DNA from: an uncultured Schlesneria sp.
Lineage (GTDB): Bacteria; Planctomycetota; Planctomycetia; Planctomycetales; Planctomycetaceae
Length of the DNA: 64,000 bases
Assembly (NCBI GenBank): GCA_903899985.1
Contig: CAIULL010000174.1
Location: forward strand, 1 to 64,000
Direction of reading: 5' to 3'
Below, piece after piece: positions 1 to 64,000 of the stretch. The notes beneath the pieces were generated by a model. It made no database searches. It worked only from the letters and a program-made list of their open reading frames with translations, and had not been told where the DNA came from. The position numbers and the translations under genes were made by a program. Position 1 is the stretch's first letter, and each line of letters opens with the position of its first letter.

Positions 1-3
1 AAG

Positions 4-312
4 CTTTCGTGTTTTCGTGATCCTCCTGGTGACTTTAACTTCTACGAATAGAAGAAGAGGTAAACCAATCACGAAAACACGAAAGTCCGAAAGCACGAAA
101 AAGAGAAAGAATAAGCTTGATCGAACTCGGGTGAACTCAGGTGAAGTCGCGCGAACTCGGGTGAACTTTTTCATGACGGAAACATGGGGAGCGGTCGCCA
201 AAAGCCTATGATTTACGAGGGTTGGTCGAAGTCGCGCGAACTCAGGTGAACTTTTTGAACAAATTTTCTTGCGTGATGACGGCAGAGCCGAAGTGAAGGA
301 AAAGTCCGAGGG
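4..312. repeat. Long direct repeat, copy A
   Basis: First of two diverged copies of a ~310-bp non-coding module; the second lies at 703-1021. Shared parts in order are an 18-bp inverted repeat (4-21 and 68-85), a run of octamers resembling CACGAAAA (70-110), five 10-bp units of the GAACTCGGGT type in register from 121 to 170, a spacer with CATGACGGAAACATGGG, another short run of decamers around 228-257, and a tail with GGCAGAGCCGAAG. The ORFs across it differ between copies and encode low-complexity peptides, so I read it as non-coding. Function unknown. Confidence 0.85.
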
Positions 313-416
313 GGCGCCGTGTCGGCGAGAGAGTCGTTTCGAGAAAGTAGCAAGTAGAAATTACAAGAAAAATCCGGTGGATATCTTGCGCAGCTCGCCT
401 CAGAGAAATGATGGAT

Positions 417-546
417 TCGAACTTGATCGAACTGCGTCGAACTCGATCGAACTGTGACACCCCAAAAAACGGAACAAAAATCGCGAAAACCCCATGAATT
501 GTTGGGAATGGTCGAAGTCGATCGAACTTGATCGAACTGTGACACC
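417..546. repeat. Decamer arrays between the two long repeats
   Basis: Two arrays of 10-bp units of the form TCGAACTNNN. Four units occupy 417-456 and three occupy 512-541. Both end in TGACACC(C). Between them, CCATGAATTGTTGGGAATGG resembles the spacer near 916-933 in copy B, so this looks like a third, more degenerate partial copy of the module. Exact 10-bp spacing places the GAACT core on one face of the helix. I see no coding potential. Confidence 0.75.
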
Positions 547-702
547 AAATTCCGGGAGTCGTGATCTCAGCAGAATGGAAGTTGAAGATTTTTGAACAGA
601 AGTTAATGACATGAAGATCATCGCACGAGATCTTCGGTCCAGCCATTTGTGATGACGCGGGAGTCACTCGCACTACTGCATGCATTTTTTCGTGGTTTCG
701 AA

Positions 703-1021
703 CTTTCGTGTTTTCGTGATCCTCCTGGTGACTTTATCTTCTGCGAATAGAAGAAGAGGTAAACCAATCACGAAAACACGAAAGTTCGAAAACACGAAAA
801 AGAGAAAGAAGATGCTTGATCGAACTCGGGTGAACTCAGGTGAAGTCGCGCGAACTCAGGTGAACTCGGGTGAACTTTTTCATGACGGAAACATGGGAAG
901 CGGTCGCCAAAAGCCTATGAATTATGGGGAATGGTCGAAGTCGCGCGAACTCGGGTGAACTTTTTGAACAAAACTAGTTGCGTTGTGGCGGCAGAACCGA
1001 AGACGAAGGAAGAGTCCGAGA
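703..1021. repeat. Long direct repeat, copy B
   Basis: Second copy of the module at 4-312, offset by 699 bp. It keeps the 18-bp inverted repeat (703-720 and 767-784), the octamer run and the decamer array. The array has six units here (821-880) against five in copy A, so the copies differ by exactly one 10-bp unit, as expected from slippage or unequal recombination. Similarity resumes weakly beyond 1021, with three more decamers at 1061-1090 that match the area around 408-430 after copy A. Confidence 0.85.
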
Positions 1022-1130
1022 GCTTACGCATCTCGGCACGCCGGGGAGATATGATGGGATTCGAACCTGAGCGAACTCGGGTGAACTTTTCGATCGAAAC
1101 TTCTGCGTCGGGCTGACGAATCGATCGGCG

Positions 1131-2444
1131 TTAAAGCCTTGTGATCCGATATCCGGGATGCTGGGGCGTAAAAAGTTCGTCGAGTAATCGGACGCCCAGG
1201 CCAGGGCGAGCTGGTGGTGCGATGTGTCCCTTGACGACTGTCGGGGGTTCATCGATCAGCATGGGGTAGATGGTTTTGATGTGCGCCCGGACTGTTTCTT
1301 GGTACGTGACGTTAGCGCAGGACATTGTCACATTCAGTCCGGCAAACAATGTTAACGGGCCGGTGCAGTCGTGCATGAGAACCGGGATGTTAAATGCCTG
1401 AGCCAGTTCCGCGGCGCGGCGGGTTTCGCTGATCCCGCCCACCCACGTTGGATCGATCATCGCGTAATCGGCCGCGCGTCGTTGAAGCACCTGTCGATAT
1501 TCTTCGCGGCTGACCAGCATCTCGCTGACGGCAATCGGGACTCCCGCTCGATCACGGAAGTCGGCGATCGTGTCGACACAGTCGGGTCGAATGACGTCTT
1601 CCAGCCAGAGGGGTTTCAGTTCTCGCATCGCCTCGGCAATGCGGAGAGCTGCGGGAAGAGTAAAAAAGCCGTGGCCGTCGAGCATCACTTCCATCTTGAG
1701 ACCGACTCGTTCGCGAATTGCCCGGAACGGCTGCAATCCTTCTTCGAGATCGGTCCAGCTGACTCGATGACCACCGCTTTGTTTGTAGATGCGGTCTAAC
1801 GACCAGAGCTTCATCGCGGTGTAACCTTCGGCCAGCAGTTCCTCAGCAAGGTCCCCGGGGTTATGCACGCTGTTGTAGTTGTCTTCCAAAGGACCGGGAC
1901 GGCCCAGGTCACCGTGGCCGGGCCAACCTGACGAGGGTGGGTCCTGGTTACCGTCTGCATAGGGACGTCGTCCATAGCTGGGGCCTCCACAACTGTTGTA
2001 AACCGGAATGGAGTCCCTGACCGCTCCGCCGAGCATTCGCCAGACGGGCTGTTGAGTCAACTGGCCGAGGATATCCCATAAGGCCAGGTCGATCGCGCTG
2101 ATCGCTCGCAGTTCGCAGCCACGAACACCAAACGCAGTTCCTCGTTCGTACAGAAACCGCCAGTGACTTTCGATCGCCGTCGCATCAGCACCGAGCAATC
2201 GTCGCGACATCCAGTCGTGCAACGACGCGGCGACCGCTTGTGGAACGTAATACGTTTCGCCATGTCCGATGACCGATTCGCCACCTGCGGTTCCCGCGTC
2301 TGTATGCAGACGCAGCAGCAGTAATCCCCCCATGATATCGTGGGGAATCAGGGTCTCGATCGCCGTGATTCGTGGTCCGTTTCGGAACGCATGCTCTTGA
2401 GTGGGACTCGACGCTCGGAACAGATGGTCTTCGGTCTTTCGCAT
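1131..2444 (-). CDS. Enolase-superfamily (mandelate racemase/muconate lactonizing type) dehydratase-like protein
   Basis: A 437-residue protein with the enolase-superfamily fold: N-terminal capping domain to about residue 140, then a barrel. The likely metal ligands are visible as Asp256 (MLDGHG), Glu282 (WLEDVI) and Glu308 (AVSEML), with Lys212 (MKLWS) at the end of the second barrel strand and a His-Asp pair at 358-359 (LMHDC). The family abstracts a proton next to a carboxylate, and many members dehydrate sugar acids such as galactonate. The substrate cannot be read from sequence. An extra Gly/Pro-rich loop lies at about 150-195. The gene is on the same strand as the Rieske and ABC genes, separated by 138 bp, so operon membership is uncertain. 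Confidence 0.85.
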   Translation of the reverse strand: MRKTEDHLFRASSPTQEHAFRNGPRITAIETLIPHDIMGGLLLLRLHTDAGTAGGESVIGHGETYYVPQAVAASLHDWMSRRLLGADATAIESHWRFLYERGTAFGVRGCELRAISAIDLALWDILGQLTQQPVWRMLGGAVRDSIPVYNSCGGPSYGRRPYADGNQDPPSSGWPGHGDLGRPGPLEDNYNSVHNPGDLAEELLAEGYTAMKLWSLDRIYKQSGGHRVSWTDLEEGLQPFRAIRERVGLKMEVMLDGHGFFTLPAALRIAEAMRELKPLWLEDVIRPDCVDTIADFRDRAGVPIAVSEMLVSREEYRQVLQRRAADYAMIDPTWVGGISETRRAAELAQAFNIPVLMHDCTGPLTLFAGLNVTMSCANVTYQETVRAHIKTIYPMLIDEPPTVVKGHIAPPARPGLGVRLLDELFTPQHPGYRITRL

Positions 2445-2582
2445 TTTTCGTTAATACCCAGCATGGTTCATTTGTTTTTGTGGGAAACCCTGTGTGGCCC
2501 CGGCACGCGACGACAGTAATTCACGTCCCTCGCTTGCGCGTCGGGCTGAGGTTGCAGGGTGTTTTTTGCGAACTTGTTTTGC

Positions 2583-2921
2583 TCACGATTTTGGTTTTGG
2601 GACTTCGACCTGAATTTCGTCCCCCATGATTCGGACGGCATAGGAATCGGTCCGGACTTTGGATTTGGGGTTGTCCATCCAGATCCCATCTTTGACGCAG
2701 AACTTCCAGGCATGCCAGGGACAGATCACATCGCAGCCTTCGAGGTAACCCGAAGCGAGCGACGCACCCATATGCGGACACGAATCATTGATCGCGAAAT
2801 ATTGTCCATCACGCCGGAAGACGGCGACCAGTGTTCCATTCAGGGGAAACGCGCGTCCTTCTCCTTCGGGGATCGAGTCGGTTTTACATACGGCCTGAAA
2901 TTCCATGCTGTCGTCAGTCAT
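2583..2921 (-). CDS. Small Rieske [2Fe-2S] ferredoxin (NirD/BphA3-like)
   Basis: A 112-residue stand-alone Rieske protein. The cluster-binding motifs are clear: CPHMG (Cys-X-His) in the middle, followed about 15 residues later by CPWHAW (Cys-X2-His). Such small ferredoxins pass electrons to oxygenases or serve as the small subunit of nitrite reductases, but no oxygenase or nirB lies nearby. The gene starts 9 nt after the stop of the ABC permease, so the two are almost certainly co-transcribed. The functional link to an exporter is unclear. The protein has no signal peptide and is probably cytoplasmic. Confidence 0.9.
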   Translation of the reverse strand: MTDDSMEFQAVCKTDSIPEGEGRAFPLNGTLVAVFRRDGQYFAINDSCPHMGASLASGYLEGCDVICPWHAWKFCVKDGIWMDNPKSKVRTDSYAVRIMGDEIQVEVPKPKS

Positions 2922-2930
2922 CGTCCACTT

Positions 2931-4586
2931 TCACTGAACTATTGTCGTGCTCGGGTCAAAACGGTCGTAGGCGATAATGAGCAGTGGCACAAGAGCTCCG
3001 CACTCGATCACCAGCACAAAGCCGGCACAGGCGACCGCCACCACGGGTGACTGAAGTGCCAGTGCTCCGGGTAATGCTGCAATGACGACAAAGATGGCGG
3101 CAGCACCCAGCATCAGCATTTTAAGGGTCATGAAGATCATTTGCTTTCCCGAGTTCTGAAAGTCGCCCGGAGCCCCCTTAGCCAATCGAGTGGGATAAAT
3201 ATAAAAGACCAGCTTGTCGATGCCGAAAAGCAATAAATTCAGGGGCAATGTCAGTAAGGCTCCGCAAAGCAGCCACGAGGCAAGGTTTGAAAAGCAGCAG
3301 GCCAGAACGGCGATAAACAACGATTGGATGACCGAGAGCAGGATGGGAAAACCGATCATGTCACCGATGACGACTGAAATGGGTCGGAGCGGAAGCGACT
3401 TGAGATAACCAACCCTTTCGATTTCGTTTTGTAGCGATAAACAGATGAGGAAACTCATGTAGGCCATGGCTCCCATGCCGACGAAGGGGGCCGCAATGTT
3501 ACGCCCAGGTGCTGAGCCCGAGCGTGCGATCATGACGACCAATCCTGCGGCGAAGGCGACGGCACCCGCAAGTACCCACAAAAGTCTGGATGAGGACCGA
3601 AAGGTCGTTGTCATCCGTTGCCACAAGACTGGACCGATCCCGCCCCAATAGGGAAGTTGAGCAATTTTTCGTTGTGCGATCGAGGAATCTCTCTTTGATT
3701 CGAATGCGTGCCAGGCTCCCTTGGACTGGATCTGCTTGAGTCGCTCCGTCATTTTTTCGCTGATTGCTAAAGCCGATTCCAACGACAGGGCATCCAGCCG
3801 AAATGCCAGCAGCAGCAGGGCCAGATCAACGGCAAACAGGATGGCAGCGTAAGGGAGAAAGGTTTGCCAATTGGGGGCGGTGAGTGCTCGAACAAAAACA
3901 AAGAACGGTGCGAGCATCAGTTTGCCGGCAGTCGATTCGCGGAACACTTTGAGGTAGGCGTCAAAATCATTGCCGTTGACTGACTGAAGGGTTTGGGTGA
4001 TCGCCATAAAAACCAGAATGCTGAAGATCAGGGCAATTGATCGCCGGATGACAGCGCTGAGTTTTTCTTCGAGAATCTGCCTCACGAACGACACGTTCAT
4101 GGTCAGCAGTTGTAAAAACGACAGTGTCATGATGACTGCCAGCCAGCGGGGGATTGCCATGGCGAACCGGGGGCTGGTGAAGACGCCAAAAAACAGCGAG
4201 ACCCCTGCGATACCGATCAGGCTTTTCAAAAGGAGATAGGCGAGCAGTTGCTTGCGCGTGATCGGTGCCGGAAAAAGAAATGCGGCTTCGCTGGCGGTGA
4301 AATAGACGGTTGCCTCACCCGTGGAAAACACGAGTGTATAGAACGTGAAAGCAAACAGACCCAGAGGGAGGAAGTCGTTTTGCATTTTGTTGAGGACATC
4401 GGTGACTTGCGGAGTCTGTGACCCGACTCGGCTGGCGACGTAAATGGATCCCAGGCCATAGAGGGACATCACCACGACAAATCCGACAAAAAAAAGTCCT
4501 CGCCAGGTGCGAAGACTTCGGCCCAACTGGCGGAAACCGCCTCGCCACTGGAATCGGATCAGCTTCCACAACGCGGGATGAAACAT
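2931..4586 (-). CDS. ABC exporter permease (ABC-2-like)
   Basis: A 551-residue integral membrane protein with roughly a dozen hydrophobic segments, beginning around residues 30-50 and ending near 500-540. A hydrophilic stretch at about 270-330 probably faces the cytoplasm. It resembles the large permeases that pair with an ABC-2-type ATPase. The ATPase gene lies directly upstream with a 29-bp gap, so the two form one exporter. The substrate is unknown. The Rieske gene follows within 9 nt on the same strand. Confidence 0.8.
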   Translation of the reverse strand: MFHPALWKLIRFQWRGGFRQLGRSLRTWRGLFFVGFVVVMSLYGLGSIYVASRVGSQTPQVTDVLNKMQNDFLPLGLFAFTFYTLVFSTGEATVYFTASEAAFLFPAPITRKQLLAYLLLKSLIGIAGVSLFFGVFTSPRFAMAIPRWLAVIMTLSFLQLLTMNVSFVRQILEEKLSAVIRRSIALIFSILVFMAITQTLQSVNGNDFDAYLKVFRESTAGKLMLAPFFVFVRALTAPNWQTFLPYAAILFAVDLALLLLAFRLDALSLESALAISEKMTERLKQIQSKGAWHAFESKRDSSIAQRKIAQLPYWGGIGPVLWQRMTTTFRSSSRLLWVLAGAVAFAAGLVVMIARSGSAPGRNIAAPFVGMGAMAYMSFLICLSLQNEIERVGYLKSLPLRPISVVIGDMIGFPILLSVIQSLFIAVLACCFSNLASWLLCGALLTLPLNLLLFGIDKLVFYIYPTRLAKGAPGDFQNSGKQMIFMTLKMLMLGAAAIFVVIAALPGALALQSPVVAVACAGFVLVIECGALVPLLIIAYDRFDPSTTIVQ

Positions 4587-4615
4587 GATTTAAACCTGGC
4601 AGAAAGGAGCCGTCA

Positions 4616-5371
4616 TTATTCTTTTGTGGCGTCGGATACGACCTCGGTCCTGGATTCGGTGAACTGGAAAAAAATGTCTTCGAGCGAGGTGTCTGTGCCG
4701 GCCGTTTCCATTCGGCTTTTGGCTTCGGCGATTGTTCCCTGAAACAGGCATTGCCCTTTATGCAGGATCAAAAGATGGCTACAAAGGTCATCGATCAGGT
4801 CAAGCAGATGCGAGCTGACCATGACGGCCGCTCCTTCCGCCGCCCGTTCGCGAATCGAGGATTTTAACGTACGAATCCCGCGTGGATCGAGACCGGTCAG
4901 CGGTTCGTCGAAGATGATGGCGACGGGATTGTGGAGGTAGGCACAGCAGATCGCGACCTTTTGACGCATCCCTCGCGACAGTTCCTGAGCGATGGTGTTT
5001 CGTTTTTCGGTCAATTCAAATTTTTCGAGAAGCCGTTCGGCTTCATCGGCGAAATTGGTCATCCGATAAACCGAAGCGGTGAATTCAAGATGTTCCCAGA
5101 CGGTCAGGACATCGAAGAGTTGGGGTTCATCGGGAATAAACGCCAGTCGGCTTTTGGCCGCGATCGGATCATCGACGATGTCGAAGCCTTCCACTGACAG
5201 TCGCCCTTTGGACGGGGGGATAATCCCGGCCAGTGCCCGCATGGTCGTGGTTTTTCCAGCTCCGTTGGGTCCGACCACCCCCAGCACGGAACCAGCAGCG
5301 ACGTCAAAAGTTAATCCGCGAACAGCCACTGTGTTACGGTATGATTTTTCATAACCTTCGACGCGAATCAT
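4616..5371 (-). CDS. ABC transporter ATP-binding protein
   Basis: A 251-residue nucleotide-binding subunit. Walker A is GPNGAGKTT near residues 34-42, the signature is LSRGMRQK near 130, and Walker B is AIIFDEPLTGLDPRG with the catalytic Glu. The D-loop and switch His (SSHLLD) follow. The architecture is that of ABC-2 exporters such as CcmA/NatA-like ATPases. It is the first gene of the minus-strand group ATPase-permease-Rieske. Upstream lies a 371-bp divergent gap shared with carA, where its promoter should be. Confidence 0.92.
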   Translation of the reverse strand: MIRVEGYEKSYRNTVAVRGLTFDVAAGSVLGVVGPNGAGKTTTMRALAGIIPPSKGRLSVEGFDIVDDPIAAKSRLAFIPDEPQLFDVLTVWEHLEFTASVYRMTNFADEAERLLEKFELTEKRNTIAQELSRGMRQKVAICCAYLHNPVAIIFDEPLTGLDPRGIRTLKSSIRERAAEGAAVMVSSHLLDLIDDLCSHLLILHKGQCLFQGTIAEAKSRMETAGTDTSLEDIFFQFTESRTEVVSDATKE

Positions 5372-5742
5372 GGGTGGCTCATCACTCGTTGGGAATCAGA
5401 ACGTCTGGATCGAGGCCATCTCGACAGGCTGCACCTGACGACTTTTGATTGTAGGCAGTCAACTTAGGATTTACATTCCACAGACAAAGACGCTTTTTTC
5501 ATGGCCACCATTTATGTTGTGGTGTGTTTGTCCCCCCAAGCGGAGCAGCAGTGCGGTCTTGCTGCAGGAATCACGCAAACACGCTGCTTCTTTGCAGGCT
5601 CTAAGACCGTATGACTGCATTTTGGCGGGCAGGTCAAAGTGTTTCGCTGCATCAGGATGACTTAAACGGGTGAGCACTTCATTTTCCCCTTTCTGTGTGT
5701 TACAACAATGTGCTCAAAAATGAACTTTGGATACGGAAAATC
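5372..5742. other. Divergent intergenic region, no gene seen
   Basis: This gap separates the minus-strand ABC ATPase from carA. Both strands carry ORFs of about 70 codons, but they are Cys/Ser-rich, lack recognisable motifs and overlap each other antisense. It must contain the two outward promoters. I could not assign convincing -35/-10 pairs or a pyrimidine- or arginine-responsive leader. Confidence 0.5.
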
Positions 5743-6870
5743 ATGAGTCTGCTGGCATCTGCAAAACTTGCTCTCGCTGATGGTACGGTCTACGCGGGGA
5801 CGGCATTTGGAGCGACTGGCGAGGTTTACGGAGAGGTCTGCTTCAATACGAGCATGACCGGGTATCAGGAAATTCTGACCGATCCTTCGTATTGCGGCCA
5901 GATTGTGGCGATGACGTACCCGTTAATCGGAAATTACGGAGTCAACAGCGAAGACACCGAAAGCCGGGGGCTGTTTCTCCGAGGTTTTGTTGTCCGCGAG
6001 CTGTGTCGACAGCCAAGCAATTTTCGCTCAAATGACACCCTTGACGCGTATTTGCGTAAAAACAATGTGATTGGAATCGAGGGGATCGACACTCGATCGC
6101 TCGTTCGCCGATTGAGAATTCGTGGTGCGATGACCGGTGTCCTTTCGACGACGGATCTCGACGATGCATCACTGGTGAGAAAAGCCCAGGAAAGCCCGGC
6201 GCTGGTCGGTCAGGATCTGGTGCAGGAAGTCATGCCAAAAGCTTCGTTTGACTGGACCGAAGGGTTGTCAGAACTTGGCAGCAGTGGAACGATCGTGACG
6301 GCGAGGTCTGGTCGCGAACGGCACGTGGTTGCGATCGATTACGGGATGAAATGGAATATCCTCAGGCATCTGAAATCGTTGGGCTGTCGTGTCACTGTGG
6401 TTCCCGGCACGTCGACCGCCGAGCAGATTCTGGCCTTAAAGCCCGATGGGGTGTTTCTTTCAAACGGGCCTGGCGACCCTCGTCCGCTGAACTATGCGAT
6501 CGACACGATCCGAAATCTGCTGGGCAAAGTTCCTGTGTTTGGAATTTGCCTTGGTCATCAACTGCTGGGGCTGGCGTGTGGGGCCGAGATTTACAAATTG
6601 AAATTCGGCCATCGTGGTGGAAACCAGCCGGTCTTGAATAAAGAGAGTGGCCGAGTCGAAATCACGTCGCAGAATCATGGTTTCGCGATTTCTGGTGATT
6701 CGCTGCCCAAGACTCTGGAAGTGACGCACGTGAATTTGAACGATCAAACGATCGAAGGGCTTCGCCATAAGGACTTTCCCGCGTTCTGCGTCCAGTATCA
6801 TCCGGAAGCGTCTTCCGGGCCGCACGATAGCAGTTATCTGTTTCAAGCGTTTTATCAACTGATGAGTTAG
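5743..6870 (+). CDS. carA: Carbamoyl-phosphate synthase, small (glutaminase) subunit
   Basis: It hydrolyses glutamine and passes ammonia to the large subunit CarB for carbamoyl phosphate, used in pyrimidine and arginine synthesis. The N-terminal CarA domain opens with ALADGTVYAG and contains the GYQEILTDPSY block. The C-terminal class I glutamine amidotransferase domain has the nucleophile in GICLGHQLLG and the His-Glu pair in YHPEAS. I chose the ATG at 5743, giving 375 residues, because the in-frame ATG 48 nt earlier adds a tail not found in the family. ndk follows 14 nt downstream. carB is not in the window, although argG lies 42 kb away. Confidence 0.95.
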   Translation: MSLLASAKLALADGTVYAGTAFGATGEVYGEVCFNTSMTGYQEILTDPSYCGQIVAMTYPLIGNYGVNSEDTESRGLFLRGFVVRELCRQPSNFRSNDTLDAYLRKNNVIGIEGIDTRSLVRRLRIRGAMTGVLSTTDLDDASLVRKAQESPALVGQDLVQEVMPKASFDWTEGLSELGSSGTIVTARSGRERHVVAIDYGMKWNILRHLKSLGCRVTVVPGTSTAEQILALKPDGVFLSNGPGDPRPLNYAIDTIRNLLGKVPVFGICLGHQLLGLACGAEIYKLKFGHRGGNQPVLNKESGRVEITSQNHGFAISGDSLPKTLEVTHVNLNDQTIEGLRHKDFPAFCVQYHPEASSGPHDSSYLFQAFYQLMS

Positions 6871-6884
6871 AGAAGGAATTGTCG

Positions 6885-7352
6885 ATGGCGGTCGAACGTA
6901 GTTTTGTTTTGTTGAAACCAGATGCCGTGGCTCGTCGCCTGGTCGGAGAAATTCTCGGCCGGTTCGAGTCTAAGGGTTTGAAAATCGTTGGCATGAAGAT
7001 GCTGAAGGTGACTCCTGAACTTTCCAAGCAGCATTATGCAGAACATGTTCATAAGCCATTCTATCCAATGTTGGAAGAGTTCATTACGTCTGGCCCGGTT
7101 GTGGCGCTCGCCGTCGAGGGGCCTCAGGCCATTTCTGTCATTCGAGCGATGCTTGGTTCGACAAACGGACGTGAAGCACCACTAGGCACGATCCGCGGTG
7201 ACTTTGGTCTCAGCCGTCAGATGAATCTCGTGCACGGAAGCGACGGCCCTGATGCCGCCGCTCGCGAACTGGGAATTTATTTCAAGCCGGAAGAATTGAT
7301 CGGCTATTCCACGTCGCTGGACCCCTGGACGTGTGCTGGTGACGAAAAGTAA
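6885..7352 (+). CDS. ndk: Nucleoside diphosphate kinase
   Basis: It transfers the gamma phosphate between nucleoside triphosphates and diphosphates through a phosphohistidine. The 155-residue protein shows the substrate-binding LKPDAV motif near the N-terminus and the catalytic His in NLVHGSD. The C-terminus (SLDPW) matches the usual length. I prefer the ATG at 6885 because AGAAGGA at 6871-6877 is 7 nt upstream of it and almost touches the alternative TTG at 6879. It is co-transcribed with carA and ends at a strong terminator. Confidence 0.95.
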   Translation: MAVERSFVLLKPDAVARRLVGEILGRFESKGLKIVGMKMLKVTPELSKQHYAEHVHKPFYPMLEEFITSGPVVALAVEGPQAISVIRAMLGSTNGREAPLGTIRGDFGLSRQMNLVHGSDGPDAAARELGIYFKPEELIGYSTSLDPWTCAGDEK

Positions 7353-7380
7353 CCTTCGCGACGTGCAGGGTTGATGATGC

Positions 7381-7416
7381 AAGGTGGGCCGAGCTTTGAG
7401 GCCCACCTTCTTTTTT
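7381..7416 (+). terminator. Rho-independent terminator after ndk
   Basis: A perfect 10-bp stem (AAGGTGGGCC at 7381-7390, GGCCCACCTT at 7400-7409) with a 9-nt loop is followed by CTTTTTT. It lies 28 bp after the ndk stop. The A run before the stem could also support termination of minus-strand transcripts from the moxR gene. Confidence 0.9.
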
Positions 7417-7530
7417 GGCAATTTGCTGGCGATCCCACGGGAGAGGGATGCTCCTGCCAAGCCGCAATGTCGATGCGAGTACCTGCTTGGCCACTCGTCG
7501 GAAGCCGCGCCGTTGTGATCAGCCATACAA

Positions 7531-8604
7531 TCAACCGCGAGCGAGCTTTTCCGCTCGCTGGTTAAGTTCCACCGGGATCTTTTCGATCAGCATGTCAACC
7601 ACGCTGTCGGCATTGATTCCTTCACTTTGAGCGGCGAACGTTGTCACGAGACGATGTCGTAAAACAGGATGAGCGATCGCTTTGATATCCTCGGTCGTCA
7701 CATGGAATCGACCTTGCAGCAGTGCTCTGGCTTTGGCTCCAAGGATTAAATTCTGCCCGGCGCGCGGTCCCGCACCCCACGACAGATATTCTTTGACGAA
7801 CTTCGGGGCATCGGTTTCTTTGGGCCGCGTGGCCCGGACGAGGTCTCTGGCGTAAACGAAAACATGTTCCGCCACCGGGACCTTTCGCACGACTTCCTGC
7901 AGCGCCAGGATCTGTCGACCAGTCAAGGTGACGGAAAGTTGTGGTTCTTCGCCGCCGGTGGTTTGCTTGAGGATTCGCAGTTCTTCTGCGGCATTTGGAT
8001 ATTTGACGACGATGTTGAACATGAATCGGTCGAGTTGGGCTTCGGGAAGCGGGTAGGTCCCTTCTTGCTCGATCGGGTTCTGGGTTGCCAGTACAAAAAA
8101 CGGAACAGGCAATCGGTAGGTGTTCGAACCGACGGTAACATGTCGTTCCTGCATGGCTTCCAGTAATGCGGCCTGAGTTTTCGGCGGCGTTCGATTGATT
8201 TCATCGGCAAGCAGGACGTTGGTGAAGATTGGTCCCTGCATGAACTGAAACAGTCGACGGCCTGATTCAGGATCTTCCTGCAGGACGTCGGTGCCTGTAA
8301 TGTCGGATGGCATCAGATCGGGCGTGAACTGGATTCTTCGAAACGAGAGTTGCAGGACTTTGGCGACAGTGCTGACGAGCAGTGTTTTGGCAAGACCGGG
8401 TACACCCATTAAGAGGCAATGAGATCGACAAAACATGGCGATCAATAATTGATCAACGACATCGTTCTGACCAATGATGACCTTACCGATTTCGACTCGC
8501 AGTCGGGAATAAGCACTCGCCAGACCACGAATGGCAGCCATCTCCCGTTCGCGTGCGGTGGCATCTGCCGCGGTTGCGGGATCGTCATTCGCTGCGGCAT
8601 TCAT
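7531..8604 (-). CDS. MoxR-family AAA+ ATPase
   Basis: A 357-residue AAA+ protein of the MoxR/RavA clade, thought to act as chaperones for assembling metal- or cofactor-containing complexes. Walker A is GVPGLAKT at 67-74, Walker B is LLADEIN at 131-137, and the [15 protein letters not shown] helix and ATQNP sensor 1 follow. The C-terminal AAA lid carries the usual [16 protein letters not shown] block. MoxR genes are typically beside a DUF58 gene. Here the nearest DUF58 gene is about 10 kb away on the other strand, so the usual operon is broken. Confidence 0.92.
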
Positions 8605-8861
8605 CTCGTCTGTCTTTCTGTGGATCGAGTTTTTGACGAAAGGGGATTATTATCATGACGTGACGTCTGAAAATTCTGGCGACAAGTTATGATCCAGCCG
8701 AGCTCCGTTAACGTTAAGAATTGTCTGTCAAAGTCACTGAAATTCCAATCGTAGCCCGATATTCGCTCAAAGAAGTGTGCAAGATACGGGATTCAACCCT
8801 TTGAAGCCGATGTTTCTTTTCGAACAAGATCGCCAGTCAGCGCCAAACGAGGAACCGCTCA
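8605..8861. other. Divergent promoter region
   Basis: This gap lies between moxR (minus) and the hypothetical membrane protein (plus). It contains a 10-bp palindrome TTAACGTTAA at 8708-8717 that could be a regulator site. I see no gene in it. Confidence 0.35.
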
Positions 8862-9527
8862 ATGTCAAATAACGATCCCTGGATTGATTCGAAAGCTGAC
8901 GTTCCAAAGCCACCGGCGGCAAAACCGATGAATGGCTGCCTGCTTGCCAGCTTGATCGTCGGCGGCCTTGGCATGGTGTGCCTGATGGTCTGCTGCGGAG
9001 CTTTTGCGTGGGTTGCATACTCGATGAAACCAACGATCACCAACGTTCCGGCCGAAGTTCGGGCGGTGAGTCAGCAAATCTTAGCGATCAATATTTCAGA
9101 TGATTTCATTCCTGAAAATGCCGTGACGATGGAAAACATGATCTTTACGAATCGGACGGTGACATTCCGGCATAAAGAAGGAAAAGGCCAGTTGTTGATG
9201 GGGACGATCATGCTGAAAATGGTTGATGCCAACCAGGCGAAACTTCAGTCAGGACAGATGCGCGGCCCGCTTGAAATACAAGTGCGAAACAATCTGGACA
9301 TCAAAAAAACCGAATCTCGGGAGATTATGATCAACGGTCAAAAGGCGTCGGTAGAGATCGTTGAAGCGACAGATCGCTCGACCGGCAAAGGGGTTCATAC
9401 GGCCGATCTGAATCTCAGTTTGCCTAACGGGGAGATCTTTATCCTGCTGCGATTAGATGACGACGTCTGGGACGAGGCAGCAGTGTTGAAGATGCTGGAA
9501 GAGTCAAAAGTCCCGGGCGGGGAATGA
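8862..9527 (+). CDS. Single-pass membrane protein, paralogue of the gene at 47054
   Basis: A 221-residue protein of unknown function. After a short Pro-rich cytoplasmic stretch, one membrane segment runs from about residue 27 to 50 (GCLLASLIVGGLGMVC and on). The rest is an exported or lumenal domain with beta-rich, charged sequence. The extracellular part shares an ordered pattern with the product of the gene at 47054-47680: VTMENM, then a G-K/R-G motif followed by LLMGTIMLKM in one and LLVGQMHIKM in the other. Both end in an acidic helix. The two are paralogues of an unnamed, probably planctomycete-specific family. The start follows GAGGAACCGCTC. Confidence 0.8.
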   Translation: MSNNDPWIDSKADVPKPPAAKPMNGCLLASLIVGGLGMVCLMVCCGAFAWVAYSMKPTITNVPAEVRAVSQQILAINISDDFIPENAVTMENMIFTNRTVTFRHKEGKGQLLMGTIMLKMVDANQAKLQSGQMRGPLEIQVRNNLDIKKTESREIMINGQKASVEIVEATDRSTGKGVHTADLNLSLPNGEIFILLRLDDDVWDEAAVLKMLEESKVPGGE

Positions 9528-9542
9528 AGGACGATGAGTTTG

Positions 9543-10481
9543 TCATGCCACGTCGCGATTCCGGCCCCCACCGGCCGGGGGAATCCGGTTTCCTGACGAT
9601 CGTCGTCGAGCGCGTCGATGTTCCCGTTCCAGATCATCAATCGCCAGACCCATGTGGTAAACCTCTTCGGCAAGGTGGTCGATCCGCCACGAAACTTCGT
9701 GGACGGTCTGTTCCATCCCGGCGGAGATGAGCGTCACCACACCCAGGAATAACAGCATTTGGCCGACTGCAGCAGTCAGCCAGCCTTTGGGCATATATTC
9801 GGCTGGCCCGCCAAAATAGCTCCACATGACCAGCACTGTGCCGCAAGTCAGCAATCCAACGCCGGCGTAAGCACAGAGCTGACCTGCAGCGGTTGACCAG
9901 CTTGTTCGCCGGGCCAACTGCTTTTGGAGAGCATTTCGAACGACGTGATCGTGATCTAAAAGCGTTTGAGAATTGTCGGTTGGGTGATTGACGTCATCGC
10001 GTCGAGAAGAAGGCTGATCCTCGGTCTCTTTGGCAAGTTGTGGAGCAGTTTCCTGCTTTTGCCGGACAGCTCGCTTCTTTCCCTTTGGTTTGTCTGGTTC
10101 AGAATCCAAAGGGATGACAGGTGCTGGCTCGAGATTTTCGCTATTGGATGCTTTGAACTGTGCCGAGGGTGCAGGGATTGCTGGCTGAGGCGGATCAACT
10201 CGATGTTCCGGCCTGGCGGAGATATTTTCCTGGGTGGGTGTTGGGGACGTCCGAGCGGCTGTCGGCGACAATGAAGCAGCGTCGAGAAGGTTTTGAGCCG
10301 ACCAGCGCGCCAATAATTCTCGAGCGTCGCGCTCAGTTTCCACGGCACGCGGGGCGTTAACGACTCGTGAAGTTTCGAAAGCAGCAATGCCAAGTTCCGA
10401 TTGACAACGAGCGCAAAGCATCCGTCGGTTGTCCGTGGACAACTCGGCCGCGACATCAGCCCGGCACGAAGAGCACCACAT
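9543..10481 (-). CDS. Zinc-ribbon protein with two C-terminal membrane segments
   Basis: A 312-residue protein of unknown function. The N-terminus holds a treble-clef-like zinc ribbon with Cys3/Cys6 and Cys23/Cys26. Next comes a long Pro/Ser/Lys-rich linker of low complexity (about 60-170). Two membrane segments follow at about 205-225 and 240-260, then a charged helix rich in Glu/Arg that may form a coiled coil (about 262-297). The plan suggests a cytoplasmic metal-binding head tethered to the membrane. It converges on the 8862 gene with a 15-bp gap. Confidence 0.75.
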   Translation of the reverse strand: MWCSSCRADVAAELSTDNRRMLCARCQSELGIAAFETSRVVNAPRAVETERDARELLARWSAQNLLDAASLSPTAARTSPTPTQENISARPEHRVDPPQPAIPAPSAQFKASNSENLEPAPVIPLDSEPDKPKGKKRAVRQKQETAPQLAKETEDQPSSRRDDVNHPTDNSQTLLDHDHVVRNALQKQLARRTSWSTAAGQLCAYAGVGLLTCGTVLVMWSYFGGPAEYMPKGWLTAAVGQMLLFLGVVTLISAGMEQTVHEVSWRIDHLAEEVYHMGLAIDDLEREHRRARRRSSGNRIPPAGGGRNRDVA

Positions 10482-10902
10482 CGGTCAATTCCGCAAGGTT
10501 AATTCTGAGACGAAAAGAAAACGAGAAGGGGCGGTGAAAATGCCACTTATCGCGCGGAGGCTATCGAGACTCCGTTTTTACTGCAAGATCGGTTCATTCG
10601 TTTAAGCGTGTAGACGAGTAAATGACTCGAAATCAACCGCCCACGGATCAACCAGGGATGCCCGAGAAAGATGCTCGCTGCCTGTGGTTTTTGCCCTTGA
10701 ACATCTTTCTCAATTTCAAGATTCCTAGTGAGTCGTGTAGTGATCAGCGGTAAGACCCATAAAAATTGCTGGTTTTCGTCGGTTTGACGATCCTGGCTGA
10801 AAAAATCATCGTTACCCCTCCAAGAAATCAATCAACGGCACCAAGGTTGCACTACGTCAAATGCTTTGCTGAACAGCGACTTGTGAAGTCGTAGGAACAT
10901 TC
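10482..10902. other. Intergenic region, no gene seen
   Basis: A 421-bp gap between divergent genes. A weak hairpin (CGGAG at 10555 pairing with CTCCG near 10571, then TTTTT) looks like a small plus-strand terminator with no recognisable gene before it, which could indicate a short RNA. The minus-strand 94-codon ORF here has no family features. Confidence 0.3.
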
Positions 10903-11526
10903 ATGAGCATCATTACGTGTCGGTCCCATTTTACTCGTGAAACACCGAGTTTCTTTTTGGGGCAACCTGCGGAAGTTCTGCTGAATTACGTTGGCGGTTC
11001 AACCGGTTCCTGGCGAGTGAACAGCGTGACGACTCATTCTGGTGCGCCTTTAAAAACGGCGACGCACGTTGAGATCGTTAATGGCAGGACTTTCCGTCCC
11101 CAGATGGGGGCGTCATGGGTTCTGCGTGGTATCGTGAAAAATACCAGGTTTGTCACTCGGGAAGAGCGTCCAGCGCTGGAGCCACGGTATTTCAAACAGG
11201 GACCTGTCGAATCGACGTGCGCGGCGTTAATCCCGATTCGAAAGTCTGCCGCCTGGTGGAATCTCGAACATGACGAACGGCAAGAGATCATCGAAGATCG
11301 ATCGAGGCAGATCGGCCGAGGGATGCGATTTCTCCCTGCGATTGCGCGCCGATTTTTGTATGGAAGAGACTTGGGCGAGCCATTCGATTTGGTGACGTGG
11401 TTTGAGTACTCAAGCCGTGATCAATCGATTTTCGACGATTTAGCCGGTGCACTTCGTTCATCGCTGGAATGGCAATACATTGAACGCGAAATTGACATCC
11501 GATTAGTTAAAGAACCGCGAAAGTGA
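10903..11526 (+). CDS. Chlorite-dismutase-like (HemQ/ChdC superfamily) protein
   Basis: A 207-residue member of the chlorite dismutase family, recognised from CAALIPIRKSAAWW, the GRGMRFLPAIARRF helix, the RDLGEPFDLVTWFEYS strand and the C-terminal SSLEWQYIEREIDIRLV block. Relatives decarboxylate coproheme to heme or detoxify chlorite. In homologues I remember, a His lies just before the RDLGEPFD block and would be the proximal heme ligand. Here that position reads FLYGRDLG with no His, so heme binding is doubtful. hemB is in the same window but 22 kb away. Confidence 0.8.
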   Translation: MSIITCRSHFTRETPSFFLGQPAEVLLNYVGGSTGSWRVNSVTTHSGAPLKTATHVEIVNGRTFRPQMGASWVLRGIVKNTRFVTREERPALEPRYFKQGPVESTCAALIPIRKSAAWWNLEHDERQEIIEDRSRQIGRGMRFLPAIARRFLYGRDLGEPFDLVTWFEYSSRDQSIFDDLAGALRSSLEWQYIEREIDIRLVKEPRK

Positions 11527-11678
11527 ACGCGTGAAATCGATTTTTTTCCGAGAATGAGTTGTAAATCACGGTCGGCTGATTTCCTGCCGGACCCCACCCC
11601 TTTGCGAGTTTCTGTGTCGTATGCCTATGATGGCGGAGGTTTTCTGCCACAAGGCCACACGTCCTGGAAATTCACTTC

Positions 11679-14606
11679 ATGAGTTCGTCATCGACATCGG
11701 AAGGATCGGTACCGCCGGAGGAACCGGAACACACGTATCGACTCTCTCAGGAATCACCGATTGCGCCTGAGGGGATCCAACCTCCGCCACCTGTCAAAAA
11801 ATACGTCTCGAAAAAGTCACCGAAGCCAAAGACATCGAATTTTGTCGCTATGATCGGCTTTAACGTGCTGGTATTTGTGACAAGTGTCTGCGTGATGACT
11901 TTGGAGTTAACCGCCTCGCGTCTGATCGGCAAGCATGTTGGTTCGTCGCTTTACACCTGGACGTCAGTCATCGGTGTCGTGCTTGCCGGGATCACGCTGG
12001 GGAACTGGTTAGGTGGGTGGTTGGCAGATCGGTTTGATCGCGCGCGTTCGCTTGCATGGATGTATCTTCTTGCCAGCTTGTCGTGCGGCAGCGTGTTGTG
12101 GCTGGACCAGTTGGTGGGCACGATCCCGCGGCCCGAATCATTAAGCTGGCCGGCCTGGGTGCTGACTGTGGTTGCCCTGATCTTTTTACTTCCTGCCTTG
12201 GCGTTAGGGACGACTTCGCCACTGGTGGCGAGCATGGCTCTGGATCGCGGTTCCAAAACCGGTTCAACAGTCGGAAATGTTTATGCATGGGGGGCTCTTG
12301 GATCGATTGTCGGGACGTTTCTGACAGGGTTTTATTTGATCGATGTTTGGGGGACCCGTTCGATTATTGGTCTGACTGCCGTCACTCTGGCACTTCTGGC
12401 GGTGATTGTTGTCGGAACGCGGCACATTTTCCGGACAGCGGTCGTGCTGGGTTGGCTGCAACTGCTGGGCTGGATAATGCTGTTCGCGACGGCGCAAACC
12501 CATGTCCTTGCGGCGGCAGGGCACACGATGGGAAAGTGCCTTTCGGTCGCTCAATCGAAACATGAGGCCGCGCTGACTCAAGAAAAGTGGATGACGTTCG
12601 GCGGCCAGGTCGGCGACAAGTTTCATGAGATTGGCCTGATTCTGAGATTACGAGATGACCCTCTGCACAAATACCACGATGAGAGCAACTATTCCGACAT
12701 CCTTGTCAGTGACACGGTACTTAATGACAAAACGATCAAAATGCTGAGGCTCGATAAACTGATCCACAGCTATTACGACCCGGACGATCCAACATCGCTG
12801 CATTATGAGTATGAAAAAGTCTACGCTGCGGTAACCAAAAAGGTGGCCGCGCCCTCGAATCTGGTGCCATTGGTTCTGCCACTGGACGGGCTGTCCGGCG
12901 TGACGTTGACCAGTCAGGAGTTGCCCGACGGAGTTGTCCTCGATGAAGCAAATCAGTTGTTACGGATTGAGCAGCCCTCGAACGAAGTCTTTACCCGTTT
13001 GCTCGCGTTGGCTCCTGAAGTGAACTACTGGAAAGCCGTCGAGCAATTGCAGATAGAAACGATCAAGCCATCCTGGGGCGGTTTTTCTTCCGTCAGCCTG
13101 ACAACGTTGCCGGAAGGCGTCGTGATCCCCGATGATTTTGGATCGACCATTCGCCATGACGAAACGCTACAGGTGTTGATCGCCTATCGACCACTTTCCA
13201 AAGACGATCGAGACCGGCTGATTGCCAGCACTCGTTCGGCGGTCTGGCATCAGACCATTACAAAGCTTTTGCGAGAATCGCGACGATCAACGGCTTGCTT
13301 TTTTGGGGGTGGCGGATTCATCTTTCCCCGATGGTTTCTGCAGGAATTTCCCGGCAGTACACGGATCGATGTCGCGGAGTTGGACCCGGCCGTTCATCGT
13401 GCGGTCCAGAAAGAAATGGGACTGACACCCGAGTTAGAAACGCGGATTCATACGACAATCGGTGATGCGCGAAACTTCGTCGACGACCAACTACGAGCGA
13501 ATGGGCAACGCCGCAGCCGTGGCGAGTCACCGATCACTTATGATTTCATTTACGCTGATGCCTTCAATGATTTCAGTATTCCGTGGCACCTGACGACTCG
13601 AGAGTTTCTACAGAAAACGCACGACCTGCTGAGCGATCAAGGTGTGTTTCAGGCCAATATTATCGATATCTATCCGCGCACTGAATATCCCGGCACTCTC
13701 GTCGGTGTCGCCGAAGCGGAATATAGCGGTCGACTTCCCGTTGGGGTCCTGTTAGACGATGTTCGGAGAGATAAGCTCGTACCCGCGGCCAAGCCGTTCG
13801 CACCACTGGAAGTCATGGAACTGGTGACCAATCGATATCGGTTGCGAGTTCCGCGAACACTGACGTCTGCAGAAGAACAGAAGTTACTGAACGTCACCTG
13901 GCCGTCTGTTAAGAAGCAAACTGAATTTGAGGTTTCCAAAGGGTTTCAGCCCGAGATAAATTTGACTGACGAAAAGGAAGGCTGGGCCAGGTCAATCTCT
14001 GAACTCGCAAAACAGTCGCAGAAGCGAATGCCCTACGTCGGTGAAATTCCAGAACAACTCGAAGCCGCCGGCGGGAAACTTGAAGGCTGGGTGCCAGCAA
14101 CATCCCCGTTTGAATTTGTTGAGGTTTATCGGCTTGGTGGAGACCGGCATATTCTTGGCTTTCGCGGGATCGTTTCCGATGACGCTGCACAACGATTAAT
14201 TCAACTTGATTCACAAAATAAGGCCTGGTCTGACGCAGTAACGAATGCGGCGAGACGATCGCGTCTCAGTGGAGGGGGCCGCTTTATGGGCCGTTATGTC
14301 GCAACGGCTGCAAAGGTTTTTCCGAACATTTACCTGTTTAGCACGTCATACCAGCAACCAACCGCGAACCGGGACACCTTCGTCATGGTTTGTTCACGTC
14401 AGCCCATCGATCTGAAATCGCTGGACAATACTGGGGAATGGACGGGCGGCCCCTTCGCGTCGTTGCAAACGGAATCGGGGCGATCAGAACCGACGTTGAG
14501 CGGTCAGATGAGTGCTGTGCTTGCGCTTGCCGAAGGCCGGATCCTGAACGATGACTTTGCTCCTGTCGATAACCTGCTTGTCCCCGTCTTCATGTCGCAA
14601 GAATAA
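11679..14606 (+). CDS. Fused MFS-like membrane domain / spermidine synthase-like protein with extra repeated modules
   Basis: A 975-residue protein. Residues 1-54 are a Pro/Ser-rich cytoplasmic tail. About eight membrane segments cover 55-280 (CVMTLELTASRL, then the GNWLGGWLADRF loop typical of fused spermidine synthases). The domain from about 305 begins like spermidine synthase (KYHDESNYSDILV). The nucleotide-binding fold resumes at 538-580 (CFFGGGGFIFPRW, VAELDP), with IYADAFNDF at 624-632. The end (NDDFAPVDNLLVPVF) is also family-typical. Inserted at about 400-530, and again at 715-750 and 812-860, are short modules with a W-X-X-A/T helix that resemble each other. The substrate is unknown; true polyamine aminopropyl transfer is not assured. 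Confidence 0.85.
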   Translation: MSSSSTSEGSVPPEEPEHTYRLSQESPIAPEGIQPPPPVKKYVSKKSPKPKTSNFVAMIGFNVLVFVTSVCVMTLELTASRLIGKHVGSSLYTWTSVIGVVLAGITLGNWLGGWLADRFDRARSLAWMYLLASLSCGSVLWLDQLVGTIPRPESLSWPAWVLTVVALIFLLPALALGTTSPLVASMALDRGSKTGSTVGNVYAWGALGSIVGTFLTGFYLIDVWGTRSIIGLTAVTLALLAVIVVGTRHIFRTAVVLGWLQLLGWIMLFATAQTHVLAAAGHTMGKCLSVAQSKHEAALTQEKWMTFGGQVGDKFHEIGLILRLRDDPLHKYHDESNYSDILVSDTVLNDKTIKMLRLDKLIHSYYDPDDPTSLHYEYEKVYAAVTKKVAAPSNLVPLVLPLDGLSGVTLTSQELPDGVVLDEANQLLRIEQPSNEVFTRLLALAPEVNYWKAVEQLQIETIKPSWGGFSSVSLTTLPEGVVIPDDFGSTIRHDETLQVLIAYRPLSKDDRDRLIASTRSAVWHQTITKLLRESRRSTACFFGGGGFIFPRWFLQEFPGSTRIDVAELDPAVHRAVQKEMGLTPELETRIHTTIGDARNFVDDQLRANGQRRSRGESPITYDFIYADAFNDFSIPWHLTTREFLQKTHDLLSDQGVFQANIIDIYPRTEYPGTLVGVAEAEYSGRLPVGVLLDDVRRDKLVPAAKPFAPLEVMELVTNRYRLRVPRTLTSAEEQKLLNVTWPSVKKQTEFEVSKGFQPEINLTDEKEGWARSISELAKQSQKRMPYVGEIPEQLEAAGGKLEGWVPATSPFEFVEVYRLGGDRHILGFRGIVSDDAAQRLIQLDSQNKAWSDAVTNAARRSRLSGGGRFMGRYVATAAKVFPNIYLFSTSYQQPTANRDTFVMVCSRQPIDLKSLDNTGEWTGGPFASLQTESGRSEPTLSGQMSAVLALAEGRILNDDFAPVDNLLVPVFMSQE

Positions 14607-14613
14607 CGGTGAG

Positions 14614-14634
14614 GGGTCTGTGAATCGCAGACCC
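14614..14634. terminator. Hairpin between convergent genes
   Basis: A perfect 7-bp stem (GGGTCTG and CAGACCC) with a 7-nt loop, 7 bp after the stop of the spermidine synthase-like gene and before the convergent phosphoesterase gene. No clear T run follows, so termination is only probable. Confidence 0.5.
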
Positions 14635-14684
14635 GGTTCGCCGTATTTAATCAATTTCGATCAAAAATGTTGAGAATTGTTTTC

Positions 14685-15680
14685 TCAGTCGGCGGGGACG
14701 TTCTTTCTGCGAAGCCGAATGACAAATGCGGCGAGCCCACCAATTGCGAACAGGGCCAGGCTGGATGGCTCGGGAACAGGTGCTATCGCATCGAGTCCGA
14801 CGGCGTTACCAATGCGACCGAGGTCGAAGTTATCTTCGATCGTCGCGAGGACATTATAGTGATTGATGGACTGCGCCGAGGTTGTCCCTGGAGTAATACC
14901 CGCGCCAGATAGGATTGTGGCAATGTGGTTGGTTGAACTGAAATCATCTTCATCCCAAGTGACGATTAAGAGGCTGTTGTGCGTTTCCGCCCAAACTCGA
15001 TAAGCGTCCATATTACCCTGCAGCCAGGTATCCCCATTCTGAATTGCTATTGCATCGGCAGCGGGGTTTGAAGAGCTTGCTCCATTATGCATATCGTTGA
15101 TCTGATTCGGCGCGACGAATGCAACGCTTGGCAACGTGGAGAAATCGGTTGGGAAAGAAGCAAAAGTCTGGTTTGTGTTGGCGGGTAGCAGATTGCCGTT
15201 CAGAGTGTTGCTGGTCCCGTTTTGAAAATTCACGCCCGCGTTGTGCTTGGCAGCATAGAGAGCACTGTTAAATGTGTCCCCGGTGTAGCCGACAGATGGC
15301 ATCGTTTCATTGTAACCAGCGTAAGTCAGCCCGGCGTGCAGCAACTGCTCACCGAGGTTTGGAGCGTTAAGTGGCCATTGCGGTTGGTTGGGCGGAACAA
15401 GTCCAGAAATGTTCGGGTCGCCAGTGACACCCTGGGTTGACCCTGAGAACAAAGCGATATAATTGGGCTGGCTGGGATGAGTCACTGCGTAAGATTGCGT
15501 CATCAATAGCCCACTGGGAATCAGCGTATTGTTAATATAATTCGCAGCGGAATTTCCGACGATGTCGCTGAAACCGTGATTTTCTTCTATCACAACGACG
15601 ATGTGGTCCCATCCGGCGTTTGCGGGGGCCGCGCCCGCGACGGATCCAAAAATAGCCAGCAAAGAAATAATCCGTTTCAT
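14685..15680 (-). CDS. Secreted phosphoesterase (acid phosphatase/phospholipase C-like) with PEP-CTERM anchor
   Basis: A 331-residue exported protein. The start at 15680 (MKRIISLLA) follows GGAGAA with good spacing, unlike the ATG 12 nt upstream. A signal peptide covers about 1-22 (cleavage near ANA-GW). The phosphoesterase core shows VVIEENHGFSDI near the start, THPSQPNYIALFSG with the likely catalytic Ser/Asn region, and LIVTWDEDD near the end. The C-terminus has a PEP-CTERM signal: VPEPSSLALFAIGG, a hydrophobic segment and RLRRK. That signal is normally processed by an exosortase, and none is present here. Confidence 0.9.
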   Translation of the reverse strand: MKRIISLLAIFGSVAGAAPANAGWDHIVVVIEENHGFSDIVGNSAANYINNTLIPSGLLMTQSYAVTHPSQPNYIALFSGSTQGVTGDPNISGLVPPNQPQWPLNAPNLGEQLLHAGLTYAGYNETMPSVGYTGDTFNSALYAAKHNAGVNFQNGTSNTLNGNLLPANTNQTFASFPTDFSTLPSVAFVAPNQINDMHNGASSSNPAADAIAIQNGDTWLQGNMDAYRVWAETHNSLLIVTWDEDDFSSTNHIATILSGAGITPGTTSAQSINHYNVLATIEDNFDLGRIGNAVGLDAIAPVPEPSSLALFAIGGLAAFVIRLRRKNVPAD

Positions 15681-16093
15681 CAAATTCTCCAATGCTTGGG
15701 TTCAGGCAACAGCCATCGATCCAGCGCGCTTGACCAAAGGACTTAATCGTTCCCACGTTTCTGATGCCGCCGCGGTCGGAATATACGGAAATGACGTGAT
15801 CGTTCGTTTTGTGAGAGGAACGTTGGCATGAGCAATCAAATGACATTTATTTGGAAAGAATCAACGCTCGTTCTAAAAACTGCGGATATTGTACGCCCAA
15901 TGAAGTGGATCGGAACAGGTATGTTTTTGATGCTTCAAACGCCGATTTGAATTTGCTTCGACGACGAGTTTTACTCACAAGACCGCACTCATAGCTAAGT
16001 TACGAACGAAGCCGGGATTGACCGATTTGCGAGTCGTGACTAAAAGCCACAGTGACCGTTTCGGATTCGAGATTGTGGCAAGGAGTGCCAGAG
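15681..16093. other. Divergent intergenic region
   Basis: Upstream of both the PEP-CTERM phosphoesterase (minus) and the TPR lipoprotein (plus). A possible plus-strand -35 (TTGACC near 16018) lies in it, but no convincing -10 follows at ideal distance. I see no gene. Confidence 0.3.
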
Positions 16094-17362
16094 ATGCGAC
16101 GCTTCGTAGGCATGTTGTTTCTAGGGTGGGTCATTGGTTGTGGTGGGGTGAATTCTGCCCCGTCCACGGTACAGGATGTGCCGGTTCCAGAGATTACTGT
16201 ACCCGCCGAAGTGGCCCCGTTATTTGAGCGGGGCGAGCTCGCACAGGCGGTCGAGGCTTTGTCCGCCATGATCAGAAAGGAGCCTCGAGACGTCACACTC
16301 TATTCGCTGCGTGCGACGGCTTATCACCGTTTGGGAAACAATGAACAGGCAATGGCGGATCTGGATCGCGCCATTGAACTGGATGGTAAAGATGCCAGAC
16401 TCTTTAATAACCGTGGCTTTGTCCGGCTTGGGATGGAACAGTTTCAAGAGGCCATCGCCGACTTTGACAAGGCAACTGAACTCTCGCCAAAATTCACCAA
16501 CGCCTACAACAATCGTGGGCTGCTTTGTATTGCTCAGCAGCGGTATAACGATGCAATTGTCGATTTTAATACTGCCATTCAAATCGACCCTCATTACATT
16601 GATGCCTATAACAACCGAGGGTTTGCGGAACTGGAAGCTGGACAGATCGAACGAGCCCTCGACGATTTCAACGCGGCCATTCAGCTCAATCCAAAGTATG
16701 TCAATGCTTACAACAATCGCGGACTACTTCGCGCACAAGCCGGTGATTTTGAGAACGCTGTGATTGACTTTACACAGGCGATGATGCTCGATCCGCTCAA
16801 TCCAAAGTACTACCAGCATCGAGCCGAGGTCTACCTGCAACAGGGTGCCGCCGATAAAGCGGTCGCTGATGAGAGAAAGATCGTCTGGTTGATCCAGTTG
16901 CACGAATTCGGCGCCAATATCGCCGCATCACAGCGCCCGGTCCGCGAACTGACACAACGCGCACGCCACTACCTGGATGTGAATGATTTTGAAAACGCCC
17001 TGAAGGATTTGGATCGAGCTGTTTTACTCGATCCTCAGTCGTCGGAAGCTCTGGCGGCGCGTGCCAATCTTCATCTGCGGAAAAAGTCGATGCAAAATGC
17101 CAAAGCAGACGCTGTCGCTTCCCTGGCGATCGAGCCAAATCAAGAAGCATTCTCGGTTCTTGGCGACGTGTTCTTGAGTCAGCGAGATTACGACAAGGCG
17201 ATCGAGAACTTTGCCAATGCAAGACGTGTCGACCCCACTGTCGCGGAGGCCTATTATGCAAAATCGAAAGCATTAGCAGCACAAGGTGAGGTCGAGAAGG
17301 CCCGCGATACATTGCAGCAGGCATTAGTCCTGGACCCTGATGTCGAAAGTCGGTTGCGTTGA
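16094..17362 (+). CDS. TPR-repeat lipoprotein
   Basis: A 422-residue protein. I place the start at ATG 16094 because AAGGAG lies 11 nt upstream and the product then begins with a lipoprotein signal (MRRFVGMLFLGWVIGCGG, lipidation Cys in VIGC). The mature part is a chain of tetratricopeptide repeats of the Asn-Asn-Arg-Gly type (NNRGFVRLG, NNRGLLCIA, NNRGFAELE, NNRGLLRAQ), each about 34 residues apart, followed by more divergent repeats to the C-terminus. Such proteins act as scaffolds on the membrane. No specific partner can be named. Confidence 0.88.
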   Translation: MRRFVGMLFLGWVIGCGGVNSAPSTVQDVPVPEITVPAEVAPLFERGELAQAVEALSAMIRKEPRDVTLYSLRATAYHRLGNNEQAMADLDRAIELDGKDARLFNNRGFVRLGMEQFQEAIADFDKATELSPKFTNAYNNRGLLCIAQQRYNDAIVDFNTAIQIDPHYIDAYNNRGFAELEAGQIERALDDFNAAIQLNPKYVNAYNNRGLLRAQAGDFENAVIDFTQAMMLDPLNPKYYQHRAEVYLQQGAADKAVADERKIVWLIQLHEFGANIAASQRPVRELTQRARHYLDVNDFENALKDLDRAVLLDPQSSEALAARANLHLRKKSMQNAKADAVASLAIEPNQEAFSVLGDVFLSQRDYDKAIENFANARRVDPTVAEAYYAKSKALAAQGEVEKARDTLQQALVLDPDVESRLR

Positions 17363-17480
17363 TCGGCCAGAGGTCAGCGGCGAAAGTACTCAAAATAAGA
17401 AATCACGGATCATTGCTTTCACTCACGTGTGACCAGCGATCTTCAAAAGTTGTTCCGGTTTCATTGCAGGTTATGAGTTC

Positions 17481-18302
17481 ATGTCGACGTTCCAGTTAAA
17501 GACAAAAATCCAGGGACCGATTGCCGTGATTGGGGATACACACGGCCAAACGGAAAAACTGTCAATTATTTTGGATCGACTTCGTCAGACTCCAGTATTC
17601 GATCGGCGTTGGGTTGTTTTCATCGGGGATTTCGTTGATCGCGGGCCTGATTCCAAAGCGGGAATCGAAATGGTTCTTGATTTCATTAAAACTCATCCGA
17701 AAACGACGGCGGTGATGGGAAATCACGAGTTTGCGATGTGTTCTGCCCTCGGCTGGCTGCCTGTCACGGAAACCTCCAGCTGGGGTGAACGCTGGATCGA
17801 GCATTACAACTCGGAGAAAACATTTTCCTCCTATGGTGCCAAAGTCGGCGACTTAAAGGATCTTGCAGAAAAAGTCCCTGCCACACATCGCGATTTTCTG
17901 ACCGATCTGCCGTGGTGTGTCGAACATCCACAGTTGCTGTTCGTTCACGCCGGGCTTGATCCGAACATGCCGTTTAAAGTTCAATTGCGGATTCTTCAGC
18001 AAACGGATTACTTGCTGAATCGTCCTCAATGGCTTTGCGAAAAATCATTTGTCGAAATGGATCCTCCTGCAGATTGTCCGTTTACTGTCGTTTCAGGACA
18101 CGTAAAAGTCGATAAAGCGGTAATTCGTCCTCGACGAATTCTTGTGGATACGACAGGTGGCGATAGTGGTGAGCTGAGTTGTGTCCTGATGCCCGAAAAA
18201 CGAGTCATTACGTCCGCCAAAAATGAAGCGCCCATCAACCTGGAAGAGTTATCGTCGACGAACGAGACCAGTTCATCGAAGTGGTGGAACTTCTGGAGTT
18301 GA
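17481..18302 (+). CDS. PPP-family serine/threonine protein phosphatase
   Basis: A 273-residue calcineurin-like metallophosphoesterase. All PPP signature motifs are present in order: GDTHG, GDFVDRGPDS, GNHEF, a His in VHAGLDP and SGHVKVDKA. The enzyme binds two metal ions and dephosphorylates Ser/Thr residues, or sometimes diadenosine polyphosphates. The C-terminus is Ser/Thr-rich and ends in WWNFWS. The isochorismatase gene follows after 28 bp on the same strand and is probably co-transcribed. Confidence 0.88.
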   Translation: MSTFQLKTKIQGPIAVIGDTHGQTEKLSIILDRLRQTPVFDRRWVVFIGDFVDRGPDSKAGIEMVLDFIKTHPKTTAVMGNHEFAMCSALGWLPVTETSSWGERWIEHYNSEKTFSSYGAKVGDLKDLAEKVPATHRDFLTDLPWCVEHPQLLFVHAGLDPNMPFKVQLRILQQTDYLLNRPQWLCEKSFVEMDPPADCPFTVVSGHVKVDKAVIRPRRILVDTTGGDSGELSCVLMPEKRVITSAKNEAPINLEELSSTNETSSSKWWNFWS

Positions 18303-18330
18303 ATCATGTGAGAGCCAAGGAACGAGTCGA

Positions 18331-18903
18331 ATGAATGTCCTGCGCAGTCCTGAGTTGTTACACCGAAGTTCAAGCCGACTGTTGCTTGTTGACATTCAGG
18401 AAAAGCTAGTCCCTGCCTTGGACGAAGTCACCGGGAAAAGACTTGTTGAGGCCTGTCGATTCCTCGGCGAAGGGGCAAGGATTATGGGAATACCTGTCAT
18501 TGCGACAGAACAATATCCGCAAGGTCTGGGACCAACTGCTTCGTCACTGATCGAATTCATCAAATCACGTCCTGCAAAAAAGCGATTCAGTGCTGTTGAA
18601 TGTTCTGGCCTGTCGACTGCGGCCGACGACGACCGCTTTCAGGTTGTTGTTGCAGGAATGGAAACCCATGTCTGCGTGCTGCAAACTGTGTTGGATTTGC
18701 TTGCGTCAGGATACCAGACGTACGTTGTCGCCGACGCTGTCGCAGGACGACGATCGCTTGATCATGATGTGGCACTTGAGCGTATGGCAAATGCCGGAGC
18801 GGTCATTACGACGGCCGAAAGCGTGCTGTTCGAATGGTGCGAGACGGCTGAATCTCCCGATTTCAAGCAGCTCAGCGCTCTCGTTAAAGCTCGGCCGATC
18901 TAA
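18331..18903 (+). CDS. Isochorismatase-family cysteine hydrolase
   Basis: A 190-residue protein with the catalytic triad of the family: Asp21 (LLVDIQEKL), a Lys in the PAKKRFSA segment and the Cys in THVCVLQT. The cis-peptide-like GMETHVC block is typical of the YcaC-like branch. Relatives cleave isochorismate, nicotinamide or N-carbamoyl amides. The substrate is not evident. The start at 18331 begins 28 bp after the phosphatase stop; an earlier in-frame ATG would overlap that gene by 80 bp and add a basic extension not seen in the family. Confidence 0.85.
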   Translation: MNVLRSPELLHRSSSRLLLVDIQEKLVPALDEVTGKRLVEACRFLGEGARIMGIPVIATEQYPQGLGPTASSLIEFIKSRPAKKRFSAVECSGLSTAADDDRFQVVVAGMETHVCVLQTVLDLLASGYQTYVVADAVAGRRSLDHDVALERMANAGAVITTAESVLFEWCETAESPDFKQLSALVKARPI

Positions 18904-19017
18904 ACACAGTCGTGTTCGAGTCCACGACGATCCTTCACGGCATCGGACCGACGAGTTACGATTGCTGGCGATTAAGAGTCGTGCCAACCAGTTCTCGTCA
19001 GACAAGACTTTTCCGTT

Positions 19018-19926
19018 ATGGACTCTCTTCAACGATTCATCGATGCCGAGACTTTGAACAGACTCAAAGGACTCGAACTTAAGGCACGGTTGATTGTCGA
19101 AGGATACGTTTCCGGTATGCACAAAAGCCCCTACCACGGATTTTCCGTGGAATTCGCAGAACATCGCGAATACGTTCCGGGCGATGATCTGCGTTACGTC
19201 GACTGGAAGGTGTTTGGTAAGTCCGATCGCATCTACCTGAAACAGTACGATGAAGAGACCAATTTCGTCTGCCATCTGCTCGTCGATACCAGCGAATCGA
19301 TGGCCTACAAGTCAGAGAAGGCAAAATTCTCGAAACTGGAGTATGCTCAGTACGTTGCCGCAGCGTTTGCATACCTGATCATCCATCAGCAGGACGCCGT
19401 TGGCCTGGCAACATTTGATTCGTCGGTCAATCAGTTTCTTCGTCCAGGCAGTACCGCCGCACAGCTAAGGCAACTTTGCCATACACTGGAACAAAGTCCC
19501 CGCCAGGGCGAATCAGCGATTGGTCCCATCTTTCACGATCTGGCAGAACGGATTAAACGCCGTGGTCTGGTGGTGATCCTCAGTGATTTCTTCGACGATC
19601 CTGAGACACTGATGATGGGCCTGAAGCATTTTCAACACCGTCGCCATGATGTTGTCCTGCTGCAGGTGATTGATCCCGTGGAGCAGGATTTTTCATTCGT
19701 CGACCCGACTTTATTCAAGGGGCTGGAAAATCTCGGTGAGCAACTGACCGAACCTCGAGCGTTGAAAAAAGCCTATCAGCGAGAGTTCGAAGCATTCTTG
19801 AAAACAATCCAGTCCGGCGCCCGCGACCTGCACATGGATTACCTGCTGATGCGTACCGACTTGCCGATTGAAGTCGCGCTTCATGAATTTCTTTCCCGCC
19901 GAATGTACAAAGCAGGCCGAAGATAG
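19018..19926 (+). CDS. DUF58 domain protein
   Basis: A 302-residue protein of the DUF58 family. It carries the hallmark segment EYVPGDDLRYVDWKVFG, followed by a von Willebrand A-like fold with a degenerate MIDAS motif (VDTSESM). Partner MoxR ATPases are thought to help these proteins assemble or load targets. The closest MoxR gene is at 7531-8604, far from its usual adjacent position. There is no transmembrane segment, so it is cytoplasmic. Confidence 0.88.
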   Translation: MDSLQRFIDAETLNRLKGLELKARLIVEGYVSGMHKSPYHGFSVEFAEHREYVPGDDLRYVDWKVFGKSDRIYLKQYDEETNFVCHLLVDTSESMAYKSEKAKFSKLEYAQYVAAAFAYLIIHQQDAVGLATFDSSVNQFLRPGSTAAQLRQLCHTLEQSPRQGESAIGPIFHDLAERIKRRGLVVILSDFFDDPETLMMGLKHFQHRRHDVVLLQVIDPVEQDFSFVDPTLFKGLENLGEQLTEPRALKKAYQREFEAFLKTIQSGARDLHMDYLLMRTDLPIEVALHEFLSRRMYKAGRR

Positions 19927-20238
19927 TGTTTTAACCAGTACCGCTTTTTTGTAGTTGTTTATTCTGGTGGGATGAAGTGGGACAAGTGTTCGAAGTCAAA
20001 ACGACGAATCCCAAATGTCTCTCGTGTCTCGTAAGCCCTTAGATCCCGTCAAGTCCAAATTTCTTTGTCTCCCACGGAAAAAAAGGAATCGATACCGAGC
20101 TTCGAGTTGCCTGATACATGTTTTGTCTCATCCTAAACCGTACCCCTCGTCCTATCTGGAGGCGAATTATGTAATCAGATACCGAGCGTCTCTCCTGTAA
20201 CCAGACTTCTGCTGACTCATATTCCACAATCAAATTTC
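19927..20238. other. Convergent intergenic region
   Basis: A 312-bp gap between the DUF58 gene and the end of the SulP gene. A decamer GATACCGAGC occurs twice (near 20091 and 20178). No ORF with family features and no strong terminator hairpin were seen. Confidence 0.3.
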
Positions 20239-21858
20239 CTAGCCGGCAGTTTTTCGCTGGGCTGAATGTGGGTGGTCCGACAGTCCTTTGTGCGATTCAA
20301 GGCCGCGGATCAGAAGCTTGCGGTGCTTTTGTTCGAAGTCGATTTCAAGCTCGTGCAGCTTTTCCATGACTGTGTGGTCCACGAGTCGCGTATCCGACAA
20401 GTCGAGTACGACGGATCGGTTTGGGTTGATCGACAGAAGCTTTCTGCGAAGTCCGATCCATGTGCTGAAAACAGCCGAATTCTTGACGCGAACCAGTGTT
20501 GTTGTGCTGTCGGGCTCAGTGGTCTCAATGTTTGGGGTGAACAACGATCCGATCGGTGCTCCGTTCCAGATGTGGAATGCGGCTTTGACGGCGATGCCGA
20601 TGCCGACTCCGATCAAGAGGTCGGTGGCAAGAACGCCGAGAATCGTCGCGACGAAAATGGCGAGTTGTTCGCGACCGACTTTGTACATGTGGATGAACTC
20701 GTTCGGCGATGCCAGTCGATACCCCGTAAACACCAGCATGGCCGCGAGCGACGCGTTTGGAATCAACTTGATCAGGCCGGGAAGCATCGAAACGAACAGC
20801 AATAGAAACAGGCCGTGAAACAGGTTGGCAAATCGACTGCGAGCTCCGTTATCGATGTTGGCCTTGCTTCGGACGATCTCGGAAATCATGGGGAGTCCGC
20901 CGACGCATGAAGTAAGCGTATTCGCCATGCCGATACCAAGCAAGTCGCGGTTATAGTCGGTCTTCCGGCGATACGGGTCGAGCAAGTCAACTGCCTTTGC
21001 ACTGAGCAGCGATTCCAGCGTGCCGATCAACGAGAACATGACGACGTACTGCAGCGCATGATAAAGATGCTCCCGGCTGAACGCGCCGGGAAAATTGGGG
21101 AATGCGAACCCTTGACGAATATCTTTGGGAACATCGACGAATGCCGTTGGTTCTAATTTGGATGCGAAGACAATCCCAAGCAGGATTCCCATACCAACAA
21201 CGATCAACTGCGCCGGCACTTTCTTGAGCCATGCCAGTTTTTTAGGAAGCACCGCCCACAGGACCATGATCCCCAGGCAAGTCAGTCCAATCGTGGCGAT
21301 TTCTGGTTTGAGATGCTGGATCGCTTCTGGAATCGCTTCGATCACCTTCAGCGGTTCTTTTTCTTTCGTGGGACTGCCGATCATGGCGTGGAATTGCTTG
21401 GAGGCAATCATGATTCCGATCGCAGCGAGCATCCCATGAACAGCGGCCGTGGGAAAGAATTCGCTGAGGATTCCCGATCGAACGATGGCCAGGCCAATCT
21501 GAACCAGTCCGGCGACGACGCCAACCGCCAAAGCCATCTGATAGGCGCGGTAATCGGCGACCTTGTCCTCGCCACCCGTAAAACCAAAACCATCAACGCA
21601 ACCCATGACGATGACAATCAGCCCCGCTGCCGGACCTTTGATGGTAAGTTCTGAATTACTGAACCAGGGGACGAACAGACCACCAATAATGGCAGTGAAA
21701 ATTCCCGCAATCGGTGGATATCCGCTTGCCTTCGCAATACCCAGACATAGCGGCATTGCGATAAGAAAGACCAGAAACCCCGATTTGATGTCGGCCGAAA
21801 AGTTTTCATTGAATCCAGAAAGGCCGGGCTTGGGAATCGGTTTAATGGCGTGCGACAT
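20239..21858 (-). CDS. SulP-family anion transporter with STAS domain
   Basis: A 539-residue SLC26/SulP transporter. Roughly 12-14 membrane segments fill residues 25-430, including the family blocks MPLCLGIAKASGYPP (the first conserved helix), IKGPAAGLIVIVMG and the internal NTLTSCVGGLPMISEIVRS. The cytoplasmic STAS domain covers about 450-520 (SVVLDLSDTRLVDHTVMEKL). Members carry sulfate, bicarbonate or other anions with sodium or protons. The substrate cannot be fixed from sequence, and no carbonic anhydrase or sulfate-assimilation gene is adjacent. Confidence 0.92.
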   Translation of the reverse strand: MSHAIKPIPKPGLSGFNENFSADIKSGFLVFLIAMPLCLGIAKASGYPPIAGIFTAIIGGLFVPWFSNSELTIKGPAAGLIVIVMGCVDGFGFTGGEDKVADYRAYQMALAVGVVAGLVQIGLAIVRSGILSEFFPTAAVHGMLAAIGIMIASKQFHAMIGSPTKEKEPLKVIEAIPEAIQHLKPEIATIGLTCLGIMVLWAVLPKKLAWLKKVPAQLIVVGMGILLGIVFASKLEPTAFVDVPKDIRQGFAFPNFPGAFSREHLYHALQYVVMFSLIGTLESLLSAKAVDLLDPYRRKTDYNRDLLGIGMANTLTSCVGGLPMISEIVRSKANIDNGARSRFANLFHGLFLLLFVSMLPGLIKLIPNASLAAMLVFTGYRLASPNEFIHMYKVGREQLAIFVATILGVLATDLLIGVGIGIAVKAAFHIWNGAPIGSLFTPNIETTEPDSTTTLVRVKNSAVFSTWIGLRRKLLSINPNRSVVLDLSDTRLVDHTVMEKLHELEIDFEQKHRKLLIRGLESHKGLSDHPHSAQRKTAG

Positions 21859-22126
21859 GGTTGCTGTTCTTTCCGTTCGGACGAGGCCATCGATAAGAAT
21901 CGAGTCCTGTTGAACTCACACCAAGGTGCAAAACAATTGTCGCGTGTTCCTGAGACGGCGTAAGCCCACAATCGGCTGAAAAGCTCTTAAGTATCGAAGG
22001 GGGAATTAGTTCAGAGTATCCATCCATGCCCGCAATGGGAATGAAATTCAACTCCCAAAGGGCCAGGAATCTTGAATGACCTGATGAATTCGAAGAAACT
22101 CGTTCGAATAAGTCTCTGAGAACGCA

Positions 22127-22573
22127 TTAAATTCCCAGCAGATTTCGTACGGCTTCAAAAGGCCATCCGGACCAGATTCCCCAGGCGATGATCGCCAGAT
22201 GGAACGCCACTGTGATCCAGAACACCAGGCGGAAGCTGATTTTCAGCGTTTTATGCCGGAACAGTCGCTGGGCAAGGTGTGCCCCTGGCCAACCGCCGAG
22301 AATGCTTAAAACATGAAGTGTTCGTTCGGAAATTCGCGGTTGCTTTTTCACAGCCCGTTGTTTGTCGATTCCATACATCACAAAAGCGATTGCGCTGCAT
22401 GCGACAGTTAGCAGAAGATAAATTGCAAAAAAGGCAGAGACTTTTGCGCTTTCGCGGGCCAGTGCAAGAATCAGCAGCACCGTTGTTCCCAGAAGCCAGA
22501 AGAAGGCTGCGGTCGTAAACCAGCGCTGGATCCATGCAAATGGGTTCAGTCGATTTGTCCACGATCGTGCCAC
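22127..22573 (-). CDS. DUF1294 small membrane protein
   Basis: A 148-residue protein with about four membrane segments (residues 18-35, 42-65, 96-110, 118-140). The family motif MYGIDKQRAVKKQPRI followed by LGGWPGAHLAQRLFRHKT is clear. Some members have an N-terminal cold-shock domain, which is absent here. Function unknown. A 7-bp inverted repeat (ATTCGAA / TTCGAAT) lies just past the stop codon at 22090-22111 and could end transcription. Confidence 0.85.
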   Translation of the reverse strand: MARSWTNRLNPFAWIQRWFTTAAFFWLLGTTVLLILALARESAKVSAFFAIYLLLTVACSAIAFVMYGIDKQRAVKKQPRISERTLHVLSILGGWPGAHLAQRLFRHKTLKISFRLVFWITVAFHLAIIAWGIWSGWPFEAVRNLLGI

Positions 22574-22783
22574 GAGAATCTTCCTTTCGCAGTCTCAACT
22601 TTCTAATCAGTGTCACAACAAAAATCAGCGTGATACTTGCGAATGCGTTGAGCCAACAATGTCATCTAACGTTTTCTGACGAGAAACGGATCACTGGTCA
22701 GCGATGTGCTTTACCGGTGACACAATCCGAACTTTAGCCAAAGTACGAAAGTCAAACTCCATTCTTCAAAACCATGACGACAT

Positions 22784-24064
22784 TCACGGGGCACATTTGA
22801 ATCGTACTGTCACTGCACCTTGATTATCGGCAATTTCACACCAATCGTCCCGACAACGAACAAACAAATTCCCATCCGATTGCGCTTCGAACTCGCCGCT
22901 CGCCCCAAGATCGAACGGTTCAGACAGTCGGTAGTCAGTAAACAACACACCTTCAAGTCGGCCGCGACCATTTTCGTCGCCGCTGGGCTCAACTTTCGGG
23001 TCGCCTTTACGGAGTTCCCATTCACCAGTCGCGGAGTACGCGATTTTATCTCCTTCTTTGACCATGACTCGAGTCGCCTGCCAGCCTCGGTTTGCAACGA
23101 CCTTCGCCTGAGCGGTGGCGGTTCCCTTGAGACGCTGAAATTTCGTCTTCCAATCCCACGCGCACAAGTCGCTGCGATACCCCTGATTCATATGTTTAAG
23201 GAAGAACAGGTATTCAAACGAGATTTCCTTCGACATTGGACCATAGACATCTTCAAAACTTGTCCGATGGTCGTTCATTAATGCCATGCCGAGTGGCTTG
23301 AACCGGGGAGCGTAGTTCGGATTGGTCGAGAGTAAATGACAAAGGGCCCAGCGCCAGGCATAATTTCGCCAACTATCACCAGTCTTCTGACCGGGTGCAG
23401 TGATCTCAAGCAAATCTTTTGGTTGCGAATTCTTAAGGTATCTCATGACTTCATCGTGGATCTGAATACTGTCATCCTTTTCTCGCCAATATTGACCGAG
23501 TTCAGCCATCCCTTCAGCGTACCACGTTGGACCCGTTCGTCCAAAGTTCTGGTGACAATAGGCATGAACCGCTTCATGCTGCGGGACACCACGCTCAGAA
23601 ACGGCCCATACGATCGATTTTGCTGCCGCAATCTGCTTTTCGCCGAGACCATTATGCTGCGTCAGTGTGACACTGAGTGTGATGCCACCATCATCCAGGA
23701 TGCTGTTCATGGCTTCTTTGGGAATCGAATTGGCAGGCCATTTCCGTATGTCGCGGATTACGTTCATTTCAATCATTTGAGAGTTCGGCTTTCCGTAATA
23801 CTTTGATACGCGAGCCAGCATCTTTTCGAGACGATCGAGCAGTTCATTCGCATCGACAGCAGAAAGGTCTGTCCGCAACGCAAAGTTATTTGACGTGTAT
23901 TCTTTAATACTGCCAGGTAATTCTTCGCCAGATGCTCTTGTTTTTGCGCTCGGCTTACCGGCAGTGATGTTCTTCGATGATTGAGCCAGTAATTCATCGG
24001 TGTCGATCATTAAAAAGCTATAGACACCTAAACAGAGCACCAACGCTCGATGCAAGTCGCTCAT
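22784..24064 (-). CDS. Putative exported HExxH metallopeptidase-like protein (DUF1570-like)
   Basis: A 426-residue protein. An N-terminal hydrophobic segment (about 6-20) probably directs export. A zinc-peptidase motif is present at 163-167 (HEAVH), with a second Glu in WYAEGMAE at 181-188, the gluzincin-like arrangement seen in DUF1570-type planctomycete proteins. The C-terminal third (about 320-420) looks like a beta-sandwich with VMVKEGDKIAYSATGEWEL, reminiscent of LecA/PA-IL-type lectin domains. It may act on envelope polymers or matrix. The substrate and whether it is proteolytic are unknown. Confidence 0.7.
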   Translation of the reverse strand: MSDLHRALVLCLGVYSFLMIDTDELLAQSSKNITAGKPSAKTRASGEELPGSIKEYTSNNFALRTDLSAVDANELLDRLEKMLARVSKYYGKPNSQMIEMNVIRDIRKWPANSIPKEAMNSILDDGGITLSVTLTQHNGLGEKQIAAAKSIVWAVSERGVPQHEAVHAYCHQNFGRTGPTWYAEGMAELGQYWREKDDSIQIHDEVMRYLKNSQPKDLLEITAPGQKTGDSWRNYAWRWALCHLLSTNPNYAPRFKPLGMALMNDHRTSFEDVYGPMSKEISFEYLFFLKHMNQGYRSDLCAWDWKTKFQRLKGTATAQAKVVANRGWQATRVMVKEGDKIAYSATGEWELRKGDPKVEPSGDENGRGRLEGVLFTDYRLSEPFDLGASGEFEAQSDGNLFVRCRDDWCEIADNQGAVTVRFKCAP

Positions 24065-24386
24065 GGAACGTTTCCTTTGATTGCGAAAGTTTCGGCCTGC
24101 AATTGTATCGATGGCATGAAGAATTTGCCCATAAATGATTCATCACGTGATTAATGCGCAAGCATTGAAGCTGAAGCAAATCTGAATTCCTCGTTAAGTC
24201 TCGACGATTCAATCTTCGCTTCATGTACGGGTACTACAATTGCAAAGTCGACTCGAATATTGACGGCAACTCGTTGTGCTGGCCACTTCGGAACTTTTCC
24301 CGGATACAAGGGTTTAACTGATTAGTGAATGGCCCTTAATCGAGGGATTTTGCTGAGGAAAGATCAGATTTTCGAAAGGTTTAAAA
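24065..24386. other. Divergent intergenic region upstream of the envelope cassette
   Basis: A 322-bp gap between the peptidase-like gene (minus) and the small membrane protein gene (plus). TTGACG near 24261 could be a -35 for the cassette, but I could not pair it with a good -10. I see no gene. Confidence 0.3.
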
Positions 24387-24578
24387 ATGAATTTTATGCT
24401 TGCTTACTTTGATCCGACGGCCGGAAGTTTGTTGCTACAGGCATTGGTTGGTGGATTTGGCGGAATCATGGTTGTTGGGCGATATCTATGGATGCAATTA
24501 CGTGGCCACGAACAAGTTCAAGCGGTCCTTTCGCAGTCGCAGGAAATTCCGATTTCAACCCACTTCCATTCGCGGTGA
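24387..24578 (+). CDS. Tiny membrane protein with Y-x-DP-x-x-GS-LLLQ motif
   Basis: A 63-residue protein. The start follows AAAGG with 7-nt spacing. The N-terminal AYFDPTAGSLLLQ (residues 6-18) leads directly into one membrane helix (about 14-36), then a basic tail. Small proteins with a Tyr-X-Asp-Pro-X-X-Gly-Ser-X-X-Leu-Gln start occur beside sulfatase-like envelope enzymes in other bacteria, as far as I recall. Its TGA overlaps the GTG start of the next gene (GTGA at 24575-24578), so translation is coupled. It may anchor or regulate the two enzymes that follow. Confidence 0.7.
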   Translation: MNFMLAYFDPTAGSLLLQALVGGFGGIMVVGRYLWMQLRGHEQVQAVLSQSQEIPISTHFHSR

Positions 24579-25972
24579 ACTTTGATTCCGGTTCATTTCG
24601 TGATCGTTCGGCTCGTGTCTTCACCTCTGGCGAACAGGTTTACCGCGCGTTGTCGAACGAGGCCTATGCAAACTGGCAACAGGTCTCGAAACAGCCGTTC
24701 TTTCTTCAGAGAAGTCTGGCCGGCCAGATTGTCGGGTCCGAAGAACTATCTTCGGACGAACGTCAAAAGTTCTTGCTACCCGGCAATGTCGCGGCTGTAC
24801 TAAGGCATGAACGGATACCGTTCATCTCGTATCCCTACGAATGGTCGTTCGCGATGCTGAGACAGGCAGCCCTGGTCCATCTCGAGCTTTTGACCGATGC
24901 CGTTTCTTCCGGGCTGATTTTGAAAGATGCGTCCCCCTACAATGTGCAGTTTCGTGGGTCTCAACCGGTCTTCATCGATCTCGGTTCGTTTACTCCGTTG
25001 GTCCCTGGCGAGCCCTGGCTGGCGTATCGGCAGTTCTGTGAAATGATGCTGTTCCCACTGCTGCTGCAGGCGTATCGCGGCGTCGACTTTCAAACGATTT
25101 TGCGATCGCAACTGGAAGGGATACCCGCGCGTCAATTCATCCAATGGATGCGTTGGTCAGATCTGTTTCGGCCGGGGGTTTTCACAAATGGCTGGCTGCA
25201 ATCGGTATTGGAAAGTAAGACACAGGCGGCACCAGGCAGTACCGTCAGCGATCTTCAGAAAAGCGGCTTCAATTTGCAAATGATCGAACGGATGTTGAAG
25301 AACCTCAAGCGAATCATTGAAAGACTGAAGTGGGTGCCCAGACAGACTCAGTGGACTTCGTATAACGATACACTCTCGCATGTGGCCGACGACAGTCCTG
25401 CCAAATCCGAGTTCGTTCATAACATCTGCCGGACGAAGCAGCGTCGACTGGTCTGGGATCTTGGCTGCAACGACGGCCGGTACTCAAAGATCGCTAGCCA
25501 ACAGGCATCAACTGTCATTGCGATGGACCAGGATCACGCGTGTGTTGACCACCTGTTTAATTCGTCGTTCGAATCGCGATCGAATATCTTGCCGCTTTGC
25601 ATTGACCTGGCAAATACGTCGCCGGCCCAAGGTTGGCGCGGTCACGAACGAAAACGACTCGAAGACCGGGGTCGACCGGATCTCGTGATTTGCCTCGGAA
25701 TTATTCATCACATGGTGTTGGCCGCAAATATCCCGCTGCCTGATGTCGTCGATTGGCTGGCAAGTTTAGGTGGTGAACTGATTCTGGAATTCCCTTCGAA
25801 ACAGGATGCCATGGTCCGGGCACTTCTGAGGAATAAACACGACCAGTACGAAGATTATTCGCTCGAACATCTGGAATCCGAACTGCAAAAACATTTCCGC
25901 ATCCAGCAGCGGCAGTCGCTTCCATCCGGTGAACGAACACTGTTACACGGCATTCCCTATCAATCTGTGTAA
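24575..25972 (+). CDS. Two-domain protein: kinase-like N-terminal part and SAM-dependent methyltransferase
   Basis: A 465-residue protein if started at the GTG at 24575, whose GTGA overlap with the previous gene supports this; an ATG at 24488 lies deep inside that gene. The N-terminal half contains LILKDASPYNVQ (Asp118, Asn123) followed by VFIDLGSF (Asp135), the spacing of the catalytic loop and metal-binding Asp of aminoglycoside-kinase-like folds. The C-terminal half is a class I methyltransferase: DLGCNDGRYS at 295-304, acidic AMDQD after strand 2, and CLGIIHH. The next gene starts directly after its TAA. Its methyl acceptor is unknown; an envelope glycan or lipid is an inference from the neighbours. 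Confidence 0.75.
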   Translation: MNFDSGSFRDRSARVFTSGEQVYRALSNEAYANWQQVSKQPFFLQRSLAGQIVGSEELSSDERQKFLLPGNVAAVLRHERIPFISYPYEWSFAMLRQAALVHLELLTDAVSSGLILKDASPYNVQFRGSQPVFIDLGSFTPLVPGEPWLAYRQFCEMMLFPLLLQAYRGVDFQTILRSQLEGIPARQFIQWMRWSDLFRPGVFTNGWLQSVLESKTQAAPGSTVSDLQKSGFNLQMIERMLKNLKRIIERLKWVPRQTQWTSYNDTLSHVADDSPAKSEFVHNICRTKQRRLVWDLGCNDGRYSKIASQQASTVIAMDQDHACVDHLFNSSFESRSNILPLCIDLANTSPAQGWRGHERKRLEDRGRPDLVICLGIIHHMVLAANIPLPDVVDWLASLGGELILEFPSKQDAMVRALLRNKHDQYEDYSLEHLESELQKHFRIQQRQSLPSGERTLLHGIPYQSV

Positions 25973-28165
25973 ATGGAATTTTATTCAATGCCGCAGATCT
26001 CGGCAAAATCACAGCCGGCGACGAAAACGAGCGGAAAGGAACGGACTTTACATCTCTTCACGCTTTGCGCCTTTGCCGTCACACAGCCGCTGTTGGAGGC
26101 TTTGTCGCATCAGACTGTTTACCTTCATGATCAGCAGTTTGGCTGGTTCGAGATCGGCGCCCTACTGTTTGTTCTGATGGTTGTCATACCAATTGGCGTT
26201 ATTGGTGCTGACAAGGTTTTCCGACTATTGTCGACCAAGCTGCATGGTCGCGGTCGAAATACGGTGATGATTTTCCTGATGAGCCTCGTCATATTATCTC
26301 TACTTCGTCCGTATATCCCGGACAATCGGTTCACGTGGATCGGTTTCACGGGTGTTCTAGCACCTGCGGCAGCGTTGGGTTGTTCATGCCTGCTTGCGTC
26401 GGTTTATGAACGTCGGCAGTGGCTTAGGCAATGGCTGACGCTGACATCAATCGGAGTGATTCTTTCGCCAGCCCTGTTTCTGATGAATTACGAACGATCC
26501 CGCTTGAAAGAGACAACGGTGGATGCCGCAGTCCCCGCGAAAAATCCGGTTCCAATTGTCTTCCTCATTTTTGACGAATTCAGCGGAAACACTTTGGTGA
26601 ATGATCAACTGGAGATCGATTCCCGGCGATTTCCCCAGTTCGCTCGACTTGCGGGTATCTCGACATGGTATCGCAACGCAACGACGGTCAGTCCTCGAAC
26701 AGAATTTGCGATTCCAGCAATCCTGTCCGGCCGATTCCCCGTCGTCGAGCACCCTGCGACGGCGGCTGAATATCCGGGGAATCTGCTTCAACTGATTGAA
26801 GCGACAAGATCTTTCGAGATGGTCGTGTTTGAACCGGTCACGCGACTGTGTCCCGAGTCCGTCATACATCGCCGAATACCAGAACATTCCGTTAAAAAAA
26901 AATGCTGGGACCTGTTTGCCGCTCTTGTGACAGTTTATCCCCGATTAATTCTTTCGAGTGACACACCCGTCTGGTTTCCGGAAATACCTCGACAGTGGTT
27001 TGGTGTGCCGTCCGAGGAGGATCTTTTAGCCAAAATTATTGAAACCAAAACGGGATTAATCCGCTATCCTGGTTCCGAAGGGCGTGATCATCAACAGAAA
27101 CATTTTTTAAGCTTTTTAAGTCCATCAGAGACTCCGCGATTTTGTTTTTTTCATACTGTTCTACCGCATTATCCTTGGACCTTTCTTGCTTCAGGCGAGC
27201 AGTATCTGTCGGAATTTGCAACGAGACCATACCCTCTAGGTGCACGCGGTGGACTCGGTGAGAATTGGGATAATGATCCGCCGACCGTGATTCGAAACGA
27301 ATTCCGATATCGACAGCAGGTCGGTTATGTTGACCGATTCATTGGTCAAGTACTGGATCGATTGGAAAGCGCCGGTCTGCTTGAGCGTTGCCTGTTAATT
27401 GTGACAGCCGACCATGGTGTTTCGTTTCATCCCGGACATTCAAGGCGTCTTCCCGATGCCGATAATCTTTCTGATATTCTAAGCGTCCCTTTATTTGTGA
27501 AGCTTCCAGGGCAGTTGACCGGAGCGACGGACGACCGAAATATCGAGTCAGTTGATCTGATGCCAACCATCGCCCAGGTGATCGGCATTCCGCTTCCAGA
27601 GCCGATTGATGGCTCATCAGCCTTGTGCGAAGCTCGACGTCCCCGAAAGACGCTCTACTATCAGGGGGCAATGACCGTCTGTGAACCCGACGTGCGAGGG
27701 CGGGTGGATTCGATACGGCGTCAGCAACAACTTTATGGAACTAAAGAACTCGATTCGATGCCCGCATCAGCTGCAAGTCATTCTGATTGGCACGGTCGTT
27801 CGATTGCTGATTTTATCGTTGACGAGAGAACAATCCCCGTCGAGTTACACGATAGCTTTGGTCGAGACATGGAATCAGAGTTTTCCTCCGACTCAACTAT
27901 CGTGCCCCGGTTTATCAGCGGAATCTTCGATGCCCAGGAATTTTCCAACTCCCCCGTCGAAATCGTTCTGACCATCGACGGTATTGTACGTGACACCAGC
28001 AAAACGACTTTGGTCAGCTATCAGGGACACGGATTCGAGTTTTTGATCACGGAATCAATGGCACCCGGTTCGGTCGGCAAAGTCGAATTATTTGTCGTAG
28101 ATTCGAAACCATCCGAAGTCAGGCTTAGGCGGATAAAAGTTGAGGATCGAGATCCTCAGGAATAA
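25973..28165 (+). CDS. Membrane-anchored sulfatase/alkaline phosphatase-superfamily enzyme (LTA synthase-like layout)
   Basis: A 730-residue protein. About five membrane segments lie at 27-175, then an extracytoplasmic alkaline phosphatase-superfamily domain begins. A metal-binding Asp is in FLIFDEFSG (Asp201), a probable nucleophile is Thr243 in PRTEFAIPAILSG, and TADHGVSFHPGH supplies the late metal ligands. This layout matches lipoteichoic-acid-synthase-like and phosphoethanolamine-transferase-like enzymes. A C-terminal beta-rich domain (about 640-725) is extra. The ATG follows the upstream stop without a gap; ATG 25988 is an alternative start. It probably transfers or removes a phospho- or sulfo-group on a surface polymer. 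Confidence 0.8.
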   Translation: MEFYSMPQISAKSQPATKTSGKERTLHLFTLCAFAVTQPLLEALSHQTVYLHDQQFGWFEIGALLFVLMVVIPIGVIGADKVFRLLSTKLHGRGRNTVMIFLMSLVILSLLRPYIPDNRFTWIGFTGVLAPAAALGCSCLLASVYERRQWLRQWLTLTSIGVILSPALFLMNYERSRLKETTVDAAVPAKNPVPIVFLIFDEFSGNTLVNDQLEIDSRRFPQFARLAGISTWYRNATTVSPRTEFAIPAILSGRFPVVEHPATAAEYPGNLLQLIEATRSFEMVVFEPVTRLCPESVIHRRIPEHSVKKKCWDLFAALVTVYPRLILSSDTPVWFPEIPRQWFGVPSEEDLLAKIIETKTGLIRYPGSEGRDHQQKHFLSFLSPSETPRFCFFHTVLPHYPWTFLASGEQYLSEFATRPYPLGARGGLGENWDNDPPTVIRNEFRYRQQVGYVDRFIGQVLDRLESAGLLERCLLIVTADHGVSFHPGHSRRLPDADNLSDILSVPLFVKLPGQLTGATDDRNIESVDLMPTIAQVIGIPLPEPIDGSSALCEARRPRKTLYYQGAMTVCEPDVRGRVDSIRRQQQLYGTKELDSMPASAASHSDWHGRSIADFIVDERTIPVELHDSFGRDMESEFSSDSTIVPRFISGIFDAQEFSNSPVEIVLTIDGIVRDTSKTTLVSYQGHGFEFLITESMAPGSVGKVELFVVDSKPSEVRLRRIKVEDRDPQE

Positions 28166-28169
28166 AAGC

Positions 28170-28243
28170 ACGACAGGTTGTCAGAACTTGATTGGAGTCC
28201 GCCGCAAAAAATCCGATAGCCACGCCAATGTCACAGCCTGTCG
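28170..28243. other. Inverted repeat between convergent genes
   Basis: ACGACAGG at 28170-28177 is the exact reverse complement of CCTGTCGT at 28236-28243. The arms are 58 nt apart and have no T run, so this is at best a weak termination structure between the sulfatase-like gene and lepA. Confidence 0.3.
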
Positions 28244-28295
28244 TTTGGATTCGATGAAACGCCACAGCCATTTCACGTATCGCAATGGATCTGGA

Positions 28296-30101
28296 TCAAT
28301 CATCCTTATTGGCATCGAGCACTGACAAGAATGCCTTTTGAGGAATTTCGACCTGACCGAACTGCTTCATCCGCTTCTTGCCTTCTTTTTGTTTTTCCAG
28401 CAATTTGCGTTTGCGGCTGATGTCGCCCCCATAGCATTTTGCCGTAACATCTTTCCGCACCGCAGAAATGGTTTCGCGAGCGATGATTCGTGCACTGAGT
28501 GCCGCCTGGATCGGGATCTCGAACTGATGTCTTGAGATCTCTTCTTTCAACTTCTTGCAAAGTGCTCGCCCGCGGCGCTCTGCTTGTGCCCGGTGGACAA
28601 TACAGGCCAATGCATCGACTTTTTCGCCTTTGACCAGAATGTCCATCTTGACAAGATCGGCAGAACGATAGCCGACCACTTCGTAATTCATTGTTCCATA
28701 GCCGGCTGTAATACTTTTTAACTTGTCGTACATATCGAAGACAATTTCAGCGAGCGGCAATTCGTAAATCACTTGAGCTCGTTTCGGCCCCAGGAATTCG
28801 GTTGTCTTGTAGACACCTCGCCGGTCGGCACAGAGTTGCATGATCGGCCCGATCCGGTCTGACGGAAGAATGAACACAACCTTGGCGATCGGTTCACCGA
28901 ATTCTTCGATATTACCCCCCTCCGGGACTTGTTGCGGATTGTCGACGAACAGTGTCTCGCCATTTCGCAATTTTAACTGATAAGTCACGTTGGGTGCCGT
29001 CTGGATCAGATCGACATTGGCTTCTTCTTCGAGTCGCTGCTGAATGATTTCCATGTGCAGCATTCCGAGGAACCCGCAGCGGAAGCCGAAACCAAGTGCC
29101 TCGGACGTGTCGGGAGCAAACGAAAAGCTTGCATCGTTGAGACTCATCTTCTGCAACTCTTCGCGCAGTCTTTCGAAGTCAGTCGCATCGATCGGATACA
29201 TACCGCAAAAGACCATTTGCTGCGGGACTTCGTAGCCGGGAAGCGGGGTCGGTGTGCGATTGTGGAAGTCGGTGACTGTGTCACCGACGTGCACATTCCC
29301 CAGCACTTTGATACCAGTGACGATGTATCCGACTTGTCCGGGTCCAAGTTCTTCGCAAGCCACCATATCAGGACGGAACTGGCCGAGTTCCAGAACTTCG
29401 TGCGAAGTCCCGGCCTTCATGAAATAGACTTTCTGGCCTTTGCAGATTGAACCTTCTTTTATCCTTACGTAGGTGACGACGCCACGATAGTGATCGTATT
29501 TGCTGTCGAAGACCAAAGCACGAAGTGGATCAGTCGGACTTCCTTTCGGCGCAGGAATCCGATCGATAATCGCTTTGAACACGCTTTCGATACCGATCCC
29601 TGCTTTTCCACTCACCCGTAAGCATCCTTCTGTGTCGAGTCCCACCACGGATTCGATTTCATCAAGGACTTCGTCCACGCGAGTCACGGGAAGATCGATC
29701 TTGTTCAGTACGGGAATGATTTCCAGGTTCGATTCGATTGCCGCATAGGCGTTCGCAACTGTTTGAGCCTGTACTCCCTGGAAGGCGTCGACCAGCAATA
29801 ACGCCCCTTCACAGGCGGCCAGACTGCGAGAGACTTCGTAGTGGAAGTCAACGTGTCCAGGCGTGTCGATCAGGTTTAACTCGTACTTCTGACCATCGAG
29901 CGTGTAGTTGATCGCAACCGCTCTTGCTTTGACGGTAATTCCGCGTTCACGCTCGACTTTCAGGTCGTCAAGAATCTGTTCACGGAATTCTCGTTGTGTA
30001 ATTGCCCCGCTTTTCAGCAGCAACTGGTCCGCGAGTGTGCTTTTGCCGTGGTCGATATGGGCAATGATCGAAAAATTACGAATGAACCGCTGGTCAAACA
30101 T
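28296..30101 (-). CDS. lepA: Elongation factor 4 (back-translocating GTPase LepA)
   Basis: A 601-residue translational GTPase that binds stalled ribosomes. G1 is AHIDHGKST, G3 is DTPGHVDF and G4 is NKIDLP. The C-terminal LepA-specific domain is intact: CYGGDISRKRKLLEKQKEGKKRMK near the end. I chose the ATG at 30101 over the TTG two codons upstream. Neither has a strong ribosome-binding site. The gene stands alone, with a 130-bp convergent gap after it. Confidence 0.96.
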   Translation of the reverse strand: MFDQRFIRNFSIIAHIDHGKSTLADQLLLKSGAITQREFREQILDDLKVERERGITVKARAVAINYTLDGQKYELNLIDTPGHVDFHYEVSRSLAACEGALLLVDAFQGVQAQTVANAYAAIESNLEIIPVLNKIDLPVTRVDEVLDEIESVVGLDTEGCLRVSGKAGIGIESVFKAIIDRIPAPKGSPTDPLRALVFDSKYDHYRGVVTYVRIKEGSICKGQKVYFMKAGTSHEVLELGQFRPDMVACEELGPGQVGYIVTGIKVLGNVHVGDTVTDFHNRTPTPLPGYEVPQQMVFCGMYPIDATDFERLREELQKMSLNDASFSFAPDTSEALGFGFRCGFLGMLHMEIIQQRLEEEANVDLIQTAPNVTYQLKLRNGETLFVDNPQQVPEGGNIEEFGEPIAKVVFILPSDRIGPIMQLCADRRGVYKTTEFLGPKRAQVIYELPLAEIVFDMYDKLKSITAGYGTMNYEVVGYRSADLVKMDILVKGEKVDALACIVHRAQAERRGRALCKKLKEEISRHQFEIPIQAALSARIIARETISAVRKDVTAKCYGGDISRKRKLLEKQKEGKKRMKQFGQVEIPQKAFLSVLDANKDD

Positions 30102-30266
30102 GGGCAATCAAAACAGGAATGAGGAGGCGGGCAGGAAACGCTCGTGATCGTCGAAAATGCGTTCGATCGAATCAACAGACGAGCCGCCTGATTCTATAGT
30201 GAAACCGGCTCAGCCGGAATAGAGACTCGAATTGTCGTCGAGAAAACAGTTCCACGAAAAAATGCG

Positions 30267-31418
30267 TCATACCGTCGCCCAAAGGTCAGCGACCGGTGCA
30301 TGGGTGACAAGTGGAATCGTTTCTTGCCCGCAGGTTATCGATTGTGTGGCCCCGTCAATGCCGCACCAATTGAGCAATGTTGCGGTCAGTTCCCCCGGTT
30401 CGACCGGTCGTTCCCGCGGTTCAGCAGCAGAGGAATCGCTCGAGCCGATCACTTTCCCGCAGGCGACGTTTCCTCCCGCGACGATAGCGGACCAGCAATG
30501 AGGCCAGTGATCTCGTCCCATATTCTCGTTGACATAGGGAGTTCGACCGAATTCGCTCGTCGCGACGACAAGAGTGTCATCAATTAACCCGCGTTGAGAC
30601 AAATCATCCAGCAAGCCCGACATCGCCCGATCGAATTCGGGGCAAAGCTTCGCCTGATAGTCAAATAACGTCGCCGGACCACAATTTTTATCGCCGTGAC
30701 AGTCCCAGGTAATTCGATCTTTTAATGAATCGAATAAATTGACCGTGACGCAACGCGTCCCGTGTTCAATAAGCTGTCGCGCCTTGAGCAGTAATCGGCC
30801 AAATTCGGTGTCACCGTACATTCGCCGGACAGAATCGGGTTCGTCCACCAAGTCTTTCGTCGCAAGTTGAGGCTCCCACTCGTCTCCCAGAATTCCTGCC
30901 TGCTGTCCTCGATAAGTGGAGACGCCGGTATCGGCGAGTAACTGCGGAAGAATCACATTTGAGGCAAAACCATTTTTTGCAGGAACATGACTGGCGACGA
31001 CGCTTCCCCAGTTTGGAAACTTGATTCCGTTAATCGACAATCGGCCAGTCTGCAACAATTGAAGGCCGGTCTCGTGGATCGGTGCGGCAGCGTGATTCAG
31101 CGAGCGAATGACAGCAAAACGATTAGATCGTTGAGCCAAACATGGCAGCGTTTCTCCAAATCGTACGCCAGGCACCGCAGTTTCGATTGACTTGAAGGGA
31201 CCTCGAATCGACGCCGGGGCGTCAGGCTTTGGGTCAAATGTTTCCAGCTGGCTGACGCCGCCGGTCATCAGAATGAGAATCGCCCGCCGATTCGAATTCG
31301 TAACCAACGAAGACGATCGTGCGGCACCGGATAACCCGACCACGGTCAGACCTCCGGCGCGCAGAAAATCACGACGCGAAACACCGTCAGCGTCGGTGTT
31401 GTTTTCGGCCGCAGACAT
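30267..31418 (-). CDS. Tat-exported DUF1501 protein
   Basis: A 383-residue member of the DUF1501 family, abundant in planctomycetes. The start at 31418 (MSAAEN) has AGGGAA upstream and places a twin-arginine signal (SRRDFLRAGG) about 14 residues in. The mature part has alkaline-phosphatase-superfamily features, such as LMTGGVSQLETFDPKPDAP near the start and VATSEFGRTP late. These proteins usually sit next to a PSD1 cytochrome gene and are thought to act with it in the periplasm. Here the PSD1 gene is 24 kb away. Confidence 0.9.
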   Translation of the reverse strand: MSAAENNTDADGVSRRDFLRAGGLTVVGLSGAARSSSLVTNSNRRAILILMTGGVSQLETFDPKPDAPASIRGPFKSIETAVPGVRFGETLPCLAQRSNRFAVIRSLNHAAAPIHETGLQLLQTGRLSINGIKFPNWGSVVASHVPAKNGFASNVILPQLLADTGVSTYRGQQAGILGDEWEPQLATKDLVDEPDSVRRMYGDTEFGRLLLKARQLIEHGTRCVTVNLFDSLKDRITWDCHGDKNCGPATLFDYQAKLCPEFDRAMSGLLDDLSQRGLIDDTLVVATSEFGRTPYVNENMGRDHWPHCWSAIVAGGNVACGKVIGSSDSSAAEPRERPVEPGELTATLLNWCGIDGATQSITCGQETIPLVTHAPVADLWATV

Positions 31419-31758
31419 GCGAGGTTCCCTTTTCCGCCCCCAGTTCCAAATGACCATTACAATGTACCGTCGCGAGTTGAAGATGAAAACCACACTGTTG
31501 ACATCGGCTGGCAGCGAGTCGGTCATGCCTCGGATCCGACACGCCGACCGAGTATTGAGGCAGACTGGGCAAACCTGCGCGGCGTGCTTATCCTGCGGAT
31601 CACAACGACTGCATCGGTTTCGCCGACGGCGAAGCGAATGGAAAAATCGGTCAAGTCAGGGATTGCCGCAAAATAGAGAAAGTGGTCGCCTGAAACACCG
31701 ACGTATGCAAACGTTTGAATTCTGACAACAGGTTTCGCAACAAGGTCACAGAACGAAG

Positions 31759-32520
31759 ATGATCCTCGATTTATTTAAACTTGATGGTCGAGTCGCACTC
31801 GTGACCGGCGCCAGCCGGGGACTCGGCCAGGCAATGGCTGTAGGACTTGCGGAGGCAGGTGCCGACGTTGTCGGTGTTAGCCGAGGTCGCGATTGGGCCG
31901 AACTGGAACAACTGATTCGCGCGACAGGCCGTCGGTTCTGGGGCTTTTCGGCAGATCTTGGACAACCTGAAGACCGAATTGGATTGGTCGACCAAATTAT
32001 CGAACGGACAGGGCGTCTCGATATCCTTGTGAATAATGCGGGCATTTCACATCGGCATCCGCCAGAAGAGTATCCACTTTCCGAATGGCACGACTTGTTT
32101 GAGGTGCATCTTCATGCGTCGTTCGATCTGTCTCAGCAAGCCGCTCAGCACATGCTGGTTCGTGGCCGAGGAAAGATCATTAACATTGGTTCGGTAATGA
32201 CGTTTGAGGGAGGTCTGAATATTCCAGCTTATGCAGCAGCCAAACATGGTTTGGCTGGACTGACGAAATCCTTAGCCAATTCCTGGGGGCGGCAAGGAAT
32301 CAACGTCAACTGCATCTGTCCTGGCTATTTTGAAACGTCAATGTCGCACATTCTGCAAGACGATCCCGTTCGCGGCCCGCAAATTCTGGATCGGATTCCC
32401 GTCGGTCGATGGGGACAGCCGGACGAACTTGCAGGGCTTTGCGTGTTTCTCGCTTCTGATGCATCGAACTATATGCATGGAAGTACGGTCGCGATTGACG
32501 GTGGATGGCTGTCCCGTTAA
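31759..32520 (+). CDS. Short-chain dehydrogenase/reductase (gluconate 5-dehydrogenase-like)
   Basis: A 253-residue classical SDR. Cofactor-binding TGASRGLGQ is near residue 18, NNAG near 92, and the catalytic Tyr-X3-Lys is in YAAAKHG, preceded by a Ser in NIGSVMTFEG. The Arg after TGASRG-like residues and absence of an acidic residue at the end of strand 2 hint at NADP(H). The closest namesakes oxidise sugar acids such as gluconate, though 3-oxoacyl reductases look similar. A signature C-terminus (GSTVAIDGGW) is present. No pathway neighbour is seen. Confidence 0.88.
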   Translation: MILDLFKLDGRVALVTGASRGLGQAMAVGLAEAGADVVGVSRGRDWAELEQLIRATGRRFWGFSADLGQPEDRIGLVDQIIERTGRLDILVNNAGISHRHPPEEYPLSEWHDLFEVHLHASFDLSQQAAQHMLVRGRGKIINIGSVMTFEGGLNIPAYAAAKHGLAGLTKSLANSWGRQGINVNCICPGYFETSMSHILQDDPVRGPQILDRIPVGRWGQPDELAGLCVFLASDASNYMHGSTVAIDGGWLSR

Positions 32521-32611
32521 AGCGTTTATCTTCGTTTACGATTTTTGAGACATTAAGCCGACGATTCGTACTCATTGAGAATGTATTCGATCAGCTGGTC
32601 TCAGGTCATGA

Positions 32612-33742
<1,131 letters not shown>

Positions 33743-33841
33743 AAAAAAAGAGAAATTCCGGTTGGGTCAGAGTGTTCTTTTTCTGTCCTTTTTTTGATGT
33801 CTTTCGAATATTTCCGAGTATTTTGACAGGAGTTGAACAAA

Positions 33842-34696
33842 ATGATGCGAGTGGCCGTTATCGGTGCGAAGGGGCAATTGGGAAGTGATATTGTTGCTCG
33901 TTTGGGGGCGCAAGCGATTCCCCTTGGGCACAGTGACATCGATATTTCGGACGCAGCCAGTGTCGCGAGTGCCCTCGATCGAGAGCGTCCCAGTGCCGTG
34001 ATCAACTGTGCGGCTTACAATTTTGTCGACAAAGCGGAATCTGAAAGAGATGCGGCGATGCTCACGAATCGTCGCGGGCCAGGACTGCTTGCCGACTATT
34101 GTCGCGAACACGACTTGAAACTGGTCCATGTTGGCACCGATTACGTCTATGACGGTCGGACGGGAAAGATCCCATGGACCGAACAGGACGATCCCCTTCC
34201 AATTAGTACTTATGCATTGAGCAAATATGCCGGAGAGCAACTTGTCTTAACACACTGCCCACGACATTTCGTGGTGAGAACATGTGGACTCTATGGTCGA
34301 AACGCGATGCATGGCAAAGGGAACTTCGTCGAAACGATGCTGCGCCTGGGGCGTGAACGGCCGGAATTACGAGTTGTCGGGGATCAGCGATGTACGCCAA
34401 CTTCCACAGCGAATCTGGCATCGGCTATCCTCGATCTCGTAAAAACGGAGGAATATGGCCTCTACCATGCGACAAATTCTGGCAGTTGTTCCTGGTTCGA
34501 ATTTGCCTCAGAGATTATGAGGATGGCGAGTTTGCGCGCCACCGTCAGCTCAATTACGACGGCCGAATATGGAGCAAGAGCACGTCGTCCAAGCTTCAGC
34601 GTGCTGGATTGTTCCAAGTTGGAACGAGTTCTCGGTTGGAAAATGCCGACTTGGCAAGAGGCCTTGGGAAGGTACCTGACCGAACGCAATCATTAG
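33842..34696 (+). CDS. rfbD: dTDP-4-dehydrorhamnose reductase-like SDR
   Basis: A 284-residue extended SDR. It has the Rossmann motif GAKGQLG, GTDYVYDG and the catalytic YALSKYAGE. This family makes dTDP-L-rhamnose for surface polysaccharides, or the beta subunit of methionine adenosyltransferase in eukaryotes. The other rml genes (rmlA, B, C) are absent, so rhamnose synthesis is a family-based inference. ACAGGAG is spaced well for ATG 33842 but abuts the alternative TTG at 33833. Confidence 0.82.
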   Translation: MMRVAVIGAKGQLGSDIVARLGAQAIPLGHSDIDISDAASVASALDRERPSAVINCAAYNFVDKAESERDAAMLTNRRGPGLLADYCREHDLKLVHVGTDYVYDGRTGKIPWTEQDDPLPISTYALSKYAGEQLVLTHCPRHFVVRTCGLYGRNAMHGKGNFVETMLRLGRERPELRVVGDQRCTPTSTANLASAILDLVKTEEYGLYHATNSGSCSWFEFASEIMRMASLRATVSSITTAEYGARARRPSFSVLDCSKLERVLGWKMPTWQEALGRYLTERNH

Positions 34697-34909
34697 ACGA
34701 CGGCTGGTCAGAAAACTTGGTTCAAATGTGACGTGTCAAATGAAGCAGTCAGTCGGACTGAATGGAATGTTCGGAACGAGCCTCACAAAGTCTTCTTGAG
34801 CGGCAGATCTTGCCTATCTCACTCAAGCTTCATACGTGTTAGCGTCGATGGCAGTGGGCACTCAGAAATGAACCCACCTTTTTGATCTACCAACCTGGAG
34901 CGTTAGCCG

Positions 34910-35185
34910 ATGTTCGTTCCGACCGACTCCCAAGTCCCGTCATTTTCGAAGATTCGCCTGATCGATCAAGCCATCAAGCGTATGAAGCAAAATCTTGTGG
35001 CTCATCTTGAGCAGGAATCTCGACTCCACCATTTATTTGCGGTCGGTCAGGAAAAATGGCTAACTCAATGCGAACAATTGCGTAACCGGATTGAGTTGAT
35101 CGAAGCTCGAATTACTCCCTGGATGACCGAACCCGCTGACCGACCCCGTCTCGCGGTAATTCCGCGACAGGAAGAATCCGCGTGA
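34910..35185 (+). CDS. Small conserved-looking helical protein, unknown function
   Basis: A 91-residue protein. After a short N-terminus it is mostly helical, with heptad-like spacing from about residue 15 to 70 and charged residues on one face, so a short coiled coil is likely. It has no Cys motif, signal peptide or membrane segment. A GGAG lies 9-10 nt before the start. I do not recognise the family. It is not shared with either neighbour, and a 213-bp gap precedes it. Confidence 0.5.
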   Translation: MFVPTDSQVPSFSKIRLIDQAIKRMKQNLVAHLEQESRLHHLFAVGQEKWLTQCEQLRNRIELIEARITPWMTEPADRPRLAVIPRQEESA

Positions 35186-35319
35186 AGCGCAATCGCTGGT
35201 CATCCATCGCGTGACCGCTACACTACGAGGTAGTGTCGTGCGTAACGAGTTTACCAATTGTGCGGCCTGTGGAAGCCGTCGGCTCGTTTGCGTCATCCGT
35301 CCCGCCTGGAGTTCCTCTG

Positions 35320-35883
35320 ATGAGACTGTTCGCTGCTTCCGTGTTTGCGAGTATCGTTGTCGCTATGGCTTCGGTGTCGGCTGTTGCTGAAGAAAAGAGT
35401 TCTAAAGTGCTCGATCACAAGATGAAGGCAATTGATGGGAAAGAAGTCAATCTTGCCGAAAAGTACAAAGGAAAAGTTCTGCTCGTTGTGAACGTTGCAA
35501 GCCAATGCGGTGCGACACCTCAATACAAGCAGCTTGAGGGGTTGCAGGACACCTATCACTCAAAGGGATTGGAAGTTGTCGGTTTTCCTTGCAATCAATT
35601 TGGGGGGCAGGAGCCAGGCAGCGAAGAAGAGATCGTCAAATTCTGCAAAACAAAATACGACGTCTCATTTGATCTTTTTACGAAGATTGACGTGAATGGC
35701 GAAAAGGCCGCTCCAATCTACAAGCAGTTGACCGCCAAGGATGGTCCGATCAAGTGGAACTTTGAAAAGTTTGTCATCGGACGCAATGGCGAAGTGGTGG
35801 CGCGATTCCCGACTGCGACAAAGCCAGACGCTCCAGAAGTCGTCAAAGTGATCGAAGCCGAACTGGCCAAGTCAGCAAAGTGA
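35320..35883 (+). CDS. Exported glutathione peroxidase-family thiol peroxidase
   Basis: A 187-residue protein. From ATG 35320 it begins with a signal peptide (MRLFAASVFASIVVAMASVSAVA), so it acts outside the cytoplasm. The peroxidatic residue is Cys63 in NVASQCGATPQY, not selenocysteine. The supporting motifs GFPCNQFGGQEPG and KWNFEKFVIG provide the Gln/Trp/Asn tetrad and a possible resolving Cys. Such bacterial enzymes usually use thioredoxin rather than glutathione. The upstream in-frame ATG at 35233 would add 29 residues before the signal and is unlikely. Confidence 0.9.
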   Translation: MRLFAASVFASIVVAMASVSAVAEEKSSKVLDHKMKAIDGKEVNLAEKYKGKVLLVVNVASQCGATPQYKQLEGLQDTYHSKGLEVVGFPCNQFGGQEPGSEEEIVKFCKTKYDVSFDLFTKIDVNGEKAAPIYKQLTAKDGPIKWNFEKFVIGRNGEVVARFPTATKPDAPEVVKVIEAELAKSAK

Positions 35884-35952
35884 TTCGAATCATGACCGAT
35901 GCGATTTTGGAGATTCTGGCTTAAGCTCGAGTTCCGAAACCTTAAAAATCAA

Positions 35953-35981
35953 AACCCCTGTCGTAATATGCGACAGGGGTT
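35953..35981 (+). terminator. Hairpin after the glutathione peroxidase gene
   Basis: A perfect 11-bp stem (AACCCCTGTCG, 7-nt loop, CGACAGGGGTT) lies 69 bp after the stop. The downstream T content is modest (CTGACATTTTG), while A runs precede the stem. It is a likely terminator. Confidence 0.75.
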
Positions 35982-36029
35982 CTGACATTTTGAATTGTCG
36001 GGAAGTTGGCAGTCTTGGAGCTAAATAGA

Positions 36030-37601
36030 ATGGATTCAATTCAAACGATTTTATCGCGACTTGGTCTGGCGAACGAAATGCAGGCCATCTGGATCGGCGA
36101 TACGCGAATTTCGGGTTCCGGTATTCCATTGCATAGTCGATCGCCCATCAACGGTTCTCATCTGGCGACAATCATGTCTGCGTCGGCAAGCGACGTTCCT
36201 TTCGTCATCTCCGCAGCCAACAAATCGTTTGTCGATTGGCGAATCATCCCTGCGCCGCATCGAGGTGAGTTTGTCAGGCGAGTTGGTAATCGATTCCGGG
36301 AGTTAAAGTCCGAACTTGCTGCAATCATTTCATGGGAGGTCGGCAAGATTACGCAGGAAGCGATCGGCGAAGTTCAGGAAGTCATTGACATTTGTGATTT
36401 TGCGGTCGGCCTCAGTCGCCAGCTTCATGGACTGACGATCGCCAGCGAACGTCCGTTCCATCGACTGGCGGAACAGTGGCTTCCTCTGGGGACAGTGGGG
36501 GTCATCACGGCCTTTAATTTTCCGATGGCGGTCTGGGCCTGGAATGCGGCGTTGGCCTGGGTGTGTGGCGACCCCGTTATCTGGAAGCCGTCCGAAAAAA
36601 CTCCGCTCTGTGCCATAGCCTGCCAAGCCGTCGTTGCTTCAGTACTTCGCGAAATGCCCGAGATTCCCACGGCCGTTTCGTCGGTAATTGTCGGACAAAA
36701 AGAAATTGGACAGCGTTTGTCTGATTCGCCAGACGTACCTCTTGTCTCTGCGACAGGGTCCACCGCGATGGGTCGCGCAGTGGCTCAGCGCGTCGCTTCT
36801 CGACTAGGACGATCTCTGCTTGAACTGGGGGGAAATAACGCAATGATTGTTGCTCCCTCTGCGGATATTGAATTGACGATTCGAGCGATCGTTTTCTCGG
36901 CTGTTGGTACGTGCGGACAAAGGTGTACGACTCTTCGACGATTAATCGTTCACGAAAGTCTGGTGAAAGCTGTCATCGGCAGGCTGATCTCAATTTATGA
37001 ACGACTTCCGATCGGAAATCCGACGGAGGCGAAGACTCTGATCGGCCCCTTGATTGACGAGGCGGCTTGGCTGTCCATGGAATCGGCATTGAAACGCGCC
37101 GCCGCCGAAGGTGCGACCGTCCACGGTGGCCAGCGCTTGAACGAGGGAGTTCCTGAGGGAGGGGTCTACGTTCGGCCTGCGATCGTCGATTTTTGCGGAA
37201 TCAAGTCCGATTCGGCAAACCCTTCAGCAACGACTCAGCAAAGCGTCATACGAGACGAAACGTTTGCACCCATTCTCTACGTCAAGAGTTACACAACATT
37301 CGAAGAAGCGATCGCAATCCATAATGACGTGCCTCAAGGACTCGCATCGTCAATTATGACGAGCGACATGAGCGAGGCGGAGCGGTTTTGCTCGGCGGCC
37401 GGATCAGATTGCGGGATTGTGAATGTGAATGTCGGCCCCAGCGGAGCGGAAATTGGTGGCGCTTTCGGAGGTGAAAAGGCGACAGGAGGAGGTCGGGAAT
37501 CAGGGTCCGACAGCTGGAAAGCGTACATGCGTCGAACCACAAACACGATTAACTATTCCAAAGAGTTGCCGCTCGCTCAAGGAATTCGATTTGATTTATA
37601 A
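36030..37601 (+). CDS. Aldehyde dehydrogenase (piperideine-6-carboxylate / aminoadipate semialdehyde dehydrogenase type)
   Basis: A 523-residue NAD-dependent aldehyde dehydrogenase. The substrate/cofactor region reads TAFNFPMAVWAWN, the catalytic Glu lies in LELGGNNA and the nucleophilic Cys in GQRCTTLRRL. The length and CTTLRR sequence match the ALDH7 (antiquitin/AmaB) branch, which oxidises aminoadipate semialdehyde in lysine breakdown. The ATG at 36030 has GGAG 9 nt upstream; an earlier TTG is unlikely. It converges on gcvPA with a 12-bp gap. No lysine catabolic partner is nearby. Confidence 0.88.
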   Translation: MDSIQTILSRLGLANEMQAIWIGDTRISGSGIPLHSRSPINGSHLATIMSASASDVPFVISAANKSFVDWRIIPAPHRGEFVRRVGNRFRELKSELAAIISWEVGKITQEAIGEVQEVIDICDFAVGLSRQLHGLTIASERPFHRLAEQWLPLGTVGVITAFNFPMAVWAWNAALAWVCGDPVIWKPSEKTPLCAIACQAVVASVLREMPEIPTAVSSVIVGQKEIGQRLSDSPDVPLVSATGSTAMGRAVAQRVASRLGRSLLELGGNNAMIVAPSADIELTIRAIVFSAVGTCGQRCTTLRRLIVHESLVKAVIGRLISIYERLPIGNPTEAKTLIGPLIDEAAWLSMESALKRAAAEGATVHGGQRLNEGVPEGGVYVRPAIVDFCGIKSDSANPSATTQQSVIRDETFAPILYVKSYTTFEEAIAIHNDVPQGLASSIMTSDMSEAERFCSAAGSDCGIVNVNVGPSGAEIGGAFGGEKATGGGRESGSDSWKAYMRRTTNTINYSKELPLAQGIRFDL

Positions 37602-37613
37602 ACGGCACACAGT

Positions 37614-38975
37614 TCAGTTTGCGGCCAAAGCATTGACAAGGCGATCGATTTCGGCTTTGGTTCGTGATTCCGTCACCGCGATCAGGACGCTTTGTTCCCG
37701 ATCTTCCTGTGAAAGCCAATCAAGTCCGGGGAAGTGATTGAGGGCCGGTCCAATATCAATATTGGCTGCAGCAGCCCGTCGAATTGCGACCTCTGCACCG
37801 TGTCGGTACTTTAAGACGAATTCTTTGAAGAACGGCTGCTCGAACGGCAATTCGCAACCGTCAATCAGCTTCAGGCGGTCAGCCGCATAGTGAGCTTTAC
37901 GACAGCTCAATTCGGCAACTTCTTTCAGTCCCTGCGGTCCGAGAAGCGACAAATAGACTGTTGCACGTAACGCTATCAATCCCTGATTTGTACAGATATT
38001 ACTCATTGCACCTGCGCGACGAATGTGTTGTTCTCGCGCCTGCAGGTTTAAAAAAAAACAGCGTTTCCCATTTCGGTCAACCGTCTGTCCAATTAGCCTT
38101 CCAGGCATCTTTCGGACATATTGCTGACGGCAGGCAAGCAGTCCGAGATATGGCCCACCGAACTGTAGAGGTGTACCAATTGATTGACCTTCTGCAACAG
38201 CGATGTCTGCGCCAAGATCGCCAGGTCGCTTAAGAATGCCCAAGCTCAGCGGGTCAAAACTGACGATCAGCAGTGCACCGTATTGATCCGCGAGTTTACG
38301 GATTGCTTCGATGTCTTCGAGGCAGCCGAAGAAATTTGGTTGCTGGACGATAATACAGGCCGTCTGGTCGTCGACAACTTTCTCCAAGGCAGCGACTTCG
38401 CAAATACCCGACGATGCAGGAACGACTTCAAGTTTTGTCGCCTTGTTCGTCAGATAAGTTTTCAGGGTAGCGACGTATTCGGGGTTCGTCGAACCGAGAC
38501 ACACGACACTTCCGGTTCGATCGTTACAACGCATGGCCATCAGGGTGGCTTCAGCGACTCCGCTGCCCCCTTCGTAAAGACTTGAATTTGCGACATCGAG
38601 ACCCGTGAGTTCAGCGATCATCGACTGAAATTCAAAGAACGCTTGCAACGTTCCCTGACTGGCTTCTGCCTGATAGGGTGTGTACGCGGTGTAGAACTCG
38701 CCTCGCGACGTCACTTCATCCACAACACTCGGGATATAATGATCGTAAGCGCCACCTCCCATAAAACATGAGCGAGCTGATCCGCCGAAGTTGTTCGACG
38801 CCAATTCCCGTAAATGATGTTCTAACTCGAGTTCAGTCAGCGCCGGAGGAAGATCCAGTTGGCGATGGAGTTGAAGTTCTGAAGGGATCTCGTCGATCAG
38901 CGTCTGAAGTGAATCAACGCCAATGCGCTGAAGCATCTGCTGCTGTTCATCGGGCGTACAAAACAAATAGGCCAC
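37614..38975 (-). CDS. gcvPA: Glycine dehydrogenase (decarboxylating) subunit 1
   Basis: The N-terminal half of the split P-protein of the glycine cleavage system. It lacks the PLP-binding lysine, which belongs to subunit 2. The 453-residue product starts like its relatives (VAYLFCTPDEQ). I place the start at GTG 38975 because AAGGA lies 7-8 nt upstream, not at the GTG 21 nt earlier. Family blocks include FMGGGAYDHYIPSVVDEV and YTPYQAEASQGTLQ. gcvH lies 77 bp upstream on the same strand. gcvPB and gcvT are absent from the window. Confidence 0.95.
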   Translation of the reverse strand: MAYLFCTPDEQQQMLQRIGVDSLQTLIDEIPSELQLHRQLDLPPALTELELEHHLRELASNNFGGSARSCFMGGGAYDHYIPSVVDEVTSRGEFYTAYTPYQAEASQGTLQAFFEFQSMIAELTGLDVANSSLYEGGSGVAEATLMAMRCNDRTGSVVCLGSTNPEYVATLKTYLTNKATKLEVVPASSGICEVAALEKVVDDQTACIIVQQPNFFGCLEDIEAIRKLADQYGALLIVSFDPLSLGILKRPGDLGADIAVAEGQSIGTPLQFGGPYLGLLACRQQYVRKMPGRLIGQTVDRNGKRCFFLNLQAREQHIRRAGAMSNICTNQGLIALRATVYLSLLGPQGLKEVAELSCRKAHYAADRLKLIDGCELPFEQPFFKEFVLKYRHGAEVAIRRAAAANIDIGPALNHFPGLDWLSQEDREQSVLIAVTESRTKAEIDRLVNALAAN

Positions 38976-39052
38976 TTGAGAATCCTTTTTCAGCACCAGG
39001 GGCTTATTCAGATGATCGGTTCTGATTCATGGTCCAAACTCGAATGTGTGTT

Positions 39053-39472
39053 TCAGTGTTCCGTCGCCGCACAATGAGACTGGTATTGAGACTGATCGAG
39101 CAAGTTCGACAGTTCAGCAAGGTTTGAAACCTTTGCCTTAATCATCCAGCCTTCACCGAATGGGCTGGATGTGAGCAATTCCAACTCGGCCGGGATCGTT
39201 TTTCCGTCAACGCCGCGACGCTCCGTCAGCCGTTCGTTTCTTTCCACGATCTCGCCACTGACAGGGGCGTAGAGATCGCTGACCGCTTTAACGCTTTCCA
39301 CTTCTCCAAACGGTTGACCTTGGATCAGTTTTCTTCCGATCGGGGGAAGTTCAGCAAACACCAGATCTGTCAGCAAATGGACAGCGAAATCCGTAATGCC
39401 GATCGTTGCGATTCCGTCTTCAATCGCGACCCATTCATGTGTTTTCGAATACTTAAGTTGGCTGGGATTCAT
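39053..39472 (-). CDS. gcvH: Glycine cleavage system H protein
   Basis: The lipoyl carrier that shuttles the aminomethyl group between P-, T- and L-proteins. In this 139-residue protein the lipoylated residue is Lys62 in GEVESVKAVSD, and the N-terminus (YSKTHEWVAIEDG) is classical. It precedes gcvPA in the same operon. I looked for a tandem glycine riboswitch in the 141 bp upstream and saw none of its conserved features. Confidence 0.95.
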   Translation of the reverse strand: MNPSQLKYSKTHEWVAIEDGIATIGITDFAVHLLTDLVFAELPPIGRKLIQGQPFGEVESVKAVSDLYAPVSGEIVERNERLTERRGVDGKTIPAELELLTSSPFGEGWMIKAKVSNLAELSNLLDQSQYQSHCAATEH

Positions 39473-39613
39473 GGGGATAACGACTCCGTTCGCAGTTTCA
39501 GATTTAACTTCCGTCTCACAGTGGCTGAGGGCATCCTAGTCGCTGAGTCGAAGCCCCAGCAACTGCGGGATGATTGGCCACAGGAAGTTTTGACGTCATT
39601 TTCGTCAGAAAGA

Positions 39614-40090
39614 TTACTCGCAAGTGGCACAATCGGTCGGATGGCATTCCACCTGATGCTCCATGTCCGCGATCTTACCAATTCGGCGTGCGTGGCGACC
39701 ACCCTCGAAGGAGGTTCCAAGCCAGATTTCGATCATCCGTGACGTCAGTCGTTCGCCGAGAAGGTCGGCAGAGAGGCAAAGCACGTTCGCATCGTTGTGG
39801 CGTCGGCTCATTTCAGCCGTCAATTCATCGTGACAGAGCGCAGCCCGCACTCCTGGAAATTTATTGGCGACGATACTCATTCCAATTCCGCTTCCACAGA
39901 TCAGAATTGCTCGATCCGCTTTGCCTTCGGAAACAGAACGAGCCCCTTTCGCTCCAAAGTCCGGGTAATCGACAATTTCCGCTGTGACAGGCCCCATATC
40001 GATTGTTTCATGACCGAGTTCGGCAGCCTGGGCGAGAATTCGCCCCTTTACTTGAAAGCCGCGATGATCACTGGCGACAACAATTTTCAT
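39614..40090 (-). CDS. rpiB: Ribose-5-phosphate isomerase B
   Basis: It interconverts ribose 5-phosphate and ribulose 5-phosphate in the pentose phosphate pathway. The 158-residue protein has the family start KIVVASDHRGF, the catalytic Cys region ILICGSGIGMSI and RAALCHDELTAEMSRRHNDANVL. The C-terminus is slightly long and ends in Cys-rich CATCE. The YrdC/phosphatase fusion gene lies 87 bp upstream on the same strand, matching the Sua5-phosphatase-RpiB order of Bacillus. Confidence 0.95.
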   Translation of the reverse strand: MKIVVASDHRGFQVKGRILAQAAELGHETIDMGPVTAEIVDYPDFGAKGARSVSEGKADRAILICGSGIGMSIVANKFPGVRAALCHDELTAEMSRRHNDANVLCLSADLLGERLTSRMIEIWLGTSFEGGRHARRIGKIADMEHQVECHPTDCATCE

Positions 40091-40177
40091 ATAAGGCGAC
40101 TCAAATCTCTTAGTGGGTCGTAAAGCAAATCAATTGGGGCGGACGGATTGTAACAAAAATCTTTCAACTCGAAGAGT

Positions 40178-41299
40178 TTACGGCCTGGCAGGAATCAGCC
40201 GGGATATCAAAGTTTTCAGGTTCTGGGCGATCGCGTCCTTGCATTCGGCATACTCAGCAGGCCCACCTCCATAGGGATCGGAAATATCGACTTGATCTGA
40301 AGACAACAGGCCGACACGACTGACAAGATCAGGATAAGTATTCAAAATCGACTGGCGATGTCCTCGGGTCATTGTCAAAACATGATCCGCGTGTAGCAGA
40401 AGCCGTTCCGTCAATGGTTGGCTTTCGTGATTACGAAGGTCAATCCCTTCTTGAGCGAGCGCGTTAATTGCTTCGCGACTCGCTGGAGCACCGTTGCCAG
40501 CGGACACACCAGCAGAAACCACATTAAACCCGCGATCCATCAGTTCTTCATCATGACAATTCAGTCGATTTGCAAGCAACCTTCGAAACAAGGCTTCCGC
40601 CATAGGACTGCGGCATGTGTTTCCCGTACAAATAAAAAGGTAAACCTCGCTGCATAATCTTTTCAGAGTGCACTCTGATACGACGCCCGGATGAGCGACG
40701 AACCAGCGATCTGAATCAACGTTGACGACCGTCGACGGTTCTCCATAACGACAAGGTCCATCATCGAAGATCAATGCCAGTTGATCGCCAAAATGTGATG
40801 CAATCTCTGCCGCGCTGCGCGGCATGATTTCTTCAGAAGAAACCTCTGCACACGCGATTAAGGGTGCAGGGCACAATTTCAACGTTTCTAAAAGCAGCGG
40901 TTGAGCCGGTGATCGAAAGCTTACGGTATTGTCACTTGCGGTTAAGGCTTTTTGAACGTTGATGTTAAAATCTTCAAAAACACCATTGATCAACGAGCGA
41001 TTCATCGCAATCGTCAGCGGCCCCGGCCATCCGCGACGAGACAGCTTGTCAGCAAAATTCGGCAGCTTCGGGACATAATCCCAGAGTTCAAAACAAGACT
41101 TCAGCAAGAGTGTTCGCCGACCTTCGGGCTGAAGGGCGGTCAGCTTTTCGACGCCGCGTGAACTTAATGGATTGGCAACGATCAGATAGACCGTCTCGGT
41201 TGGAAATGCGACCAGATCGCCTTCCGCGAGTCGATGACACGCGCGATGGATTGCATCGCGTGGGTCGTCACTTTTGCGAATTTCGACAATCTGCGTCAT
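40178..41299 (-). CDS. Fusion: YrdC/Sua5-like domain plus low-molecular-weight phosphatase domain
   Basis: A 373-residue protein. Residues 10-205 form a YrdC/Sua5-like domain (FPTETVY at 32-38), but the substrate-binding KxR-type motif of threonylcarbamoyl-AMP synthases is not recognisable: residues 54-66 read TALQPEGRRTLLL. Residues 218-373 form a low-molecular-weight phosphatase with the P-loop CTGNTCR (Cys224-Arg230) and the general acid in DISDPYGG (Asp340). Thr228 occupies the place that is Ile in tyrosine phosphatases and Thr in the phosphoarginine phosphatase YwlE. rpiB follows in the same direction. Confidence 0.88.
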   Translation of the reverse strand: MTQIVEIRKSDDPRDAIHRACHRLAEGDLVAFPTETVYLIVANPLSSRGVEKLTALQPEGRRTLLLKSCFELWDYVPKLPNFADKLSRRGWPGPLTIAMNRSLINGVFEDFNINVQKALTASDNTVSFRSPAQPLLLETLKLCPAPLIACAEVSSEEIMPRSAAEIASHFGDQLALIFDDGPCRYGEPSTVVNVDSDRWFVAHPGVVSECTLKRLCSEVYLFICTGNTCRSPMAEALFRRLLANRLNCHDEELMDRGFNVVSAGVSAGNGAPASREAINALAQEGIDLRNHESQPLTERLLLHADHVLTMTRGHRQSILNTYPDLVSRVGLLSSDQVDISDPYGGGPAEYAECKDAIAQNLKTLISRLIPARP

Positions 41300-41630
41300 T
41301 ACGGGGATTCCAAACGATGGAACAAGGCGCGTTTTTTGAGGGAATGGGACTGGATTTGTGGTTGTTCGACCGCGAACTAAAGGGAGGTCGTATCAATCCT
41401 CAGGCGACGTTTGTAAGGCAATAAAACAACTGTGCAACAGAATCAGTGTATCCAACAAGTCTGGCTGGATCAACCAATGCAGTGATTGTTATTGAGACAA
41501 GTTGTTTTCTGGAATACGCTTACGAAAATGTGGTCTGATTCGAATTGACCGTGAATCCAAACCGTTAGGATGAGCGGACAGAATTTCTGTTCCATGCGAA
41601 TGCGAAACTTAAAAAGAGACCAATAGACCA

Positions 41631-43019
41631 ATGGATACGAATAATTGCTTGTCGGCGCATCTGGTCGGGGTCTGCGGGTCAGGGATGCGCGCCCTGGCCG
41701 AAGTCCTTATGGACCGCGGATGGTCTCTTTCGGGTTCTGATCTGACCGCTCCGACCGCTTCCATCAAAAGGTTGATTGAACGCGGGCTTGTTTTTCATCA
41801 AGGCCATTCTGAAGAAAACGTTCCAGAAACAACTCAACGATTAATTTACAGTCCTGCAATCCCGTTAAAAAACGTGGAACGGAAACTGGCCCAAGTTCGC
41901 TTCTTGCCGCAACAATCCTATAGCCAAGCCGTAGGGCAGTTGATGAGGCACTCGACTGGGGTCTGCGTTGCCGGTACTCATGGAAAAAGCACAACGACGG
42001 CGATGGTCGCAACAATTTTAGAGGAATCACGACGTTTATCGGCCGTCGTCATGGGAGCAGAATTGTGCGACGGAGGCCGGAGCGGATGGAGCGGAACCGG
42101 GGATTTATTCGTCGCAGAAAGCTGCGAATTTCAACAGAGCTTCCTCGATATGAACCCGAAATACTCGGCGATTCTCACCGTCGAACCGGACCATTTTGAC
42201 TGCTATGCCAACCTGGAATCTCTTCAAGCTGCATTTTGCGATTTTGCGAGCAGGACCGCTTCCGACGGCGTGCTCTTGTTTAACAGCGATTGTGATGTAT
42301 CCAAAGTTGTTTCGAAAAAGGCTCAAACGAACGCAAAGCGGGTCTCGTTTGGAATGGATCATCTCGCAGATTGGCAGGCCGCAGACCAGGAGCAAACAAG
42401 TATTGGAACTCGATTTCAACTGACATATCAGGGAAAGTCTGTCATCGAAATCGATCTGCCAATTCACGGTCAACACAATGTCTGGAACGGACTTGCAGCT
42501 GCAGCTTTGTGTTCCGAAATTGGTGTCTCACCCGAGTCCATTCGTCAAAGCCTATCCAGATTCCACGGGATTCGCCGTCGATTCGAATTTGTCGGCGAAT
42601 TCCACGGTGTGACGTTCATCGACGATTACGCCCACCATCCAACGGCTGTGCGTACAACATTAAGTACCTTACGGAAAATCATGGGAACACGTCGAATCCG
42701 ATGCGTATTCCAACCCCATCAAATCCGTCGAACAACGGTCTTGATGACGGATTTCGCAACGAGTTTTTTTGATGCTGATGAAGTGCTTTTAGCACCGGTC
42801 TTCGCCGCACGCGAATCGGTCGCTGATGAGCCAGAAGTGGTTTCACGCGAATTGGCCGATCGCATCTCATTAGAAGGTGTTCCTGCCCAGTTTTTCACGT
42901 CGCTTGACCTGATCGTAAACACATTAGAGGATGCAATGCGCCCCGGAGATGTTATTGTGACCATGGGGGCTGGCGACATAGACCGGATACATCATGAGTT
43001 CACTCGACGCATACAATGA
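41631..43019 (+). CDS. murC: UDP-N-acetylmuramate--L-alanine ligase
   Basis: It adds the first amino acid, L-alanine, to UDP-MurNAc in the cytoplasm. The 462-residue Mur ligase shows the N-terminal Rossmann motif VGVCGSGMRALAE, the ATP loop GTHGKSTTTAM, the catalytic DDYAHHPTAV block and a C-terminal ligase domain. The gene begins a plus-strand run murC-murB-ddl and overlaps murB by 26 bp, implying translational coupling. It supports a peptidoglycan wall in this planctomycete. Confidence 0.95.
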   Translation: MDTNNCLSAHLVGVCGSGMRALAEVLMDRGWSLSGSDLTAPTASIKRLIERGLVFHQGHSEENVPETTQRLIYSPAIPLKNVERKLAQVRFLPQQSYSQAVGQLMRHSTGVCVAGTHGKSTTTAMVATILEESRRLSAVVMGAELCDGGRSGWSGTGDLFVAESCEFQQSFLDMNPKYSAILTVEPDHFDCYANLESLQAAFCDFASRTASDGVLLFNSDCDVSKVVSKKAQTNAKRVSFGMDHLADWQAADQEQTSIGTRFQLTYQGKSVIEIDLPIHGQHNVWNGLAAAALCSEIGVSPESIRQSLSRFHGIRRRFEFVGEFHGVTFIDDYAHHPTAVRTTLSTLRKIMGTRRIRCVFQPHQIRRTTVLMTDFATSFFDADEVLLAPVFAARESVADEPEVVSRELADRISLEGVPAQFFTSLDLIVNTLEDAMRPGDVIVTMGAGDIDRIHHEFTRRIQ

Positions 43020-43872
43020 AATACTTCAACGAGACGAGCCACTGGCTCCTTATACATGGTTGCGACTGGGAGGGCCGGCACAGTACCTGGCAACTCCGCG
43101 ATCGGTCGAAGAGCTGACTGGGATCGTCACAGTCTGTCATGACGAACAACTGCCGATCCATATTTTAGGAGGTGGTTCCAATTTGCTCGTCAAAGACGAA
43201 GGTGTCAGTGGCGTCGTCATCCGCTTGACGGCACCGGTTTTTGAGAAGGTCGAAATCATTGGAAATCGGGCGCGAGCCGGGGCTGGCGCGTTATTATCGC
43301 ACGTGATTTCTGAAACGGTCCGGGTCGGTCTGGCGGGATTTGAAAATCTGGCAGGAATTCCGGGTACAATCGGTGGCGCCCTCTGCGGGAATAGCGGTGG
43401 TCGGCTGGGTGAGGTCTCACAGCTCGTTTCCAGCGTCACCGGATTGACGTCTCTGGGCGAGCGAGTGGTGCGAGGTAAAGACGAACTTTCGTTTGATTAC
43501 CGCCAAAGTAACCTCAATGAATTGATCATCATCGAAGCGGAATTTGAACTTCGACCGGATGACCCCGAGGCAATCGCTCAGATGCTGAAGATGAATTGGA
43601 TTGCCAAAAAATCCGTGCAACCTCTCAGCTCTCAATCCGCAGGTTGCGTCTTCAAAAACCCGCGTGGTCAACGAGCGGGATTGCTGATCGAGCAAGCCGG
43701 GTTGAAGGGAACCCGCGTGGGTGGCGCCGAAATCAGTGATCGCCACGCCAATTTCATCGTCACTCATCCCGGAGCCAAATCGAGCGACGTCATGAGACTG
43801 ATCGATCTGACCCGCTCCAAGATCTCCGAACAATTCGGAGTCCATCTAGAGCCCGAAATCAAATTCTGGTAA
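42994..43872 (+). CDS. murB: UDP-N-acetylenolpyruvoylglucosamine reductase
   Basis: It reduces UDP-GlcNAc-enolpyruvate to UDP-MurNAc with FAD and NADPH. The 292-residue protein has the FAD-binding LGGGSNLLV segment, GIPGTIGGALCGNSGG, and the late FKNPRG and QAGLKGTRVGGAEIS motifs with the catalytic acid in the C-terminal part. Its ATG lies inside the end of murC. About 230 bp separate it from ddl, unlike the tight murC-murB join. Confidence 0.95.
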   Translation: MSSLDAYNEILQRDEPLAPYTWLRLGGPAQYLATPRSVEELTGIVTVCHDEQLPIHILGGGSNLLVKDEGVSGVVIRLTAPVFEKVEIIGNRARAGAGALLSHVISETVRVGLAGFENLAGIPGTIGGALCGNSGGRLGEVSQLVSSVTGLTSLGERVVRGKDELSFDYRQSNLNELIIIEAEFELRPDDPEAIAQMLKMNWIAKKSVQPLSSQSAGCVFKNPRGQRAGLLIEQAGLKGTRVGGAEISDRHANFIVTHPGAKSSDVMRLIDLTRSKISEQFGVHLEPEIKFW

Positions 43873-44007
43873 TTTTCGTGCGCGTCGGGGGGATGGGTTG
43901 AAAATAGGTTTGTCGTTGGCGCGTTGGTGTCTTTCGGATTGCCGATTGTGCGGACGGGAAGCTTATTCAGGATTCGAGACGTCAATACATCGATATGGAA
44001 TCGTTTT

Positions 44008-44074
44008 GACTTTTAAAGTCGAGACGCGTCTCACAACGCGCGAAGGATTCGCGTTCGAACCCCGTCGTGCGACG
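44008..44074 (+). promoter_or_regulatory. Palindrome-rich leader upstream of ddl
   Basis: Four palindromes lie almost end to end: GACTTTTAAAGTC (44008-44020), GAGACGCGTCTC (44021-44032, perfect), AACGCG pairing with CGCGTT (44035-44040 and 44050-44055) and CGTC pairing with GACG (44063-44066 and 44071-44074). The last ends 28 nt before the ddl start. It may be a structured 5' leader or adjacent operator sites. It has no T run, so it is not a simple terminator. Confidence 0.4.
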
Positions 44075-44102
44075 CATACTAAAAAACGCAAGGAAGCGAA
44101 TA

Positions 44103-45107
44103 ATGATGGAGAATGGATTGTCATTGCGCGTTGCTGTTCTTGCTGGGGGGGATTCGGACGAACGTTCCGTCAGCTTGAAAAGTGGGATGGCCGTGGCTAA
44201 GGCTCTCGCCCATGCCGGACATAGTGTCCTGCATCTCGATCCGGCGATCGTGGAATTGTCCGGAATTGATTGGTCTCAATTCGACGTTGCGTTTGTCGCA
44301 CTACACGGTCGATTCGGAGAAGATGGTCAGGTACAGCAGCTACTGGACGATGCTGCCGTTCCATACACGGGAAGCAGCGCACTTGCGTCGCGACTTGCGT
44401 TCAGCAAATCCGCAGCGAAGGAACGCTTCGAGCAGTTTGGAGTTCCGACCCCTCCGTATTCGTTAATCCATTACAACGAAGACTTGCAGCAAATTTCGCG
44501 AAAAACAGCTGAAATTGGTTTTCCGCTGGTCGTCAAGCCGGATACACAGGGGTCGAGCCTTGGAGTGAGTATCGTTCGATCCTCTGAACAACTTCCAAAT
44601 GCGTTGAAACTTTGTTTCCAATACGATGTGTTCGGTGTCGTGGAAACGATGATTGAAGGGTCCGAATGGACAGTAGGGCTGATCGACTTGCAGACGTTAC
44701 CTGCCATTAAAATTGAAACGGACCGTGAGTTCTTTGATTGGCAGGCGAAATACGAAGACGACTCAACTCGCTATATCTTCGATGCGGAGATTCCACCGGC
44801 TGTGATCGAGAATATCGAGCTTGTTGCTCAAAATGCCTGTGTCGCGTTGGGAACCCGTGGTCTGGCTCGAGTCGATCTGAGACTTGATTTACAGAATCAA
44901 CCCTGGGTCCTTGAGATCAACACGGTTCCCGGATTCACAGACCACAGCCTGCTTCCGAAAGCCGCAGCACGTATGGGAATCGATTTCGTCACGTTATGCG
45001 ACCGGATCGTGCGGTCTTGTCTCGAGAAATCAATTCCTCAACGAAACGGCAATCATAAACTGAGTCCTCACGCTTTCGGCACGAAACATCGGATTCTTCG
45101 CGACTGA
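44103..45107 (+). CDS. ddl: D-alanine--D-alanine ligase
   Basis: It makes the D-Ala-D-Ala dipeptide of the peptidoglycan stem. The 334-residue ATP-grasp enzyme shows LAGGDSDERSVSLKSG at the N-terminus, VALHGRFGEDG, the ATP-binding VKPDTQGSSLGVS and the metal-binding LEINTVPGFTDHS. I start it at ATG 44103 with AGGAA 7 nt upstream; ATG 44106 follows immediately. In many bacteria ftsQ-ftsA-ftsZ come next, but here only a frameshifted fragment and a glycosyltransferase follow. Confidence 0.95.
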   Translation: MMENGLSLRVAVLAGGDSDERSVSLKSGMAVAKALAHAGHSVLHLDPAIVELSGIDWSQFDVAFVALHGRFGEDGQVQQLLDDAAVPYTGSSALASRLAFSKSAAKERFEQFGVPTPPYSLIHYNEDLQQISRKTAEIGFPLVVKPDTQGSSLGVSIVRSSEQLPNALKLCFQYDVFGVVETMIEGSEWTVGLIDLQTLPAIKIETDREFFDWQAKYEDDSTRYIFDAEIPPAVIENIELVAQNACVALGTRGLARVDLRLDLQNQPWVLEINTVPGFTDHSLLPKAAARMGIDFVTLCDRIVRSCLEKSIPQRNGNHKLSPHAFGTKHRILRD

Positions 45108-45205
45108 CGTGTGGTTCAAATAATTCGTTCTCGAAAGAGCGGGTTCATGTAAGATTGAGCGAATATAGGAGCCGTTCTCATAATCGCTTCCTCCGGTGGT
45201 TGCGC

Positions 45206-45429
45206 TCAGTCGATTTTGAAAACAGTCCCAAAAATCCAGCCAACAAAAGCAGACACGCCGAAGACACCCAAGTGCACTGTCGATATCGAGGAGCGAAGGG
45301 CCGGAAAAGTCACATCACCAGGCGCAGGATCGAATACCGCATAAATGGTGTGCTCATTGCAGTCGTTGATAGGAACTTGCGAGCCGAGGACAGGGTTTTG
45401 GCGGAATTGAACGAATCGGATTTAGTCAC
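45206..45429 (-). pseudogene. Small membrane-protein gene with a frameshift near its start
   Basis: A minus-strand frame of 71 codons (45206-45421) reads like protein: VQFRQNPVLGSQVPIND, then IYAVFDPAPGDVTFPALRS and a hydrophobic helix (GVFGVSAFVGWIFGTVF) before the stop. It has no ATG, GTG or TTG near its beginning. Just upstream, in the frame one base off, is GTG at 45429 preceded by GAGGGG with 8-nt spacing, giving VTKSDS. A one-base loss near codons 3-6 would join the two into a ~75-residue protein. It is a decayed gene, a sequencing error or a programmed -1 shift. Confidence 0.45.
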
Positions 45430-45540
45430 GATCGATTCCCCTCAGACGGATTCCAATAATGGCGCCCGTGTTTGGCCAGTGAATGCGCATTGATTCAAGA
45501 CAATCAATCGCGATACGACGCTTGATCTTTCTCATCGATT

Positions 45541-46761
45541 TCATGCGGCTGTTTTCGTGTCGAATTCTCGCGACGTCGATGTCGTCTCACCGCCTGTTGC
45601 TTGATCTGTTAAACGTCTCGCTCGCATGTCTTGCACTAATCGATGAATCAGATAACAAGTGACTCCGACGCAGACGAGTGGTGAAATCCAGATGGCTTTC
45701 GGTCGGGGTGTAATGAGTACCGCCAATTCATAATTTGCTACGGTCAGGACCACGGCCGCGATCATCCAGGCTGTTGACGTCCGGTTCTTCAAACGAAATG
45801 CCGCCTCTGCCAATAAGGCACCGTAAACCGGTCCGATCATCGTGTATGTGTTTCCTTCCGTTCGCGAGTTAAACAACATCAGATAACAGCTCGCGAACGA
45901 AAACAGATAGAAGGCACTGTGCTTCGGTGATAACACCTTTGAGGCTTTCCAGCAGGCGAACAAGGTTGTCACTGCAGCCAACAATCGAATCGCAGTTCGC
46001 GCGGTCGAAGGGAATTCGATTCCGGCGACTTGTAACATGCCGAAGAATTGAGCCCAAAGTCCAGTCTCACCGACTTCAAAGGTGATCTCCAGATTTTGAA
46101 CGCAATCGCGATATTGCGAAATCACATAATCTGGTCGCTGAGTCATAAACGGAACAACTGCGACAAACAATAATCCGATTGCGAGTCGCCAGGACATGCG
46201 GGGATAAATGACGGTGGAAAGCAAAATCATGACGATTGCCAGTGGTTTGAACGCGAAGGCGAGCGAAAGAAGGGTCGTTGCTCGCCACCAACGGGCTTCG
46301 CTAAGGTCAGCAGCGGCCAGAATCATCAATCCCGTAATCAGCAACGTGGACTGACCGTTTCTGGCACATCCCCATGCCAGCACGACAGACGACGCCGATA
46401 TCGCAAAAAACCAGCGATCATCGCCGCCTAAAAGCCGCACGAGCCTGAGGCAGCTCGCTGACAAGACACCGATCATGCACCATCGCCAGACAATTTCGCT
46501 GGCCGTATGGGGCAACATGGCCCAGGGTGCAAACGTTAATGCCGCTTGAGGAAGGTACAGAAACCCGTGCCCTTCCATGTTATATAGCGGTTCACCAGCA
46601 AACCAATGCACGACGGCAGATTGATAGGCAGGGGTCACGGATCGCTCTTGTCCCGTCACGATCGACATCACGACGGTAAATGTGACGACGACGGTGAGTA
46701 CCAGCCAGGACCACAAGCTGAATTGACGATAAACTGATGACGATTGGACATCGACGGACAT
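45541..46761 (-). CDS. GT87-type polyprenol-phosphate-sugar glycosyltransferase (DUF2029-like)
   Basis: A 406-residue membrane protein with about ten hydrophobic segments. The start at 46761 (MSVDV) has a strong GGAGG 6-7 nt upstream. A lumenal loop after the first helix contains YNMEGHGFLYLPQAALTF, and a later loop has CARNGQS, resembling the GT87/DUF2029 mannosyl- or arabinosyltransferase pattern. Such enzymes take sugars from a lipid carrier outside the membrane. The acceptor is unknown. The last ~30 residues are a charged, Thr-rich tail. Confidence 0.75.
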   Translation of the reverse strand: MSVDVQSSSVYRQFSLWSWLVLTVVVTFTVVMSIVTGQERSVTPAYQSAVVHWFAGEPLYNMEGHGFLYLPQAALTFAPWAMLPHTASEIVWRWCMIGVLSASCLRLVRLLGGDDRWFFAISASSVVLAWGCARNGQSTLLITGLMILAAADLSEARWWRATTLLSLAFAFKPLAIVMILLSTVIYPRMSWRLAIGLLFVAVVPFMTQRPDYVISQYRDCVQNLEITFEVGETGLWAQFFGMLQVAGIEFPSTARTAIRLLAAVTTLFACWKASKVLSPKHSAFYLFSFASCYLMLFNSRTEGNTYTMIGPVYGALLAEAAFRLKNRTSTAWMIAAVVLTVANYELAVLITPRPKAIWISPLVCVGVTCYLIHRLVQDMRARRLTDQATGGETTSTSREFDTKTAA

Positions 46762-46809
46762 TCGATCCTCCGTGAGATTTGACTGGCACATCCGAATTGC
46801 CGAGTCGTC

Positions 46810-46829
46810 ACTGGACTCACGAGTCCAGT
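46810..46829 (-). promoter_or_regulatory. Hairpin in the 5' region of the glycosyltransferase gene
   Basis: ACTGGACT (46810-46817) and AGTCCAGT (46822-46829) form a perfect 8-bp stem with a CACG tetraloop, about 50 bp upstream of the start at 46761. It could be a leader hairpin or an operator. There is no T run. Confidence 0.4.
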
Positions 46830-47053
46830 CCTCGCGGAGAATATGTCGTCTCTTCGAAGTCGGTCAATGTCATTCAATGATTGATTGGCTCGCAACAGCG
46901 CGATTCGCTTCACTCCCTTTCCCGATTTTGGACTTCACGATTGATTCTTCAGGATTGCCAGGCGGTAGTCGCGTGAATCAATTCCGTTGAGTTGTTACCT
47001 TGTGGATCAGCCAATCAACGATGCCTAATTTTCGAGTGACCCGAAAGAGCTCG

Positions 47054-47680
47054 ATGCCTAAAATCGAATTACCGATCGAAAATCCCCAGCCAGCGCCTCG
47101 TCGCGGATTTGAGCGTCTGCTTTCGATCAGTGCTATCTTTTTTTGCGGGCTTTTTTTCGTCTGTTCCGGTTGCTGCGTCCTCTCTTTTTTGCTGCTCCGG
47201 CCTCAAGTCGTTGAAACCGCTGAAGGTGCCGATGCGGCAGCTTCAATCATCACCGATTGGAAGGTTCCCGAAACGTTCGAGGGAAAATCAGGCGTCACGA
47301 TGGATAACATTCTGATGCGAATCGATATCGCGAGTTTTATTCAACGCGAGGGACGCGGAATCCTGCTTGTCGGGCAAATGCATATAAAAATGATGCCCTC
47401 TTCTCAACAACAGTCCCAGCTGAAGGAATTCATGGAAAAAATCGCTCCAGAGTTGAAGATGATTGACCTGAGTGAGCACTCAACTCGTACACTCGAGATT
47501 CGTGGAGTCCCATCCCAATTTGAGATCGGACTTGGTGAAGACCGGGGATCGACGACGAAATATCGACAAGTCACGGGAAAATTTCGCGGAAAACTCGATG
47601 ACGCCGTCTTAATTCTTCAATGCGAAGAAGGGTTCCTCACTGATCAGGAAATCGACGATTTTCTGAATTCCATCAAGTAA
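47054..47680 (+). CDS. Single-pass membrane protein, paralogue of the gene at 8862
   Basis: A 208-residue protein. I start it at ATG 47054 (MPKIEL), giving an N-terminus comparable in length to the paralogue; ATG 47021 is possible. One membrane segment at about 20-52 (LSISAIFFCGLFFVCSGCC and on) precedes an extracytoplasmic domain. Shared landmarks with the 8862 gene are VTMDNI against VTMENM, GRGILLVGQMHIKM against GKGQLLMGTIMLKM, and an acidic C-terminal helix. Function unknown. It converges on the DUF3298-like gene with a 16-bp gap. Confidence 0.78.
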   Translation: MPKIELPIENPQPAPRRGFERLLSISAIFFCGLFFVCSGCCVLSFLLLRPQVVETAEGADAAASIITDWKVPETFEGKSGVTMDNILMRIDIASFIQREGRGILLVGQMHIKMMPSSQQQSQLKEFMEKIAPELKMIDLSEHSTRTLEIRGVPSQFEIGLGEDRGSTTKYRQVTGKFRGKLDDAVLILQCEEGFLTDQEIDDFLNSIK

Positions 47681-47696
47681 CGGGCCGTCTGCGGCG

Positions 47697-48749
47697 TCAG
47701 GGTGCATTCGCCTTCATAAACAACCGAGCGGGACTCGTTTCGGGAATACAGTCGCGAATCACATCATAGGGGACTCCAACTGTAAAAACGCCGTCGGCAT
47801 AGCTTCCGACATGATACGGCGAGAAATAAAACCTGATCCCTGGGGGTGACAGTGTGAACGAGGTCAAATCATCGGTCGAGAATTGTTTGAGGCTGAGATA
47901 ATTTTCTTTCGCCGTCTCCATTGCTGGGTCGGAACTTTCGGAAAACGGATCGTCGTCATCATCGAAGCTCAATTTGGCAGGCTGTTGGTGACGGTCGGCC
48001 TCAGAAAGTTTCGGCGATGAGGGGTTTTCTACCAGCGCCGCAGAGACATACGACGCCCCCTGATGCCTCAGGTCTCTGACGCAAAAGTCAACCAGCCGTT
48101 TTTTCCAATCCGAGTTCGCGTCGAACAGGTCTTCGAGTTTAAGTCGTTGTACCGTTCCCTGATCGTCGACATAACTCTGGCCATCTAAACCTCCGTTTCC
48201 ATGGGCGCCTCCCGTATATTCCCAGTATGACTGGATCAGGCTGACGGCGTTTGGAGTGACATGAGCAAAGTCGACGCCGATCATCCCATCCCACTGGCTC
48301 TGCGAGTACGACGGCTCACGAAAACCTTCCAGGACAATCGACCAATCGACTTGTGTGAATTCGCTGGCACTCTTTCTGAAGTCATCGCAAAGCTGCTGGC
48401 TCAGCTTTTTTAAGAACGGCGATTCGCTGAGGAACTCAGGCAATTCAGCTTCGAATGAAATGCCATGTCCACGGTCATAAAAACGGAGGCCTGCATGCCG
48501 AGTCAAAAGAGTTTTTCGGGCGACGGGAATCGAATACTCGGGACCAATGAATTCTTTGGGTTTTGGATCCCCGGAAACATAGGTTTTGTATTGAACGGCT
48601 AATTGATCATCCTGCTTCAGCAGAAATGGCTCTTTCGGGGTCAGTTTCGAATAGTTCTGTAATTCGAAGACGACAGCCGACGTCGCAACGAGAACGACGG
48701 GAATGCCGACCGGCAAAAACCGTTTGATTAACGTGAATGTCCAGCGCAT
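47697..48749 (-). CDS. Membrane-anchored DUF3298-like protein
   Basis: A 350-residue protein. From ATG 48749 it starts with one membrane anchor (about 6-26, FLPVGIPVVLVATSAVVF). The outer domain has the DUF4163/DUF3298 hallmarks: YWEYTGGAHGNGG in the middle and IRFYFSPYHVGSYADG near the end, as in the anti-sigma factor RsiV and lysozyme-binding relatives. An acidic low-complexity patch (SFDDDDDPFSESSD) lies around 265-280. It may sense or bind an envelope ligand. No sigma factor gene is adjacent, so an anti-sigma role is unsupported. Confidence 0.75.
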   Translation of the reverse strand: MRWTFTLIKRFLPVGIPVVLVATSAVVFELQNYSKLTPKEPFLLKQDDQLAVQYKTYVSGDPKPKEFIGPEYSIPVARKTLLTRHAGLRFYDRGHGISFEAELPEFLSESPFLKKLSQQLCDDFRKSASEFTQVDWSIVLEGFREPSYSQSQWDGMIGVDFAHVTPNAVSLIQSYWEYTGGAHGNGGLDGQSYVDDQGTVQRLKLEDLFDANSDWKKRLVDFCVRDLRHQGASYVSAALVENPSSPKLSEADRHQQPAKLSFDDDDDPFSESSDPAMETAKENYLSLKQFSTDDLTSFTLSPPGIRFYFSPYHVGSYADGVFTVGVPYDVIRDCIPETSPARLFMKANAP

Positions 48750-48904
48750 CGTGAAGAGCCCCTCCGTGGGAAGCGTATCAACTCGTTGATGTCTGGAATG
48801 GTACCGAAGCCCATCCAAGACGCGCCTTCGCAAATTTGGAGGTGATTATGCCTTCAGCTGCGGAATTTGGCACGAGATGAAGCATCATTCTCAGCAACGA
48901 TCAT

Positions 48905-48942
48905 AAAAAATCCCTCACGGTTGTACGACAAACGTGAGGGAT
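48905..48942 (-). terminator. Rho-independent terminator after argG
   Basis: Read on the minus strand, ATCCCTCACG, a 13-nt loop and CGTGAGGGAT form a perfect 10-bp stem, followed by TTTTTT (48905-48910 on the plus strand as A). It lies about 60 bp after the argG stop. Confidence 0.88.
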
Positions 48943-49001
48943 CGAATCATGTTTTCTCGCAGTCATCGAATTCTCGCGGCAGCGAATCACGATTGATGTC
49001 G

Positions 49002-50216
49002 TTAATAAGCTCGCGGTCGAACTCGGCCCTGAACTCGGGATGGAAGTCCCATCAGACGCAAGAAACCTTCGGCATCGGTCTGGTTGTATGAACCACCTGC
49101 TTCCATGCTGGCGATTTTGTCGTCATACAGGCTGTTGGGGCTGGTCCGGCTGCAGACCGTGATATTTCCCTTGTACAAACGCAAGGTGATTTCGCCAGTG
49201 ACGACTGCCTGAGCCTGTTTGTTGAAGGCCATCAGAGCATCCATTTTCGCCGTATACCAGAAACCGTAATAAACCATCTCGGCAATTTCTGGTGACAGGC
49301 GATCTCGAAGATGAAGAAGATCGCGGTCGAGCGTCAGTTGTTCGACATAGCGATGGGCTTCGTAGAGTAGAGTCATGCCAGGGGCTTCGTAAACGCCGCG
49401 ACTTTTCATTCCCACGAAGCGATTTTCGATCATGTCCAATCGACCAATTCCGTTGCGTCCCCCGATCTTGTTCAGCTCTAAAACCATTGTCAGCGGACTG
49501 ACGGCCTTGCCATCCAATGTGACAGGGACACCATGCTCGAAACCGATTGTGACCTGTTCGCTTTTGTCCGGAGCCTGTTGCGGCGAGACCGTCATACCGT
49601 AATCAGGAACGTCGACGCCGGCGACTTTGGGGTCTTCCAGCACACCTGCCTCATAACTGATATGCAGGCAGTTTTCGTCTGAGCTGTATGGCTTGGCGAC
49701 CGAGGCTTTGACCGGGATTCCTTTCTCGTGACAGAATGCGATCATTTCAGTTCGGCCGGGAAACTTTGCGCGATACTTTTCGACTCGCCAAGGGGCGATG
49801 ATTTTCACGCCGGGCTCCAAGGCTTCGGCGGCAAGCTGGAATCTGCATTGGTCATTACCCTTGCCTGTCGCTCCATGTGCGTAGGCGTCCGCACCGACTT
49901 CTCTTGCAACTTGAAGGCAGATTTTCGAGATCAGCGGCCGAGCGATCGAAGTACCTAGGAGATAAACACCTTCGTATTTCGCTTGCCATTGCAGTACTGG
50001 GAATGCGAAATCACGACAAAGTTCTTCCTGGGCATCGACAATTCGAGCCGATTTGGCTCCGCAAGTATAAGCCTTTTTTAGCACCGCCTCACGGTCCTCA
50101 CCTGGCTGTCCGAGGTCGACGTAGACGCAGTGGACGTCGTATCCTTCGTCCTGTAACCAACCGAGAATGACCGACGTATCCAGACCGCCAGAGTAGGCGA
50201 GTACACAACTCGACAT
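49002..50216 (-). CDS. argG: Argininosuccinate synthase
   Basis: It joins citrulline and aspartate with ATP in arginine synthesis. The 404-residue protein starts MSSCVLAYSGGLDTS, with the ATP-binding SGGLDTS loop. The family blocks YAHGATGKGNDQCRFQ and APWRVEKYRAKFPGR follow. I start it at 50216 rather than at the upstream in-frame ATG 50264, which would add 16 residues before the conserved loop. It diverges from the Nif3 gene over about 140 bp and ends at a strong terminator. argH is not in the window. Confidence 0.95.
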   Translation of the reverse strand: MSSCVLAYSGGLDTSVILGWLQDEGYDVHCVYVDLGQPGEDREAVLKKAYTCGAKSARIVDAQEELCRDFAFPVLQWQAKYEGVYLLGTSIARPLISKICLQVAREVGADAYAHGATGKGNDQCRFQLAAEALEPGVKIIAPWRVEKYRAKFPGRTEMIAFCHEKGIPVKASVAKPYSSDENCLHISYEAGVLEDPKVAGVDVPDYGMTVSPQQAPDKSEQVTIGFEHGVPVTLDGKAVSPLTMVLELNKIGGRNGIGRLDMIENRFVGMKSRGVYEAPGMTLLYEAHRYVEQLTLDRDLLHLRDRLSPEIAEMVYYGFWYTAKMDALMAFNKQAQAVVTGEITLRLYKGNITVCSRTSPNSLYDDKIASMEAGGSYNQTDAEGFLRLMGLPSRVQGRVRPRAY

Positions 50217-50357
50217 GACTAAAATTCCAAACCAAAGTGATTTCACGACCGAACAAAACAACAACGACAGGTGATTTCAGTTCAGTGCTGCTTGCCCGAT
50301 TATAAACAAGAATCCAACCCATTGGCAGCGTGTTATTCAACCAAAGGAATGATTTCC

Positions 50358-51473
50358 ATGACGACGGTTAAAGATGTTTGCGACCATTTGAAAATGTTGG
50401 CTCCGCTAAATCTTGCAGAGGATTGGGATAATGTTGGACTCTTACTTGGTGACGATAGTGCCCAAGTGAAGAAAATAATGACGTGCTTGACACTGACGAC
50501 CGATGTTGCAACCGAGGCGGCAGATTTCGAAGCACAACTTGTCGTCACGCATCACCCTGTGATGTTCAAGCCGATCAAGCAGATTACGGCGGCCACCGCA
50601 GAGGGGCGAATGTTGATGACGCTGCTTCGCCACGGAATTGCCGTCTATTGTCCACATACAGCCTGGGACAATTCGGCCACGGGGATCAATCAGCAATTAG
50701 CTGAATTGCTCGAATTGAAAGAGATTGCGCCGTTGAGAAAACGAGCAGTGACCGATCAAGTCAAGCTAGTCACATTCGTACCGGAATCGCATCTGGAGGC
50801 CGTTCGCAAGGCATTGTGGGATGCTGGCGCAGGGGTGATTGGAAATTATCGTCAATGCAGCTTTAATCTGCTCGGTACTGGAACCTTCTTTGGGTCCGAT
50901 TCAACAAGCCCCGCTGTTGGTAAATCTGGCCAGCTCGAACATGTGGAAGAAGTCCGTGTTGAAGTCGTTTGCCCCTCGAAACGTCTTGATCATGCTCTTG
51001 CGCTGTTAAGAATGGCTCACCCGTACGAAGAACCTGCAGTGGATGTTTTTTCCGTAAAAGCCGTAGCAAATGCGGCCGGGGCGGGAAGATTTGGAATTCT
51101 CCACAAGCCAATGAATCTTAACGAGTTAAGCCACGTGATTTCTGGTCGATTAGGGCTGCCAAGCGTCCAGTTTGTCGGAGAAGCGTCCCAAATCATCTAC
51201 CGGCTTGGAATTGCCTGCGGGGCTGCTTCCGAGTTTCTAAGGGATGCTCAGCGCGCTGGATGTCAGGCATTGTTGACAGGCGAAGCACGTTTTCACGCTT
51301 CACTTGAAGCCAGGGATCTTGGTCTTGGAATGATATTACCTGGCCACTACGCCACCGAGCGATTCTCGATGGAAAATCTCGCTAAAAGACTGAGTGAACA
51401 ATTTCCCAGTCTGAGCGTCGGTGCGAGTCAGAAAGAACACGATCCTGTTCAGACGATTGTCTTGAACGCGTAA
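50358..51473 (+). CDS. Nif3-like dinuclear metal-centre protein (GTP cyclohydrolase I type 2 family)
   Basis: A 371-residue member of the Nif3/YbgI family, which forms hexameric toroids with a two-metal site. The metal ligands appear as VVTHHPVMF (paired His) and CPHTAWDNS early, and PGHYATERFSMENL near the C-terminus. A central insert (about 130-260) is the extra domain of the long bacterial form. The start at ATG 50358 has AAGGA with 9-nt spacing. The cellular role of the family is poorly defined. Confidence 0.9.
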   Translation: MTTVKDVCDHLKMLAPLNLAEDWDNVGLLLGDDSAQVKKIMTCLTLTTDVATEAADFEAQLVVTHHPVMFKPIKQITAATAEGRMLMTLLRHGIAVYCPHTAWDNSATGINQQLAELLELKEIAPLRKRAVTDQVKLVTFVPESHLEAVRKALWDAGAGVIGNYRQCSFNLLGTGTFFGSDSTSPAVGKSGQLEHVEEVRVEVVCPSKRLDHALALLRMAHPYEEPAVDVFSVKAVANAAGAGRFGILHKPMNLNELSHVISGRLGLPSVQFVGEASQIIYRLGIACGAASEFLRDAQRAGCQALLTGEARFHASLEARDLGLGMILPGHYATERFSMENLAKRLSEQFPSLSVGASQKEHDPVQTIVLNA

Positions 51474-51785
51474 TCCGCTCATTTTGCACGCAGATGCTAT
51501 TTGACCATCTTACGTGACACCGCAGGCTGCAATACTCGATTTTAATAATGACTTATGTCAAAACTGAAATGTTTGCTCCGTTTTTTTCTGGCAAAAACAA
51601 TCATTTTTTAAGTGATACCGGCAGGTTTTTTGACGCAACTCCACTCAAGTCGCTCCAATGAGCGGACGATAGCATTGATGAGCGATCCACAAGTGGTTCG
51701 TCCGTGCGGATTTTATTGCGAGTATTATCAAAAGTCCGCTCGTCGACATCCCGGAAAGTAGTTCTTTTCCATCAACAAGGATGAG
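51474..51785. other. Intergenic region, no gene seen
   Basis: A 312-bp AT-richer gap between two plus-strand genes. It has several T runs (near 51580-51590 and 51601-51615) but no perfect stem before them, so a terminator for the Nif3 gene is only possible. No conserved-looking ORF is present. Confidence 0.3.
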
Positions 51786-52277
51786 ATGATGGACGCTGGC
51801 CAAACTGCCAATACATTGCGAGAACCTCGACCATCCAAACCAAATGGTCGAAAGAGACAAGAGTCAATCAAACGGTTAGGGATGAAAATCATCAGACCGT
51901 CAGTTTATGTCATTATTGGCCTGTTAGCGGTAAGTGTTGGTTTCGGAACTTGGAGCTATTTCGGTTCGCGCCGGCAAGTCGATGAAGGAGATTCAATTTC
52001 GGAACTGGATGGTCTTGATTTTACGACCCCAGCGTTCGAGTCGACTAAAGTTTCGAAACAAAGTTCAACCCTGCCGATTCGAGCGCCAGCTTCGATGGGA
52101 ACGGCAAGTGAACGTTCGAATTCTGGCGGAGCGAACGCTCAGAAATCCGCCGAAGGACAGGATCGCTTCGCGGCAGTCTGGCTGACCGGTACGATTGAAG
52201 AAGTTGAGCGAAGCGATTCTGCAGATCCGATTCGGCGAATCTCTGGTGGTCGCCGAGAATCAACAAATTTTAGATAA
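51786..52277 (+). CDS. Single-pass membrane protein upstream of an ExeA-like ATPase
   Basis: A 163-residue protein. It begins with a basic Pro-rich stretch, then one membrane segment at about 37-56 (PSVYVIIGLLAVSVGFGTW), followed by a Ser/Thr/Ala-rich extracytoplasmic part of low complexity. I recognise no domain. The ATPase gene starts 37 bp downstream on the same strand, so the two probably work together, with this one as the membrane partner. The start may be ATG 51786 or ATG 51789; the latter is better spaced from AAGGA. Confidence 0.65.
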   Translation: MMDAGQTANTLREPRPSKPNGRKRQESIKRLGMKIIRPSVYVIIGLLAVSVGFGTWSYFGSRRQVDEGDSISELDGLDFTTPAFESTKVSKQSSTLPIRAPASMGTASERSNSGGANAQKSAEGQDRFAAVWLTGTIEEVERSDSADPIRRISGGRRESTNFR

Positions 52278-52314
52278 TTTAAGTCGGTCAATCGAACGGC
52301 AAGGAGGCCGAGAG

Positions 52315-53142
52315 ATGTACGAGCGCCACTGGCAATTGAATCGAGCGCCGTTCGACCACGATCGTCGTTCTGATTCATTCTATTCCGGTCGACTGCATCA
52401 AGAAGCAATCGTCAAACTGAATTATCTGATCGAGCACGGCAAAGGGGCAGCGGTCCTTGTTGGAGCAAGTGGGACAGGTAAGACGCACGTCCTGGAAATG
52501 GTCCGCGATCGCGTCTCAAACGGAAGCCCCGTCGTACATCTCGTCTATCCTCAACTTTCGCCCCACGAGTTAGTCGCGTACTTGACACAGGAATTGGGTG
52601 AAAGTCTGCCTGACTTCAATTCCGCAAATCTGGGTCTCGATATTCTGCTGCGATCCTTCGAAGCTCGGTTAAAAGAATTGACGGAAGCCGGTCGTGAACC
52701 AGTCATCATTCTCGACGACGCACATTTGATCGAAGACCGTCGAGTCTTTCAAACCCTGCATCAATTGATGAACTTTCAGCAGCCGGGCCGTTCCAACTTT
52801 GCAATGATTCTTGCTGGCCAGCCGGAACTAATCGGCACTTTGCAATCGAACAGTCAGATCGCTGATCGAATGGCATTCCACTGTTTCCTGCAGTCGCTGA
52901 CGGAAGCGGAGACGGGGGAATATATTGTCCACCGTTTACAGTCTGCAGGCCGATCGAAGCCAATCTTCGATTCGTCCGCGATGCGAGTCCTTTATGAGCT
53001 TTCTGCGGGGATCCCGCGCCGCATCAATCGACTGTGCGACTTTGCGCTGCTGGTCGGTTACGCTAACCAGTTGCAACGCATTTCGGCCGATCACATCGAA
53101 GGTGTTCACGTGGAAATTACTCGCTCGAATGTTGCAGCATGA
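52315..53142 (+). CDS. ExeA/MshM-like AAA+ ATPase
   Basis: A 275-residue P-loop ATPase. The N-terminus (YERHWQLNRAPFDHDRR) is the signature start of ExeA/GspA-like ATPases that help assemble secretins or pili. Walker A is GASGTGKT at 50-57 and Walker B is VIILDDAH. Sensor residues and GIPRRINRLCDFALL mark the C-terminal lid. I start it at ATG 52315, preceded by AAGGAGG at about 9 nt; a longer frame from 52195 would overlap the upstream gene. No peptidoglycan-binding tail is present, and no secretin gene is nearby. Confidence 0.85.
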   Translation: MYERHWQLNRAPFDHDRRSDSFYSGRLHQEAIVKLNYLIEHGKGAAVLVGASGTGKTHVLEMVRDRVSNGSPVVHLVYPQLSPHELVAYLTQELGESLPDFNSANLGLDILLRSFEARLKELTEAGREPVIILDDAHLIEDRRVFQTLHQLMNFQQPGRSNFAMILAGQPELIGTLQSNSQIADRMAFHCFLQSLTEAETGEYIVHRLQSAGRSKPIFDSSAMRVLYELSAGIPRRINRLCDFALLVGYANQLQRISADHIEGVHVEITRSNVAA

Positions 53143-53164
53143 ACTAAGGTTCTGATGAAATGCG

Positions 53165-53263
53165 CGGGAAGGCAATTTCATGTAGGAGATCGCAGATGCT
53201 GCCGCGCTGCGATCTAATTACTCGTGTCGACACGAGCACCAAGATCGCACAATGACCTTCCCG
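53165..53263. ncRNA. Branched inverted-repeat element between convergent genes
   Basis: An outer 8-bp pair (CGGGAAGG at 53165-53172, CCTTCCCG at 53256-53263) encloses two further structures. One is a 9-bp perfect hairpin (AGATCGCAG at 53187-53195, CTGCGATCT at 53207-53215, 11-nt loop). The other is a perfect 16-bp palindrome, CTCGTGTCGACACGAG, at 53221-53236. A second AGATCGCA at 53242-53249 can compete for the same TGCGATCT. It fills most of the 144-bp gap. It may be a structured RNA, a REP-like element or a double terminator without T runs. Confidence 0.4.
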
Positions 53264-53286
53264 ACTAATTTTGTCGATTGAGTGAG

Positions 53287-53655
53287 TCAGGATTTGCGCA
53301 GAAAATAGTAAGCAGAGCCGAGAAAAATCAGCCACTCCGTCGCAGCCAGGTACGACGTCGTCGATTCGATTCCGCTATAAAGAAAAAAGCTGATCGTCCG
53401 AAACAGGACAAGGCAGGCGTGAATCACTAAGCATGCAAAAAGTGGAAAAGCCGATTCTTCAGGTCGATAAAGGGGCCAAAGAAAAATCAGCCCCAACGCG
53501 AGCTCTAATCCGCCGTAGACAACCAGAAATTCGGATTGTCCCGAGCCCGCCTGAAGGGAGAATCCAACTCCCTTCGCCGTCTTCTCAGGTTGCAACGAGC
53601 ACCATCCGGCTAACCCGATGTAGGCAAAGCCGACCAATGCCAGGAAGATTTTCAC
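53287..53655 (-). CDS. Small four-helix membrane protein (DUF4345-like)
   Basis: A 122-residue protein with four predicted membrane segments (about 3-20, 43-62, 68-90, 100-118). The pattern, with LVVYGGLELALGLIF in helix two, resembles the DoxX/DUF4345 group of small membrane proteins. The start is a GTG 19 bp after the stop of the type III polyketide synthase gene, so they form a pair. Function unknown; a role with the polyketide product is an inference from position. Confidence 0.68.
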   Translation of the reverse strand: MKIFLALVGFAYIGLAGWCSLQPEKTAKGVGFSLQAGSGQSEFLVVYGGLELALGLIFLWPLYRPEESAFPLFACLVIHACLVLFRTISFFLYSGIESTTSYLAATEWLIFLGSAYYFLRKS

Positions 53656-53674
53656 GAAAGGATACTCAAACGAG

Positions 53675-54790
53675 TTAGATTTCCGAATTCAGCAGCATGG
53701 CCTCGATGGTCAAGCCTGGCCCGAATCCCAAGGCGACGACCGGACCTCGTCGTGGTTCCTCCTGAATTCGATTCAGTAGGAACAATACTGTGGCTGACGA
53801 CATATTGCCGTATTGAGCGAGAATTTCACGAGCCGGTGCAACATCTTCACTCGACAGTGACAGTGCCGCAAGACAAGCGTCCAGAATTCGCGGGCCACCG
53901 GGATGAATCGCCCATCCGGCAATGTCTTGGATCGTAAGTCCTTCTTTCGCCAGGAAAGATGTCATCCAAGGTCCCAGATTCTTTTCAATCAGCGATGGCA
54001 CTTTCTGCGACAAAGTCATTTCGAAACCGTGGTCGCCAATTCTCCAGCTCATCGCTGCCTTTGTTCCTTCGAGCAAATGAGATCCACTTCGAATCATTTT
54101 GTACTTCGACTGAATCGGGCTTTGGCCTTCAGGAGCCGATCGGCAGACGACGGCTGCTGACCCGTCTGCGAAAAGGGCGTTGGCAATCACTTTTTCGGTC
54201 GACCAACCGTAGTGGTGATGCAGACTGCACAATTCGACTGAACAGATAAGAACCACGGCTTTAGGATCGGCGTCGACGAAAGCCTTAGCGACTCGCAAAG
54301 CATTAAACGACCCATGACATCCCATGAAACCAACATGGGTTCGCGCAGTGTCTGGCGAAAGACCCAACTCTTGAATCAGATCGATATCAAACCCCGGGGC
54401 GTAGAAACCGCTGCAAGACACCGTCACGAGATGTGTGATTTCTGAGACATCCTGGTCAGCATGTGCCAGTGCTGCCTCGCACGATTCCATCGCCAATGCG
54501 AGTGCATGTTCTTCGTACTTGACCATACGGGCGTGAGTGGTTGGACCCCGGTCATCTTCATCGCTACGTGGTTGGAAAAACCCTTCCGAAACGTCCGCCG
54601 GAATCCCGTTATGTTCCTGCAGAAGCACCGTCCCACGTTCGTTGACCCCGGCACCTTGGTAAATCATTTGCATCACACGGCGATGTTCGTCCGAATCACA
54701 GCACAAGGATTGCATCGCCTCGTATGCCAGATTCTGTTCGACACTTCCCGCAGGTACAGCGGTCCCAAGCCCCGTAATCAACATTGCCAT
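53675..54790 (-). CDS. Type III polyketide synthase (chalcone synthase-like)
   Basis: A 371-residue ketosynthase of the chalcone/stilbene synthase superfamily. The catalytic triad is Cys158 (GFMGCHGS), His296 (AIHPGGPRI) and Asn329 (YGNMSSAT), with the GFGPG loop near the C-terminus. It condenses malonyl-CoA onto an acyl starter to make an alkylresorcinol, pyrone or similar product. I start it at 54790 (MAMLITGLG) because the upstream 30 residues are Arg-rich and unlike the family. No methyltransferase or oxidoreductase partner adjoins, only the small membrane protein downstream. Confidence 0.92.
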   Translation of the reverse strand: MAMLITGLGTAVPAGSVEQNLAYEAMQSLCCDSDEHRRVMQMIYQGAGVNERGTVLLQEHNGIPADVSEGFFQPRSDEDDRGPTTHARMVKYEEHALALAMESCEAALAHADQDVSEITHLVTVSCSGFYAPGFDIDLIQELGLSPDTARTHVGFMGCHGSFNALRVAKAFVDADPKAVVLICSVELCSLHHHYGWSTEKVIANALFADGSAAVVCRSAPEGQSPIQSKYKMIRSGSHLLEGTKAAMSWRIGDHGFEMTLSQKVPSLIEKNLGPWMTSFLAKEGLTIQDIAGWAIHPGGPRILDACLAALSLSSEDVAPAREILAQYGNMSSATVLFLLNRIQEEPRRGPVVALGFGPGLTIEAMLLNSEI

Positions 54791-55225
54791 CGTGTAAAAC
54801 CTCTGTCGAATTCGGCGCGGTGCCGATCCGCCTTTTTCCAGGATTCGCCGTCGTCCCGCGTTGCGCGAGATCATCGTCAAAGATGTTCAGGCGAGCAAAA
54901 AAAAAACTAGTATGCCCGAACTCTCATTGGGTTCGGCCACACCAGCTTACTTAGTAACAAGTTCCCAGCTCCGGTCGGGAATACTCTTTATCAAGTCTTC
55001 TGACGGTGAAGCACAACTCTTCGACTGGCGATATCGTCGACTAAACCGATGAGATATCATACGCCCTGTCTATCCTCATGCAAGCAAGACCTGCCGAATT
55101 TTTGTATTTGAATCCTTCCTGAGCCTGCTGACGAGCGAAAATGAGAAAAGGCGATAAGCATTCGCCAGCCCGCAAACTTTGACTTCCACCTGCAAAAGCT
55201 GAAGATCCCAACTCATTATCAATCA
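54791..55225. other. Intergenic region, no gene seen
   Basis: A 435-bp gap between two minus-strand genes. It includes a run of ten A at 54897-54906, about 107 bp upstream of the polyketide synthase, which could act as an AT-rich promoter element. A 6-bp hairpin (CCGAAC/GTTCGG near 54917) is also present. The small ORFs here lack family features. Confidence 0.35.
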
Positions 55226-58200
55226 TTAGTTTACGAACAAAAATTCGTTACTGTTGAGCAGCAGTCGGCAAAGGTTCGCAAGTCCATGGCGGTTTGTGAA
55301 AGAGATCGAGTCAAGCGTTTCATTGACGGTTGGCTTGCGACAGAAAATCAAACGGAACGCATAGTTGATTTTTGACTCGACGCTTGGAATCGGCTCATTT
55401 GAATTTGACTTTTCGCTGAGAAGATCGCGGTCGATGCGAGCAGCAATGTGCTCACAATTCTGACAGATTAATCTGTCGTTCCAAAGCGACAGTGCTTGCT
55501 GGACAGTAACTTCATGGGTTCTTGCAGGAGTGATCTGATCGCCCGACGGGCAGTCTAGTGAATCCATAAATGGATCGGGCAGCGTTCGGAAAAGAAAGCG
55601 GTAAATGCTTCGACGTCGGCCCATATCTCCACTAGGATCAAATTTTGAATAATCGATCCGAGGTGTGACGTGAATTCCGGGCTGAAGGTCGAATTGTCGA
55701 TCCGAAGGTCCACCCATTCGCAAGTCCAATCGCTCGGAAATGGCCAATATCGCATCCCGTATTGACTCAGCATCCAGACGAATTCGGTTCATTCGCCAAA
55801 GGAACCGGTTGTCTGCATCGAGATCCAGCCTCAAATCCTGCTTCCGTTGGTCGTCTGATGACTTATCGGTATCTGACGGTGGGTTTTCAACTTTTTGCTG
55901 GTAGGCCTGACTTTTCACGATCATTCGATGCAACTTTTTGAGCGATTGATCGCCGTCGCGAAATTCGACCGCAAGCCAGTCAAGTAATTCGGGGTGCGTC
56001 GGCTGTTCACCCAGGTGTCCAAAGTCGTTGAGTGTCCCGACAAGTCCGCGTCCAAAGTGGTGGTACCAGACGCGATTGACGATCGATCGCCACGTCAGCG
56101 GATTTTTTTTATTCGTCAACCAACGCGCCAGCGCCGCACGTCGTGCGGATTCTGGAGCGCCTGAAGGAATTTCGAATTGAGATGAAATCGCCGAAATACA
56201 TGTCAGGGAACCAGGCGTGACTTCGTCTTTGGGAAAACGAACATCCCCGCGTTGCAGAATGTGAATCGTTCTAGGACCTGGGGGCGGACGCAATGATCCG
56301 TCCGATTCAAAATCTGCTGCGGCGGCGTAAACCATTTGCTGTTCAGGTAGTGAATTCAACGAGCGTGAAACCTCGTCCAGTTGCTGAAACTTCGCGAGTT
56401 CCAAACGTTGTACATCGTTACGCCGGTCCGGCGGGATGGCCAGGATGATCGCGATTGCGTCCGGAACGTCATCGACCCTCACGGGTCTGGCAACTCCTGT
56501 CAGGGATAGCCGAGTTCGTCCAATCAGGTGTCCTTGTCCATGCCGCTGCTTCAGGACAATTCGAAGTCGGATTGATTTGACCGGCTTTTCGAGCTTTGAC
56601 TTAGTCTCCAGCGAATCATCCTGTGTTTTTTCGTGGCCGTATAATCGAATCGGCTCTTTCAATTCGAAAATCGCATAATGAGATTTCCCTTCTTGCGGAT
56701 GAATACCCCACGCGGTTTGTTCGTTCTGATCAATCGCTTTTTCAATAACCCAGTCCTGCTGATTGAAGTCCGCAGTCGGATTCACAAGCGTAAGTTTCTG
56801 ATTGCTTCCCTCTAAAAACACCTCAAATTCCGAGAGGTGTAAGTTGCCGTTATCGGGTTGTCGCCCAGGGCCACCATGAGGCAGGCTCTCGTGAGTAAGA
56901 ACATCCAGGCGAATCGCGGTAATCTGTTCCAGCGTGCGAACGTCTTTTTTAACGGTTCCGGAATCCGGGTTACCACACTGTCGGATGTCCGTGTTTTCTC
57001 CCCGCGACGGCTGATGTGGTAGGGGTGCCGAAACGATCGTCACCGTATCTGTATCTGGTCTTAACCCGCTCGAAAGAATCGATCCATCTTCCAGTTTTTG
57101 GAGCTTCGCCCCGTCCGAAGATGTGAAGGACTCGGCGTCAACAACGTGCCAATTGATCGAATTTGACGCTCGGCTTTTCTCCCAAATTGCGACCAGATGC
57201 TGAACCTCGTTCGACATCAATCGTTCGATTTCCAGCCGCGAAAGTTGCTCGATGTCGCGCTTTCGACGCGATAATTCTGTTCGCTGACGGCGAATCTCGG
57301 GGTCAGCGTCGTATCGGCGATTAGCCCGTTCGACACCTGAAAAAACTGCTTGTAAAGAGTAGTAATCGCGTTGGCTGATTGGGTCGAACTTATGGTCGTG
57401 GCAGCGAGCACATTGGACCGTCAGGCTGCAAAAATTGTTCATGACATTTGATAGCATGTCATCGCGATCAAGGTATCGGGCTATTTGACGGTCGATTGTA
57501 TCTTCCTGTATGTCGCGTAATGAACTTTCATCCCACGGTCCGGCAGCGAGAAATCCCAGTGCGGCTGTCGCGGACGGATCCTCTGGAGAAAGGACGTCTG
57601 CTGCAATCTGTTCCTCAACCAAACGGGAATACGGCTTGTCGTCGTTCAAGGAATGAATCAGGTAATCACGATATGGCCAGGCATGCTCTCGAATTCGGTC
57701 CTGATCGTTCCCGTGTGTCTCAGCAAAATGAGCGGCATCAAGCCAGTGGCGAGCCCACCGTTCACCGTATCGCGGTGATTTTAAGAGACGATCAACTAGT
57801 GTTTCATAAGCGTTGGGATCGGGATCGGCAATGAACGCATTGACCTCGTCCGCAGTCGGAGGTAAGCCAATCAAGTCAAACGAGACTCGCCGGATCAAAG
57901 TCCGTCGATCCGCCTGCCCAACCGAGCGGAAATTCTTTTCGGCCCACTTCGCTTGGATGAATGCATCAATTGGAGATTTTTGAACGAGCTGGCCGATTGC
58001 CCGTTCGCCCTGCGGGACACCTGGTTGGGAAAGCGGTTTCAACGACCATAATTCGCTTTTAACGGGAACCGTTCCAGCGACGTCGTCTGGCCACGAAGCA
58101 CCTTGATCAACCCAAGCTCGCAACAACCCAATCTCGTGGAGAGTCAGCCGATCTCCCTCGGGCGGCATGACGACATGATCCGCTCCTGCAACGAACCGAA

Positions 58201-58501
58201 TCAGCGGGCTGTTTTCGCTATTCCCTTTAAGAATATTCGGCGCGAAGGACTCACCGCCCTTGAAAGCCGAATCCCGGACGTCGAGTCGATAATCCCCTTT
58301 TTGTTTTTCGGGGCCGTGACATCGAACGCACGCCTTTTGAAATATCGGCTGTATATCTTTCTGAAAAGTGATCGGCCGAGTCGCGGCCGCAGGCAGAATT
58401 TTTTTCGGCGGATTGACTTCGTCAGCCCGTAACCTTGGCGAACTTGTCGCAATCATTGTGAAGCATAATAAGCACAAGTTCAGGGTGAGTTGTCGGTTCA
58501 C
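55226..58501 (-). CDS. PSD1 planctomycete cytochrome c protein (DUF1549/DUF1553)
   Basis: A roughly 1,091-residue exported protein. From the GTG at 58501 it starts with a signal peptide (VNRQLTLNLCLLCFTMIAT). A heme-binding CVRCH lies near the mature N-terminus, after ITFQKDIQPIFQKA. The DUF1549 part follows with RLVEEQIAADVL and a second CARCH motif. A central beta-rich insert (about 480-640) resembles a discoidin-like carbohydrate-binding domain. The DUF1553 part runs to the end (IVNRVWYHHFGRGLVGTLNDFG). The alternative ATG at 58594 adds 31 residues. The usual DUF1501 partner is not adjacent. Confidence 0.9.
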   Translation of the reverse strand: MNRQLTLNLCLLCFTMIATSSPRLRADEVNPPKKILPAAATRPITFQKDIQPIFQKACVRCHGPEKQKGDYRLDVRDSAFKGGESFAPNILKGNSENSPLIRFVAGADHVVMPPEGDRLTLHEIGLLRAWVDQGASWPDDVAGTVPVKSELWSLKPLSQPGVPQGERAIGQLVQKSPIDAFIQAKWAEKNFRSVGQADRRTLIRRVSFDLIGLPPTADEVNAFIADPDPNAYETLVDRLLKSPRYGERWARHWLDAAHFAETHGNDQDRIREHAWPYRDYLIHSLNDDKPYSRLVEEQIAADVLSPEDPSATAALGFLAAGPWDESSLRDIQEDTIDRQIARYLDRDDMLSNVMNNFCSLTVQCARCHDHKFDPISQRDYYSLQAVFSGVERANRRYDADPEIRRQRTELSRRKRDIEQLSRLEIERLMSNEVQHLVAIWEKSRASNSINWHVVDAESFTSSDGAKLQKLEDGSILSSGLRPDTDTVTIVSAPLPHQPSRGENTDIRQCGNPDSGTVKKDVRTLEQITAIRLDVLTHESLPHGGPGRQPDNGNLHLSEFEVFLEGSNQKLTLVNPTADFNQQDWVIEKAIDQNEQTAWGIHPQEGKSHYAIFELKEPIRLYGHEKTQDDSLETKSKLEKPVKSIRLRIVLKQRHGQGHLIGRTRLSLTGVARPVRVDDVPDAIAIILAIPPDRRNDVQRLELAKFQQLDEVSRSLNSLPEQQMVYAAAADFESDGSLRPPPGPRTIHILQRGDVRFPKDEVTPGSLTCISAISSQFEIPSGAPESARRAALARWLTNKKNPLTWRSIVNRVWYHHFGRGLVGTLNDFGHLGEQPTHPELLDWLAVEFRDGDQSLKKLHRMIVKSQAYQQKVENPPSDTDKSSDDQRKQDLRLDLDADNRFLWRMNRIRLDAESIRDAILAISERLDLRMGGPSDRQFDLQPGIHVTPRIDYSKFDPSGDMGRRRSIYRFLFRTLPDPFMDSLDCPSGDQITPARTHEVTVQQALSLWNDRLICQNCEHIAARIDRDLLSEKSNSNEPIPSVESKINYAFRLIFCRKPTVNETLDSISFTNRHGLANLCRLLLNSNEFLFVN

Positions 58502-58729
58502 ACGCCCCTCAACGCCAGATTGCAACGATGCCGTCGGAAGACCCCGCAATTCAACGATATGATTGTTCGTTGGGAAAAACGGGGAGAATTTCAAGAGTCT
58601 CGTTCCACTGCCTGACGGTAATCGTTCAAGCAGCGATTCTCGATTTTAAACCGAACGCATTATATCCACTGAGAAAGAGAAGACTACGATGCCGTGGATT
58701 CTCCAATCGATGCCGCTTTGAAAAATCCC

Positions 58730-59545
58730 TCACGGAACGTTCAGTTCACTTTTTGCATCCTGACCAGTTTCCTTCGCCTTCATTTCGATCGTAACTTCGG
58801 TAGCGGGCTTAAAGTCGCTACGAGGGGACTGATCGTCTTTCCTTTCGCGAATCATCTTCGCCGACCAGCGAGCGACTCCGAACGCAACGTCTTTACTTTT
58901 CCAGACCGTCGATTCTTGTACCGTTCGGCTGTTTGGCCGTTCGATTTTGATTTCGCCTTGAAGTTGCGTGGACTTGATTGCTCCCAAGCCAACTTCTGCA
59001 TCAACATCTTTCCCAACAACTTTCAATTCACGATAGTAACCAACGAGAATTCCCAACGGATAAAGCTGCAATGCCGGTTCAGTAAGAGGTTTGGGATCAG
59101 CTTTCCCAACCTTCCGAAATCCTTTCACAAGGGGTAAAAAGCTGACTGGAACACCGTCCAAGTCAACGTGGCTCGCGATGACTGCGGTCTCAGGAATCAG
59201 GACTTTGTAGATTTCAAGCCCAGTCAGGCCTGTATCAACTTTGCCGTCTCGCTCACGACCGCGTTCAATTTTTATTTCAATCCAGCGGCAAGGAACGGTC
59301 TCACCGCGATATTCTGCAGATTCCGCACCGACCGACTTGATCGTCACGTGCTCAATCCACGGATCAAGCTCAACCTTTCCAGCAGCGGTTTCCGGGCGGA
59401 TTTCAACTTGAGAATACGTCCCTTCGAAACGTACCCAGGTTCCGTCTGCAGGCAATTGGGTAACGAGCCCCTGACCCCAGCAAAGATTCCCCAGCATGCA
59501 GGCAAGTCCCGCGACGGCAGTTGTGAACAGCCGCAGGCGGTTCAT
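58730..59545 (-). CDS. Secreted protein of unknown function
   Basis: A 271-residue exported protein. I choose ATG 59545 because it gives a clean signal peptide (MNRLRLFTTAVAGLACMLGNLCWG) and has GGAAG 6 nt upstream; the longer frame begins 79 codons earlier. The mature part is beta-rich with regularly spaced Glu/Lys, including TWVRFEGTYSQVEI early and EVTIEMKAKETGQ at the end. Several stretches read as lipoprotein-export-like or carrier-like barrels, but I recognise no family. Confidence 0.65.
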   Translation of the reverse strand: MNRLRLFTTAVAGLACMLGNLCWGQGLVTQLPADGTWVRFEGTYSQVEIRPETAAGKVELDPWIEHVTIKSVGAESAEYRGETVPCRWIEIKIERGRERDGKVDTGLTGLEIYKVLIPETAVIASHVDLDGVPVSFLPLVKGFRKVGKADPKPLTEPALQLYPLGILVGYYRELKVVGKDVDAEVGLGAIKSTQLQGEIKIERPNSRTVQESTVWKSKDVAFGVARWSAKMIRERKDDQSPRSDFKPATEVTIEMKAKETGQDAKSELNVP

Positions 59546-60073
59546 CAGGAGCTTCCGCCCCGTGAACCTGAGAAACTTTGGCGCCAATTCTACCGTCAAG
59601 TTCCTCAAGAGAAGTCCCCGCATGAAACGAACCCTTTCTATTTCCTTGAAATCAGACGGTATGAGCGTAAGTTTGGCATAGACAAGGAGGACTGACAAGG
59701 CTGATTTTGGATTGTCGCATCTGATAAGCCCCCTTTGGCTACAACAATTTACGACTTTGCGGCCGAAGTTTTCAGAATCCATGCCTGGCAGACCATCGCT
59801 GATCTCTCATGATCAAGTCTTCAATCGGACTTCTTCGGCGTCTTAGATCAGATTTGTGCTTGCAAATTCAGCAGGGAACTCCCAGCGAACAGGCAAATTT
59901 CGAATCGGACGATTGCTGACAGGGAATGACTTTCATTTTTTTGCAAACTCCTCGACGACATATGAATACGGGGGATCGGCATTTTCCTCGAAAAATCGCG
60001 ATGCGGTTGTACATAGATGCCCCGACTCGCAAATTGTCATTTTGACAACTCGTAATTCCGAACCGAGACGGTC
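59546..60073. other. Divergent intergenic region, no gene seen
   Basis: A gap between the secreted protein gene (minus) and the TPR gene (plus). It contains the longer N-terminal extension frame of the secreted protein, which I do not count as coding, and AT-rich stretches around 59930-60060. No family-like ORF is seen. Confidence 0.3.
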
Positions 60074-60101
60074 TTGACGTGTCCTAACTTACGTCTATCC
60101 T
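60074..60101 (+). promoter_or_regulatory. Candidate sigma-70-type promoter
   Basis: TTGACG at 60074-60079 and TATCCT at 60096-60101 are 16 nt apart, close to vegetative consensus. They lie about 130 bp upstream of the TPR gene start at 60230. Assignment is by pattern only. Confidence 0.4.
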
Positions 60102-60229
60102 TAACTATGGCGGTTTTTAGGGAACTGCTGAAACTTTTGGCACGGTTGGTGCATCTCAAATGATCGCCGTGTTGGCGAGAAACTTGCTGCGATGTGTTTG
60201 GTCTTCTACCCCTTGGGAGGGAGGCTGCG

Positions 60230-60670
60230 ATGACGACTGAAGACGCTGGATCTGAGAAGGTTTTGAATCCGCAAATTATCGTTCGGCGATTGGCTGCTGC
60301 CGAAGGATACCTTGAGTTAGGTCTGCCAAATTACGCGATAGCAGAATTGAACAGCGTACCAGACGCTGGCCCTTTCGCTCCGATTGCCGAGCTGTTTCGT
60401 GGTGAAGCCTTACAGGCTCAAGAAAAATATGCCGACGCGATTGAGCCACTCAATCGAGCGGCACAAATGTTCCCCGCTCCGTTCAACCAGAGAGCTTTGC
60501 TTGCACTGAGCAACTGTTACAGGCATGACGGGCAAATCAAGCTTGCAGATGAGACGGCTGCAGCCCTCCAGATGCCTGACGACGTCGAACCTGGTGCGAA
60601 ACTGGTGATTCTACCCATTTTCCATATTTCCAAATCAGCTGCTCGTCGGATCACCGAAGACCAGAACTGA
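60230..60670 (+). CDS. Small TPR-like protein
   Basis: A 146-residue cytoplasmic protein. The start at 60230 (MTTEDA) follows GGAGGGAGG, a strong ribosome-binding site, whereas an in-frame ATG 36 nt earlier does not. Two or three helical repeats of TPR type cover about 25-115, with alanine pairs at the packing positions (RLAAAEGYLELGLPNYAIAEL; FRGEALQAQEKYADAIEPL). It is probably a small protein-interaction module. A very strong hairpin terminator follows. Confidence 0.78.
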   Translation: MTTEDAGSEKVLNPQIIVRRLAAAEGYLELGLPNYAIAELNSVPDAGPFAPIAELFRGEALQAQEKYADAIEPLNRAAQMFPAPFNQRALLALSNCYRHDGQIKLADETAAALQMPDDVEPGAKLVILPIFHISKSAARRITEDQN

Positions 60671-60700
60671 TCCAGATCTGGTAAATCAAATAAGCAATTC

Positions 60701-60736
60701 AAAAACCGCCCGGCAGTATGCTGCCAGGCGGTTTTT
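60701..60736. terminator. Strong bidirectional terminator
   Basis: AAAAACCGCC and GGCGGTTTTT form a perfect outer stem around an inner GGCAG/CTGCC stem with a TATG loop, with one mismatch between. A runs lie on the left and T runs on the right, so it can end transcripts from the TPR gene and, on the other strand, from proS. Confidence 0.92.
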
Positions 60737-60981
60737 GTTTTTGGCAATTAAAGATCCCAGAACTCGGCACTTAAATTTGACTCGCGGCGATCGGCGAAGA
60801 GGGACGGCGTTCAGAGACGCTCTCTTCAAGTGTTTTCTCTGCCGCGACATTTTGTGATTCCCTAACGAGAAATCACGCATCGACCAACGAGGATTCCGCC
60901 GCTCCGAACTCGGTTTTCTGCGAGAAGTGGTTAGACGATCACCCCAAATCCTGTCTGACACGTTCGTTCCATGGTCAAAAA

Positions 60982-62730
60982 CTAATCTGGCAGGGCTGCC
61001 AAATCGGCTTTCCGTCGAGCAGCAAGATGATCAAGAACCGTCTTTACGGCATCGGCGATTGTCACCCTTTCTGAGTCAGCGGATGTTCGCCATTTCAGTT
61101 CGACAACCCCCTCTTTCAAACCTTTACCCCCGAAATTGACTCGTAACGGGATTCCGATCAGGTCAGCATCTTTGAATTTGACACCGGGACGAAGATCTCG
61201 ATCGTCCAGCAAAACATCAACCCCAGCAGACTTGAGTTCCCCATAGAATTTTTCTGCTGCTGACATCGTATCGGCCTCATTCGCCCCGATGACGCTGACA
61301 ATCACTTCATAGGGAGCGATCGATAACGGCCAGATTAACCCTTGCTCGTCATGTTTAGTTTCGGCGAGTCCCGCTAGGATTCGATTCACACCGATTCCGT
61401 AACAACCCATGATTATCGGTTGGCGATTTTCTGTTTCGTCGTCATACAGTGCGTCCATTGAAACACTGTATTTCGTCCCCAGTTTGAAGACGTGCCCGAC
61501 TTCAATTCCGTGAACCAGTTCCAGGGTCCCCTCACCCCGAGGACTTGGGTCACCTGCGGCGGCGTTGCGGAGATCAAACGTCGTGGTCAATTCGTAGTCT
61601 CGCCCCACGTTCACATTTGCGAGATGATAATCCCCTTCATTGGCACCTGTGATAGCGTTTACAACCAGCGGGACGTCGTGATCGGCGATCACTGGACACT
61701 TAATTCCTACGGGACCCGCAAACCCAACGGGCGCGCCAGTGACTTGCAGGATTACGGAAGGATCAGCCATCTCCAGACTCTTCGCGGCCAGAGCCCGCCG
61801 AATTTTTCCTTCATTGGCTTCGTGATCACCTCGCAAAAGGACGGCAACGGGTTTGCCATCCGCAACGTATATCAGTGTTTTCACCAGCTTCTCTGGCTTA
61901 CACTTCAACAGTTTGCAGACGGTTTCAATACTGCCGACGTTGGGGGTATGCAACTTCGCAACCGGCTTTGCATCGGCGGACGTCGCGATCACAGGCGGTT
62001 TACGGCCGGTTTCCGCTCGCTCAAGATTTGCCGCATAGTTTGTCTTACGACAAAAGACGATTCGATCTTCACCATTCGCGGCTGGGATCATGAATTCGTG
62101 CGAGGCGTCGCCCCCGATTGGACCGCTCTCGGCCTCAACCGGCAGAAATTCGAGGCCGCATCGCGAGAAGATGCGACAGTAAGCGCGATACATCTTCTGA
62201 TAGACGTCGTTCAGTGATTCCAGAGATGAGTGAAAGCTATAGGCATCCTTCATCAGGAATTCACTGGTCCGCAGAATTCCGAACCGGGGCCGTTCTTCAT
62301 TTCGGAATTTCGTCTGAATCTGATAGACCGTCAGCGGCATTTGACGATGGCTGCTGATGTGGCGCGACATCAGATCGGTGACAACCTCTTCGTGTGTCGG
62401 GCCCAGCGCCATATGTACGTTTCGATCCCCTCGGCGAACATTAAAGTTAATCAGAACGTTTCCGAAGGCCTCTTTCCGCCCCGTTCGCTCGAAAAGATCG
62501 ATTGGCTGAAGAGCGGGCATCAGAATTTCCAGTGCTCCGGCAGCGTCCATTTCCTGACGAACGATAGCCTCCGCCTTTTTCAATGCACGCACACCCAACG
62601 GCAAATAAGTATAGGCTCCAGCCATGAGCTGCCGAATAAGACCGGCTCGCAGCATCAATTGATGGCTCGGTACTTCAGCATCCGACGGGATTTCCTTCAT
62701 CGTCGGGATAAACGTCTGGGACCAGCGCAC
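60982..62730 (-). CDS. proS: Prolyl-tRNA synthetase, bacterial type
   Basis: It charges tRNA-Pro. The 582-residue class II enzyme starts from a GTG (62730) with AAAGGA about 8 nt upstream. It shows the N-terminal class II region ([15 protein letters not shown]), motif 2 ([26 protein letters not shown]) and the C-terminal anticodon-binding domain. A YbaK-like editing insertion (about 230-400, [16 protein letters not shown]) is present, as expected for the bacterial form, and clears Ala-tRNA-Pro. Confidence 0.96.
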
Positions 62731-62972
62731 AGGAGATTCCTTTCAAAACGATCGATCTGTTGTAAGCGGGGAGTGTATTCCGAGTTCGGCTGAGAGTGAA
62801 GCTTAACCCGCTCGGCGAAACCTCAGTCTTCTGTTGAGAATCAGTCTTGTTCGATTCGGCGGATTCAGCTAGTTTCCGTCCCTCCCGTCACTTTTCATTG
62901 GTTGTTTCTCCTCAATCCCGTTGAGCTACGGCTTTTCCGGCTGATTTAATTGTTATTTCCCTGGATATCGGT
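62731..62972. other. Divergent intergenic region
   Basis: A 242-bp gap between proS (minus) and the partial lipoprotein gene (plus). It must hold both promoters. I saw no T-box-like leader in front of proS and no ORF of note. Confidence 0.35.
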
Positions 62973-64000
62973 ATGCGATCCGTTGTCAGTCCGCTGTTGT
63001 TCGGGCTAATCCCGCTGATTGCGGTCGGTTGTGCATTGCCCGATCGGTCCCTCAGCCGGTCTGAAGATCTCAGGTTCCGCCCTAAAGGATTGCCAAATTC
63101 ACGGGGATCGCAGTTCGCGGCGTCGAACAGTTCGCCCGAATTCGGTTCGCCGAAGACCATCCTTGATTCGGCTCAAAACGAAGTCGATACAAGCAATTCA
63201 GACAGTGGAAAATCGATCAACCTGGTCAATTTCAAGGCTGAGAAACGGATCACAAGTCCGCAAAAATTCGTGGCAGGTCATTCCTCCGATCTTGAACAGT
63301 CGAATGATGTGATCGAATTCGGGGCCGTTCCATCCACGTTGGATGACCTTCCATCGACGACGCGACAAACGACAGCAAAACAACAGAAAGTGATTACCAC
63401 GTTGAACCGGGACTCGTTTTCTGAGGCAGATGTTGAATCGCCAAAAGTCAACCACGCCGATTATCTTATACGCGAAGATCAAAAGAAGCCTCGCATTGAA
63501 CTCGTGGGACTGGAAGACGACGTCGCGGAATCCGATTCATCTGAATTTCGTTCATCGGCTTGGGATGAATCAACAGGTCAAAGTCCTGTAAAAAACGCAG
63601 ATGTCGCTGAAGACCAACGATTAGGGACAAATCCTCCGTCCGCGATCCCGATGTGGGCCGATCGCCCGAAGGACCGGGGTGTGGAAGCACCACGTCTTGT
63701 AAAAAAGACTGAATCGAAGAGTTCATCGACGGTTCAGCAGGTCAGCCAGAGCGAGCCCACGCGTGCTTCGACGACCCCGAAATCCACAATGGTCCTGCCT
63801 TCCCTTCCCTGGCAAGCAGATCTTGAGCAGTTGATCGCTCGCGTCGAGCGAGAACTTGCTTCGTCCAAGCCCGAATCAGCAGGAAACGGTAAGGGCGAAT
63901 ATGTTAGGAAGCAGGCTCATTTGCGGCTTCTCTATTTAATGGCTCAGCGACAGGAAGAGGCGTTGACGGCCATACCCGGCGTCGAAACTTATGAACAGGA
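62973..64000 (+). CDS. Lipoprotein with low-complexity linker and helical C-terminal part (partial, runs off window)
   Basis: An ORF open for 342 codons to the last base, so the C-terminus is missing. The start (MRSVVSPLLFGLIPLIAVGCAL) is a lipoprotein signal with the lipidation Cys in AVGC. Next comes a Ser/Glu/Asp-rich disordered stretch (about 25-270), with no conserved blocks that I recognise. From about 275 the sequence becomes helical and ordered (LPSLPWQADLEQLIARVERE, then QAHLRLLYLMAQRQEEAL). This suggests a structured domain begins there. Function unknown. Confidence 0.8.
   Translation, partial: MRSVVSPLLFGLIPLIAVGCALPDRSLSRSEDLRFRPKGLPNSRGSQFAASNSSPEFGSPKTILDSAQNEVDTSNSDSGKSINLVNFKAEKRITSPQKFVAGHSSDLEQSNDVIEFGAVPSTLDDLPSTTRQTTAKQQKVITTLNRDSFSEADVESPKVNHADYLIREDQKKPRIELVGLEDDVAESDSSEFRSSAWDESTGQSPVKNADVAEDQRLGTNPPSAIPMWADRPKDRGVEAPRLVKKTESKSSSTVQQVSQSEPTRASTTPKSTMVLPSLPWQADLEQLIARVERELASSKPESAGNGKGEYVRKQAHLRLLYLMAQRQEEALTAIPGVETYEQ

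Follow-up and report, generated by a model that had tools for sequence, protein, structure and literature searches.

The first 1.1 kb of the window, a stretch of 64,000 nucleotides that opens contig C174 in the MAG of an uncultured Schlesneria (assembly of 8.0 Mb in 296 contigs), contains copies of a composite, directional repeat element that is dispersed over the genome and is followed, on its downstream side only, by a GC-skew domain of about 10 kb. Both the polarity of the sites and this one-directional, strand-asymmetric footprint were measured. The reading that we tentatively favour, with slightly less than even confidence, is that of a clade-specific, dispersed, non-coding polar site which launches a unidirectional process, preferably local strand opening with strand-displacement synthesis; the participation of a protein, the opening of the strands and the choice of replication over transcription or strand transfer are what we infer. 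The features of the window are as follows:

4-102, no strand assigned: CACGAAA palindrome module, copy 1, with 18-bp perfect arms at 4-21 and 68-85
123-172, plus strand: element 1 (type A), variable array of five decamers, final unit GAACTTTTTC
173-227, plus strand: element 1 linker with conserved box AAAAGCCTATGATTTACGAGGGTTGGTC, 65 bp from core to core
225-257, plus strand: element 1 three-unit hairpin dyad, GTCGAAGTCGCGCGAACTCAGGTGAACTTTTTG region, with units at 228-257
419-458, plus strand: element 2 (type B), variable array of four TCGAACT-type decamers with TGATC, GCGTC and CGATC spacers
459-513, plus strand: element 2 linker, 65 bp from core to core
511-546, plus strand: element 2 three-unit hairpin dyad, with units at 514-543
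686-801, no strand assigned: CACGAAA palindrome module, copy 2, with 35-bp arms that are 97% complementary
822-881, plus strand: element 3 (type A), variable array of six decamers, equal to element 1 plus one
882-936, plus strand: element 3 linker with box AAAAGCCTATGAATTATGGGGAATGGTC
934-966, plus strand: element 3 three-unit hairpin dyad, with units at 937-966
1016-1036, plus strand: companion REP-like hairpin CCGAGAGCTTACGCATCTCGG
1061-1092, plus strand: fourth element, partial (TCGAACCTGAGCGAACTCGGGTGAACT)
1131-16000, plus strand: downstream GC-skew domain, skew +0.067 to +0.073 up to 16 kb

The decamers had been described as lying in exact 10-bp phase, and period-10 tandem arrays were indeed confirmed, with five units at 123-172, four at 419-458, three at 514-543 and six at 822-881. 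The one-unit difference noted between the two module copies was also recovered: they match at a distance of 699 bp ahead of the array (96% over 164 nt) and of 709 bp beyond it (86% over 171 nt), a difference of exactly one decamer. The arrays of the original prediction are therefore real, but the second array of three units that follows each phased linker (228-257, 514-543 and 937-966) had been missed. That no mobile-element gene forms part of the element held true. The two circumstances named beforehand as speaking against such an array, a decayed gene and decamers present in single copy, do not apply: the number of units shifts in 10-bp steps, there are stops in the box, the open reading frames over the array have no Pfam match, and the 8.0-Mb genome has 73 occurrences of GAACTCRGGTGAACT as compared to zero of the reversed control pattern, far more than chance would give. 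The CACGAAA palindrome module, with 35-bp arms and a 46-nt loop in the copy at 686-801, is MITE-like and was found almost solely beside decamer clusters. The decamer elements themselves have no terminal inverted repeats of the MITE kind, the 35-bp arms belonging only to this companion module, and their decamers are contiguous, without the spacers of a CRISPR array.

A search of the genome for further copies, as the original prediction had proposed, yielded an outcome that it did not foresee, namely about 52 clusters per genome, many of them at orthologous sites of sister species. In the window genome, the first 1.1 kb gave 105 Blast matches, and the clusters (about 52 by hand count) were often located at contig ends. 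Across the 170 family genomes searched, arrays with four GAAST units at 10-bp spacing were numerous solely in the window genome and in three of the other 14 Schlesneria genomes (G001, G004 and G005), while two further genomes had a single, unrelated-looking array match each. The relatives that share the element are uncultured Schlesneria MAGs of a freshwater group, and no match to the element was obtained in viral contigs or in plasmid and phage records. One element was also observed in G006, which is otherwise devoid of them (L167, 2970-3200, on the 3.3-kb contig C65, beside TGACGAAGGTGCTCAAGCC tandem repeats), and represents either a stray contig or a relic.

The clusters are intergenic, with no constant orientation of the adjoining genes, and each site is made up of one to four elements in direct orientation; L130 was the sole examined locus with array matches on both strands. 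According to the flanking proteins, many clusters share their site between two or three species, but orthologous sites differ in the number of elements, the length of the arrays and the type; the cluster positions are thus old and their internal turnover is fast. Tandem duplication of modules was found in the window, L036 and L071. At the element-downstream ends of the clusters L034, L131 and L140, which represent one orthologous site across several species, there is a C-type relative of the element; it has the same box and CCAACTTGG units of 9-bp period. Contigs that carry two distinct clusters (C253 and C57 of G000; C48, C51, C70 and C162 of G004; C99, C247 and C297 of G005; C194 of G001) showed 10 convergent, 1 divergent and 6 same-direction arrangements by hand count, which is only suggestive since some are orthologous pairs. 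No common function was found among the genes neighbouring the clusters. DUF1501 was considered as a common neighbour (7 own clusters; L032, L052, L070, L071 and others) and was rejected as not significant, given about 117 genome matches and 203 families compared. Two individual neighbours were recorded: a DDE transposase with a SWIM zinc finger between two decamer clusters (L040, 6260-7468, on C71), and a gene for a 23S rRNA-intervening-sequence protein near a cluster (L060, 1622-2197), the latter with a sub-threshold Pfam match.

The anatomy of the element was quantified on 144 copies from four genomes. The variable array consists of 2 to 15 decamers, each being GAACT or GAAGT followed by five bases, in support of the earlier claim that array length is dynamic. 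The linker, taken as the distance between the final core of the variable array and the initial core of the second one, was 55/56 or 65/66 bp in 134 of the 144 copies (Rayleigh p ~1e-55), and the exceptions were mostly one base off or displaced by one or two decayed units. Among copies of the 65/66 class, the variable part of the linker is only about 52% identical, while its 3' part is the conserved box AAAACCCTATGAATTACGAGGAATGGTC. The second array has exactly three units in 131 copies. Two element types were distinguished, A with GGGT/GCGC spacers and B with GATC/GCGTC spacers, and the type agreed between the two arrays of an element in 129 copies. The gaps between successive elements showed little or no periodicity (p 0.03 at 10 bp). 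Quantisation of the linker in 10-bp steps is a feature of the DNA helix, although helical phasing is not universal, as the C-type relative has a period of 9 bp.

A hairpin in the second array emerged unprompted when 20 copies were submitted to RNAalifold. The core of unit 1 in this array was GAAGT in 129 of 131 copies, compared to 20% in the variable arrays; it can pair with GAACTTT of unit 3, leaving AACT of unit 2 as the loop. Of the 11 stem pairs, 10 or more form in 85% of the second arrays but in just 2.7% of variable-array triples. Over 14 pairs, 86.8% of the cells of the dyad were paired, with a covariation score of 0.143; the shuffled control gave 0.096 (0 of 500), and sliding gave no more than 0.046. 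Folded as DNA, the dyad reached -13.5 kcal/mol (z -3.8) in type A and -9.3 kcal/mol (z -3.0) in type B, while the variable arrays gave no structure. Since GATC and GCGC are self-complementary, matched types pair automatically, and the GAAGT bias is the stronger argument for the hairpin. The idea of a protein-binding array, as originally proposed, is supported in part, through the phased repeats and the quantised linker, binding itself being an inference; it does not hold for the three-unit array, which is a hairpin dyad and not a plain binding array. 

Further modules accompany the arrays. The leader TTGATCTTTGACATCTTGGAAT is usually located 105 to 400 bp upstream of the first array, accompanies the arrays in 22 own clusters and 31 from MAGs, in no case on the opposite strand, and was absent elsewhere in the sampled DNA; the leader of the window, if any, would lie beyond the contig end. 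It agrees at 9 of 11 positions with the published gamma-proteobacterial boxA consensus GYTCTTTAANA (PMC5725501); the sampled DNA contained no 16S gene. The REP-like hairpin module accompanies 8 of the 45 own clusters and 10 of the 54 in MAGs, in every case on the strand of the element, and a further companion module, TTTTTGAACAGAAGG, recurs in the same places on the same strand. At more than 2.5 kb from clusters, no companion module was detected in about 190 kb, apart from one palindrome match. The hairpin of the element itself, of 27-33 nt, is flanked by conserved TGGTC and ACCARATTTC, without a GTAG or CGTC tag as borne by the 20-40 bp palindromes of the REP (GTAG/CGTC) family (PMC3733652). 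Intergenic tandem repeats of other periods, with GTTGCCCA and GACGAAGGTGCTCAAG units, were observed within these islands, consistently on the strand of the element, at the downstream end of the cluster in L112 (2417-2667) and at the element-downstream end in L129. Rfam gave no match in the window and, in four other loci, only Acido-Lenti-1, several kb away from clusters; in L029, this RNA (RF01687) lies at 7130-7176 (minus strand) and 7316-7361 (plus strand), about 4.6 kb from a decamer cluster, with one copy above the gathering score.

The skew analysis, in which DNA was oriented by the element strand, was exploratory: the window genome gave the initial result, and the sister MAGs then provided the replication sets. 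In the window, GC skew decreased beyond 16 kb to +0.038 up to 20 kb and was about zero or negative at 20-32 kb, and four-fold sites had a skew of +0.251 in same-strand and +0.127 in opposite-strand genes. For the own clusters, successive 2.5-kb downstream bins gave +0.043, +0.050, +0.047, +0.037 and +0.032, and the skew was gone by 15 kb, while upstream it was indistinguishable from zero. At four-fold sites, the values for same-strand and opposite-strand genes were, respectively, +0.150 and +0.052 in the downstream 12.5 kb, +0.044 and -0.069 far downstream, and +0.120 and -0.048 upstream; in sister MAGs they were +0.140 and +0.037 downstream against +0.033 and -0.062 upstream. This shift of about +0.1 is seen in genes of both orientations and hence belongs to the DNA strand and not to gene direction, so that gene orientation was excluded as its source. 

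The extra long flanks of sister MAGs repeated the domain over a shorter range (0-7.5 kb). When pooled, 35 of 38 clusters were positive downstream (p 1.6e-7) and the paired skew step had p 0.002 (23 clusters), orthologous clusters not being fully independent data points; the replication set alone gave p 0.08 for the paired step (14 clusters), with significant 0-5 kb bins. Using 5-kb flanks, 24 of the 26 clusters with both flanks were positive. Shifting the anchor centred the step between the cluster and about 2.5 kb upstream, and in the 1-kb profile the skew sets in no more than about 1 kb upstream of the leader. When two element-like 8-mers were used as anchors, there was no positive skew step, and no dose-response was detected with the number of units, the number of elements or the type. 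Other oriented repeats were unusable as a control, as they were found almost only beside clusters. Orientation by replichore, suggested by the first skew test, was abandoned, given an upstream skew of about zero and the frequent convergence of clusters that share a contig.

The domain was then related to the presence of the element. Matching neighbourhoods in the element-free relatives G002, G007 and G012, for which synteny is partial (1-5 shared genes per site), had a mean skew of +0.004 (11 of 20 positive, p 0.67) compared to +0.041 here (paired p 0.003). In 38 orthologous genes of the same orientation, four-fold GC skew was 0.106 here and 0.025 in these relatives (p 0.007), with TA skew unchanged. 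The reading of the skew as a property of the gene neighbourhoods was rejected, as it was unseen in relatives that lack the element. The complete relative G002 showed an ordinary two-replichore skew, indicating that the genus has a normal chromosome-wide asymmetry on top of which the local domains lie. The four-fold TA/GC ratio of the domain (about 0.42) is close to the replication slope of G002 (0.37+-0.09), while that of the coding effect is about 0.7 in this clade and 2.3 in G002.

Under the favoured reading, the variable decamers would act as iteron-like sites for a multimeric DNA-binding protein, and the helically phased linker with its conserved box would join them to the hairpin-forming dyad. 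DNA may open locally at the phased iterons beside the hairpin, and strand-displacement synthesis, iteron-assisted and hairpin-marked, would run for about 5-12 kb in the element direction, possibly primed by a transcript from the leader, in which case transcription and replication would be combined. Such a process would leave the element strand rich in G over C. Synthesis is favoured by the sign of the skew, which makes the element strand leading-like, together with the TA/GC ratio near the replication slope of G002. The 25 Pfam families with the most matches in 118 flanking proteins included no replication-initiator family, and no initiator, nickase or binding protein was identified. The GC-only change in orthologs does not fit a simple deamination of the exposed strand, and the lack of dose-response, the unchanged TA skew and the relative with a 9-bp period are left unexplained by this reading. 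The more specific proposal, that about 50 dispersed chromosomal sites start short unidirectional DNA synthesis, or a comparable strand opening, extending about 10 kb downstream and for long enough to imprint neutral sites, is doubtful. To our knowledge, secondary one-way initiation zones of such a kind have been described in no bacterium.

Long antiterminated transcription, the main rival, was considered as a somewhat unlikely source of the skew. According to this explanation, the boxA-like leader would act as an antitermination site, RNA polymerase would produce a structured non-coding RNA from the module array and continue for about 10 kb whatever the gene orientation, and the skew would be transcription-associated. 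The constant strand and exclusive location of the leader, its resemblance to boxA and the presence of every module on one strand, several of them as hairpins, are in accordance with it. Downstream genes, however, are not enriched in co-directional ones (119.6 kb same and 103.8 kb opposite in the own genome; 92.9 and 105.5 kb in MAGs), a distribution that speaks against heavy read-through; the first downstream gene is more often opposite than same, where read-through should be costly, the TA/GC ratio is nearer to replication than to the coding effect, and the quantised linker points to the DNA helix. A rolling-circle or oriT-like nick site, where a nickase would cut beside the hairpin and the downstream strand would be displaced or transferred single-stranded, was judged very improbable, even though the order of iterons, hairpin and displaced downstream strand as well as the sign and decay of the skew fit it, and the genome has 11 HUH Y1 transposase genes. 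These Y1 genes are equally common in element-free relatives, with Y1_Tnp in all 15 genus genomes, and the MOBP relaxase (PF03432) was absent from all 15 genus genomes searched for that family; moreover, the plasmid and phage records gave no match, and no conserved nick site was defined.

It is also distinctly unlikely that the clusters are a neutral, BIME-like mosaic of interspersed repeats, arising by local spread or duplication and by slippage, in which neither the site nor the skew reflects a process. The mixture of repeat kinds (palindrome, REP-like hairpin and other tandem repeats), the tandem module duplications, the variation in array length and type between orthologous sites and the lack of a common function in neighbouring genes would be expected of such a mosaic. 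Neutral repeats, however, should not retain a linker of 55/65 bp despite a drifting sequence, keep three units in one array against 2-15 in the other, preserve GAAGT in unit 1, or coincide with a one-sided skew step that is reproducible. Bacterial repeats of the interspersed kind are commonly regarded as inert or as weak regulators, whereas this family shows clear signs of constraint, and one-sided asymmetric domains of about 10 kb are present with the element and missing without it. If a process truly starts at these sites, it would be a new way for dispersed sites to shape mutation and perhaps replication or transcription, and the idea lends itself to direct testing, with both the sites and the predicted direction at hand.

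When compared to known systems, an interspersed, mosaic, hairpin-bearing repeat is of a familiar kind, while none of the families tested matches the phased iteron-linker-dyad anatomy and the one-sided skew domain. The element resembles REP/BIME in being dispersed, intergenic, mosaic, hairpin-bearing and clustered in tandem, but it is a decamer array with a three-unit dyad instead of a palindrome pair, is strictly directional and has the one-sided domain. As in boxA-led non-coding RNA or CRISPR leaders, a boxA-like leader precedes a directional repeat array; the element has no spacers, and the link to boxA is one of resemblance only. With KOPS, Chi and Ter it shares an orientation that is informative relative to DNA strand asymmetry, yet its sites are long, composite and not replichore-oriented, and its skew is local, with an upstream value of about zero. 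Centromere arrays of the ParR/parC type likewise have two arrays of direct repeats of about 10 bp with a spacer between them, whereas the second array of the element is a hairpin dyad, the sites number about 52 and no par operon was seen alongside. The iteron origins of the plasmids R6K, P1 and RK2 are similar in their phased direct repeats of constant unit and, in some, in polar initiation; the element, with no Rep gene seen nearby, differs from them in its roughly 50 chromosomal places and in its extra hairpin and phased linker.
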